This document shows, piece after piece, positions 1 through 35,942 of a stretch of 35,942 nucleotides of DNA. The notes under the pieces are model-generated. The model was given only the letters and a program-made list of their open reading frames with translations, was not told the origin of the DNA and ran no database searches. Source of the stretch: Candidatus Aminicenantota bacterium. GTDB taxonomy: Bacteria; Acidobacteriota; Aminicenantia; Aminicenantales; Aminicenantaceae. Numbering within the stretch: the first letter of the stretch is position 1; the number at the start of each line of letters is the position of its first letter. The position numbers were made by a program, and so were the translations under genes. The stretch is from positions 1 through 35,942 of the forward strand of contig QMPV01000010.1 in assembly GCA_003648765.1 (NCBI GenBank), read 5' to 3'.

Positions 1-534
1 CTCCGTCTCGTCTTTGTCGACTATTACGGAACAGGTGATTACAAATTGCAAACCAAACTGGAAATAACTCCCTTTTCCATGGTTTCTCCGGAATGGGATC
101 CACCCAACTTGGCCAAGTATCAATGGATCGGAGAAATCGCTATGGATGAAAGACGGGCAGCGGATCTGGCTATCTTCGACTACAATGTGGCCGCTGAAGT
201 TACTTCCTCCCCAGAAGGACCTTTAGCTCAAGTCAAAGTCGACATTCCTTTCGCCCGCTTGGATTACAAAAAAGAAGGAGAAAAATATATTTATGACCTC
301 TCAGTGGCCGTAGAGATCAGGGATAAAGAAAAAAATATCATCACTCGCCAAGAAGAAGAAATCCGAGACTCCCTGCCTTGGGAACGATTAAAAAGTAATA
401 TTACTAATCAATTAACCATTCACCGAACCTGGTCTCTTGATCTGCCTCCAAAGAGCCATTTTATTTACATCAGTGTTACTGACAAAGTAAGAGGCAAGCG
501 ATTGCGCAAACTTCTGACTGTTTCTTTAAAGTAA
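1..534 (+). CDS. GWxTD-domain protein, C-terminal part (5' end outside window)
   Basis: The reading frame is open from base 1 and ends in TAA at 532-534, so only about the last 177 residues are present and the true start lies upstream. The first residues (VFVDYYGTGDYKL) match the stretch that follows the GWxTD motif in the family; the paralogue at 3054-4052 has VVFLDEFCNGTYRL in the same place. The rest is a beta-rich C-terminal domain alignable with that paralogue (VKVDIPFARLDYKKEGE here, VQVEVPYTSFWFKEEEN there). It therefore belongs to the same short GWxTD subtype. The function of the domain is unknown; members are usually exported envelope proteins in Acidobacteriota-like genomes. The gene is convergent with the next one. 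Confidence 0.8.
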   Translation, partial: LRLVFVDYYGTGDYKLQTKLEITPFSMVSPEWDPPNLAKYQWIGEIAMDERRAADLAIFDYNVAAEVTSSPEGPLAQVKVDIPFARLDYKKEGEKYIYDLSVAVEIRDKEKNIITRQEEEIRDSLPWERLKSNITNQLTIHRTWSLDLPPKSHFIYISVTDKVRGKRLRKLLTVSLK

Positions 535-606
535 TCTAAAACTGAAAAAAGCTAACTTTTCTTCTTCGAAAGACTTAAATATTAATATTTCTCTAGGGTT
601 AACTTT

Positions 607-1593
607 CTATTTTTTTATAAGTTCTTCCAATTTAGGAATTAAGTTGCGAATAGTTTCCGCTTGAGGGTCGTCAGGAGCCAATTCGATAAATTTTTTCAAA
701 TTCTCCACTGCTGGACGATAATCACCTTTATTTAAATAAGCATAACCAAGCTGTCGGTAAGGCGGAGCCCAATCGGGCTTAATTTTAATCGCCAACTGGT
801 AATACTTAATGGCCTCATCGATTTGCCGCTCTTTAAAATAAATCTCAGCCACATTAAAAGCTAAGGTCTCATCTTGAGGAAAGATATCAACGGCCTGTTT
901 TAAATATTCCCTCGCCTTAGTCAGATCGCCTTGTTTGATATAAACATGGCCCATACTAGCCAGAGCCCGGGCGGCTACTTCACTTCCTTCGTAACTGCCG
1001 CTGGTTTCTTTGACCTTATCTAAGACAATTTGATAATGTTTCAAGGCCTGCTCATAATCACCCAATTCTCGATAACAATTACCTAAATTTATATGAACGT
1101 GGAAAAGTGTTGGATTTTTTGACAAAAACTCCTCAAATTTGGGAATGGCTTCCTGGTATTTCCCCTGGTCAAATAAATTATTCCCTTCCTCAAAAATAGC
1201 CAGAGAGGCTTCATCTTCAATAGCTGGCGAATTAAGTGAACGGACCTGGATTTTCTTCAAAGTAAAATGAATGGGGGGATTATTACGAGAAAATTGACTG
1301 ACCTTCATCTCGTGGTAAACCGGAGCGTAACCTTCTTTCGTGGCCGTGATCCGAAAATAGCCTGTACCCAGACCAGCAATGGCCCATTTGCCTTTTTTAT
1401 CTGATCTAGACTCAAAGGTGGTATTGTACTTTAAATGCTGAGCCACAATTTTCACTCCCTCAAGAGGATTGCCTGCTTCATCCTTAACTGTGCCATGAAT
1501 ACGGCCCCGGCCTCTGCCTTGCTGGGCCCAGCTGGAAAAAACGAAAATTAAAGATAAACTGATAATTAAGGCGGTTATTCTTTTTATACTCAT
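607..1593 (-). CDS. Secreted carboxypeptidase-regulatory-like / TPR protein
   Basis: This 328-residue protein starts with a signal peptide (basic MSIKR, a hydrophobic stretch, then SSWAQQ). Residues about 30-110 form a carboxypeptidase-regulatory-like beta-sandwich (GTVKDEAGNPLEGVKI, then GKWAIAGLGTGYFRITATKEGY). From about residue 125 to the end there are TPR repeats with recognisable helices such as FDQGKYQEAIPKFEEFL. It probably acts in the periplasm or at the outer membrane as a protein-interaction scaffold. An ATG at 1599 abuts a GGAGG (1600-1604) with no spacing, whereas the ATG at 1593 has a 6-nt spacing, so 1593 is chosen. It sits with another TPR protein and GWxTD proteins on the same strand. 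No enzymatic role can be assigned. Confidence 0.85.
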   Translation of the reverse strand: MSIKRITALIISLSLIFVFSSWAQQGRGRGRIHGTVKDEAGNPLEGVKIVAQHLKYNTTFESRSDKKGKWAIAGLGTGYFRITATKEGYAPVYHEMKVSQFSRNNPPIHFTLKKIQVRSLNSPAIEDEASLAIFEEGNNLFDQGKYQEAIPKFEEFLSKNPTLFHVHINLGNCYRELGDYEQALKHYQIVLDKVKETSGSYEGSEVAARALASMGHVYIKQGDLTKAREYLKQAVDIFPQDETLAFNVAEIYFKERQIDEAIKYYQLAIKIKPDWAPPYRQLGYAYLNKGDYRPAVENLKKFIELAPDDPQAETIRNLIPKLEELIKK

Positions 1594-1999
1594 CTTCATC
1601 CTCCATGATTCCCATTTATATTCTAAACCATAACTCCCAGAAATTCAATCAATTAGACTTACTTCTTCTTTTTCAGAGTCTTCCCTCTCCGATTCATTTC
1701 AATATTATTTCCACAGGTTTAGGGGAGTTAGGAATATTTTGGGATTGGGCCTTTCCCTTTCGGTCAAAATGGGCCAGGTCTCCCTCCCTTTCACCTTTAA
1801 GTCAAGGGAAAAGAGAAGATATTATGATTGGAAAGAACGCAGGCTGGTCTTTCTATATTGACAGGTGCCTATCAAAAATTAAAAATTGTCCTCTTTCTCC
1901 CTGATTTCGTTTTTTAAGGAATAATTCTCTGGAGATCCTTCTCTTCTTGCCTCTTAAAGCTCAACCAAAAGCAACCTGTTCCAAAAAACCTATAGGTAT
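1594..1999. other. Gene-free spacer with a REP-like repeat copy
   Basis: No convincing gene lies here: the open frames on the plus strand lack ribosome binding sites and recognisable domains. The left end holds the leader of the 607-1593 gene. A possible minus-strand promoter is TTGAAT (1643-1648), 17 nt, TAGAAT (1620-1625). The middle holds a copy of the repeat also found in the 6122-6806 gap (see 1771-1798). The remainder, up to the stop of the next gene at 2000, shows nothing I recognise. Confidence 0.6.
1771..1798 (+). repeat. Copy of a dispersed REP-like repeat
   Basis: This stretch reads GGGCCAGGTC, 6 nt, CCTTTCACCTTT. The arm at 6508-6537, read on the minus strand, is GGGTCAGATC, 4 nt, CCTTTCACCTTT, so the 12-mer is identical. 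A weaker, more widely spaced version lies just upstream (GAGTTAGG at 1725-1732 and CCTTTCCCTTT at 1750-1760). The layout resembles the decayed ends of REP/RAYT-type elements. That classification is an inference. Confidence 0.45.
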
Positions 2000-2968
2000 C
2001 TACTTTTTCAAATCACACAAAAAATCAAACTCTGGCTTGGGGAAAAGATCAGCCAAAAGGAGAGGTATTTTCTTAGGTGAGTATTTCTCTACTTTAATCT
2101 TTAAACCCATTTCATCGAAAATCTGCTGGGCCTTGTCTTTTTCCCCTAAATGGAAATAACATCTAGCTTGATTCCTTTTAGCCTGGACATCCCGGGGATT
2201 ATCTTTTAAAAGAGCTTCCCAGAGAGACAACGATTCTTGATATTGTTGCTCATTATAAAGTAAACAAGCCAGGCTCTTGCGGGCCAAAGGTAGTTCTGAG
2301 GAGAGCTTTTCCAATATCTGGCGAGCTTTTTCCACTTGTCCCTGATGATACAAAATGTAACCTTGTAAAAATTCAAGTTCGGGTTCGGGGTTGACCAAGA
2401 GAGGCTGGAGAACCTTTTCAGCGGCTTTATAGTCTTTCAAAAAACAATTGATTAATCCCAACTGCCGGCGGACTTCCTGAGGGGAATAGTTAACTTTCAA
2501 CGCCTCCTCGAGGCGTTTCCGCGCATTTTTATAATCTCGTTTCTCTTTATACATAATAGCCAGAACATACTTCAATAGCCCCTTTCTTTCCTTGGAAAAA
2601 ACCACTCCACCCCGCTGGGCTAAATAAAGATCTTCTTGGGAAAAAGCTTGCAGCCTTTTGCCTGCCTCAAGAGTGGCTCCAGCTTTAGCCAACTTTTCTG
2701 TCTCGAACTCAACTTTATTAAGAACATCAAAAGCTGCCTCCTTCTTCCCCAGAAAATAAAGAGCCACTCCCTTATAAAGATGGCAATCAAAATTGTTAGG
2801 GTACCTTTTGAGCTTTCTTTCTAGAAGCTGGAGAGCCTCTTCCGCTTTACCTTCTTGGAGAAGATGACAGGCTCGAACTTCTTCGAGATAGGCTTGAGCC
2901 AGAAGAGGCGATATTAAGCCCACTAAAAAACTGATCATAAAAAAGGTCCCGATAATTTTTTTGCTCAT
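2000..2968 (-). CDS. Secreted TPR-repeat protein
   Basis: This 322-residue protein has an N-terminal signal peptide (MSKKIIGTFFMISFLVGLIS, cleavage probably near LAQA). Nearly all of the mature part is TPR-like helical repeats, for example EGKAEEALQLLERKLKRYPNN and QYQESLSLWEALLKDNPRDVQAK, ending with EKDKAQQIFDEMG. It has no catalytic motif and probably works as a periplasmic interaction scaffold. The ATG at 2968 is preceded by GGTGAGGT, a usable ribosome binding site. It lies 85 bp downstream of the GWxTD gene ending at 3054 on the same strand, and I see no good promoter in that gap, so co-transcription with the two GWxTD genes is likely. Confidence 0.85.
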   Translation of the reverse strand: MSKKIIGTFFMISFLVGLISPLLAQAYLEEVRACHLLQEGKAEEALQLLERKLKRYPNNFDCHLYKGVALYFLGKKEAAFDVLNKVEFETEKLAKAGATLEAGKRLQAFSQEDLYLAQRGGVVFSKERKGLLKYVLAIMYKEKRDYKNARKRLEEALKVNYSPQEVRRQLGLINCFLKDYKAAEKVLQPLLVNPEPELEFLQGYILYHQGQVEKARQILEKLSSELPLARKSLACLLYNEQQYQESLSLWEALLKDNPRDVQAKRNQARCYFHLGEKDKAQQIFDEMGLKIKVEKYSPKKIPLLLADLFPKPEFDFLCDLKK

Positions 2969-3053
2969 ACCTCACCCCCTAATCTGAGCTATGAAAAAGA
3001 CCATTTTCAGCTTTCATTAACTTTTTTCCAGAAAAAATCCTTTTCTCAGTTAT

Positions 3054-4052
3054 TCATAATTTGAACTCAAGCACCTTGCGAAGATTTTCCCCACTTGTCT
3101 CTTCAGTCAAAACAGCGTAAATCTTACCTGGATTTAGGCGAAACAATCTGGCTTTTTCTGGATTGAGCTGAAATGGCACCTCAATTACAAAAGATTTTCC
3201 CCTCAATTTCGTCAACTCTTCCTCAGTTGTTTTTACCGGGTAGGATTTTTCATATTGCCAGACAATCCCTCCTCCCGCTTCCCTCAGTTCTAATTCAAGC
3301 TTGACTGAGGTAATAAGTTCATTTTCTTCTTCTTTAAACCAAAAAGAAGTATAAGGCACTTCAACTTGTACCATTACCTCGAGTGAGTTATCTTTTCCCA
3401 GCTCCTTTTTCACGCGCCATTTAAAATCAAATATCCGACTATCACCTCGAATCGTTTGCTGGAATCGAGACTGCGCCAGGCTCAACTCATGCATGTACAT
3501 AAGATTTATCGACCGTAAAGGAGTTAAATCGTAAGTTACCAGACGGTAAGTTCCATTACAAAACTCATCTAAAAAGACAACGGGAAAGCCTCCATAATAC
3601 CAAATCTCTTGGCAAGGACCACTGGGACCATAGCCCATAGGATAAGTCATCCTCTCTGTGGGAGGACCAAATAGAATATAAATCCTGCCTCGGTCAGTTA
3701 ACCACCCGGGCCTTCCTTCACTGACAAAGAGCTCGTTGGCTCGCTCAATTCGATTGAAGTATTCCATCTTAAATTCATTTTCCTCAGTGGTGGGATCAGG
3801 ATCCCGACGCTTCCAAAAGTCTTCCACAAATTTTTTCCTCTCTTCTTTGGGTAAATCAAGAAAAAGATGTTCTTCCTGTTTGGTGATAATATAGCGGACC
3901 TTGGATAAAAATTCAGCATCTTCAGGATCGAGCTTCTTCTCCAATCGATAGTAATGGCAGCTCACCAAACTGCTTATCAAGATCAATAAAATAACTGATA
4001 TTAATACCCCTTCTAAGACCCTTTTCTTTGTCTCTTTGTTAGCCAAAATCAT
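3054..4052 (-). CDS. GWxTD-domain lipoprotein
   Basis: This 332-residue protein carries the family signature GWLTDRGRIYILFGPP near residues 119-134. Upstream is the typical region with FVEDFWKRRDPDPTTEENEF and YFNRIERANELF. The N-terminus is a long hydrophobic segment ending in LVSC, a good lipobox with Cys32, so it is probably a lipid-anchored envelope protein. The C-terminal half is a beta-rich domain shared with the partial protein at 1-534. The start ATG overlaps the stop of the upstream GWxTD gene by four bases (ATGA, 4049-4052), with AAGGAG ahead of it, which indicates translational coupling. The family function is not known. Confidence 0.88.
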   Translation of the reverse strand: MILANKETKKRVLEGVLISVILLILISSLVSCHYYRLEKKLDPEDAEFLSKVRYIITKQEEHLFLDLPKEERKKFVEDFWKRRDPDPTTEENEFKMEYFNRIERANELFVSEGRPGWLTDRGRIYILFGPPTERMTYPMGYGPSGPCQEIWYYGGFPVVFLDEFCNGTYRLVTYDLTPLRSINLMYMHELSLAQSRFQQTIRGDSRIFDFKWRVKKELGKDNSLEVMVQVEVPYTSFWFKEEENELITSVKLELELREAGGGIVWQYEKSYPVKTTEEELTKLRGKSFVIEVPFQLNPEKARLFRLNPGKIYAVLTEETSGENLRKVLEFKL

Positions 4053-6121
4053 TCTTTCTCCTTCAAAGAGGCCAGTTTTTTCTTAATCTCCGCTTGGTCA
4101 GGATTTAATTCTAAAGACTTTTCCCACACTACGCGGGCTTCCTCCTTACGACCCAGCGCCAAATAACATTCCCCTAAGGCATTTAACAGGCGGGGATTGG
4201 TTCCAAATTGCTCGACAGCTTGGTCAAAAACTTCAATGGCTTTATTCCACTGCCCCAACCTCTGCCAGCTTTTGCCCAACAACTCCAGGACTTCATAAGA
4301 GACTTTGGCTTGACCAACCAGAGGACTGAGAAGCTCAGGAATGCGAGAGACATCTCCTAGTATCCAGCAAGCTTGAGCCAAGCCAAAAGCATAACTCATG
4401 TCTTCTGGACGACTATGATAGGCTCTTTCCAGATGTTGTCGCGCCAGCTGGGGTTGTCCATTTTTTAAAAATTGGGTTCCGATCAAATAATCATAAACAA
4501 CATCGTCGGCTGGAGGCAATAACTTAGCATAAACCCAAGGGCGAGGAATAGAAGTAGAATAAGTTATATCAAATTCGTCACCTGATGAAATCAACTTTTG
4601 TCCCGCTAAATTTAAAGAAACTTCCACCGAGTAATGAGCTGGCGGAAAATCTTTCAGGGGAAAAGGAAGGACAAAATCCTGCAACTTGCCCCCCAAGGGC
4701 GCTGGTTTAACCTTTTGACTCTTAAAAATTTGGCCATCTTTAAGAAATTTTATTTCAATTTCTCCTTCTTTTTTAAATTGCTCGGTCAACCCTTTCACCT
4801 GGAAACCAAGATAAAGGACATCCTCCTGGAGAAAAACTCGATTTCCCTGAAAATAAAGTTGCTGACCATTCAAATAGAAAGGTCGAAGTCGTCCCTGAGG
4901 AGTCGTTTTGGGCTGAGCTTTATAAGCTAAAATCAAAGGAGAAAGACTTATTTGTCCTCCTGGAGGAGAAATAGAAACTGAAGTTTCCACTGAAGTGAAT
5001 TCCTTTGAAATCTCATTTTTTAATAGGATAGAAAGGCGAAATTCGCCCGGAATCAGAGGAAACATATCTCTGATACTTAGAGGGCGACGACTGATTTGAG
5101 CCATTTGCTCTTCGGAAAACTCCAGCTGGATATTTTTCTCAAATTGATAGACCTGTTTTCCTTCTGCATTAGTGACGGTGCCATTTAATTTAAGAGAAGT
5201 GTAATATTTTTTCTGATACTGGTTAACCGATAATCTCTCAGGTTCTATGGCATAATGAATAAAATTAAGACCGGAGGGCGTTTGGAAAATCTTTATCACC
5301 GCATCACAATCAATATAATTAGTCGAATATTCCACCTCAACAATATCTTTATACTCCAGAAATTTACGAGCATATTTCTCTTCGACTGCTTTTAGAGGGG
5401 CCATCTCTATTTGTTGAAGGAGGACATCAGAAGAAAGAGAAGGTCGCCCGGCAATCATAGCTCGTTCACCAGGAATGAGATTGAGCGAAATATCAGCCAA
5501 TTCTGGCGCAAACTCTCTTAACCGTTCATAGGCGGCCATATAATCCATAGGGTCACCGTAGTAGGAAGTAAGCAAAGCCATCGGGCCGTCTTTCAAAGGA
5601 CTATAAATTTTGTATTCACCTGTCCCCCCTTCTTGATAGAAAACCACATAAAATCCAGGGGGCAAACCATATTTAGTCTTCCCTTGATAAAACCAGACTT
5701 CCGTGGGATAAACCTGAGTTTTTCCTTCAAAACGGGTAATATCATTAGGCTCGCCCAGAATGATATACACTCGTCCCCGGTCAGTTTTCCAGCCCGGCTT
5801 GGGAATCCCCCGACCAAAAAAATGGTTGGCATAATTTATGCGTCGATAATGTTCTTTTTTAAACTCATTCTCCGGCGTCCCGGGGGTAGGGTCTCGATGT
5901 TTCCAAAAAGCTTCAATAAACAGATCCCGCTCTCGATTTGTCTGGAGTTGGAGAAAAACTTCCTTCTCTACAGGGGTAATTATATAAACCACTTCCTCTT
6001 CCAACCACTTCCGATATCTCTCGGGTAAATCTTTGATCTTAACTTTCGCGGCCGCGAGTAAATTTGTGCCGACTAAAGATAACAAAATTCCTACCAGCAG
6101 CAGACTCAGCAATTTTCTCAC
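4049..6121 (-). CDS. GWxTD-domain protein with C-terminal TPR repeats
   Basis: This is a 690-residue exported protein. A signal peptide (LLSLLLVGILLSLVGTNLLAAA) is followed by the GWxTD domain: FIEAFWKHRDPTPGTPENEF, then GWKTDRGRVYIILGEP at about residues 110-125. A long middle region looks like beta-sandwich domains, and about 130 C-terminal residues are TPR repeats (GQPQLARQHLERAYHSRPED, GQWNKAIEVFDQAVEQFGTN, GRKEEARVVWEKSLELNPDQ). The start codon is GTG at 6121 with GGAGG seven bases upstream. It is translationally coupled to the smaller GWxTD gene downstream. A plausible role is an envelope assembly or scaffold protein, but no function is established for the domain. Confidence 0.88.
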   Translation of the reverse strand: MRKLLSLLLVGILLSLVGTNLLAAAKVKIKDLPERYRKWLEEEVVYIITPVEKEVFLQLQTNRERDLFIEAFWKHRDPTPGTPENEFKKEHYRRINYANHFFGRGIPKPGWKTDRGRVYIILGEPNDITRFEGKTQVYPTEVWFYQGKTKYGLPPGFYVVFYQEGGTGEYKIYSPLKDGPMALLTSYYGDPMDYMAAYERLREFAPELADISLNLIPGERAMIAGRPSLSSDVLLQQIEMAPLKAVEEKYARKFLEYKDIVEVEYSTNYIDCDAVIKIFQTPSGLNFIHYAIEPERLSVNQYQKKYYTSLKLNGTVTNAEGKQVYQFEKNIQLEFSEEQMAQISRRPLSIRDMFPLIPGEFRLSILLKNEISKEFTSVETSVSISPPGGQISLSPLILAYKAQPKTTPQGRLRPFYLNGQQLYFQGNRVFLQEDVLYLGFQVKGLTEQFKKEGEIEIKFLKDGQIFKSQKVKPAPLGGKLQDFVLPFPLKDFPPAHYSVEVSLNLAGQKLISSGDEFDITYSTSIPRPWVYAKLLPPADDVVYDYLIGTQFLKNGQPQLARQHLERAYHSRPEDMSYAFGLAQACWILGDVSRIPELLSPLVGQAKVSYEVLELLGKSWQRLGQWNKAIEVFDQAVEQFGTNPRLLNALGECYLALGRKEEARVVWEKSLELNPDQAEIKKKLASLKEKE

Positions 6122-6170
6122 CAGAGAGCCTCCTTGTATTGAATCTCTTATATCCTTCCTCCAATTATTA

Positions 6171-6199
6171 ATTATACATCAATCTTCTGCCTTTGAAAA
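6171..6199 (-). promoter_or_regulatory. Probable sigma-70 promoter for the GWxTD operon
   Basis: On the minus strand a perfect TATAAT (6171-6176) lies about 50 nt upstream of the GTG start at 6121. It is preceded by TTTTCA (6194-6199) at 17-nt spacing. The -35 is weak. The leader downstream contains the GGAGG ribosome binding site. Confidence 0.5.
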
Positions 6200-6244
6200 A
6201 AACTTCTCGCCTCATGGGTCAACCTCCTCATTCCCCGCCAATTG

Positions 6245-6274
6245 GAGTTAGGTCTTGGCCTTTCAACTTTGACC
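6245..6274 (+). repeat. Left arm of inverted-repeat element
   Basis: This 30-bp arm reads GAGTTAGGTC, TTGG, CCTTTCAACTTTGACC. It matches the reverse complement of 6508-6537 at about 20 of 30 positions, with the strongest agreement in the CCTTTCAxCTTTGA core. Together the arms bound about 290 bp. This is consistent with a degenerate miniature element. Confidence 0.5.
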
Positions 6275-6507
6275 GGAAGATGATGAAAGATGACTTAAGG
6301 AAGGAATTTGGGGTCAACTTGTTGGAAATTTGACTCGCCTTTCCCTTGGTTTTGGCTATTTTTTGCTTGGGTCAAGCACCAGTTGGGAGGGAGGTCTTAG
6401 ATTAAGCTCAGCTGACAACAGGAAGCAAGTCTTCACCTTTGACCTTGAAGATCAGCAATATTCATAGGCTCCCCTATGGTTAATCATTGTGGCTAATCCT
6501 GATCATT

Positions 6508-6537
6508 TATCAAAGGTGAAAGGTGTTGATCTGACCC
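6508..6537 (-). repeat. Right arm of inverted-repeat element
   Basis: Read on the minus strand this arm is GGGTCAGATC, AACA, CCTTTCACCTTTGATA. It pairs imperfectly with 6245-6274 and shares an identical 12-mer with 1787-1798. A GGGGTCAG terminus is reminiscent of sequences flanking REP-associated Y1 (HUH) transposases. No transposase gene is present in the window. Confidence 0.5.
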
Positions 6538-6806
6538 CATGGTTTTCTTTAAGCTTAGACAAGGACAAAAATCTTCTCCTTTATCTTCAGACATAAACTA
6601 CAAGAAAAAAATGCCTTTCTTTCTCGCAAGAGGAACAGTACGAATAGCATCAACTTTGCTTGAGCCCATTTGACCCCCAAAAAAATCAAGCCTAGGGAGA
6701 ATAACTACCCTTCTGATTCAGAAATTAAAAAAAAGGTAAATTATAAAGGAAATATTGACCGCCAAGTTAACCCATCACCTCATTTAAATTCCTTCAAACC
6801 AATTAT

Positions 6807-8153
6807 TCAAGTGTTAGGCAGAGCCAGGTGTTTCAACTCATTTAATTCTTCAGGAGAAATAGAGCTCCAGAGATAAGGAAAGAGAATTTTGTTATGTAAT
6901 AAAGGATCAGCCTCAGGCGAAAGATACCCTGCCTGCACTAGAACACTCCACTCTTGGGTTCCAGGAACAGGCGAAAAGAAGGCCAACCGTGGCCGAGCCC
7001 CCATTTTTTTCACTTCTTGAATACTTCTCCGGACACTAGCCGCTTCTTGCCCAGGCAAACCAACCAGAAGATAAACATTTATTTCATCCCGGGCATAACC
7101 AGCTGATTGCAAAGCAGCTAAAGCCCTGGCCAAAGCTTCTGGCGAAGATTTGCGGGAACAGCGCTGGAGAATCTTGGCGTCAAATGATTCCTGACTTAGG
7201 AACAAAGAGCGAAACCCGGCCCGAGAAAAAAGTGAAGCCAGTTCTGGATCAATCTCCCGGACGTGAAGTCCGTTAGGTGTATGGAAAGCCACCTTCAATT
7301 GCCGGCGAATGATTTCCCGTAGAATTGCTTTTAAATGAAGTTCTTTATTCACCAACAGCGCATCATCATAAAAGACAAAATGTCGATTCCCGAATTGTTG
7401 ATGACTAGTCTCCAGGAAATTCACCACCTCACTCACTTCTTTCTGATGAAACTCAGGATTTAGCTTTCGGCTGGCACAGAATGAGCAATGATAAGGGCAA
7501 CCACGGGACGTTTCTACAGGAAGAACATCCCTGTTTCTCAAGAGCGAATACCAAGGAAAACTAAAGTCTTTTCTTGTTGCTTTCTCAAGAAATTCATCGA
7601 TCTTCTCCCCCCACAATTGCTCCCAAAGAGACTCAAGTTTTAACTCAGCTGCTCCTTCTACCACTAAATCTGCACCTGAATAACGCCGGGCATGTTCGGG
7701 CAGAAGAGTAGCATAAATTCCCCCCAAGACAATGGGCACCGAGCCCAATTCTTGACGAATTAACTCCACTATAGTCTGGACACCTGGATACCAATAAGTC
7801 ATGACACAACTGATCATTACTGCATCAGGTAATGGAAGCCTTCTTAACTCCTGGCGGACAACCTCAGGTGGCAGACCATATCGAGAAAATTTTCGGGGAA
7901 TATCTCGGAGTACATCTGGTTTGGGGACTTCTTCTTTAGGGAAGGGACCCCGACCATCTTCTTTAACTCGCACTCGGGGACCAAGAGCCGGATGAAAACG
8001 GTCCAGACAATCTAAAAAAAAGAGCTCACAATGAGGAATTTTTTGTAAAAGAGAAGCCAGGCAGAGCAAGCCTAAGGGTCTTAACCAGAAATCATAAGCT
8101 GTAAAATCATATATCCAAGGATTAACTAGCAGAATTCTTTTCTTTTTAATCAT
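6807..8153 (-). CDS. B12-binding-type radical SAM protein
   Basis: This 448-residue protein has an N-terminal cobalamin-binding-like Rossmann region (KRILLVNPW, then VPIVLGGIYATLLPEHA at about residues 139-155). The radical SAM cluster motif CPYHCSFC follows, with Cys219, Cys223 and Cys226 (CxxxCxxC). The segment ETSRGCPYHCSFCAS and the later VYLLVGLPGQ are typical of the B12-binding radical SAM superfamily, which includes methyltransferases and ring-forming enzymes; the substrate cannot be told from sequence. The frame is open to 8198, but that would run into the tRNA-Leu gene. The ATG at 8153 (MIKKKRILLVNP) fits the family start, though its ribosome binding site is weak. It begins 20 nt after the tRNA and may be co-transcribed with it. 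Confidence 0.85.
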   Translation of the reverse strand: MIKKKRILLVNPWIYDFTAYDFWLRPLGLLCLASLLQKIPHCELFFLDCLDRFHPALGPRVRVKEDGRGPFPKEEVPKPDVLRDIPRKFSRYGLPPEVVRQELRRLPLPDAVMISCVMTYWYPGVQTIVELIRQELGSVPIVLGGIYATLLPEHARRYSGADLVVEGAAELKLESLWEQLWGEKIDEFLEKATRKDFSFPWYSLLRNRDVLPVETSRGCPYHCSFCASRKLNPEFHQKEVSEVVNFLETSHQQFGNRHFVFYDDALLVNKELHLKAILREIIRRQLKVAFHTPNGLHVREIDPELASLFSRAGFRSLFLSQESFDAKILQRCSRKSSPEALARALAALQSAGYARDEINVYLLVGLPGQEAASVRRSIQEVKKMGARPRLAFFSPVPGTQEWSVLVQAGYLSPEADPLLHNKILFPYLWSSISPEELNELKHLALPNT

Positions 8154-8173
8154 CAAAGAAGTTAAAAAAAATG

Positions 8174-8258
8174 TGCGGAAGGTGGGACTCGAACCCACAC
8201 GGTCATATTGACCATAAACTCCTGAGGCTTACGCGTCTACCAATTCCGCCACTTCCGC
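8174..8258 (-). tRNA. tRNA-Leu, anticodon CAG
   Basis: An 85-nt class II tRNA is encoded on the minus strand. The 7-bp acceptor stem pairs GCGGAAG (8252-8258) with CTTCCGC (8175-8181), followed by discriminator A at 8174. The D-arm contains GGCGGAATTGGTAGACGC. The anticodon stem TAAGC/GTTTA encloses loop CTCAGGA with anticodon CAG (reads CUG). A long variable arm and a GGTTCGAGTCC T-arm follow. The CCA end is not encoded. A good promoter lies just upstream at 8275-8303. Confidence 0.97.
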
Positions 8259-8274
8259 ACGCTTAAGCAGATTA

Positions 8275-8303
8275 ATTATAAATTCATCTCTTGCAGATGT
8301 AAA
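8275..8303 (-). promoter_or_regulatory. tRNA-Leu promoter
   Basis: On the minus strand TTTACA (8298-8303), a 17-nt spacer and a perfect TATAAT (8275-8280) lie 17 nt upstream of the tRNA 5' end. This is a near-consensus housekeeping promoter with a start expected near 8268. Confidence 0.8.
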
Positions 8304-8535
8304 GAGCGAATCCCCCCTTGGAGAGCTAACGATTCCCTGAGCCGGCCTCCTTAAAAGGGCCTTATCTCTCCCTAGTAATAAGCTCTTCCTCCACCTTAAT
8401 CTGCTCGGACTTAAGGAACTCAGTTTGACCTTCGCTTTTTTTACTTTCCCCCCAATAAGATTTCTTTTCATCAAGCCAGAGCCTCAATCTAAAAAGTAAA
8501 AGGAATATTTAAGGTCAAAATTTTTCTCCCTTTTC

Positions 8536-8564
8536 TTGACAAGCTTGGCTTGGGCAATTATTTT
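8536..8564 (+). promoter_or_regulatory. Promoter of the eRF1-like gene
   Basis: A perfect TTGACA (8536-8541), a 17-nt spacer and TATTTT (8559-8564) lie about 75 nt upstream of the ATG at 8640. The position also argues against the longer frame that would start at 8550, inside the promoter. Confidence 0.7.
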
Positions 8565-8639
8565 TTAAATACGTGGCTTCTCATCAATCAAATTTTTATT
8601 CCCTCAACTTTTCTCATAATACAAAACAAAGGAGGCTCA

Positions 8640-9785
8640 ATGAAACTACTTAATCAGGCTCAAATCAGTGAGTTAGCTCTCTTCAAAAGTCCCCGCTTTT
8701 TTATTACTTCGGCTTACTTCGATACAGACAAAAGCCATCAAACTTATAAAGAAATAAAACTCCGCTTGAAAAATTTAATCAGCCGGGCTGAAGAGCGGTT
8801 AAAACACCTCTCTTTGCATAAAGATAAAAAAGAAGCTCTTCGGGAAGATTTAAGAAAAATAGAAGAATATTTGTTCCAAAACCTTAGCTCATATAATCAT
8901 CCCGGTCTGGCTGTCTTTTCTTGCGCTCAGGAAGATTTTTGGCAGGAATTCATCTTGCCCGACCCTCCCCGCAATAGAATCGTCTTTGACCGGAATGCCT
9001 ATGTCCGCCCTCTCTCAGCAATCCTTGACGAGCACAAAAAGATCGGACTCCTAGTGCTCAACCGGAAAGAAGCCAAATTTTACGAAGTTTTTATGGATGA
9101 TATTAAGCTCATCGAAACTATTAAAGGAGAAGTTCCACCCCGAGTGCGAGAAGGAGGTTGGGAAGGATACGAGTCCAAACGAATCGAACGTCACATCGAA
9201 ACTCACCTCCACGAATATTTCAAAAATTGCAGCCAGATGACTTTCGACCTTTTTAAAAAGAATCAATTTGAATGGTTTTTCTTGGGCTGCAAAGAAGAAT
9301 ACCTGCCCTATTTTAAGGAACATCTTCATCCTTATCTCCAACAAAGATTAAAAGGACAGATCAAAGCTTCCCCCCTAGAAAGCCCTGATAAAATTCTCCA
9401 TAAAGTAGCCCATCTGGAAAAACTTCTCAAGGAAAAAGAAGAAGTCTCTTTGGTGGAAAGACTTATTTCTGAAATAAAGAAAGATGGCTTGGCTATTTCT
9501 GGGCTTGACTCAACTCTCGATTACCTTAATCGCTCAGCTGTCCAAACTCTTTTAGTGACTCGTTATTTTTCCCAACCAGGTTATATGTGCCCCAAATGCC
9601 ACTTCCTTTACGCTTCCTATGAGACGTGCCCCGGCTGTAAGATTAGCACTCAGCCTCTAGTGGATGTTATTGATGAAGCTATAGAAATGGCCATGAATAA
9701 AAACTGTGTAGTTAAGCATATTAACCCTCCCACACCCCTCCAGGAATATGGCAATATTGGTGCCTTTCTACGGTTTAAACCTTAA
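8640..9785 (+). CDS. Bacterial eRF1-like (baeRF/Vms1-like) release-factor homologue, GGW instead of GGQ
   Basis: This 381-residue protein resembles the central and C-terminal domains of archaeal/eukaryotic release factor 1. Residues about 130-240 look like the catalytic domain: LLVLNRKEAKFYEVFMDD, then RVREGGWEGYESKRIERHIE. There the GGQ loop of aRF1 is replaced by GGW (172-174), followed by the expected basic/acidic helix. Residues about 297-380 match the eRF1 C-terminal domain, with a zinc ribbon (Cys317, Cys320, Cys330, Cys333), LVDVIDEAIEMA and the closing GNIGAFLRF. Bacterial members are known as baeRF proteins and are proposed to work in ribosome rescue or quality control. The ATG at 8640 has AAAGGAGG just upstream. 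The missing glutamine makes peptidyl-tRNA hydrolysis by the usual mechanism doubtful. Confidence 0.78.
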   Translation: MKLLNQAQISELALFKSPRFFITSAYFDTDKSHQTYKEIKLRLKNLISRAEERLKHLSLHKDKKEALREDLRKIEEYLFQNLSSYNHPGLAVFSCAQEDFWQEFILPDPPRNRIVFDRNAYVRPLSAILDEHKKIGLLVLNRKEAKFYEVFMDDIKLIETIKGEVPPRVREGGWEGYESKRIERHIETHLHEYFKNCSQMTFDLFKKNQFEWFFLGCKEEYLPYFKEHLHPYLQQRLKGQIKASPLESPDKILHKVAHLEKLLKEKEEVSLVERLISEIKKDGLAISGLDSTLDYLNRSAVQTLLVTRYFSQPGYMCPKCHFLYASYETCPGCKISTQPLVDVIDEAIEMAMNKNCVVKHINPPTPLQEYGNIGAFLRFKP

Positions 9786-9795
9786 TCGGGTCAAT

Positions 9796-12700
9796 TCATT
9801 TAAATTTAACTTTTGTCACTAGACTATAAATAGCTGGAATAACGAAGAGAGTCAAAAAAGTAGTGGCCGTTAAACCACCCATCACCGTAATAGCCATCGG
9901 GGCGCGGAAAGAGGCTCCTTCGGAAGTGGAAATGGCCATGGGTAACATGCCTAAAATGGTGGTCAAAGCCGTAATCAATACCGGACGCAATCGCACAGCG
10001 CAGCCTTGAAGGATGGCCTCCTTGGCTTCAACACCCCGTCTCTTTAATTGATTTATATAGTCAACCATGACAATGCCATTGTTGACCGCAATTCCGGCTA
10101 GCATGACGAAACCAATCAAGACCGGCAGACTAACTGGTTTACCAGCAATTAATAGGGCTAGAATGACACCAATTAACGACAAAGGTACAGTGAACATAAT
10201 CACAAAAGGATGTAGAAAAGATTCAAACTGAGAGGCCATAATCATATAAACAAGCAAAATGGCTAAGAGAAAAGCTCCGGCCATAATCATAAAGGCATCC
10301 TGCATTTCTTCATACTGCCCACCATATTCAATAAAATAGCCTTGCGGGAGAGTGGTCTCCAAGTCTTTCAGGCGACTCTTGATATCTTTAATCACGCTCC
10401 CTAGGTCTCGCCCAGCAATATTTGCGGTCACCTTGACTTCACGGGCTTGATTCTCCCGGGTGATTTGAATCGGGCCCGAGCCTCTCTCTACTTGGGCTAC
10501 CTGATTAACTCGGACTATCTGGCCGGTGGGGGCTAAAATGGGAGTTTTTAAAATATCATCCAATTCATCCCGGAATTCTTCCTTAAATCTCACCCGAATA
10601 TCATACTCTTCGTTGCCCTCGCGATATCGAGTTGCCACTCTTCCCAAGGCAGCGGTTTGAATTGTTTGAGCTATTTGAGCCATCTTTATTCCCAAACGAG
10701 AAGCTTCATCTCGGTTAATGCGCAGATGATACTCGGGTTTGGCTTCGGACAAAGAATGCTTTAGGTCACGCAAACCAGCCACATCTTTAATCCGAGAAAC
10801 AATGGTTTCCGCTATTTCTTTAAGGACTGGAAGTTCCTGGCCGAAAATTTTTATTTCGACAGGATTCTGGGCTCCTCCCATAAACATTTGTCCCAGGTCA
10901 ATCATTTCAAATTTGACACCTTGGAGAGAAGGTAATTCCGAACGTATCTTTTCTGTAAGTTCCAGGTCGGAAAGAGACCGTTTTTCTTTGTCTACTAGGA
11001 CGGCCCAGATGATGCCCTCGTGAGGTCCCGTAGGATTAAACTGTCCCGCAGCCTCGGTAGGATTATCCTCGACCTGAGAGCCGGCTTGGGCCGTAATTAC
11101 CTCAACATCGGGTTCCTGCCTTAGAAGCTTTTCCACCATCTGGACAACCCGATCTGTTTCTTCTAGGGTGCTTCCTACCGGCAACTTGACGGAGAGAACG
11201 ATCATTGAACGATCCATAGGGGGCATAAATTCGGTACCCATAAAAGGAATAATAACCAGAGAAATCACAAACAAACCAAAAACACCCACCAGAACCCACC
11301 GCCGGTGCCGCAAGGATTTGAGTAACCACCGACGATAAAATTCTCTCATTCGGTAGACCCGCTTGCCTTTTTTGCCTTGGTTAGAAAGATTATTTTTATT
11401 GTTTTTATTAGCCTTAAATAGTAAAGAGGCCACCATTGGCACCACCGTCAAAGCTACAAAGAGCGAGGAGATAAGAGAAAAAGCAATAGCCAGGGCTAAG
11501 CCTCGGGTCAACTGACCAGTTATCCCGCGGGCAAAAACCATGGGGAAAAAAACGGCAATAGTGGTTAAAGTGGAAGCGGTAATGGCCATACCCACTTCAG
11601 AAGCACCCAACTTAGCGGCTTGGTTTCGCTCTTCTCCTTCCTCAAGATGGCGGAAGATGTTCTCAATCACCACCACGGCATTATCGACCAACATTCCAAT
11701 TCCTAGGGCCAAGCCGCCCAGCGTCATTAAGTTAATGGTGTATCCGGCTAAATAAAAGGCAATAAAAGTGGTAATTATGGATAAAGGAATGGCCAGAAAT
11801 ATGGTGATAGTGGGCCGCCAATTCCGGAGAAAAACCAGAATAAAGATCATGGCCAGCACACCACCGATGAGAGCATTATTGGCCGTGCGATTGAGAACTT
11901 TTTGAATCATATCCGACTGATCCATAGCTGTGTAAAACTCAATATCAGAAGGCAGATTCTCTCTAATTCGGGCGAGTTCTTTTTTGACCGCCTTGGCGGT
12001 AATCACCGTATTGGCACCAGAGCGTTTGCTAATAAATAAAAACACGCCTTTTTGTCCCTGAATACGGGCTTTATAACGAAAATCCTTAAGAGTATCTTTA
12101 ACTTCAGCCACATCCCGTAAATAAATGGGCGCCCCTGTGGAGGTCAAGCCAACAATAACCTGGCGAATATCATCTAAATTCTGAAACTCACCCATGGTCC
12201 GAACCAAAAATTCCGTTTGCCTTTCGATAATTCGTCCTCCAGGCAAATTAAGATTTTCCAGACGAAGAGCAGCCATAATCTGGTCCAAGGAGAGGTGATA
12301 GGCCTCTAAAGCTGACTGGTCAATTTCCACCAGAATTTCTCGCTCTTCCATCGAGACAACCAACGCCGAAGCCACCCCTTCAATCCGCTCTAAACGCCGG
12401 GCCACTTCGTCTTCAATGATTTTCTTTAATTCAAAAGTAGGTCTGTCGGCCGTTATACCGTAGAAAATTATGGGAAATTGAGAAATATTAAATTTGACTA
12501 CTAAGGGATCGCTAGCTTCTTCGGGTAAATAACTCCGGAATTGACCTAACTGTTCCCGGATGTCTTGGGCCGCAAAATCAAGGTTAGTCCCCCATTCAAA
12601 TTCAACCATAATGACCGAAACACCTTCAGAAGTTATGGAATTAACTTTCTTGACATTGGCCACAGAATTAACCACCTGTTCCAGAGGACGAGTGATAGTA

Positions 12701-12882
12701 TTTTCAATATCTTCAGGAGAGGCTCCAGAATAAGTTGTCACCACTGAAACAGTGGGAAATTCAAGGTCAGGGAAAAAATCTAATCCCAGGCGGGAATAAG
12801 AAATAAAGCCCAAGACAACTAAGATCATGGCCAGCATGGCCGTCGTGACTTTACGATTAACGGAAAACTCTGGAATTTTCAT
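9796..12882 (-). CDS. RND multidrug efflux transporter, HAE-1/AcrB type
   Basis: This 1028-residue inner-membrane proton-driven pump has the usual RND length and double-repeat topology. It starts MKIPEFSVNRKVTTAMLAMILVV (TM1), followed by the periplasmic porter domain (ASPEDIENTITRPLEQ) and a TM2-6 block. TM4 carries GIGMLVDNAVVVIENI: the first proton-relay Asp (about 400) is kept and the second is Asn (401), a variant seen in many non-enterobacterial members. The second half contains VMLAGIAVNNGIVMVDYINQL. ATG at 12882 has AAGGAG seven bases upstream and lies 2 nt after the membrane fusion protein stop; a TTG at 12888 is less likely. It is the last gene of the tetR-tolC-MFP-RND operon. Substrates are unknown. 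Confidence 0.95.
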   Translation of the reverse strand: MKIPEFSVNRKVTTAMLAMILVVLGFISYSRLGLDFFPDLEFPTVSVVTTYSGASPEDIENTITRPLEQVVNSVANVKKVNSITSEGVSVIMVEFEWGTNLDFAAQDIREQLGQFRSYLPEEASDPLVVKFNISQFPIIFYGITADRPTFELKKIIEDEVARRLERIEGVASALVVSMEEREILVEIDQSALEAYHLSLDQIMAALRLENLNLPGGRIIERQTEFLVRTMGEFQNLDDIRQVIVGLTSTGAPIYLRDVAEVKDTLKDFRYKARIQGQKGVFLFISKRSGANTVITAKAVKKELARIRENLPSDIEFYTAMDQSDMIQKVLNRTANNALIGGVLAMIFILVFLRNWRPTITIFLAIPLSIITTFIAFYLAGYTINLMTLGGLALGIGMLVDNAVVVIENIFRHLEEGEERNQAAKLGASEVGMAITASTLTTIAVFFPMVFARGITGQLTRGLALAIAFSLISSLFVALTVVPMVASLLFKANKNNKNNLSNQGKKGKRVYRMREFYRRWLLKSLRHRRWVLVGVFGLFVISLVIIPFMGTEFMPPMDRSMIVLSVKLPVGSTLEETDRVVQMVEKLLRQEPDVEVITAQAGSQVEDNPTEAAGQFNPTGPHEGIIWAVLVDKEKRSLSDLELTEKIRSELPSLQGVKFEMIDLGQMFMGGAQNPVEIKIFGQELPVLKEIAETIVSRIKDVAGLRDLKHSLSEAKPEYHLRINRDEASRLGIKMAQIAQTIQTAALGRVATRYREGNEEYDIRVRFKEEFRDELDDILKTPILAPTGQIVRVNQVAQVERGSGPIQITRENQAREVKVTANIAGRDLGSVIKDIKSRLKDLETTLPQGYFIEYGGQYEEMQDAFMIMAGAFLLAILLVYMIMASQFESFLHPFVIMFTVPLSLIGVILALLIAGKPVSLPVLIGFVMLAGIAVNNGIVMVDYINQLKRRGVEAKEAILQGCAVRLRPVLITALTTILGMLPMAISTSEGASFRAPMAITVMGGLTATTFLTLFVIPAIYSLVTKVKFK

Positions 12883-12884
12883 GG

Positions 12885-13988
12885 TCAATCTCCTTCAATC
12901 CTGACCTTGGCTCCATCAGTCAAACCAAAATTCCCGGCCACAACCACTAACTCGCCAGGTTGAAGGCCGCTTAAAATTTCCACTTTAGTCGAATTCTGCA
13001 AGCCAAGCTTAACCTCTCTCTTATGAGCCACTCCATTTTCCACCACAAAAACATATTTATCTTCAATAATAGCTGACTGAGGCACCACCACTGCCTCCGG
13101 ATGGGGATTAACTTCAATGATTACTTGGCCAAAGGTATTGGGTTTTAACAAAAATTTGGGGTTGGGTACCCAGACTTCAACCCTGAATTTCTTGCTCAAA
13201 GGATCAGCGGTTTGATTGACTACCGCCACTTCCCCTTCAAAGAAGCGATCAGGATAAGCATCTACCCGGAGAAAAGCTCTTTGCTTCTTTTTAAGGCGAA
13301 TGATATCCTCTTGAGAAACATCTATTTTGACCTTAACTTTGGAATAGTCAACCAAAGTCAGAACTCCGGCGTTAGGCGCAAATCCGCCCATCATCGGATT
13401 AATGACATCCCCGACTTCAGCATTACGCGAAGCCACCACTCCAGAAAAAGGCGCCCTCATCCGAGAAACATCTAGATTATGGCGAACAAGATTCAAGGCC
13501 GCTTGGGCCTGGTGTAATTGAGCCTCAGCTGCTTCATAAGCTAATTTTATTTTCTCATATTGCTGCTTGGAGACAGCTTTCTCGGCCATTAATCTCTCCA
13601 TCCTCTCTAGATTTCGTTGAGCATCTTCCCAGTTAGCTCGAGCCACCGCAAGGCCAGCCTCGGCCTGCTTTAGTTGGAGTTCTAGCGTTTTAGTCTCCAA
13701 TTCCGCCAGTAATTGACCCTGGCGGACAAAATCACCTTCGTTAACATAAATGCGAGCTACTTTACCCGCTATTTCTGGAGTTATCGTTACCTGCCGCCAA
13801 GCTTCAATTACTCCAGTATAAGAAATTCTTTCCGCAATCCTCTCCCGAGCCACTCTCACCACCCGGACAGGATTGGGAGCTGCTTCTTTTCGAGATGTAG
13901 TCTTCTCGGGAGCTGAAGAACGACAATGGCTAAAAACTGCGGTTAAAATCACAATTACCCCGAGAAAAGCAACTAGTTTAGTCTTCAT
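12885..13988 (-). CDS. RND efflux membrane fusion protein (HlyD/AcrA family)
   Basis: This 367-residue periplasmic adaptor links the RND pump to TolC. The N-terminus MKTKLVAFLGVIVILTAVFS ends in HC, an imperfect lipobox (Cys22 after His), so either a lipid anchor or a signal anchor is possible. The lipoyl halves (RIAERISYTGVIEAWRQVTI, then GKVARIYVNEGDFVRQGQLLAELE) flank a coiled coil (LEMERLMAEKAVSKQQYEKI region). The beta-barrel and membrane-proximal domains follow (NTFGQVIIEVNPHPEAVVVP). The frame is open to 14036, but ATG 13988 has a strong AAAGGAGG and begins at the signal sequence, so it is chosen. Confidence 0.93.
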   Translation of the reverse strand: MKTKLVAFLGVIVILTAVFSHCRSSAPEKTTSRKEAAPNPVRVVRVARERIAERISYTGVIEAWRQVTITPEIAGKVARIYVNEGDFVRQGQLLAELETKTLELQLKQAEAGLAVARANWEDAQRNLERMERLMAEKAVSKQQYEKIKLAYEAAEAQLHQAQAALNLVRHNLDVSRMRAPFSGVVASRNAEVGDVINPMMGGFAPNAGVLTLVDYSKVKVKIDVSQEDIIRLKKKQRAFLRVDAYPDRFFEGEVAVVNQTADPLSKKFRVEVWVPNPKFLLKPNTFGQVIIEVNPHPEAVVVPQSAIIEDKYVFVVENGVAHKREVKLGLQNSTKVEILSGLQPGELVVVAGNFGLTDGAKVRIEGD

Positions 13989-14035
13989 AACATCCTCCTT
14001 TGTTTGACCTGAGCCTTTTAGAATTTTTCCTTTCA

Positions 14036-15367
14036 TTATTTTCCTCCCAATGGTCCACCCATGGCTTTTTCCAAGGCAGCCTGAGCCATAACATAATCAT
14101 AAAGAGCCTGAGAATAATTAGTTTTGGCTTGGGATAAAGCTGCTTGAGCCGAGCTGACATCCAGAGTGGTCGCCAATCCTTCTTCGTAATTCAATTCGGC
14201 TATTCTCAAGCTCTCGCGAGCCTGCTCAACATTTTTTTCCTGGGAAAGAAGTGATTCCTCGGCTTCTTTCAGGCGAAGCAGAGCTTGAGATACTTCAAAT
14301 TTAATCATATTAATCAAGCCCTCTCTAGTCTTTTCCAGCTCTCTCAGCATAGCCTTCGATTGAGCTACCCGGGCTGAAGTAGCCAGCCCGTTAAAAAGAG
14401 GAATGGTCACCACTAAATTAACCGAATAATAATTAGACCACGTGTCTTTCTTAAAATTGAATCGATCCGCCCAATAGTTAAAATTCCCGGCCACAGCTAC
14501 CGTAGGCAAACCAGAAGCCCGAGCTAACTTGACCATCTCGGCCGTGCGTTGCTTCTGAAAATTCAACTGTAACAATTCAGGTCGATGTTGCAGAGCTCGT
14601 CGGTAACACTCTTCTTCATTTATTTCAAAAGGTTGATATTTTAATTCTCCTTTAATCTCAATGGGAGTTTTCAAATCTAATCCAAGAACAGTTTTCAAAC
14701 TAAGCTCAGCGATTTTTAAATTATTCCGAGCTCGGATAAGTTGGGGCTTTAAATTAGCCAATTGAACTTCTGAACGGAGCAAATCAAACTTGGAAGCTAG
14801 ACCAACCTCATAAAGAGCTTTTACTCTTTGATAATGCTTCTCTGCTACTCCAACTGCCTCTTCGGCTACTTGGACAAACTCTTTGGCCAAAAGATAACCA
14901 TAAAAAGCTCTCTTTGTATTATAAATAGTCTCCTGCTGGGTCTGACGGATTGATTCTTGAGTAGCTTTTAAATTGTATTGGGCCTGTTTGAAATTTGAAG
15001 TTAAACGTCCGCTGGTAAAAAGGGGTAAATTTAAGGATAAGGAAAACTGATAATCCCGGGTAAAATCTATTTCCACTCGCCGCGGCGGTTGTCCCGGGAT
15101 GAAGGAGGGAAATTCAAGTTCCATTACTTTTTCATCTAAGGTGTGCATGCCCTGTGCATTTAAAGAAGGAAAAAACTGAGCGGCAGCTTCCCTAACTAGT
15201 GATTGAGCCGCCTTTAGTCTTTCCCGGGCTGCCTGTTGGTAAGGATTTTTACTCAAGGCTAACTCAACACTTTTTTCAAGGGTTAAGACTAATTTTTGGT
15301 CCGCAAAAGTCATTATTGAAAAAAGCAAAAGTGCCGCCAGAGTTAAAATCAAGATCTTTTTCACCAT
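14036..15367 (-). CDS. TolC-family outer membrane efflux channel
   Basis: This 443-residue outer membrane factor has a signal peptide (VKKILILTLAALLLFSIMTFADQ) and two repeats of the TolC fold. Long coiled-coil helices are visible (SVELALSKNPYQQAARERLK; KHYQRVKALYEVGLASKFDL; AELNYEEGLATTLDVSSAQA). It forms the exit duct of the tripartite pump encoded by the same operon. ATG 15367 follows AAGGAG at seven bases and lies 2 nt after the tetR stop, indicating translational coupling; an in-frame TTG at 15373 is less likely. Confidence 0.93.
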   Translation of the reverse strand: MVKKILILTLAALLLFSIMTFADQKLVLTLEKSVELALSKNPYQQAARERLKAAQSLVREAAAQFFPSLNAQGMHTLDEKVMELEFPSFIPGQPPRRVEIDFTRDYQFSLSLNLPLFTSGRLTSNFKQAQYNLKATQESIRQTQQETIYNTKRAFYGYLLAKEFVQVAEEAVGVAEKHYQRVKALYEVGLASKFDLLRSEVQLANLKPQLIRARNNLKIAELSLKTVLGLDLKTPIEIKGELKYQPFEINEEECYRRALQHRPELLQLNFQKQRTAEMVKLARASGLPTVAVAGNFNYWADRFNFKKDTWSNYYSVNLVVTIPLFNGLATSARVAQSKAMLRELEKTREGLINMIKFEVSQALLRLKEAEESLLSQEKNVEQARESLRIAELNYEEGLATTLDVSSAQAALSQAKTNYSQALYDYVMAQAALEKAMGGPLGGK

Positions 15368-15369
15368 AA

Positions 15370-16041
15370 TCAAACTCCTTGTTTAATCTTCAAGGTCTGT
15401 TTATTCTTGGCTATTCCAAAAAGAAAATATCGACTCACCAGTTCGCTGGCTCGCTGGGTGGAATATTCTTTCCACCGAAAAGGCCCTCGAAAAACAAAGC
15501 CTCTGATTAAACTTCCGAGAACAAAACTTGCGTCTTCTTCATCAACTTGGGTAAAAACTCCGGCTTTGATTCCCTCGCTAATGATGTCGCTTAAAGTCCG
15601 AGAAACATCCTGAAATTTCTTCCGAATAATCTGAGGAACTCGAGGAGGCTGGTTTTCCAGAACTATCTTCCGTCCTTTTTGAGAAATCATTTTTTCCAGG
15701 AAAAAAGCTCGCCCAATATTCTTCTTGTGGTGATAAAAGCGGAAAATACAGTGGACACATTCTTTAATCTTTTCTTCCGGAGTAATATTCTTTAAACGTA
15801 TCTCAGCCAATTGCGAAGCCAATTCCTGAAGAGTTTTGAGAATTACATGAAAAAACAATTCTTGCTTTCCTTGAAAATAACGATAAAGAGTTGCTTTGGA
15901 AAACTGAGCTTCATGAGCAATTTGATCCATTGTTGTCTGACTATAACCATAACGAGCAAAAATCTCCTCGGCTACTTCTAGAATAAAATTACGATTTTGT
16001 TGATATCTAAGTTCACGCCGTTTCTTCCTCAAATCTCTCAT
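15370..16041 (-). CDS. TetR/AcrR-family repressor of the efflux operon
   Basis: This 223-residue regulator has an N-terminal TetR helix-turn-helix (ILEVAEEIFARYGYSQTTMDQIAHEA, then FSKATLYRYFQGKQELFFHV, residues about 19-68). A helical ligand-binding and dimerisation domain follows. It is the first gene of the operon and is immediately followed by tolC, MFP and RND genes. The layout implies autoregulation and drug-induced derepression of the pump. The leader upstream carries three palindromic sites that fit a TetR operator. ATG 16041 is preceded by AAGGTGAG. Confidence 0.93.
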   Translation of the reverse strand: MRDLRKKRRELRYQQNRNFILEVAEEIFARYGYSQTTMDQIAHEAQFSKATLYRYFQGKQELFFHVILKTLQELASQLAEIRLKNITPEEKIKECVHCIFRFYHHKKNIGRAFFLEKMISQKGRKIVLENQPPRVPQIIRKKFQDVSRTLSDIISEGIKAGVFTQVDEEDASFVLGSLIRGFVFRGPFRWKEYSTQRASELVSRYFLFGIAKNKQTLKIKQGV

Positions 16042-16060
16042 TTTCTCACCTTAAAAATCA

Positions 16061-16116
16061 AAACTAGTAAGTATTAACATTAAACTAATTAGTTTCATTT
16101 TTGAACTGGCTAGTTA
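16061..16116. promoter_or_regulatory. Triple TetR-type operator, 21-bp periodic
   Basis: Three 14-bp dyads have centres exactly 21 bp apart: AAACTAGTAAGTAT (16061-16074, imperfect), AAACTAATTAGTTT (16082-16095, perfect palindrome) and GAACTGGCTAGTTA (16103-16116, near-perfect in its core). The shared half-site is AACT/AGTT. The first to be transcribed overlaps the predicted start site and the others lie in the leader. The 21-bp step equals two helical turns, so bound dimers would stack on one DNA face. The assigned ligand is the TetR protein encoded next door. Confidence 0.7.
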
Positions 16117-16144
16117 AATTAGCGCATCTTAATTTATTTGTCAA
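16116..16144 (-). promoter_or_regulatory. tetR-tolC-MFP-RND operon promoter
   Basis: On the minus strand a perfect TTGACA (16139-16144), a 17-nt spacer and TAATTT (16116-16121) are followed directly by the operator array. The predicted start near 16109 falls in the first dyad, an arrangement that suits steric repression. Confidence 0.75.
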
Positions 16145-16509
16145 TACTTAGCTTAAATTATCCACTTCCCCCTAAAATTCGCTGAAATTGCTTTAGCAAA
16201 AAGAAGCCAAATAAGAAAAAAGACAATTGCGAGAATTTTAAGTAGGCAGTGTGAAGATCCCCGAGGGAAGATAAACCTCTACCAACCCACCCAAACTTTT
16301 ATTTAATCATCGCCCTGAAAAAAGACTGCTTTTTGGTCGCCTCATTAAATTGAGCAAGATTATTACCTGCCCAAAAATTTCTAGCGAGCAGGGATTCTCT
16401 TTTTTAATGCCAAAAATTCCCGGCCGAGATCCTTGGCTATTTAAGGCAAATACTTCTAAAATAAAAGTCAAAAATACAGGGTCACTTAGATGAAGGAAGG
16501 AGGATGTCC

Positions 16510-16860
16510 ATGTGCGAAACTATAAAAGACTTCCAAGAATTCCGCGAAAAAATGAATCAGCGGATTTTAGCTAGTGGTCATCTGGAAATAAAACGTTTTT
16601 TCGCCTTAGACTCAGCCGCTTATCGAGACCAGGCCTTACCAGCCAAAACTAAGGAACTCTTAGGACTTGTAGCTTCTCTAGTCTTACGGTGTAATGATTG
16701 TGTCACTTACCATCTTCTCCGCTGTGTCGAGGTGGGGTATTCTGATGAAGAAATCATTGATGCCTTCAATGTAGCTTTGGTGGTGGGAGGTTCCATCATC
16801 ATTCCTCATCTGCGATTAGCTTTCGCCCGGCTGGATGAAATTAGGCAAAACTCTAATTAA
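16510..16860 (+). CDS. Carboxymuconolactone decarboxylase/AhpD-like protein
   Basis: This 116-residue all-helical protein has the AhpD-type redox motif in VLRCNDCVTYHLLRC: CxxC at about residues 59-62 plus the following His. The region ALPAKTKELLGLVASLVLRC is typical of the CMD family. Such proteins act as small thiol peroxidase or disulfide relay components, or belong to uncharacterised CMD groups. Two in-frame ATGs exist; that at 16504 abuts the GGAGG, while 16510 has six bases of spacing and is preferred. The gene stands alone and is convergent with xerD. Confidence 0.85.
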   Translation: MCETIKDFQEFREKMNQRILASGHLEIKRFFALDSAAYRDQALPAKTKELLGLVASLVLRCNDCVTYHLLRCVEVGYSDEEIIDAFNVALVVGGSIIIPHLRLAFARLDEIRQNSN

Positions 16861-16903
16861 CTAGATTTCAGGAAAATTCTAAAATATGGAAAAGTTGACT
16901 TGG

Positions 16904-17809
16904 TTAAGCCCGAGGATGGAATTGGTCATAAACCTTTCGCAAACGAGCTTGGGTGACATGAGTATAAATTTGGGTGGTAGTTATCTGACTGTGACCCAGC
17001 ATTAATTGGACTGAACGGAGATCAGCCCCTCGTTCCAACAAATGGGTGGCAAAAGAATGCCTTAAGATATGGGGACTGACCTTAGTTTTTATTCCGGCTC
17101 GAAGGCAATATTTCCGGATAATTTTCCATACTGCCTGACGAGTCAACCCTTTTCCCCAGGAAGAAAGAAACAATTTGGAACTCCCTTTTTTCAGCCATAA
17201 GGGACGAACTTGAGAGATATATCCTTGGACATGAAAGAGGGCAGTCTGACCCACAGGAACAATTCTCTCCTTATTGCCCTTGCCTCGACAAATTAAAAAG
17301 CCCTCATCAAAGCGAAGGTCATCCACTCTAAGTTCTATCACCTCTGAAACCCGAAGCCCGGTAGCATACATTAACTCCAGCAAAGCTCTATCCCTCAACC
17401 CCACCGGGGTTTTCAAGTCGGGTTGCCTCAACAATTTTTCCACTTCCTCCACAGTCAAAAACTCGGGCAGAGACTTCCACGCTTTAGGGGCTGAAAAACT
17501 GGCCGCTGGATTCTTTTTGAGATATCCCTCCAGGACCATCCAGCGGAAAAATGATTTTAAAGAGGAAAGGCAGCGGGCTATTGTTTTAGGAGAGAGACCC
17601 CGGCGACTCAATTGTCGGATGAAAAAGGTGATTTCATGTTCCTGTATCTTAGAGAGAAAAAGTTTCTTCTGGTTTAAATATTGAGTAAATTTCGCCAAAT
17701 CTTGGCTATAAGCAGAGATGGTGTTGGGAGCCAGCCCCTTCTCTACGGTTAGATATTCTAAGAATAATTGCACAGCCTTCTCTGGAGAAGGTACCCGGCT
17801 ATTTTTCAT
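16904..17809 (-). CDS. xerD: Tyrosine recombinase XerD
   Basis: This 301-residue recombinase resolves chromosome dimers at dif during division. The N-terminal SAM-like core-binding domain is FLEYLTVEKGLAPNTISAYS (residues about 16-35). The catalytic domain keeps all expected residues: Arg153 (TGLRVSE), Lys177 (GKGNK), His247 and Arg250 (HILRHSFATHLL), His273 (LGHSQITTTQ) and nucleophile Tyr282 (IYTHV). Length and N-terminal pattern favour XerD over XerC. The ATG at 17809 overlaps the stop of the upstream hydrolase gene by four bases, so the two are translationally coupled. Confidence 0.9.
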   Translation of the reverse strand: MKNSRVPSPEKAVQLFLEYLTVEKGLAPNTISAYSQDLAKFTQYLNQKKLFLSKIQEHEITFFIRQLSRRGLSPKTIARCLSSLKSFFRWMVLEGYLKKNPAASFSAPKAWKSLPEFLTVEEVEKLLRQPDLKTPVGLRDRALLELMYATGLRVSEVIELRVDDLRFDEGFLICRGKGNKERIVPVGQTALFHVQGYISQVRPLWLKKGSSKLFLSSWGKGLTRQAVWKIIRKYCLRAGIKTKVSPHILRHSFATHLLERGADLRSVQLMLGHSQITTTQIYTHVTQARLRKVYDQFHPRA

Positions 17810-18426
17810 AGGAGGAAAGGATTTTCGGCCTTCTCCCGAGCTATAGTCGTCATCGGGCCGTGACCCGGTAGTACTTCTGTCTCGTCAGGCAGGGAAAGAA
17901 TCTTTTCCTTAAGTGATTTTTGCAACTCTGACCAGTCTCCTCCAGGCAGGTCGGTTCGCCCCACTCCTCCATTAAAAAGAGTATCTCCGGAAAAAAGAAG
18001 CCCCTCGCCATAGAGACTTACACTGCCCGGAGTATGTCCCGGAGTATGAATGACCTTCAATTTACAGTGGCCAAAATCTATTTCCTGTCCATCCTCCAAA
18101 AATTCATCGGGTGGGGGAGAGGGTTTTGCCTGAATAAAAAAGCTTAATTCTCCTTTATGAGCTTGCTGAAGTAAATTTAAATCAGCTTGATGGAGATACA
18201 AAGGAAGACCAAATTTATTCTTGATTTCAAGATTGGCCCCGATATGGTCAACATGCCCATGGGTATTAATCAGGGCAATAGGATGTAAATTATTCTCTTT
18301 AATTGCTTTAATGATCTTTTCAGGTTCAGCTCCTGGATCAATAATTAAACAATCGCGAGTTTCGCCACAATACACCAGATAACAATTTGTTTCCAAAGGA
18401 CCAACCACTAAAGTGATAAACTCCAC
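17806..18426 (-). CDS. MBL-fold hydrolase, glyoxalase II-like
   Basis: This 206-residue metallo-beta-lactamase-fold enzyme has the metal motif THGHVDHIG (His56, His58, Asp60, His61), then His131 (HTPGHTPGS), Asp148 (FSGDTLF) and His189 (LPGHGP). The start VGPLETNCYLV is typical of the YcbL/glyoxalase II-like group, which hydrolyses thioesters such as S-lactoylglutathione; the true substrate is unknown. The frame is open to 18564 and an ATG lies at 18435. However, the GTG at 18426 gives the usual family N-terminus and sits 7 nt after a good -10 box, implying a leaderless mRNA. The gene overlaps xerD by ATGA. Confidence 0.87.
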   Translation of the reverse strand: MEFITLVVGPLETNCYLVYCGETRDCLIIDPGAEPEKIIKAIKENNLHPIALINTHGHVDHIGANLEIKNKFGLPLYLHQADLNLLQQAHKGELSFFIQAKPSPPPDEFLEDGQEIDFGHCKLKVIHTPGHTPGSVSLYGEGLLFSGDTLFNGGVGRTDLPGGDWSELQKSLKEKILSLPDETEVLPGHGPMTTIAREKAENPFLL

Positions 18427-18433
18427 GTTCCTC

Positions 18434-18462
18434 ATCTTATTCACTTGGAACCTTTCCGTCAA
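18434..18462 (-). promoter_or_regulatory. Promoter of the MBL-xerD pair, leaderless start
   Basis: On the minus strand TTGACG (18457-18462), 17 nt and TAAGAT (18434-18439) are followed after 7 nt by the GTG start at 18426. Transcription should begin at or next to the start codon. The upstream ATG at 18435 overlaps the -10 box and so is unlikely to be used. Confidence 0.65.
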
Positions 18463-18484
18463 GAGAATCACCCGGCCGAGTTCA

Positions 18485-18513
18485 TTTACATTTCTATTTA
18501 AAAAAGATAAAAT
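18485..18513 (+). promoter_or_regulatory. Promoter of the methyltransferase gene, leaderless start
   Basis: TTTACA (18485-18490), 17 nt and TAAAAT (18508-18513) are followed after 8 nt (CCCTCTCC, no Shine-Dalgarno) by ATG at 18522. The promoter is back-to-back with that of the MBL gene. Confidence 0.7.
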
Positions 18514-18521
18514 CCCTCTCC

Positions 18522-19340
18522 ATGGCCGAAGCAAGCTGGCAAGTGCAACTCTTTCAACGGTCAATCAAAAAGAAAGATAAAGTTCGCCTTTTACAAAAAA
18601 ATTTATGCCTTAAACCAGAAGATAAGATTCTGGATCTCGGTTGCGCTCAAGGTCTTATCAGTTATCTTCTCCAACAAAAAGGAGGCTTTTGGATTCATGC
18701 TGATCTTGATTACCAGAATCTCTTAACTGCTCGAGTTCTGCTGCAAAGAAATTTAGTCCAAACTGATTCTAGCCAACTTCCCTTCCTCTCCGCCAGTTTT
18801 GATCAAGTTTTTTGTCTTGACTACCTAGAACATGTTGAAGAAGACGAAATGTGTCTGGCGGAAATCAACCGAATCTTGACCTCCCAGGGTCGCCTTGTTT
18901 TGGCTGTTCCCCAAACTGGCTCCTTTTTTCTCCTCCACCGAGTCAAACCTTTGTTAGGAATAAAACTGTCTGACTATGGCCATAAAAGAGAAGGCTATCG
19001 TTTAAGCCAGTTGCAAGCAATGCTGGCCCACCACGGGTTTGAAATAGAAAAACATGCTTCTTTCGCCAAATTCTTTTCTGAACTAATCGAGCTTCTGCTC
19101 AACTTTATCTATATGAAAATATTATCTCCCCGGAAAAAAGTCCAACTTCGGGACGGCCACATTCGTCCTATGTCAGCTAAGGAATTCGACCAACAGAAGA
19201 AATCCTTCCAGCTCTATTCTCTTGTTTACCCCCTTCTTTGGGGGCTCTCCCGCTTGGATAAACTCCTTTTCTGGTTAAAAGGATACAGTCTGATAATTTG
19301 GGCCAAAAAAATCTCCTCACCTGAAAATCAACAGAAATAA
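18522..19340 (+). CDS. Class I SAM-dependent methyltransferase
   Basis: This 272-residue protein has the SAM-binding motif I ILDLGCAQG (residues about 36-44). Motif II is HADLDY, and motif IV/post-IV is FDQVFCLDYLEHVEEDEMCLAEINRILTSQGRLVLAVP, with the ubiE/methyltransferase-11 style ending. A hydrophobic or aromatic C-terminal third (FSELIELLLNFIYMKIL) suggests membrane association or a lipid-like substrate. The substrate is unknown. The gene begins with an apparently leaderless ATG and is followed after a single base by the DASS transporter gene. Confidence 0.85.
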   Translation: MAEASWQVQLFQRSIKKKDKVRLLQKNLCLKPEDKILDLGCAQGLISYLLQQKGGFWIHADLDYQNLLTARVLLQRNLVQTDSSQLPFLSASFDQVFCLDYLEHVEEDEMCLAEINRILTSQGRLVLAVPQTGSFFLLHRVKPLLGIKLSDYGHKREGYRLSQLQAMLAHHGFEIEKHASFAKFFSELIELLLNFIYMKILSPRKKVQLRDGHIRPMSAKEFDQQKKSFQLYSLVYPLLWGLSRLDKLLFWLKGYSLIIWAKKISSPENQQK

Positions 19341-19341
19341 A

Positions 19342-20808
19342 ATGGAACTTCGCAAAAAAATTGGCTTTGTTCTGGGCCCGGTGGCCTTTTTCCTGGTATT
19401 TTTCTCCCCTCTTCTCCCCAATAACCCAGCCGCTCACCATCTCCTGGCCATTTTCTTTCTGATTGTCATCTGGTGGATTACCGAGTCTCTTCCTATCCCT
19501 GTAACAGCCCTCCTTATTCCTGTTTTCTTAATCATTTTTCAAATTACCTCCCCCAAAGAAGCTTTCGCTCCCTTTGCTCATCCCATCATCATGCTTTTTC
19601 TAGGAAGCTTTATTCTAGCCGAAGCGATGCGAATCCATCATTTAGACAGAAAATTAGCCTCCCTATTACTTTCTCGAAAATCTTTAGCCAGCCGCAAATC
19701 ACGTCTACTATTAGCGGTAGCTTTGGTCTCCGCAGGCCTTTCTCTCTGGGTCAGTAACACCGCCACCACCGCCATGATGTTCCCTATTGTGCTAGGACTT
19801 CTCAGCTCGCTTGACAATTCTTCCTCCAACTCTACTCGCCATTCATCTCTGGGTTTAATTTTTCTACTGACCATTGCCTATGCTGCTTCTATCGGTGGAA
19901 TTGGAACTCCGATCGGCAGTCCACCCAATCTCATTGCCATAGGGATGATGGATAAATTTCTTAATTACAAAATGACTTTTTTTCAATGGATGGTCATTGG
20001 TTTAACTATACTCATGCCTATGTTTGCAGTTCTTTATTTTTTTATGAAATTCCAATTAAAGCGACACAAAATTAGTAATAAAATCCAGTCCTCCCTCGCC
20101 CCCACTTTAACCCCCTTAACGGGACTTTCTCCAGGCCAGCGGAATGTGTTGATTGCTTTTGGGGTCACTATTTCCCTTTGGGTAGGCCCTGGTCTAATAG
20201 CTCTGGTAGCTGGGAAACAGGCTCCTCTCTATCAATGGTTTGAGCATCATCTTCCAGAATCTGTGGCGGCTATTTTGGGAGCCAGCCTGCTATTTTTCCT
20301 TCCAATTAATTGGTCAAAAGGTCAGTTTACTCTAACTATAAAACAAGCCCTTCAGATTGATTGGGGCACTCTTTTGCTCTTCGGCGGAGGTCTTTCACTG
20401 GGAACCCAAATCTTTAAAACCCGTCTAGCTGAAGCCATTGGTCATTTTTTTATCCCCTCTGGGGAATCAATTAGTCTCTCTCTAGTCACCTTAATTACTA
20501 TTATCCTGAGTGTTCTCCTCACCGAAGTCACTTCCAATACAGCTTCAGCCAATATGATTATTCCTATTGTCATCGCTATTAGCCAGACAGCTGGCATCAA
20601 CCCTTTCCCTCCAGTGATTGCTTCAGCCATCGCTTGTAGCTTTGCCTTTCTTCTGCCAGTGGCCACTCCTCCCAACGCTATCATTTTCGGCTCCGGCTTG
20701 ATTCCTCTCCCGAAGATGATTAAATATGGTTTTTGGCTAGAAGTCGCTGGAATCATTATTATTTTTCTGGCAGTCAGAGTTGTCCTTCCCTTTCTGGGAA
20801 TTATTTAG
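19342..20808 (+). CDS. DASS (SLC13) family sodium-coupled anion transporter
   Basis: This 488-residue multi-spanning inner-membrane protein has the two family signatures: the SNTATT-type motif WVSNTATTAMMFPIV (about residues 135-149) and its inverted-repeat partner EVTSNTASANMIIPIV (about 395-410). GGIGTPIGSPPNLIAIG lies between. Family members move dicarboxylates, sulfate or related anions with sodium. The specificity cannot be read from this sequence. The start ATG lies one base after the methyltransferase stop with no clear ribosome binding site, so it is probably translated by coupling. Confidence 0.92.
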   Translation: MELRKKIGFVLGPVAFFLVFFSPLLPNNPAAHHLLAIFFLIVIWWITESLPIPVTALLIPVFLIIFQITSPKEAFAPFAHPIIMLFLGSFILAEAMRIHHLDRKLASLLLSRKSLASRKSRLLLAVALVSAGLSLWVSNTATTAMMFPIVLGLLSSLDNSSSNSTRHSSLGLIFLLTIAYAASIGGIGTPIGSPPNLIAIGMMDKFLNYKMTFFQWMVIGLTILMPMFAVLYFFMKFQLKRHKISNKIQSSLAPTLTPLTGLSPGQRNVLIAFGVTISLWVGPGLIALVAGKQAPLYQWFEHHLPESVAAILGASLLFFLPINWSKGQFTLTIKQALQIDWGTLLLFGGGLSLGTQIFKTRLAEAIGHFFIPSGESISLSLVTLITIILSVLLTEVTSNTASANMIIPIVIAISQTAGINPFPPVIASAIACSFAFLLPVATPPNAIIFGSGLIPLPKMIKYGFWLEVAGIIIIFLAVRVVLPFLGII

Positions 20809-21045
20809 GCCCCGCTTTTTCTGGACGCCGGCTTCCTCTTATAAAAAGCAATCAATCCCTCCGAAATCAATTGGCCTCTCCGCTGGGTTCATCCCTCCTT
20901 GGCCCTTGAGATTTTACTATTTCCCCCTCTTAACCATCACCTTCTCCTGCTTGACTTCAATTTCTAGACGATTTCTGAAAACGAACCCCCCTTTCGCCTT
21001 GCCCACTAAATCGCCGCCCCCTCCTCACCCAGGCAAGAAAATCGA

Positions 21046-21074
21046 TTTTGACGGGAAAATAATTCTGTTATAAT
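21046..21074 (+). promoter_or_regulatory. Extended -10 promoter, leaderless start of the JAB-like gene
   Basis: A perfect TATAAT (21069-21074) is preceded by TG plus one base (TGTTATAAT). A weak TTTTGA -35 lies at 17-nt spacing (21046-21051); TTGACG at 21048 would give 15 nt. The ATG at 21082 follows after 7 nt with only A residues between, so there is no Shine-Dalgarno. Confidence 0.75.
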
Positions 21075-21081
21075 AAAAAAA

Positions 21082-21480
21082 ATGTTTGTTTACCTCAGCG
21101 ATGAAGTTCAACAATATTTCCATTCTCTGGTTAGTTGTTCATTTCCAGAAAATTCGACAGGTCTTTTAATTGGACATAAAAGGGGGACTAGCTTTATCCT
21201 TGAAAATGCCTTCCCGGGGAAAAAAGCTTTTTTTACCTCACCTGATGAATTCTGGCGGACAGCTCAAATTTTTAAACAGAAATTAGTTGGTTTTTACTCC
21301 CTCCAACCGCCAGCCACTTACCAAGAAAAATTTTTCCAGCCTTTAACGACAGGACTTTTATTTCTTCATCTGGAACTCTCTCCGGCAGGAAAGCTTATCT
21401 ATCATCCTTACCTCATTGATTTCGACAGGGACTTTTATCTTAAACCTTTAAACTTAATTCCAGCGGAGGGAAAAAAGTAA
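21082..21480 (+). CDS. Degenerate JAB/MPN (Mov34)-like protein lacking the metal ligands
   Basis: This small protein of 132 residues resembles the bacterial JAB1/MPN fold. FPENSTGLLIGHKRG (residues 21-35) matches the conserved PExxxGLLxG segment, including Glu23. ENAFP and KLVGFY follow at the expected places. Active JAMM proteases then have HSHP; here the corresponding positions read GFYSLQP (70-76), so the zinc-binding histidines are missing and no later Asp ligand is clear. I infer a catalytically dead domain. It starts on an apparently leaderless mRNA and lies one base ahead of the AMMECR1 gene, so the two form an operon. Confidence 0.55.
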   Translation: MFVYLSDEVQQYFHSLVSCSFPENSTGLLIGHKRGTSFILENAFPGKKAFFTSPDEFWRTAQIFKQKLVGFYSLQPPATYQEKFFQPLTTGLLFLHLELSPAGKLIYHPYLIDFDRDFYLKPLNLIPAEGKK

Positions 21481-21481
21481 T

Positions 21482-22030
21482 ATGTCCTCTGGCTTAACCG
21501 CATCTCAGAAAAAATATCTTCTCCAATTAGCTCGGCAGGCCATTACCCAATACTTAAAAGATAAAACTACTTTAGAAGTTCAGCCCGAAGAGGCCGCTTT
21601 AAAAGAAAACAGAGGCGCTTTCGTCACTCTCAAAAATGGCAATCAATTGCGAGGTTGTATCGGTTATCCCCTGCCGATTAAACCCTTATATCAAACAATT
21701 ATCGACGCAGCCATTGCGGCTGCCACCCAGGACTACCGCTTTCCTCCAGTCACGGTTGAAGAACTCCCCCAAATAAAGATTGAAATTTCTGTTCTAACTC
21801 TTCCCCGTCCTATAAAAGATCCCACTGAAATCGAAGTCGGTCGACACGGTCTGATTATCAGTCAGGGCTTTAACAAAGGACTTCTGTTACCCCAAGTTCC
21901 AGTGGAATGGGGGTGGGACCGAGAAACTTTTCTCCGCCATGCTTGTCTCAAAGCCGGCCTTCCCGAAGATGAATGGCAAAAAGGAGCCACTATTGAGGTT
22001 TTTGAAGCCGAAGTCTTTTCTGAAGAATAA
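21482..22030 (+). CDS. AMMECR1-domain protein (AmmeMemoRadiSam component A type)
   Basis: This 182-residue protein has the AMMECR1 signature LRGCIGYPLP (about residues 58-67). Other conserved parts are NRGAFVTLKNG, DYRFPPVTVEELPQIKIEISVL, GLIISQGFNKGLLLPQV and WDRETFLRHACLKAGLP. In many prokaryotes it is encoded with a MEMO-like and a radical SAM protein; none of these is adjacent here. The biochemical role is not firmly established. A GGAGG lies in the tail of the preceding JAB-like gene, 1 nt from which this ATG starts. It is convergent with the TPR gene at 22035, only 4 bp away. Confidence 0.92.
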   Translation: MSSGLTASQKKYLLQLARQAITQYLKDKTTLEVQPEEAALKENRGAFVTLKNGNQLRGCIGYPLPIKPLYQTIIDAAIAAATQDYRFPPVTVEELPQIKIEISVLTLPRPIKDPTEIEVGRHGLIISQGFNKGLLLPQVPVEWGWDRETFLRHACLKAGLPEDEWQKGATIEVFEAEVFSEE

Positions 22031-22034
22031 TAAT

Positions 22035-22790
22035 TTATTTTTGGCGGCGAAACTTCTTATCTTGAAGAAGTTGACGGGCAGCCTCTTTACACGCGGCGAC
22101 ATCGGAAATCCACCGAGGATCATCTTCCAAGCTGAGAACAAATTCTAACTCCTGACGAGCTTTTTCTACCTCGTTCAGAGCCAAATAAGTTTCGGCTAAA
22201 TAAAGTCGCGTCAAAGGATCACTGGGACTAAACTCCTTGGCTTTAAGTAAATGCTCCAAAGATTTTTTCTTGCTGCCCCCGGCGAAACCAGGCAACTTAA
22301 AATAAACTCGCCCTAAAACTTTATCCGCTCCCCCATCTTCGAAACTCCGGTCTATTTCAATAACCTTATTCATTTCTTGTTTAATTGGCTTAACTAGAGA
22401 AAGACTTTTCAATACTCCTCGGACTTCACCATATTTTCCATAATTAACCCCCAACCAGTAATGACCTTCCGGACGGTTGGGTTCGAGCTCTACAGCTCGC
22501 TGACCATAATAAATACCTTGAGAAAAATAAGATTTCTTATCTTTTTTCTTCTCTGAATGATCACCGATATAATAAAGAATCCGACTGATTCTCCAATAGG
22601 CTTCGTATTTATTTTCCAGTAATCCAGCCGCTTGATGATATTTGCTCAAAGCGGCTTTAGCCGTTTCCATATCCATCATTTTCTGATAAAGTGCATCTCC
22701 CTCAGCCAGCAACTCTTCGGCTGTTTGAGCCTGACTTAGAATTAAACCACCAAATAAAATCATTACCAAAATCAAAAGAACTCTTTTCAT
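22035..22790 (-). CDS. Secreted TPR protein resembling TRAP transporter T-component (TatT)
   Basis: This 251-residue protein has a signal peptide (MKRVLLILVMILFGGLILSQAQ) and helical repeats. The segments GHYWLGVNYGKYGEVRG and GRVYFKLPGFAGGSKKKSLEHLLKAKEFSPSDPLTRLYLAETYL resemble TatT-like periplasmic proteins that accompany some TRAP transporters. No TRAP permease is near, so a transport role is only a possibility. It has its own promoter (22822-22849) and GGAGGAG ahead of ATG 22790. Confidence 0.75.
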   Translation of the reverse strand: MKRVLLILVMILFGGLILSQAQTAEELLAEGDALYQKMMDMETAKAALSKYHQAAGLLENKYEAYWRISRILYYIGDHSEKKKDKKSYFSQGIYYGQRAVELEPNRPEGHYWLGVNYGKYGEVRGVLKSLSLVKPIKQEMNKVIEIDRSFEDGGADKVLGRVYFKLPGFAGGSKKKSLEHLLKAKEFSPSDPLTRLYLAETYLALNEVEKARQELEFVLSLEDDPRWISDVAACKEAARQLLQDKKFRRQK

Positions 22791-22821
22791 AACTTTTCTC
22801 CTCCCAATATATTTATTTGAT

Positions 22822-22849
22822 TAAATACTGCTCTTTCTCCTCATGTCAA
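22822..22849 (-). promoter_or_regulatory. Promoter of the TatT-like TPR gene
   Basis: On the minus strand a perfect TTGACA (22844-22849), 16 nt and TATTTA (22822-22827) lie about 30 nt before the start. Unlike its neighbours this gene has a leader with a Shine-Dalgarno. Confidence 0.65.
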
Positions 22850-22908
22850 TTAAAACCTGGTTAGCTTCCGGATTGGCCCCAATTGCTCCTGACTCTATTA
22901 GGCTCATT

Positions 22909-23574
22909 TCATTGGGTTTGTTTCTCAAAATAATGATCTGCTTCATTATCCAGCTGAATAAGCAAAGCTTCTATCCGCCGTAATTCCTCCATCAATTCTT
23001 TTTCGCCTCTTTCAGGGTCAACTTGAAAAGGAGGCCCAAAAAGAGCTACTGTTTTGGAAAAAGGATAAGGAATAAAAAACTTATCCCAACTCGAGAGATA
23101 TTTTCCCCGAGCGGCGCCAAAAGATACTGGCACCAACCAAGCGCCTGTTTCCTGAGCAAGTTTTAACGCCCCTTCTTTCATCTTTCTATTGGGTCCCCGG
23201 GGTCCATCAGGAACGATAATCACCCCTCCTCCACGCTGTAATTCGGCCTTCATTCTCTTCCAAGCGGAAACCATACTATGAGAACCAGAGCCTCGAAGGA
23301 TCTTATACCCCCAACCTCCCATTATCCTCGCAGCAATTTCACCATCTTCACTAGGACTAATTAGAGGCATCAGCTTTTGATGACGAAAGAAAAAAGGCAC
23401 CAGAAAAATCCGTCCATGCCAGACTAAAATAATTAAAGGTTTCTTCTCCCTCAATAAACGTTGATAATGTTCTTCCCCTACCTTGATTATCCGCAAAGAC
23501 CGACCCCAAAGCCCTAATATTAATCGACCCCCGACGCCGACCAAGCGCCATTTTAAATCTTGCCACCACGACAT
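22909..23574 (-). CDS. DUF374 lysophospholipid acyltransferase-like protein
   Basis: This 221-residue protein has the DUF374 family signs: LIILVWHGRIFLVPFFF (about residues 47-63), LISPSEDGEIAARIMGGWGYKILRGSGS, then VIIVPDGPRGPNRKMKEGAL and WLVPVSFGAARGKYLSSWDKFFIP. The family is related to LPLAT/LpxL acyltransferases and is thought to acylate lipid A or other lipids in the envelope. The ATG at 23574 has a -10 box only 8 nt upstream; a GGAG also falls in that interval but would lie at the extreme 5' end. It is divergent from the symporter gene. Confidence 0.85.
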   Translation of the reverse strand: MSWWQDLKWRLVGVGGRLILGLWGRSLRIIKVGEEHYQRLLREKKPLIILVWHGRIFLVPFFFRHQKLMPLISPSEDGEIAARIMGGWGYKILRGSGSHSMVSAWKRMKAELQRGGGVIIVPDGPRGPNRKMKEGALKLAQETGAWLVPVSFGAARGKYLSSWDKFFIPYPFSKTVALFGPPFQVDPERGEKELMEELRRIEALLIQLDNEADHYFEKQTQ

Positions 23575-23582
23575 CGGTCTCC

Positions 23583-23611
23583 ATAATAATCAAATCTACC
23601 ACCAGAGTAAA
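23583..23611 (-). promoter_or_regulatory. Promoter of the DUF374 gene, leaderless or near-leaderless
   Basis: On the minus strand TTTACT (23606-23611), 17 nt and TATTAT (23583-23588) are followed after 8 nt (GGAGACCG) by the ATG at 23574. The start site should fall within a base or two of the start codon. Confidence 0.65.
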
Positions 23612-23635
23612 GTTGTTTCCTCAGTTCTGAAAGGG

Positions 23636-23665
23636 TTGCTTATCCACCTCTCAATCTGGTATAAA
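23636..23665 (+). promoter_or_regulatory. Promoter of the symporter gene, leaderless start
   Basis: TTGCTT (23636-23641), 18 nt and an extended -10 TGGTATAAA (TATAAA at 23660-23665) are followed after 9 nt by ATG at 23675. There is no Shine-Dalgarno. This supports 23675 over the in-frame upstream starts. Confidence 0.55.
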
Positions 23666-23674
23666 TCCCTGGCG

Positions 23675-25072
23675 ATGCTCTCAGCCATATTCTTACTCCT
23701 TTATCTCTTCGGGGTGACATTATTAGCCTTTTTATTTCAAAAAAAATTGAAGACCACCGAAGATTTTTTTCTTGGTTCTCGCCACCTCTCCAGCGGTCTA
23801 ATTTATTTTTCCCTGACAGCTTCTTGGATTGGCGCCACTTCAACCCTGGTCGCTACGGATGAGGCTTATCGTCAAGGGTTAAGCTCCCTCTGGATAATGG
23901 CCCTCCCCACCATCATTACGGTCATCATTTTGGCGCTTTGTCTTGTCCGGCCATTAAGAAAACTCGACTTTATTTCTTTACCCGATTTAATTGAAGACCG
24001 TTATGGGCGTCTAGTCCGTCACCTCGTCTCTGGCTTGATTATTTGGTACATGGTTCTTCTGGCCTCCTCTCAATTAGTGGCTGGGGGGAAATTTCTGGCC
24101 CAGGTCTTAGGCATAAATTATTTCACTGCCTTACTGATAATTACCGGGGTGGTCATCATCTATGCTACCTTAGGGGGACTTTTCTCTGTCGCCCTAACTG
24201 ACACTTTCCAGTTCTTTCTTATTTTTGGAGCCATATTCTATTTAGCTATCTCTCTCTATCACCACTCTTGGTCCTCCGCCCTACCCCCTCTTCACTTCTC
24301 GCGTTTAACCCAAAACTTGAATTTATTGGCCAACTTTCGGCAGAATATCCTCATCTGCCTATCTTTTGTTCTAGCTTGGGTAATCTCACCCATCTCGTGG
24401 CAACGAATCCGAGCCGCTTCTACTACCCGGGCGGCTCAACAAGCTCTCTGGTGGAGTGTACCCACCTTTATCTTGTATTTTGGACTAATTATCTTCATTG
24501 GCTACCAATTGAAAGTCCTGGCTCTTCCCTTCAATCACTCTGGACCCATCCTCAGCCAAATTATTCAAGCCCCGGGCCCGTCTTCTCTTCGGCTACTTCT
24601 CTTTATCGGGATTATCGCCGCCATAATGTCAACTCTGGATACAGCTATCAACACCGGCGCCCTTTCTCTCACCCAAGATGTTATCCTGCAACTCGTCTCT
24701 CCAACCTCTTCAGCCATGATTTTATTCTCTCGGGCTTCAACAATTATCATGGCTTTGTTAGCTCTGGCCGTGGCCTTCAAACTCCAGACAATTCTTCAGG
24801 CTTTGGGATTAGCTTCAGAAATAATGGCCGAAGGACTTTTTCTGCCCGGGCTAGCCATGCTCTTCTTGAAGAAAAAACACCCCCGCGCCGGCTTATTGGC
24901 CTTGCTCCTGGGAGGAGGATTTGCCTTGGTTGGCTTCCTAGCCCAGATCAATCTAATTCCCCTTAAGTGGCTTTCTTGGCCTCAAACTCTACCCCTGGGC
25001 GTAAGTCTCTCTGCTCTAGGTTTCATTATCGGGCTATTCCTAGACTCACTTAACCGTCACCCCTCGGATTAA
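23675..25072 (+). CDS. Sodium:solute symporter (SSS/SLC5) family
   Basis: This 465-residue multi-spanning membrane protein begins with TM1 (MLSAIFLLLYLFGVTLLAFL). KTTEDFFLGSRHLSSGLIYFSLTASWIGATSTL follows, which is the SSS family's first sodium-site region. Later parts include YATLGGLFSVALTDTFQFFLIFGAI (the conserved GG..AV..TD-Q segment, about 170-195) and IIAAIMSTLDTAINTGALSLTQDV (about 310-333). The solute is unknown. The frame extends up to 23483, but that part lies under the divergent DUF374 gene and is not membrane-like. The ATG at 23675 fits both the family and the promoter. Confidence 0.9.
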   Translation: MLSAIFLLLYLFGVTLLAFLFQKKLKTTEDFFLGSRHLSSGLIYFSLTASWIGATSTLVATDEAYRQGLSSLWIMALPTIITVIILALCLVRPLRKLDFISLPDLIEDRYGRLVRHLVSGLIIWYMVLLASSQLVAGGKFLAQVLGINYFTALLIITGVVIIYATLGGLFSVALTDTFQFFLIFGAIFYLAISLYHHSWSSALPPLHFSRLTQNLNLLANFRQNILICLSFVLAWVISPISWQRIRAASTTRAAQQALWWSVPTFILYFGLIIFIGYQLKVLALPFNHSGPILSQIIQAPGPSSLRLLLFIGIIAAIMSTLDTAINTGALSLTQDVILQLVSPTSSAMILFSRASTIIMALLALAVAFKLQTILQALGLASEIMAEGLFLPGLAMLFLKKKHPRAGLLALLLGGGFALVGFLAQINLIPLKWLSWPQTLPLGVSLSALGFIIGLFLDSLNRHPSD

Positions 25073-25094
25073 ATTAAGCTCTATCCTATATTTA

Positions 25095-25103
25095 TGTTAT
25101 AAT
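25095..25103 (+). promoter_or_regulatory. Extended -10 promoter, leaderless start of the LolA-like gene
   Basis: TGTTATAAT has the same extended -10 as the JAB-like gene and lies 8 nt before ATG 25112. There is no recognisable -35 and no Shine-Dalgarno. Confidence 0.7.
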
Positions 25104-25111
25104 CAGTTTTA

Positions 25112-25750
25112 ATGAAGCGGCTGGCCCTTATCATGTTCTGTTTATCCCTGTATCTCCCAACCTCTCCCTCATCTCAAATCATTCAGCAATTAGCCACCCG
25201 CCTACAATCCTACACAACTCTCCACATGCGCTTTGAGCAGATATATTCTTCTTTAACTGTGAGTCAACCCCAAAGGGAAAAAGGCCAGCTTTATTATCAA
25301 AAGCCCGGCCTGATGCGGTGGGAATACACCAGTGAAGAAAAAAGGGTCTATTTGATTAAAGATAATCTCCTTTGGGAATATTTACCCGAAGAAAATCAAC
25401 TTGTCATTTATGACCTTACTTCCAAAGATTTCAACCAAACCCTCCTCTCCCTTCTTTCGGGGAAATTGGCTCTGGAAAACAATTATCAACTCTCTCTTCT
25501 CCCTCCAACTGGGACGAATTTTTACCGTTTACACTTAAAGCCTCTCCAAGAGGAATCGGAGTATGAACAAATTGAAATCGAAGTGAGCCGGAAAAATTGG
25601 CTGATTCATCGCGTGGTTTTCCTTGACTGGGCTGGGAATAAAACCGAGTTTATTTTTAAAGACATCAAGATTAATCGACCTCTTTCAACCGACATATTTC
25701 AGCTTAAATTACCCCCAGACATAGAAATTATTGATTATCGAAAAAAGTGA
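25112..25750 (+). CDS. LolA-like outer-membrane lipoprotein carrier
   Basis: This 212-residue periplasmic protein has a short signal peptide (MKRLALIMFCLSLYLPTSPS) and the LolA pattern. LATRLQSYTTLHMRFEQIY is followed by EKGQLYYQKPGLMRWEYTSEEKRVYLIKDNLLWEYLPEENQLVIYDL and the late strand KTEFIFKDIKINRPLSTDIFQLKLPPDIEIID. LolA ferries lipoproteins from the inner to the outer membrane, which agrees with the several predicted lipoproteins in the window. The ATG follows a TATAAT by 8 nt. It lies 70 bp upstream of the ECF sigma gene. Confidence 0.85.
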   Translation: MKRLALIMFCLSLYLPTSPSSQIIQQLATRLQSYTTLHMRFEQIYSSLTVSQPQREKGQLYYQKPGLMRWEYTSEEKRVYLIKDNLLWEYLPEENQLVIYDLTSKDFNQTLLSLLSGKLALENNYQLSLLPPTGTNFYRLHLKPLQEESEYEQIEIEVSRKNWLIHRVVFLDWAGNKTEFIFKDIKINRPLSTDIFQLKLPPDIEIIDYRKK

Positions 25751-25768
25751 ATAGCTACTCTCTCTCCA

Positions 25769-25795
25769 CAAACCATCTCTCTCTATTTTCGTATA
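25769..25795 (+). promoter_or_regulatory. Possible autoregulated ECF promoter
   Basis: CAAACC (25769-25774), 15 nt and CGTATA (25790-25795) have the layout of ECF promoters (AAC-type -35, CGT-type -10) and lie 25 nt before the sigma gene. The -35 is only a partial match. A TGAGG/CCTCA stem (25802-25806 with 25816-25820) would place the AGGA ribosome binding site in its loop. Confidence 0.35.
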
Positions 25796-25820
25796 TATTG
25801 CTGAGGGCAGGAAGTCCTCA

Positions 25821-26378
25821 ATGAAAGATGAACAAGAACTTATCCACCGAATATTACGAGGCGAAAGAGAAGCCTTTGCTATGATAGTTCAAAAATATCA
25901 AACGCCTCTTCTCAATTATGTAGGCCGCATGGTGACTGACCGAGACACAGCTCTTGACTTACTCCAAGAAATATTTTTGAAAATATATACCTCCCTTTAT
26001 CAGTATAATTCAACCTATCCCTTTCGAACCTGGATATTTAAAATTGCTTATAACCATGTCATTGATTTTTGGAGAAAAAGACGTATCGAGACCCAACCCC
26101 TTGAGGATGATCAATCTGGAATCTCCTTATTGAATATCCTGCCTCTTCAAGAAGAATCAATAACCAAAAAGTATGAATTACAACAATGGCGAAACAAAAT
26201 TGAGCGAGCCTTGGAAAAACTTTCAGCTCCTTGGAGGGAATTGTTTATCTGGCGTTATCTTAATGAACTCAGTTATGAAGAAATAGCTGAAATTAAAAAC
26301 CTGCCTCTCGGCACTGTGAAAAATCGAATCTTTCAGGCTAAGGAAAAACTTCGCCTCCTTCTGGAGGAAGAACAATGA
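25821..26378 (+). CDS. RNA polymerase ECF sigma factor
   Basis: This 185-residue sigma factor has region 2 (FAMIVQKYQTPLLNYVGRMV, DRDTALDLLQEIFLKIY, FRTWIFKIAYNHVIDFWRKRR; residues about 19-90). Region 4 is LEKLSAPWRELFIWRYLNEL, then SYEEIAEIKNLPLGTVKNRIFQAKEKL (about 133-182), with no region 3, as expected for group 4. It overlaps the downstream anti-sigma gene by four bases, so stoichiometric expression is likely. The stimulus is unknown; the envelope genes around it suggest an envelope-stress role. Confidence 0.95.
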   Translation: MKDEQELIHRILRGEREAFAMIVQKYQTPLLNYVGRMVTDRDTALDLLQEIFLKIYTSLYQYNSTYPFRTWIFKIAYNHVIDFWRKRRIETQPLEDDQSGISLLNILPLQEESITKKYELQQWRNKIERALEKLSAPWRELFIWRYLNELSYEEIAEIKNLPLGTVKNRIFQAKEKLRLLLEEEQ

Positions 26379-26953
26379 ATTGTCTCTCTCCTGAAAAGAT
26401 CTATCTTTACTTGGAAAAGGATCTTTCTCCAGAAGAGGAAATGGCTGTTCGCCACCACCTCCGGTCCTGTCAGCGTTGCCGTCAGCTTCTGGCTGATCGG
26501 GCTCAATTCTTAAAAGCCATCAAAAATTTGCCCAGTTGGCAACCGCCTCCTGATTTTACTGACAGGGTTATGGAAAAAATTATTAATCAAGGAGTGGGCT
26601 TTAAGGAAATTATATTTACTGTCCTAGGATTAGTTACTTTCATCTCTCTCAGCTTAGTCTGTCTCATATATCTAGCGGGAATTAATTTGCTCCAAACCTT
26701 TTCCCATTTTTACCAGAGTCTAATGGCATCAACTGAAACTTTTCTTGTTTTCCTGGCAAAAATGGCCAAAATAATTATCCTCTTGCTAAAAATAACCTTC
26801 TCTTTGGGAGAACAAGTCTTCAAAGTCCTTAGTTCTTTTCTCTTCCTCGGCCGGATAGAATATATAGGCCTACTGGTCGGCTGTTTATTGCCCCTCCTGA
26901 TTCTTGGACTCTACGTCTTTCGGAGAAAAATGTTTTCAGGAGCTTTGTTATGA
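26375..26953 (+). CDS. Membrane anti-sigma factor with zf-HC2 domain
   Basis: This 192-residue protein has an N-terminal zinc anti-sigma domain with His28, Cys32 and Cys35 (HHLRSCQRCRQLL). PSWQPPPDFTDRVMEKI links it to a membrane part with hydrophobic segments near residues 79-102, 124-140 and 162-182. It would hold the ECF sigma factor at the inner membrane. Most zf-HC2 anti-sigmas have one membrane span; two or three are predicted here. ATG overlaps the sigma stop (ATGA) and has GGAGGAAG upstream. Confidence 0.88.
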   Translation: MNCLSPEKIYLYLEKDLSPEEEMAVRHHLRSCQRCRQLLADRAQFLKAIKNLPSWQPPPDFTDRVMEKIINQGVGFKEIIFTVLGLVTFISLSLVCLIYLAGINLLQTFSHFYQSLMASTETFLVFLAKMAKIIILLLKITFSLGEQVFKVLSSFLFLGRIEYIGLLVGCLLPLLILGLYVFRRKMFSGALL

Positions 26954-27846
26954 GAAAACTTGTGCTTATTTCAATTTTGACCATCGGCTTCCTCCTGAGC
27001 GCGAATTTCCCTCTGGCTGCTCAAGGAGTTCTCCTGAAAAAAGATATCTATGTGGGACCTGATGAAACCCAGGATAATGTCATCACTTTTGGTGGAGAGA
27101 TTGTCATTGAAGGAAGAGTTAAAGAAAGCGTGGTGGCTTTCGGCGGAAGAATTGTGGTTTTCGGAGAAGTGGACAGCTCAGTGGTGGGCATCGGTGCTGA
27201 GATCACTCTCCACCCCTCAGCCGTCGTCCATGGAGATGTCGTGTCCATCGGTGGTGCTTTAAATCGTGATCCCCAGGCGAAAATTGACGGAGATACCATC
27301 TTTTTTGAAACTACTGATGAACTATGGACTTCATTAAAAACAGCCTTGGAGGGATTCTTCGGGTTAACTCTCCTGCCGATTATTCTTCTGATTAAAATCA
27401 TCGCTCTCTTCGTTTGGTTGATTATCGCTTTACTTATCGCCCTGCTCTTTCCCCGTCACGTGGCAACTGCATCTTTGGAAATACGGAAGAATTTCTGGCC
27501 GGTCTTCGGAGTGGGTTTTTTAAGTATCATTATTTTTGCCGGTCTGGTCCTCTTTTCAGTGTTCCTTTCTCTCATCATTATTGGTCTGCCTTTATTAATT
27601 ACCCTCATCTTTATCGGTCTAGTCATCAAGATGTTCAGCCGGGTGGTCATCTATGCTTTCTTTGGTGAAGTCTTGACTAAAGCCTTCGGCACAAAAAATC
27701 CCGCTTTGATCTTACAGGTGGTATTGGGCTTTCTGCTTGTCAGTCTGATTACTTTCATTCCCTGGCTGGGAACTCTCGTCGCTTTTGTGCTTAACATAAT
27801 TGGCTGGGGAACAGTGGTCAAAACTAGATTTGGAACACGGTCTTAA
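26950..27846 (+). CDS. Signal-peptide bactofilin-like/beta-repeat protein with C-terminal membrane domain
   Basis: This 298-residue protein has a signal peptide (residues 1-25). About 90 residues of short beta-repeats follow (VITFGGEIVIEGRVKESVVAF, then repeated GG and VV steps to about residue 118), similar to polymer-forming (bactofilin-like) solenoids. Four or more hydrophobic spans follow (about 135-170, 184-228, 253-289). Such proteins are often encoded behind ECF sigma/anti-sigma pairs but have no defined function. The ATGA overlap with the anti-sigma gene makes it the third member of the operon. It may be the effector or sensor of the sigma system. Confidence 0.75.
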   Translation: MRKLVLISILTIGFLLSANFPLAAQGVLLKKDIYVGPDETQDNVITFGGEIVIEGRVKESVVAFGGRIVVFGEVDSSVVGIGAEITLHPSAVVHGDVVSIGGALNRDPQAKIDGDTIFFETTDELWTSLKTALEGFFGLTLLPIILLIKIIALFVWLIIALLIALLFPRHVATASLEIRKNFWPVFGVGFLSIIIFAGLVLFSVFLSLIIIGLPLLITLIFIGLVIKMFSRVVIYAFFGEVLTKAFGTKNPALILQVVLGFLLVSLITFIPWLGTLVAFVLNIIGWGTVVKTRFGTRS

Positions 27847-27857
27847 AAATAGACCAG

Positions 27858-28421
27858 TTAAATTTCTAAGATTTCTTTTTCCTTCTGTTTGGCCAACTCC
27901 TCAGCTTTCTTGCTATATTCATCCATCAATTCCTGGAGTTTATCCAGGCCTCGGTATTTATCATCTTCAGTTATTTCCTTCTCCTCCTCCAACTCTTCAA
28001 TCCTCTCTTTGGTTTCTCGCCGCATGTTACGTAAAGCTGTTTTCTCCTCTTCCAGCATCTTCCTGACAAAACGGGCCAGTTCTTTTCGTCTTTCCTCATC
28101 CAGCGGAGGCACAGGGATCTTCAACATTTTACCATCATTAACCGGATTAAAGCCCAAATCGGCCGCTCTTATAGCTTTTTCAATGGCCTCCAGGGTAGTA
28201 GGGTCATAAGGCTGAACAGTAATTAAAGTTGGGTCAGGAATACCCAAAGTAGCTATCTGATTAATCGGTGTTTGAGTGCCGTAATAATCAATTTTTATAT
28301 CTTCAAAAATACTCAAATTAGCCCGGCCGGTCCGCAATTTTCCCAATTCACGACGGAAATGTTCAATAGAATACTTCATTTTCTTTTCCAGTTCTCTCAA
28401 TTCTTCCTTTACTTTTTCCAT
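27858..28421 (-). CDS. frr: Ribosome recycling factor
   Basis: This 187-residue protein has the full RRF length and sequence: FRRELGKLRTGRANLSIFEDIKIDYYGTQTPINQIATL near the start, and PPLDEERRKELARFVRKMLEEEKTALRNMRRE in the helical domain. With EF-G it splits post-termination ribosomes. ATG 28421 is preceded by GGAGGAAGGAG. It is the last gene of the rplM-rpsI-rpsB-tsf-pyrH-frr run and ends 11 bp from the convergent bactofilin-like gene. Confidence 0.97.
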   Translation of the reverse strand: MEKVKEELRELEKKMKYSIEHFRRELGKLRTGRANLSIFEDIKIDYYGTQTPINQIATLGIPDPTLITVQPYDPTTLEAIEKAIRAADLGFNPVNDGKMLKIPVPPLDEERRKELARFVRKMLEEEKTALRNMRRETKERIEELEEEKEITEDDKYRGLDKLQELMDEYSKKAEELAKQKEKEILEI

Positions 28422-28471
28422 GACTCTCCTTCCTCCTTTCTCTTGGCTGAGAAAGAATCTCCAGTCAATCT

Positions 28472-29225
<754 letters not shown>

Positions 29226-29246
<21 letters not shown>

Positions 29247-29822
29247 CCGCGAAAATCTCTTGACTTGAATGTTCTCTCCAAATTTAGCAATATGGGTGGC
29301 GATCAACTGAGCAATGGTTATTTTATCATCCCGAATGTAGGGTTGTTCTAGCAGACAAACTTCTTCATAAAATTTCTTTAACTTACCTTCAATAATTTTT
29401 TCTATGACTTGCGGGGGCTTATTTGAATCCTTGAATTGCTCCCGAATAATTTCCTTCTCCTGCTCAATAACTTCTTCCTCAACATCCTCTGGAGAGATAT
29501 ACCGGGGATTGGCGGCGGCGATGTGCATAGCAATGTTTTTTACTAAAGCCTGAAATTCCTCATTCCGGGCGACAAAATCAGTTTCACAATTCACTTCAAC
29601 CAAAACGCCTATTTTCCCATTAGTATGAATATAAGCTCCAACTAATCCCTCAGTGGTCTCTCGGCTCATTTTATCTTTAGCGCGGGCATAACCTTTCTTT
29701 CGCAAAATGGTAATAGCTTTTTCTATATCCCCCTCGGCTTCCTGGAGAGCCCGCTTACATTCCATCATCCCTATGCCGGTGCGATCTCTGAGTTGTTTGA
29801 CCAGATCTGCTTTTATTTCCAT
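29226..29822 (-). CDS. tsf: Translation elongation factor Ts
   Basis: This 198-residue protein is the short form of EF-Ts, the nucleotide exchange factor for EF-Tu. The N-terminal UBA-like domain is [37 protein letters not shown] (8-44). The core follows with [20 protein letters not shown] (71-90) and the C-terminal module [23 protein letters not shown], then [16 protein letters not shown]. The C-terminus is short, as in Thermus-type EF-Ts. It lies downstream of rpsB as usual. Its last codons are duplicated just after the stop. Confidence 0.97.
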
Positions 29823-29841
29823 CTTTATTTCTCCTTTTGAC

Positions 29842-30678
29842 CTATGTTTTCTCGTTCTGGGAGCTTCCCGAGTTCTCTGAGGAAGAAGTTTTGTGTTCCT
29901 CAGAGGAAGAAATTTCTGCTTCGGGTGAAGCGGCTTCGGCGACTCCTTCTTTTTCTTCTTCAGCTTCTCGCTCTTGCAATAATTCTTTTTCCAAACGACG
30001 CTTCTTCCCCTCTATAATTGCCTCCGCTGCTTTGGAGACAAACAATTCGATAGCCCGGACAGCATCATCATTACCAGGAATGGGAAAATCTATGCCTTCC
30101 GGGTCGGCGTTAGTATCAACAATAGCCACAATCGGAATGCCCAATTTTTTGGCTTCGGTGACAGCAATCTCCTCCTTAACCGCGTCAATAACAAATAAAG
30201 CTCCAGGTAATTCAGTCATCGTCTTAATTCCGCCCAGATTTTTAGCCAACTTCCGATAGACTTTTTCCATGCGAGACTGTTCTTTTTTAGAAAGAAGCTC
30301 CCAACGTCCATCCTCCTTCATTTCTTCCAGCTCAATCAACCGGTCTACACTCTTGCGAATCACCTTATAATTGGTTAACAGTCCACCCAACCAACGGTTA
30401 TTAACATAACAACTTTCTGATTTTTCGGCATACTCCTTAATAATATCCTGGGCTTGCTTTTTGGTTCCTACCATTAACACAATCTGTCCTTCTTCTGAAA
30501 TATCTCTTAAGAAATTAAGGGCTTCTCGGAATATTTTGATGGTTTTCTGCAGGTCAATTATATAAATCCCGTTCCTCTTCCCAAAGATGAAATCCTTCAT
30601 CTTGGGATTCCAGCGTCTTGTCTGATGACCGAAATGGACTCCTGCTTCTAATAGTTCTTTCATTGTTACTGACACCAA
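29842..30678 (-). CDS. rpsB: 30S ribosomal protein S2
   Basis: This 278-residue protein begins [40 protein letters not shown], the S2 signature. [16 protein letters not shown] and [19 protein letters not shown]-like elements follow (here [20 protein letters not shown]). The last 45 residues are a low-complexity Glu/Ser-rich tail beyond the usual S2 end. No ATG gives a full N-terminus; the TTG at 30678 lies 7 nt after GGAGG and is chosen (GTG at 30675 is possible). It is followed by tsf. Confidence 0.97.
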
Positions 30679-30692
30679 GTTTACTCCTCCAT

Positions 30693-31097
30693 TTAGCGCT
30701 TGTGATACTGAGGTGCTTTACGGGCGCCCCTCAAACCATATTTTTTCCGCTCTTTAATCCTGGCATCTCGAGTGAGAAGACCAGCTTCCTTTAGAGTAGG
30801 TCTAAGTTCTTTGTTAAATTCGACCAGAGCTCGAGCGATACCCAACCTAACTGCTTCGGCTTGTCCACTTATTCCCCCGCCATCAACTCGAATTAAAAGG
30901 TCAAATTTATTTACTGTATCAGTCAATCTGAGTGGTTGAGTAATGGTATGACGAAGACTCTCAACACTGAAATACTCATCAAAGGGACGGGGTCTTTTAT
31001 TGACATAAAGAGTAATTTCTCCTTTGCCCGGCCGTAAATAGACTCGAGCTATGGCTGTCTTTCGCTTGCCGGTGCCGTAATATTGAATTAAGCTCAA
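30693..31097 (-). CDS. rpsI: 30S ribosomal protein S9
   Basis: This 134-residue protein has the S9 signatures [14 protein letters not shown] (6-19), [20 protein letters not shown] (73-92) and the C-terminal [17 protein letters not shown], whose KR end reaches the P-site tRNA. The only suitable start is TTG at 31097, just after AGGAGG. It follows rplM by 8 bp and precedes rpsB by 14 bp. Confidence 0.97.
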
Positions 31098-31105
31098 GGT
31101 TCCTC

Positions 31106-31534
31106 CTAAAACTGGTATTCTTGAGGTTGCTGGGCTTGATGGGGGTGTTCTGGTCCTCGATAAACCTTCAATTTCTTGTAAATCTTACGACCCAGACGGT
31201 TCTTGGGAATCATTCCCCAAACTGCCTTCTTAATTACCTCTTCAGGTTTTTTGGCCAACATCTCTTTTAAAGTTTTTTCTTTAAGACCACCTGGATAACC
31301 TGAATGAGAATAATATTTTTTCTGTTCCAGCTTTTTGCCAGTAACCTTTACTTTTTCAGCATTGATCACCACCACAAAATCACCACAATCCAGATGATCA
31401 CAATACTCAACTTTTCTTTTGCCCCTGAGAAGGACAGCAATTTCGGTCGCCAGACGTCCAAGTGTCTTGCCTTCGGCATTAACCAGCCACCACTTTCTCG
31501 TGATCTCCTCTTTTTTGGGAAAAAAAGTTTTCAT
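31106..31534 (-). CDS. rplM: 50S ribosomal protein L13
   Basis: This 142-residue protein has [27 protein letters not shown] (13-39), [20 protein letters not shown] and [24 protein letters not shown], all diagnostic for L13. ATG 31534 lies 9 nt after GAGG; an in-frame TTG at 31540 is less likely. It heads the translation operon, with a promoter at 31595-31623. Confidence 0.97.
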
Positions 31535-31594
31535 CTTCAACTTCCTCTATCTATGAAAAATTTGATTTTAAATATAAAGAAATAGGGATGCCAT

Positions 31595-31623
31595 AAAATA
31601 CTAAATCTTTCTCTACTTGTCAA
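31595..31623 (-). promoter_or_regulatory. Promoter of the rplM-rpsI-rpsB-tsf-pyrH-frr operon
   Basis: On the minus strand a perfect TTGACA (31618-31623), 17 nt and TATTTT (31595-31600) lie about 60 nt upstream of rplM. The leader is AT-rich. Confidence 0.7.
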
Positions 31624-31665
31624 CCTTTACCGGAGAGAGAAGTTGATAGCTGTCCTCACTCCAAT

Positions 31666-32346
31666 CTAATTAAGCCAAATTTTCTGAGTCCGCCTGGGTT
31701 TAAACAAGCGGACTAGAAAAATTCCGGCTAAAAATCCACCAATGTGAGCAAACCAGGCCACGCCGCCACCCAGACCCACATTCATCACTTGGAGGAAAAA
31801 CCAGAGCAAAAGAAAAAATGCGGCCGGCACCGGAACAATCTCAATAAAAACAAAGAGAAAAACAAGGGTCATTACCCGGGCGTGAGGAAAGAGAATTAGA
31901 TAAGCCCCTAATATTCCGGCTATGGCTCCACTGGCACCAATCATAGGCACTGTGGAATTAGGATTAAAAATTATATGGGTGAAACTGGCGGCTAAACCAC
32001 AAATTAAATAAAACAGGATGAAACGGAGCGAGCCAAGATAATCTTCAACATTATTGCCGAAAATCCAGAGATAAAGCATATTCCCACCTAGATGGAGCAG
32101 ACCACCATGAAGGAACATAGCTGTCAGTAGAGTCAAAGGCGGAAACAAACGAGGAATCCGAGGCAAAGCTAAAGTTCGAAAATGGGTAATCTCATAAGGA
32201 ATAGCCCCCAGCCGCAAGACATGATATTGAAGTCCCTCTGGAGAGAAAATTTGATAAAAGAAAATAACTACATTTAACCCGATAAACAGGAGCGTAATAA
32301 GAGGAAATCTCGATGTAGGATTCTCATCTTTAAGTGGGATAAACAT
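31666..32346 (-). CDS. Rhomboid-family intramembrane serine protease
   Basis: This 226-residue polytopic membrane protein has the rhomboid motifs FLHGGLLHLGGNMLYLWIFGNNVED (79-103), the nucleophile in GASGAIAG (Ser139) and the catalytic His201 in AHIGGFLAG. Rhomboids cleave transmembrane substrates near the membrane surface. It resembles the six-TM bacterial group. ATG 32346 has only a weak ribosome binding site (GATAGTGG). The gene lies upstream of the L13 operon but has its own expression unit. Confidence 0.93.
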   Translation of the reverse strand: MFIPLKDENPTSRFPLITLLFIGLNVVIFFYQIFSPEGLQYHVLRLGAIPYEITHFRTLALPRIPRLFPPLTLLTAMFLHGGLLHLGGNMLYLWIFGNNVEDYLGSLRFILFYLICGLAASFTHIIFNPNSTVPMIGASGAIAGILGAYLILFPHARVMTLVFLFVFIEIVPVPAAFFLLLWFFLQVMNVGLGGGVAWFAHIGGFLAGIFLVRLFKPRRTQKIWLN

Positions 32347-32502
32347 CCACTATCCAGATTTATGACTTAAACCTATCTGCTAATATCTAGAGAGAAGATA
32401 GATTATACGTCTTCTTAACTTACTTCCCCCTTATCCTTTTCAGGCCAACAGCTCGTCTTCTCAAAATACCTCATCTTAGAATCTTAGGGCTGGATATTCC
32501 TC

Positions 32503-33492
32503 TTATTTAATTCCCTTCAATTCCTCTTCTAACTTTTTCCTCTCTGCCTGCCGCTGTCGGGCTTCTTTAAATTTCTCGGCGTACATATCAGCTTCCTGCT
32601 CATAGCGTTTGGCTCTTTCCGGAATTAACTTAGCTAAAACACTCTTATAAAGAACTGACAGCCAGGAATAAGGTTCAGGATATTGAGGATCAAGTTCATT
32701 AGCCTTTTTCAGACATTCCTCACTTATTTTGGCTAATTTTAAACGCTCTGTTCGGGGAAGCCGATTCTGAAGGCGATAAGCTTTGGACCAACGATTAACT
32801 CCTTTGGACAACCAGGCCGCCGCATTATCGGGTTCAAGAAGAGTTCTCTTGTCATGGGCTTCAAAAGCTTTATCAAATTCAGGTACTGGTTGAATGCTTT
32901 CATAATACTGAGCTAAATAAGCATATCCTTGAGGATTCTCTGGATCAAGCTCAATTCTCCGGAGATACATTTGCTCAGCTTTTTGCTTTAACTCTTCCCT
33001 CTCACCGGCATAACGTTTATAAAATTCAGCCACAACATAGTAATTGGCCATATTAGTCGGCTCCATTTCTAGGATCTTCAGATAAAGCTTTTCCGCCTCC
33101 TCAAAATTGCCTAACTTATCATACATATCCCCTAAAGAATAGATGACATCCTTATTATTGGGATTAAACTCGTAGGCTTTCTTCAGAGCTTCTAGGGCTT
33201 TCTCTGCCCGTTGTAAATTATCTTCCGTATCTACTCCTGGTTTATAAAGCTGTTTATAACTCTCTCCCAAAAAGCGGTAGGCATCAACAAGATTGGGATT
33301 ATACTGTAAGGCTAACTCATATTCCTTAATCGCTTTCCGATAAAGGCCCTCACTAAAATTGTGATTGGCTTTATTAAAGTGATAGTTGCCTTTGAGATAA
33401 TTGACACTCAACTTGGAACAACCTGTCCAACTGATGAGGAAAACGAGTAGACCGAAAGAAATCAGGATGGGGACCAATCCTTTTCGTGACAT
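32503..33492 (-). CDS. TPR-repeat lipoprotein
   Basis: This 329-residue protein has a hydrophobic signal ending ISWTGC, an acceptable lipobox (Cys near residue 25), so it is probably lipid-anchored. The mature part is TPR repeats: LYRKAIKEYELALQYNPNLVDAYRFLGESY, then NFEEAEKLYLKILEMEPTNMANYY. It ends in a charged helix (RRQRQAERKK-like). Two adjacent ATGs exist; 33492 lies 5 nt after GGAGG and is preferred over 33495. The leader and promoter (33547-33575) are conventional. Confidence 0.85.
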   Translation of the reverse strand: MSRKGLVPILISFGLLVFLISWTGCSKLSVNYLKGNYHFNKANHNFSEGLYRKAIKEYELALQYNPNLVDAYRFLGESYKQLYKPGVDTEDNLQRAEKALEALKKAYEFNPNNKDVIYSLGDMYDKLGNFEEAEKLYLKILEMEPTNMANYYVVAEFYKRYAGEREELKQKAEQMYLRRIELDPENPQGYAYLAQYYESIQPVPEFDKAFEAHDKRTLLEPDNAAAWLSKGVNRWSKAYRLQNRLPRTERLKLAKISEECLKKANELDPQYPEPYSWLSVLYKSVLAKLIPERAKRYEQEADMYAEKFKEARQRQAERKKLEEELKGIK

Positions 33493-33546
33493 CATGACCT
33501 CCTTAAGACAGCATATAAAATTTGCGTATGTTATACTCGAAACTTT

Positions 33547-33575
33547 TTTATAAAGGAAACCAGGCTTAAAGTCAA
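33547..33575 (-). promoter_or_regulatory. Promoter of the TPR lipoprotein gene
   Basis: On the minus strand TTGACT (33570-33575), 17 nt and TATAAA (33547-33552) lie about 55 nt before the start. The leader contains AAGGAGG. Confidence 0.7.
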
Positions 33576-33663
33576 GGACTGAAAGGTGGCTTTTTTCTCT
33601 TTCAGGGAAGAAGTTCTGCCTTCTTCTTTTATCCTCTTCTTTAAAACAAAGTAAATCTAAAAA

Positions 33664-35013
33664 CTACTTTTTGCCTTTTTGAGATAAAGCCCTCCGCTTT
33701 TTGGGCTCTTTTTTCAAATAAAGCCGGACAGGCGTTCCCTTAAAATTAAAATGCTCGGCTAATTTATGGAGAAAAAACTTCTCGTAAGAAGGGGCTAAAG
33801 AAAGAGATGATGGAGTAAAGACCAAGAAAGAAGGAGGTAATATGCCCACCTGGGTTATATACCGCAGTTTTATCTTCCTTTTTTTGCGGGAAAGGGGAGG
33901 ATAAGCAGCGGTAAATTGCTGCATAAACTTATTTAATTGGGAAGTAGCAATTTTTCTCAATCCTTGTTGATAAACTTCCTCCGCCAGATCTAAGATTTTG
34001 ACCACCCGTTTGCCTGTCCGAGCCGAAACAAAAATTATAGGAGCATAAGCCACAAAATCTAGTTTCTCTCGAATCATCTTTTCTAGAGGAATTGTGGATT
34101 TTACCTCCTGGGCCAACAAGTCCCATTTATTAACAGCAATAATCAACGGCTTGCCACTCTCATGAGCCAGGTGAGCAATAGCCGCATCCTGTCGGGTGGG
34201 AAACTCTGTAGCATCGAGAACTAGACAAACCACATCTGCTTTTTGGATTGTTTTCTGAGCCCAAATGATCCCCGCTTTTTCCCGGCCGTCTTTGGTTCGA
34301 CTTAATTTACGAATACCGGCTGTATCTACCAGGGTATACAATTTCCGATAACGACGAATCAAAGTATCGGTAGGATCTCGGGTAGTTCCAGGTATCTCAC
34401 TCACGATTAACCGTTCTTCGCCCGCTAGCCGATTAACTAATGATGATTTACCCACATTTATCCGCCCAACTAAGGCAATCCGGAGGGAGCTGGTGGAAAC
34501 AACTTTTTGCCCGCCTGGAGGCAGAAGGGAGAGGATTCTCTCCTCCAATTGATCTAAATTTCTCTTGTGTTCGGCTGATAAAGGTAAAACATCTCCCCAG
34601 CGGAACAAATCACCCCAAAGTTTTTTTTCCTCTTGGGGTGAATCAACTTTGTTAGCCACCACAATCATGGGTTTATTCAATTTTTTTAGTTGAGAATATA
34701 ATTCTTCTTCTCCGGGAATGATTCCCCTTTTGGCGTCCACCATAAAGATTATCAAATCAGCATCCTGAGAAGCCTCCCAGGCTTTTTGTTTAACCAGCGC
34801 CGCCAGAGGATCAGTCGTGGCTTCAAAAAATCCCCCTGTATCAACTAGAATGAATTGTCGTCCTCCTAAAAAGCAAGGTGCCGAAACTGTATCCCTAGTC
34901 ATACCAGGAAGATGGTGAACTAAAGCTTTTTTCTGATTAATTAATCGATTAAAAAGGGTAGACTTACCTACATTGGGATAGCCGACAACTACTACTTTAA
35001 TTAACCGACCCAA
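33664..35013 (-). CDS. der: Ribosome-assembly GTPase Der (EngA)
   Basis: This 449-residue protein has two tandem GTPase domains, the hallmark of Der, which assists 50S assembly. The first has VGYPNVGKST (10-19), DTGG and NKVD. The second has VGRINVGKSS (182-191), DTAGIRKLSRTKDG and NKWD. A KH-like C-terminal domain ends in RLYLKKEPKKRRALSQKGKK. The start is TTG at 35013 with AGGTGA seven bases upstream; no ATG fits. It follows the GerMN gene by 52 bp. Confidence 0.97.
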   Translation of the reverse strand: MGRLIKVVVVGYPNVGKSTLFNRLINQKKALVHHLPGMTRDTVSAPCFLGGRQFILVDTGGFFEATTDPLAALVKQKAWEASQDADLIIFMVDAKRGIIPGEEELYSQLKKLNKPMIVVANKVDSPQEEKKLWGDLFRWGDVLPLSAEHKRNLDQLEERILSLLPPGGQKVVSTSSLRIALVGRINVGKSSLVNRLAGEERLIVSEIPGTTRDPTDTLIRRYRKLYTLVDTAGIRKLSRTKDGREKAGIIWAQKTIQKADVVCLVLDATEFPTRQDAAIAHLAHESGKPLIIAVNKWDLLAQEVKSTIPLEKMIREKLDFVAYAPIIFVSARTGKRVVKILDLAEEVYQQGLRKIATSQLNKFMQQFTAAYPPLSRKKRKIKLRYITQVGILPPSFLVFTPSSLSLAPSYEKFFLHKLAEHFNFKGTPVRLYLKKEPKKRRALSQKGKK

Positions 35014-35065
35014 AACAAATCACCTCTTTCTGGAAGATAAACTTTTCTTACACCCCAACAAGACT

Positions 35066-35650
35066 TTAATTCTTGGTGGCAATTAAGTCTGACATAGGCA
35101 GAAAAGGTCGACTTAAATCCACATGGCCACTGAGTGTCTCTCTTTCTCTACCCTCCACCAACAAAAATACCTTTTTTATTTCCTTAAAATTGTAGGTAAG
35201 AGTATTAACAATGGAATAAATGGCTAACATTTCCGAAGTGGCTCCATAAGGTTGAGCTTCACTGATCTCCCGAGAAAAATCCACATAAGCAATTCCCTCT
35301 TCAGAAATAAATAACTCCCGCAATTGAACTTGAGAAGGAAAAGGACTGATTAATCCCTCTTGAGAGCCTTGGAGGAGTTCATTGATAGCCCTTCGGGCCG
35401 CTTCAACCACCGAAGAAGTGGCCGGAATTTCTCTTTCTTCAGCGTGAAGAAGGGCATCATCTTCACTCAAAAAGAATAGAGTAATTTTCTGGGTTGGCCA
35501 CTCGGTTGACAGCTGAGTTGATTCTTCAGGAGAAATCCCCGGCTCTTCTTTTTTTATCTTTTCGCCTTCTCCCGCAGTAAAAAAGAGAATTGTCAAAACT
35601 ATCAGCACTAGAGCTAACAAACCGAGAAGATAGAGCTGCTTTTCTTTCAT
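35066..35650 (-). CDS. GerMN-domain membrane-anchored protein
   Basis: This 194-residue protein has one N-terminal membrane segment (LYLLGLLALVLIVLTILFF, about 6-24), a charged linker and a GerMN domain. The domain contains KITLFFLSEDDALLHAEER, AINELLQGSQEGLISPFPS, GIAYVDFSREI, MLAIYSIVNTLTYNFKEIKKVFLLVEGRE and TLSGHVDLSRPF. GerMN domains occur in spore-germination and cell-wall proteins; here the linkage to an amidase supports a peptidoglycan role. There is no sign of sporulation genes. It starts 21 bp after the amidase stop. Confidence 0.88.
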   Translation of the reverse strand: MKEKQLYLLGLLALVLIVLTILFFTAGEGEKIKKEEPGISPEESTQLSTEWPTQKITLFFLSEDDALLHAEEREIPATSSVVEAARRAINELLQGSQEGLISPFPSQVQLRELFISEEGIAYVDFSREISEAQPYGATSEMLAIYSIVNTLTYNFKEIKKVFLLVEGRERETLSGHVDLSRPFLPMSDLIATKN

Positions 35651-35671
35651 TACCTTATTCTCTTATTTTCA

Positions 35672-35942
35672 TCACCGGTTGGCTTGGGGAGAAAAAGCTC
35701 TCAAAAAATCCTGTATGCCTCGATAAATGGCTTCAGCCACCTTGGTCTGAAATTCTTCAGTGAGTAATTTTCTCTCTTCTTCTTCGTTGGAAATAAAAGC
35801 TACTTCTACCAGCACCGCAGGACAGGCCACTCCGGTGAGGACTTTAAAAGGAGCTTGCTTAATGCCTCGATTCGCTGTATTAAGGAGAGTATTAAGTTCT
35901 TGCTGAATTCGTTCGGCCAACAGACTACTTTGTTTAAGATAA
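35672..35942 (-). CDS. N-acetylmuramoyl-L-alanine amidase, C-terminal part (5' end outside window)
   Basis: The frame is open to the window edge, so only about 90 C-terminal residues are seen (YLKQSSLLAERIQQELNTLL onward). They match the end of the Amidase_3 (AmiC/CwlM type) zinc hydrolase domain: GIKQAPFKVLTGVACPAVLVEVAFISNEEEE, where the Glu in LVEVAFISN is the conserved metal/catalytic residue, then AIYRGIQDFL. The enzyme cleaves the amide bond between MurNAc and the stem peptide. The GerMN gene follows in the same direction. Confidence 0.88.
   Translation of the reverse strand, partial: YLKQSSLLAERIQQELNTLLNTANRGIKQAPFKVLTGVACPAVLVEVAFISNEEEERKLLTEEFQTKVAEAIYRGIQDFLRAFSPQANR

What the first reader, a model, noticed from the sequence alone, without database searches (positions are those of the whole stretch)
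8640..9785. eRF1-like protein in a bacterium with GGW replacing the catalytic GGQ
The C-terminal zinc ribbon and GNIGAFLRF ending match archaeal aRF1 well. The RxGGx-EGYESKRIER segment aligns with the aRF1 RKGGQ-RFERLRE loop, but residue 174 is Trp. Known: the GGQ Gln positions water for peptidyl-tRNA hydrolysis, and baeRF families vary in this loop. Inference: the protein may bind stalled ribosomes or tRNA without hydrolysis, or use a different residue. It has a strong promoter of its own.
Basis: partly seen in the sequence, partly recalled or inferred. Interest (0 to 1): 0.6.

Follow-up and report, generated by a model that had tools for sequence, protein, structure and literature searches.

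The report
Balon-like ribosome factor with disabled release loop
The gene encodes a bacterial relative of the archaeal and eukaryotic protein that ends protein synthesis; it has lost the amino acid that cuts the finished chain free and looks most like known proteins that park idle ribosomes, so it is a clear new member of a recently described kind rather than something without precedent.

Summary
The 381-aa protein at 8640-9785 (+) from a Candidatus Aminicenantes genome is a three-domain aeRF1-fold protein. GGW (172-174, nt 9153-9161) sits in the loop that carries GGQ in aRF1/eRF1. It scores above Pfam's cut-off for baeRF family 10. A 90-pLDDT AlphaFold2 model matches ribosome-bound Balon (Msmeg1130) over its full length (Z 29.9), ahead of aRF1 (Z 20.0).

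Trp174 is not a private substitution: none of 88 distinct homologues has GGQ. Elsewhere in the family the motif is often GGWSQxRxQR, in which Trp occupies the Gln position gap-free. The Aminicenantales version has three extra residues and has lost that downstream Gln too. Trp174 is not fixed either (W27, F27, R5 of 63); the glycines, Glu183 and Arg184 nearly are.

The genome also has two RF1/RF2-type factors and an HPF. The gene is near-universal in the order, under purifying selection, monocistronic, with a promoter conserved in 58 of 62 orthologues. Best reading: a non-hydrolytic, A-site-binding ribosome-silencing factor of the Balon/baeRF kind that keeps an aRF1-type zinc ribbon where Balon carries its EF-Tu hairpin. 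Biochemical function is inferred, not shown.

The parts
8640..9785 (+). Gene for the 381-aa aeRF1-superfamily (baeRF family 10 / Balon-like) protein
   Evidence: ORF with RBS; Pfam PF18854 59.8 bits vs cut-off 27.1; orthologue in 29 of 29 good-quality relatives drawn; dN about 0.06 with saturated dS against the nearest relative
8640..9029 (+). N-terminal domain, residues 1-130 (equivalent of the stop-codon-reading domain; no NIKS motif)
   Evidence: AF2 model; alignment to aRF1 4af1; sequence shows no NIKS
9036..9419 (+). Middle RNase-H-fold domain, residues about 133-260
   Evidence: PF18854 match 121-255 and eRF1_2; AF2 model
9126..9167 (+). Loop equivalent to the GGQ loop, residues 163-176, containing GGW (9153-9161; Trp174 at 9159-9161)
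   Evidence: between strand 154-162 and helix 177-208, lowest pLDDT inside the model as expected for a mobile loop; loop alignments
9168..9194 (+). Start of the helix after the loop with conserved charged residues (YESKRIERH, residues 177-185); Glu183 in 63 of 63, Arg184 in 60 of 63
9429..9782 (+). C-terminal Pelota/eRF1_3 domain
   Evidence: PF03465 match residues 267-380
9588..9638 (+). Four-cysteine zinc ribbon, C317-C333
   Evidence: CCCC in 53 of 63 order members and 22 of 25 more distant homologues
8536..8564 (+). Sigma-70-type promoter TTGACA-17-TATTTT, ending about 75 nt before the start codon
   Evidence: CTTGACAA(A) conserved in 58 of 62 orthologues
8630..8635 (+). Ribosome binding site AGGAGG
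   Evidence: conserved in the relatives aligned

Best explanation
The protein is a bacterial aeRF1-superfamily factor (baeRF family 10) that enters the ribosomal A site like a tRNA or release factor but cannot catalyse peptide release. It most likely works like Balon: the N-domain sits at the decoding centre without reading a stop codon, the middle domain reaches the peptidyl-transferase centre with a glycine-rich loop carrying an aromatic residue (GGW/GGF) instead of the catalytic Gln, and the C-domain contacts the GTPase-centre side, perhaps with EF-Tu. Occupying both active centres would keep the ribosome inactive and protected (hibernation or dormancy). Shown here: family, fold, loop position, absence of catalytic Gln across relatives, conservation, and presence of two ordinary RF1/RF2-type factors and HPF in the genome. 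Inferred: ribosome binding, A-site occupancy, lack of hydrolysis, and a role in hibernation.
For: Pfam baeRF_family10 above cut-off. The AF2 model (no templates) matches Msmeg1130 Balon as bound on the ribosome over 368 residues, Z 29.9, rmsd 4.5, and P. urativorans Balon Z 24.5, against aRF1 Z 20.0 with rmsd 11.7. A GGWSQ homologue gives the same order: Balon Z 32.4, eRF1/aRF1 Z 19 to 20. None of 88 distinct homologues carries GGQ. No NIKS motif. Two RF-1-domain proteins of 379 and 382 aa open frame cover normal termination. A 174-aa HPF is encoded in the genome. Balon and mycobacterial homologues bind the A site and lack NIKS and GGQ (PMC10901736). Burroughs and Aravind predict most baeRFs to be catalytically inactive and tied to hibernation factors (PMC6514570).
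Against: NCBIfam Balon-family models score far below their cut-offs (best 70 bits vs 330), and the aRF1 model scores as well (74.5 bits). Balon's C-domain hairpin that touches EF-Tu is replaced by a four-Cys zinc ribbon. The gene is not linked to raiA/hpf or other evident stress genes and has a housekeeping-type promoter, whereas known Balon genes usually lie in stress operons. I know of no experiment on any member from this phylum.
Confidence: 0.68

Rival explanations
1. A Pelota-like rescue factor: it binds stalled ribosomes in the A site and promotes splitting or recycling without hydrolysis, rather than storing idle ribosomes.
For: Same superfamily; Pelota/Dom34 also lacks GGQ and keeps the three-domain plan. 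Burroughs and Aravind raise non-catalytic rescue for baeRFs. The strong housekeeping-type promoter and near-universality in the order suit a constitutive factor. The zinc ribbon and aRF1-like C-domain could contact a GTPase in the aRF1 way.
Against: Structure match to Pelota is weaker and partial (Z 13.7, 231 residues) than to Balon (Z 29.9, 368 residues); no ABCE1/Hbs1 partner was looked for, and none is known to me in bacteria.
Confidence: 0.17
2. A still-active peptidyl-tRNA hydrolase that uses another residue or a shifted loop, as proposed for GGxSQ (VLRF1) and Gln-bearing baeRF family 10 proteins.
For: Burroughs and Aravind single out family 10 as keeping a conserved Gln and possibly active; GGWSQ relatives have a Gln two residues after Trp. 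GG and Gly176 are strongly conserved, so the loop is under constraint.
Against: The Aminicenantales version lacks Gln at both positions; the few Gln in the loop in some members (GGWQG) are not conserved. The GGWSQ Gln aligns gap-free with the Ala of GGQSA in Halobacterium-type aRF1, and Aeropyrum aRF1 has Gln there beside its intact GGQ, so that Gln need not be catalytic. Trp174 varies with Phe and Arg (8 changes on the tree).
Confidence: 0.1
3. A function off the ribosome, for example tRNA or RNA binding, with the aeRF1 fold merely retained.
For: No direct evidence; the biochemical partner is untested.
Against: The characterised members of the superfamily that I know act on ribosomes; the GG motif and the conserved basic/charged helix after the loop are the parts that contact large-subunit rRNA in the family.
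Confidence: 0.05

Closest known systems
Balon (P. urativorans AOC03_06830) and mycobacterial Msmeg1130 / Rv2629 ribosome hibernation factors
   Same: Three-domain aeRF1 fold with the same overall domain arrangement (Z 20 to 30, full length); no NIKS, no GGQ; bacterial; coexists with RF1/RF2-type factors and HPF
   Different: 15 to 18% identity; far below NCBIfam equivalog cut-offs; keeps a four-Cys zinc ribbon where Msmeg1130 has none; GGW/GGF loop instead of the Balon lasso; no link to raiA or stress operon
baeRF family 10 (PF18854, Burroughs and Aravind 2019)
   Same: Scores above the Pfam gathering threshold; GGW at the loop is shared with many members
   Different: Lacks the conserved loop Gln noted for the family (seen here as GGWSQ); loop about three residues longer
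Archaeal/eukaryotic aRF1/eRF1
   Same: Zinc ribbon, GxIGAxLRF C-terminus, loop position, di-glycine
   Different: Gln of GGQ absent; NIKS absent; NCBIfam aRF1 score 74.5 against cut-off 234.7
acVLRF1 / Vms1-like release factors
   Same: The GGWSQ relatives of the window protein match acVLRF1 profiles
   Different: No GGxSQ Gln; has full N- and C-domains; the acVLRF1 profiles did not match the window protein at E up to 1

Membership tests
baeRF family 10 (PF18854) | Score above curated Pfam threshold | tested here: met
   59.8 bits vs 27.1
baeRF family 10 (PF18854) | Well-conserved loop glutamine reported for the family (seen here as GGWSQ) | tested here: not met
   GGWEGYESKR; no Gln in the loop. 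This is a reported trait, not the profile definition, so the family assignment is kept at profile level only
Balon hibernation factors | aeRF1-like three-domain fold arranged as in ribosome-bound Balon | tested here: met
   Z 29.9, rmsd 4.5, 368 residues
Balon hibernation factors | Absence of NIKS and GGQ | tested here: met
   sequence; alignment to aRF1
Balon hibernation factors | NCBIfam equivalog score (NF052287, NF052288, NF052289) | tested here: not met
   70.2, 45.7 and 23.8 bits against 330, 480 and 320
Balon hibernation factors | Beta-hairpin insertion in the C-domain contacting EF-Tu(GDP) | tested here: not met
   four-Cys zinc ribbon at that place; Msmeg1130 aligns without cysteines. 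Whether a ribbon can play the same part is open
Balon hibernation factors | HP motif at the decoding centre and bL27 trap | not tested
   motif sequences are not printed in the text held; no ribosome complex modelled
Balon hibernation factors | mRNA-independent A-site binding, hibernation | not testable with these tools
   needs biochemistry or cryo-EM
aRF1/eRF1 release factor | GGQ | tested here: not met
   GGW
aRF1/eRF1 release factor | NCBIfam aRF1 equivalog score | tested here: not met
   74.5 vs 234.7 bits
VLRF1 (GGxSQ) | GGxSQ motif | tested here: not met
   GGWEG

The most novel reading that the evidence does not exclude
A distinct order-wide class of A-site ribosome-silencing factor, intermediate between aRF1 and Balon: it keeps the aRF1 zinc ribbon and di-glycine, replaces the catalytic Gln by a bulky aromatic (Trp/Phe) on a longer loop that plugs the peptidyl-transferase centre, and is made constitutively from a housekeeping promoter rather than only under stress.
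Probability: 0.3. Interest if true: 0.5.

Novelty: new member of a known kind. Interest (0 to 1): 0.33.

Why it matters
It places a Balon-like factor in nearly every Aminicenantales genome examined, uncultured bacteria for which the literature search here found no paper on ribosome hibernation. The loop comparison also bears on a published suggestion: family 10 was held to keep a catalytic Gln, but gap-free alignment shows Trp in the Gln position across GGWSQ members, with the remaining Gln at a position that a true aRF1 (Aeropyrum) also fills with Gln beside an intact GGQ. That makes the activity of the whole family directly testable.

Tried and rejected
A private or sequencing-error substitution: rejected, since GGW recurs at high divergence. 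Archaeal contamination: rejected, since neighbours (RND pump, radical-SAM gene) are syntenic in other Aminicenantes. Primary termination factor: rejected, two RF-1-domain proteins present. Link to hpf/raiA in an operon: not found; hpf lies on another contig after an rpoN-like gene and before a PTS-like gene (names by eye). Placement in a tree relative to Balon and aRF1: unresolved, long branches meet. Promoter as a sign of a special regulon: the same consensus precedes genes for products resembling DnaG, LexA, GroES and TonB-dependent proteins (names from sequence by eye), so it looks like the ordinary strong promoter. A first alignment script mis-oriented some loci and was redone. A Foldseek job on the second model was not collected, as the VIA-align result sufficed. 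No superposition of individual loop atoms was possible.

Full report
Observation. The ORF 8640-9785 (+), 381 aa, starts at ATG 8640 behind AGGAGG and stops at 9783-9785. GGW is residues 172-174 and the protein ends GNIGAFLRFKP after a C317/C320/C330/C333 zinc ribbon. Pfam gives baeRF_family10 at 59.8 bits (cut-off 27.1), eRF1_3 at 28.7 (25.8) and eRF1_2 just under its cut-off. NCBIfam gives aRF1 at 74.5 bits and a Balon family at 70.2 bits, both far under their equivalog cut-offs. By sequence it is an aeRF1-superfamily protein about equally far from aRF1 and from Balon.

Origin and conservation. The nearest named genomes are Candidatus Aminicenantes; the 90% relative is JdFR-80. All 29 good-quality genomes among 60 relatives have an orthologue. 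Against the nearest relative dN is about 0.06 with saturated dS. The gene stands alone between a divergent tRNA-Leu (8173-8258) with a radical-SAM-type gene, and a convergent RND-type efflux operon, and this arrangement recurs in many relatives.

The loop. AlphaFold2 on a 30-sequence alignment gives pLDDT 90.2; GGW lies between strand 154-162 and helix 177-208, in the least certain internal stretch of the model. This is the place of the GGQ loop. Across 88 distinct homologues none has GGQ. In 63 Aminicenantales sequences the residue after GG is W 27, F 27, R 5, L 1 and gap 3, with 8 changes on the tree, while G172 is 94%, G173 92%, G176 95%, R184 95% and E183 100% conserved. More distant members read GGWSQxRxQR or longer variants. 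phmmer aligns GGWSQMRFQR gap-free with GGQSAQRFAR of aRF1, so Trp stands at the Gln position, and Aeropyrum aRF1 reads GGQSQRRYER with Gln at the +2 position as well. The Aminicenantales loop has three more residues; profile alignment then puts aRF1's Gln opposite Tyr177. In the model of a GGWSQ homologue the helix begins at the Trp itself. Either way the window protein has no Gln there.

Structure. Foldseek and VIA-align rank ribosome-bound Msmeg1130 Balon first (TM 0.77; Z 29.9, rmsd 4.5, 368 residues), then P. urativorans Balon (Z 24.5), Rv2629 (Z 20.1) and aRF1 (Z 20.0, rmsd 11.7). A GGWSQ homologue behaves alike (Z 32.4 against 19 to 20). A shared arrangement of domains with Balon is evidence for a similar binding pose, not proof of function; domain orientation in predicted models is less certain than the domains, and the higher rmsd to aRF1 is largely a matter of that orientation.

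Genome context. Two RF-1-domain proteins show that ordinary termination is provided for. An HPF of 174 aa is encoded elsewhere.

Promoter. TTGACA-17-TATTTT lies at 8536-8564. CTTGACAA(A) is found upstream of 58 of 62 orthologues; the C before and the A's after, which were not used for selection, are also near-invariant. TTGACA within 200 nt was seen in 57 of 62, against 5% of shuffles. Nine sites of this form occur in the genome against none for the reversed pattern, some ahead of housekeeping-type genes.

Mechanism and literature. Balon binds the A site in vacant and translating ribosomes, lacks NIKS and GGQ, loops around A2602 and traps bL27 (PMC10901736). Burroughs and Aravind (PMC6514570) described the baeRF clade, held most families to be inactive, proposed hibernation or non-catalytic rescue roles, and singled out family 10 as keeping a Gln. 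A 2026 paper separates archaeal Balon-like proteins from aeRF1 by the lack of NIKS and GGQ (PMC13324472). By these criteria the window protein most likely works like Balon. It is not filed as Balon, because the equivalog cut-offs and the C-domain hairpin were tested and not met.

Verdict. The finding is real and correctly located, the non-hydrolytic reading is likely, and the class of protein is already known. New here are its presence throughout Aminicenantales, the retained zinc ribbon in a Balon-shaped protein, and the evidence that an aromatic residue at the Gln site is a family trait rather than a private change.

Noticed in passing
8536-8564 and orthologue upstream regions: CTTGACAAA-N16-TATTTT promoter is unusually strongly conserved across the order, with a weaker GTG-like signal some 10 bases after the -10 box; leader of about 75 nt.
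   Followed up: partly
8173-8258 (-): tRNA-Leu (CAG) divergent from the gene, with an 11-of-12 promoter match at 8303-8275; ORF 8229-8474 (-) and the GTG start of 6807-8198 (-) as listed read into this tRNA and are mechanical artefacts.
   Followed up: partly
L026, L029 (loop KGR/TGR) and L045, L047, L096 (loop GGE): Some order members have lost one of the two glycines or the aromatic residue, so the loop drifts in sublineages.
   Followed up: partly
L098-L102: Family 10 members with long loops ending in SQ and no GGW (for example TGTDHSRSQMNIQRK), suggesting the SQ...QR part is more constant than GGW in that branch.
   Followed up: no
L041, L048 and relatives: Second cysteine of the zinc ribbon replaced by His, in some also the fourth by Asp, still compatible with metal binding.
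   Followed up: no

Follow-up and report, generated by a model that had tools for sequence, protein, structure and literature searches.

Upstream of an efflux operon of a deep-branching Aminicenantota bacterium, three AACT-N4-AGTT dyads succeed one another at exact 21-bp steps in front of the first gene, tetR. We put at about 85% the probability that these dyads, lying on one face of the DNA, serve as the operator of the adjacent TetR protein, which would repress its own gene together with the pump, probably with contacts between neighbouring dimers. The window, by which we mean the whole analysed stretch of 35,942 nucleotides, is contig C10 of a 2.77-Mb genome, whose close relatives (L039 and L040) are MAGs named Candidatus Aminicenantes. 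The operon occupies its minus strand, and the genes, overlapping at their ends, follow in the order tetR – OEP/TolC – RND adaptor – RND permease. The features considered below are, in the direction of transcription:

16139–16144, minus strand: −35 hexamer TTGACA, read from the sequence; TTGACA also in relatives
16116–16121, minus strand: −10 hexamer TAATTT, read from the sequence; 3/6 matches to TATAAT, 17-bp spacer from the −35
16103–16116, minus strand: predicted operator site 1, 14-bp dyad with core AACTAGCCAGTT; 8/8 half-site bases, kept in relatives
16082–16095, minus strand: predicted operator site 2, perfect 14-bp palindrome AAACTAATTAGTTT, read from the sequence; within the leader
16061–16074, minus strand: predicted operator site 3, within the leader and ahead of the ribosome-binding site, core TACTTACTAGTT; 7/8 half-site bases
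16045–16052, minus strand: probable Shine-Dalgarno sequence AAGGTGAG, apart from site 3; same layout in the sister genome (L010)
15370–16041, minus strand: tetR, first gene of the operon, TetR/AcrR-family regulator of 223 aa (TetR_N 5.4e-17, TetR_C_24 7.6e-6)
14036–15373, minus strand: outer-membrane efflux protein (TolC/OEP) gene (PF02321, 3.8e-71)
12885–14036, minus strand: RND periplasmic adaptor (MFP) gene (TIGR01730, 1.7e-81, above its cut-off)
9796–12888, minus strand: RND permease gene of the AcrB/AcrD/AcrF family (PF00873, 3.2e-279)

Upstream of the operon lie a gene of the carboxymuconolactone decarboxylase family (16504–16860) and a gene (16904–17809) that by eye resembles a XerD-like tyrosine recombinase; both genes have relatives next to tetR in many loci of family f1.

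The dyads and the promoter of the operon

The dyads are centred at 16067.5, 16088.5 and 16109.5. On the plus strand they read AAACTAGTAAGTAT (16061–16074), AAACTAATTAGTTT (16082–16095) and GAACTGGCTAGTTA (16103–16116), and their minus-strand cores, taken in the order of transcription, are AACTAGCCAGTT, AACTAATTAGTT and TACTTACTAGTT, which agree with AACT-N4-AGTT at 8, 8 and 7 of the 8 half-site bases, respectively. Direct re-reading of the sequence confirmed what the first-pass annotation had described, namely 14-bp dyads with AACT/AGTT half-sites at these centres and 21-bp steps, the middle one being a perfect palindrome; those of sites 1 and 3 are imperfect. The arrangement is beyond chance expectation: its three-site score is 23/24, whereas dinucleotide shuffles of this leader yielded at most 18 in 5000 trials (0/5000 reached 23) and, with any even spacing from 12 to 40 bp allowed, at most 19 in 2000 (0/2000 reached 23). 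Throughout the genome, the pattern AACT-N4-AGTT-N9-AACT-N4-AGTT, with no more than two mismatches over the 16 fixed bases, occurs solely in this leader.

In the direction of the operon, TTGACA is followed by 17 bp, TAATTT, sites 1 to 3, AAGGTGAG and the ATG at 16041. The usual distance between the −10 hexamer and the start of transcription places the predicted start near 16109, inside site 1. Hence site 1, which abuts the −10 hexamer, would straddle the start, and sites 2 and 3 would lie in the leader. The promoter had also been called strong; the positions of both hexamers stand, but the adjective does not, since TAATTT shares just 3/6 bases with TATAAT and the promoter scan did not list a window promoter with this hexamer. 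As for the 12-nt inverted repeat (92%) that joins the regions of site 3 and of the −35 hexamer (16068–16079 and 16139–16150), it is probably due to chance.

Conservation of the 21-bp step in Aminicenantia

The comparison with other genomes was based on the TetR protein, which was detected in 58 of 60 relatives (E ≤ 0.001). A profile (A1) built from 18 orthologous TetR proteins and searched over 141 genomes of the class separated orthologues (E ≤ 5.0e-34) from paralogues (E ≥ 5.8e-28). The 83 orthologue loci gathered (30, L009–L038, and 53, L099–L151) provided 81 leaders after L115 and L151, with less than 100 bp upstream, had been dropped; 20 leaders out of the 51 paralogue places listed, with E from 5.8e-28 to 1e-20, served as a control. 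For every spacing between 13 and 45 bp the best dyad pair was scored out of 16, a strong pair being one of at least 14/16, and the cut-off for a three-site array was 17/24.

Among the 81 orthologue leaders of the class Aminicenantia, strong pairs were found at 21 bp in 64, at 42 bp in 25, at 33 bp in five, at 14 bp in three, at 22 bp in two, and at 20, 31 and 32 bp in none, these spacing counts not being independent events, as the leaders come from related genomes. The best spacing per leader was 21 bp alone in 57 cases, 21 bp in a tie in 16, 42 bp in three and some other value in five. No paralogue leader (0/20) reached 14/16 at any spacing from 13 to 45 bp, by which the array as a general trait of TetR genes is ruled out. 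The comparative data (64/81 orthologue leaders versus 0/20 paralogue ones) strongly support the original suggestion of a three-site, same-face array belonging to the adjacent TetR, and the dyads and their spacing, whose loss in close relatives the first-pass annotation had named as a finding that would speak against it, are retained in most of these leaders.

Three phased sites scoring at least 17/24 are present in 72 of the 81 leaders, from eight families (29 in f1, 29 in f6, five in f2, four in f4, two in f5 and one each in f3, f7 and f10). The number of consecutive phased sites with at least 6/8 bases is one in two of these leaders, two in 25, three in 44 and four in one; the latter (L022) is doubtful, its first unit lying upstream of the presumed site 1. 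Three good sites per array are not obligatory. Nine leaders fall below the cut-off: L138, L142 and L145 have two sites each, L119 has two after its start was moved, L144 has a single good site, L037 is degenerate with a spacing of 22 bp, L104 is masked by N, and in L129 no array was found; in L017 the array is missing beside tetR, and a tetR-less array sits on another contig of the same genome.

Of the 72 leaders, 70 contain TTGACA (at least 5/6). Its distance from site 1 depends on the family, being 29 bp in 22 of the 28 f1 leaders measured, 33–35 bp in 27 of the 29 f6 leaders and 38–40 bp in those measured from f2, f3 and f4. The deviating values of f5 (17 and 18) and of two f6 leaders (13) are consistent with a chain whose start was set a unit too far upstream. 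The last site precedes the start codon by 3 to 64 nt. Thus, among the distances between promoter, array and start codon, the 21-bp step alone stays constant. Since the distance from TTGACA to site 1 differs between families, an origin of the period as a by-product of the conservation of a shared promoter is ruled out.

Each dyad might nevertheless be bound independently, the additional sites just raising occupancy and the dimers having no contact with one another. The number of good sites, which varies and is mostly two or three, would agree with such binding, and extra sites alone already tighten repression. We regard it, however, as rather unlikely, because it does not explain why, over 81 leaders, the step should be 21 bp and hardly ever 20, 22, 31 or 32 bp, nor why it should stay the same while the distances to the promoter and to the start codon drift. 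The near absence of 20, 22, 31 and 32 bp, spacings that would keep the dyads on nearly the same face, favours contacts between dimers, and the spacing therefore suggests cooperative binding.

The consensus unit over the 72 leaders is TAAACT-N4-AGTTTA. The half-site bases carry 0.5–2.0 bits, and the N4 and linker centres mostly less than 0.5. At site 2 the second A and the C of the left arm, as well as the G and the first T of the right arm, are invariant in all 72 leaders; the left arm of site 1 is conserved too (1.2–1.4 bits for ACT). In the sister genome, with a TetR 79% identical to that of the window, none of the 24 half-site bases is changed versus 11 of the 30 other bases (p = 6e-4). With near-random linkers separating the half-sites, the leaders have diverged far enough for selection to make the half-sites stand out. 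All the leaders come from one class, and the similarity of their arrays could be ascribed to the shared ancestry of a functionless leader; we consider this extremely improbable, given that half-sites are kept while linkers and N4 are nearly randomized, that TetR identity within the set falls to about 27–30%, and that one genome (G010, see below) carries the array ahead of a second operon as well. In family f4 the fourth half-site base varies dyad-symmetrically (AACC/GGTT), which is suggestive only.

The half-sites alternate at about 10.5 bp, which creates a second set of dyad axes between the named ones, and the flanks TTTA/TAAA are conserved as well. The protein might then use another register, with its axis between dyads (AGTTTA-N5-TAAACT), or bind as overlapping pairs of dimers on opposite faces, like QacR or CprB. 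Such a register seems improbable to us: the outermost half-sites, including the left arm of site 1 with its 1.2–1.4 bits for ACT, are also conserved, and the arrays, the two-site ones of L146 and L152 among them, are built of whole AACT-N4-AGTT units. Besides, the leaders contain evenly repeated separate dyads at 21 bp, which argues against the layout of QacR and CprB on one short site, and the dimers of CprB, bound to a single 22-bp site from opposite sides and not touching each other, would not yield a 21-bp tandem (PMC4150764).

As two of the dyads lie in the transcribed leader, they could also be taken for RNA hairpins of an attenuator or of a riboswitch-like element. The fold energy of the 72 leaders is indeed below that of mononucleotide shuffles (mean z −1.6), as any palindrome gives, but the window leader folds no better than its dinucleotide shuffles (z 0.15), and at the fourth base of site 2 the pair-breaking changes of the left arm (5) are not rarer than the wobble-keeping changes of the right arm (2). 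This reading, scarcely credible also in view of site 1 straddling the predicted start, was rejected on the basis of the z value of 0.15 and the substitution pattern of site 2.

Leaving hairpins aside, the proposed operator has a further relation to translation, for in many relatives site 3 overlaps or merges with the Shine-Dalgarno sequence. Its right arm has GG and not AG in 30 of the 44 leaders where it lies 3–12 nt before the start codon and in 4 of the 26 where it lies farther (Fisher p = 2e-5, kinship between leaders being ignored); the same GG letters occur at site 1 in 11 of 63 leaders and at site 2 in 7 of 72. This bias near the start codon points to the last half-site having been bent towards the Shine-Dalgarno sequence in many relatives. 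Where operator and ribosome-binding site overlap, the same stretch of DNA would neatly illustrate selection for two functions at once. A separate Shine-Dalgarno sequence is present downstream of site 3 in the window and in the sister genome, where site 3 retains AGTT. In L021 (G013), site 3 is separated from the start codon by an extra palindrome of ~20 bp, GGATAATTCATGAATTATCC, which gives the impression of a small element inserted at the end of the array.

The regulator and the distribution of its putative operator

With the N-terminal helix-turn-helix domain of the TetR family (PF00440) the window protein scores 61.8 bits against a curated cut-off of 24, and with the C-terminal domain PF17932 it scores marginally above the cut-off (26.6 against 26.4 bits). 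Its AlphaFold2 model (pLDDT 85.6) is nearly all helical and has the TetR fold, and the best PDB matches to this model are TetR-family regulators (E 2.5e-7; the highest TMq shown is 0.75, for 4nel). None of the named NCBIfam equivalogs scored above its cut-off with this protein: BetI, the top-scoring one, reached 54.7 against 201.3, MtrR 39.6 against 280 and AcrR 29.8 against 271. The protein is a member of the TetR/AcrR family without membership of any named equivalog. A relative of the OEP gene lies downstream of tetR at 81 of the 83 orthologue loci, the exceptions (L149 and L150) being truncated by the ends of the contig or stretch. The stretch QFSKAT, which we take to be the recognition helix of the TetR family, is invariant in the 18 aligned TetR proteins of A1, in keeping with the conserved half-site.

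The array is tied to this clade of TetR. In the class, 39 of the 45 strict two-site places are found within 200 bp upstream of a TetR orthologue, and the remaining six are in G010 (contig C147), G022 (C369), G107, G098, G115 and G116. Counted by genomes, the strict array is present in 36 of 81 with an orthologue versus 4 of 61 without it (G107, G098, G115 and G116); the place in G098 looks by eye like a simple repeat. These genomes contain other TetR paralogues, any of which might be supposed to bind the array, but a different regulator is very unlikely in view of these two counts, of the lack of the array in all 20 paralogue leaders and of the fact that, in one of the four genomes without an orthologue (G107), the array adjoins a distant TetR. 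Across the phylum, the strict two-site pattern was found in 23 of 396 genomes, which comprise 14 of the 47 class members drawn and 9 of the 349 others, and, by eye, most of these nine matches outside the class resemble repeats, simple or palindromic. In five leaders of more distant TetR genes (L192, L193, L194, L196 and L202), the best two-site scores were 9–11 of 16.

In G022, the array on contig C369 has no tetR in the stretch read, and tetR is located on C83 without an array; this separation may reflect either an insertion or an assembly break. A short sequence around GTGAATAATCCA recurs near the leaders L017, L058 (G022), L015 and L153, in several genomes of family f1, and in G022 it is close to the point where the array and tetR are separated. 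A mobile element or an interspersed repeat may account for it.

On contig C147 of G010 (L153, 1422–1474; L206), three sites are arrayed ahead of an OEP gene, and TTGACA lies 30 bp before the first of them. The OEP gene is succeeded by an adaptor gene and by a frame for an RND permease, at least 1109 aa long (the genes were named by eye and by OEP similarity), and no tetR intervenes between the array and these genes. The tetR operon of the same genome has an array of its own (L034). The presence of arrays at both operons suggests that the array is a module that can act in trans, and the second OEP-MFP-RND operon is likely a trans target of the repressor. In G107 (family f11), a two-site array lies upstream of a distant TetR gene (L152, 591–1255) followed by an OEP gene, its two phased dyads coming directly after TATAAT. 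Judging from this genome, the phased dyads may predate the orthologue group on which the present comparison is based.

Proposed repression and related systems

We propose that one repressor dimer would bind each TAAACT-N4-AGTTTA site. With 21 bp corresponding to two helical turns, the dimers would be aligned along the same face of the helix, beginning at the start site and continuing into the leader, at 71 Å from one another (21 × 3.4 Å). The dimer on site 1 would exclude RNA polymerase, those on sites 2 and 3 would lengthen the block, and contacts between neighbours would raise occupancy, the whole row providing for steep and tight autorepression of tetR and the pump. Release by a ligand would then switch on tetR together with the OEP-MFP-RND pump. 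The roadblock to elongating polymerase that had been suggested for the leader sites is possible but not needed, because site 1 lies on the start site and plain occlusion of RNA polymerase would be enough.

Among the known systems, EthR of Mycobacterium tuberculosis, which reportedly octamerizes cooperatively on its operator, is similar in that several TetR-family dimers assemble on one control region. The EthR operator is one long operator rather than a set of evenly spaced palindromes.

TetR-family regulators with three operators have been published, namely SCO7222 and ActR of Streptomyces (PMC3511530); the statement of the first-pass annotation that repressors of this family usually bind one or two palindromes was thus fair as a rule but not without exceptions. 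Common to these regulators and to the window are a TetR-family protein, three palindromes in one control region (16061–16116 in the window) and a regulator gene adjoining its target; three EMSA complexes are described for SCO7222 and ActR (PMC3511530). However, they act on divergent gene pairs and their palindromes have unrelated sequences, whereas in Aminicenantia tetR is first in the operon that it would repress; the available part of the paper states no fixed step for them, in contrast to the 21 bp kept class-wide here (PMC3511530). Tn10 TetR, dimers of which bind the tandem palindromic 15-bp operators O1 and O2, likewise regulates an efflux pump along with its own gene, but its two operators lie between divergent genes and, as described there, form no three-site 21-bp array (PMC3511530).

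QacR, which controls a multidrug pump, and CprB bind DNA cooperatively as a dimer of dimers; unlike in the proposed complex, the two dimers sit across a single short site from each other, and those of CprB make no contact (PMC4150764). FasR of M. tuberculosis, a fold neighbour of the window TetR model, binds three inverted repeats, although it is an activator of fatty-acid synthesis and not an efflux repressor, and the available text gives no spacing for its repeats (PMC7382501). In the accessible portions of the respective papers, sequence analysis of the SmvR promoter revealed three palindromes, one of them a likely site (PMC6362122), and M. abscessus MAB_4384 has one 27-bp palindrome with two dimers in the authors' model (PMC5895659), while those on MtrR (PMC8053128) and EefR (PMC12482432) contain nothing closer to the window array. 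In the titles and abstract openings listed by searches of the open-licence PMC literature we found no TetR operators of Aminicenantes, no three-site TetR array with a 21-bp step and no study of this TetR clade. Three-operator regulators of the family being already known, the window array is a variant with a fixed 21-bp step.

More tentatively, and with chances somewhat below even, the arrays may follow a phase-locked operator grammar, in which side-by-side dimers with a two-turn pitch would build up a short filament reaching from the start of transcription as far as the ribosome-binding site; direct contact between dimers would set the 21-bp step, the number of units would tune the strength of repression, and the last unit would double as a Shine-Dalgarno sequence in many relatives.

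Operators of the TetR family are usually described as one or two palindromes, case by case. Here, with all the neighbouring distances drifting, a ruler-exact array is kept in no fewer than eight families of a class that has received little study, which makes it a clear and cheap test case for lateral cooperation of TetR-family dimers along DNA. The motif TAAACT-N4-AGTTTA repeated every 21 bp may also be used for finding more regulon members in Aminicenantia.
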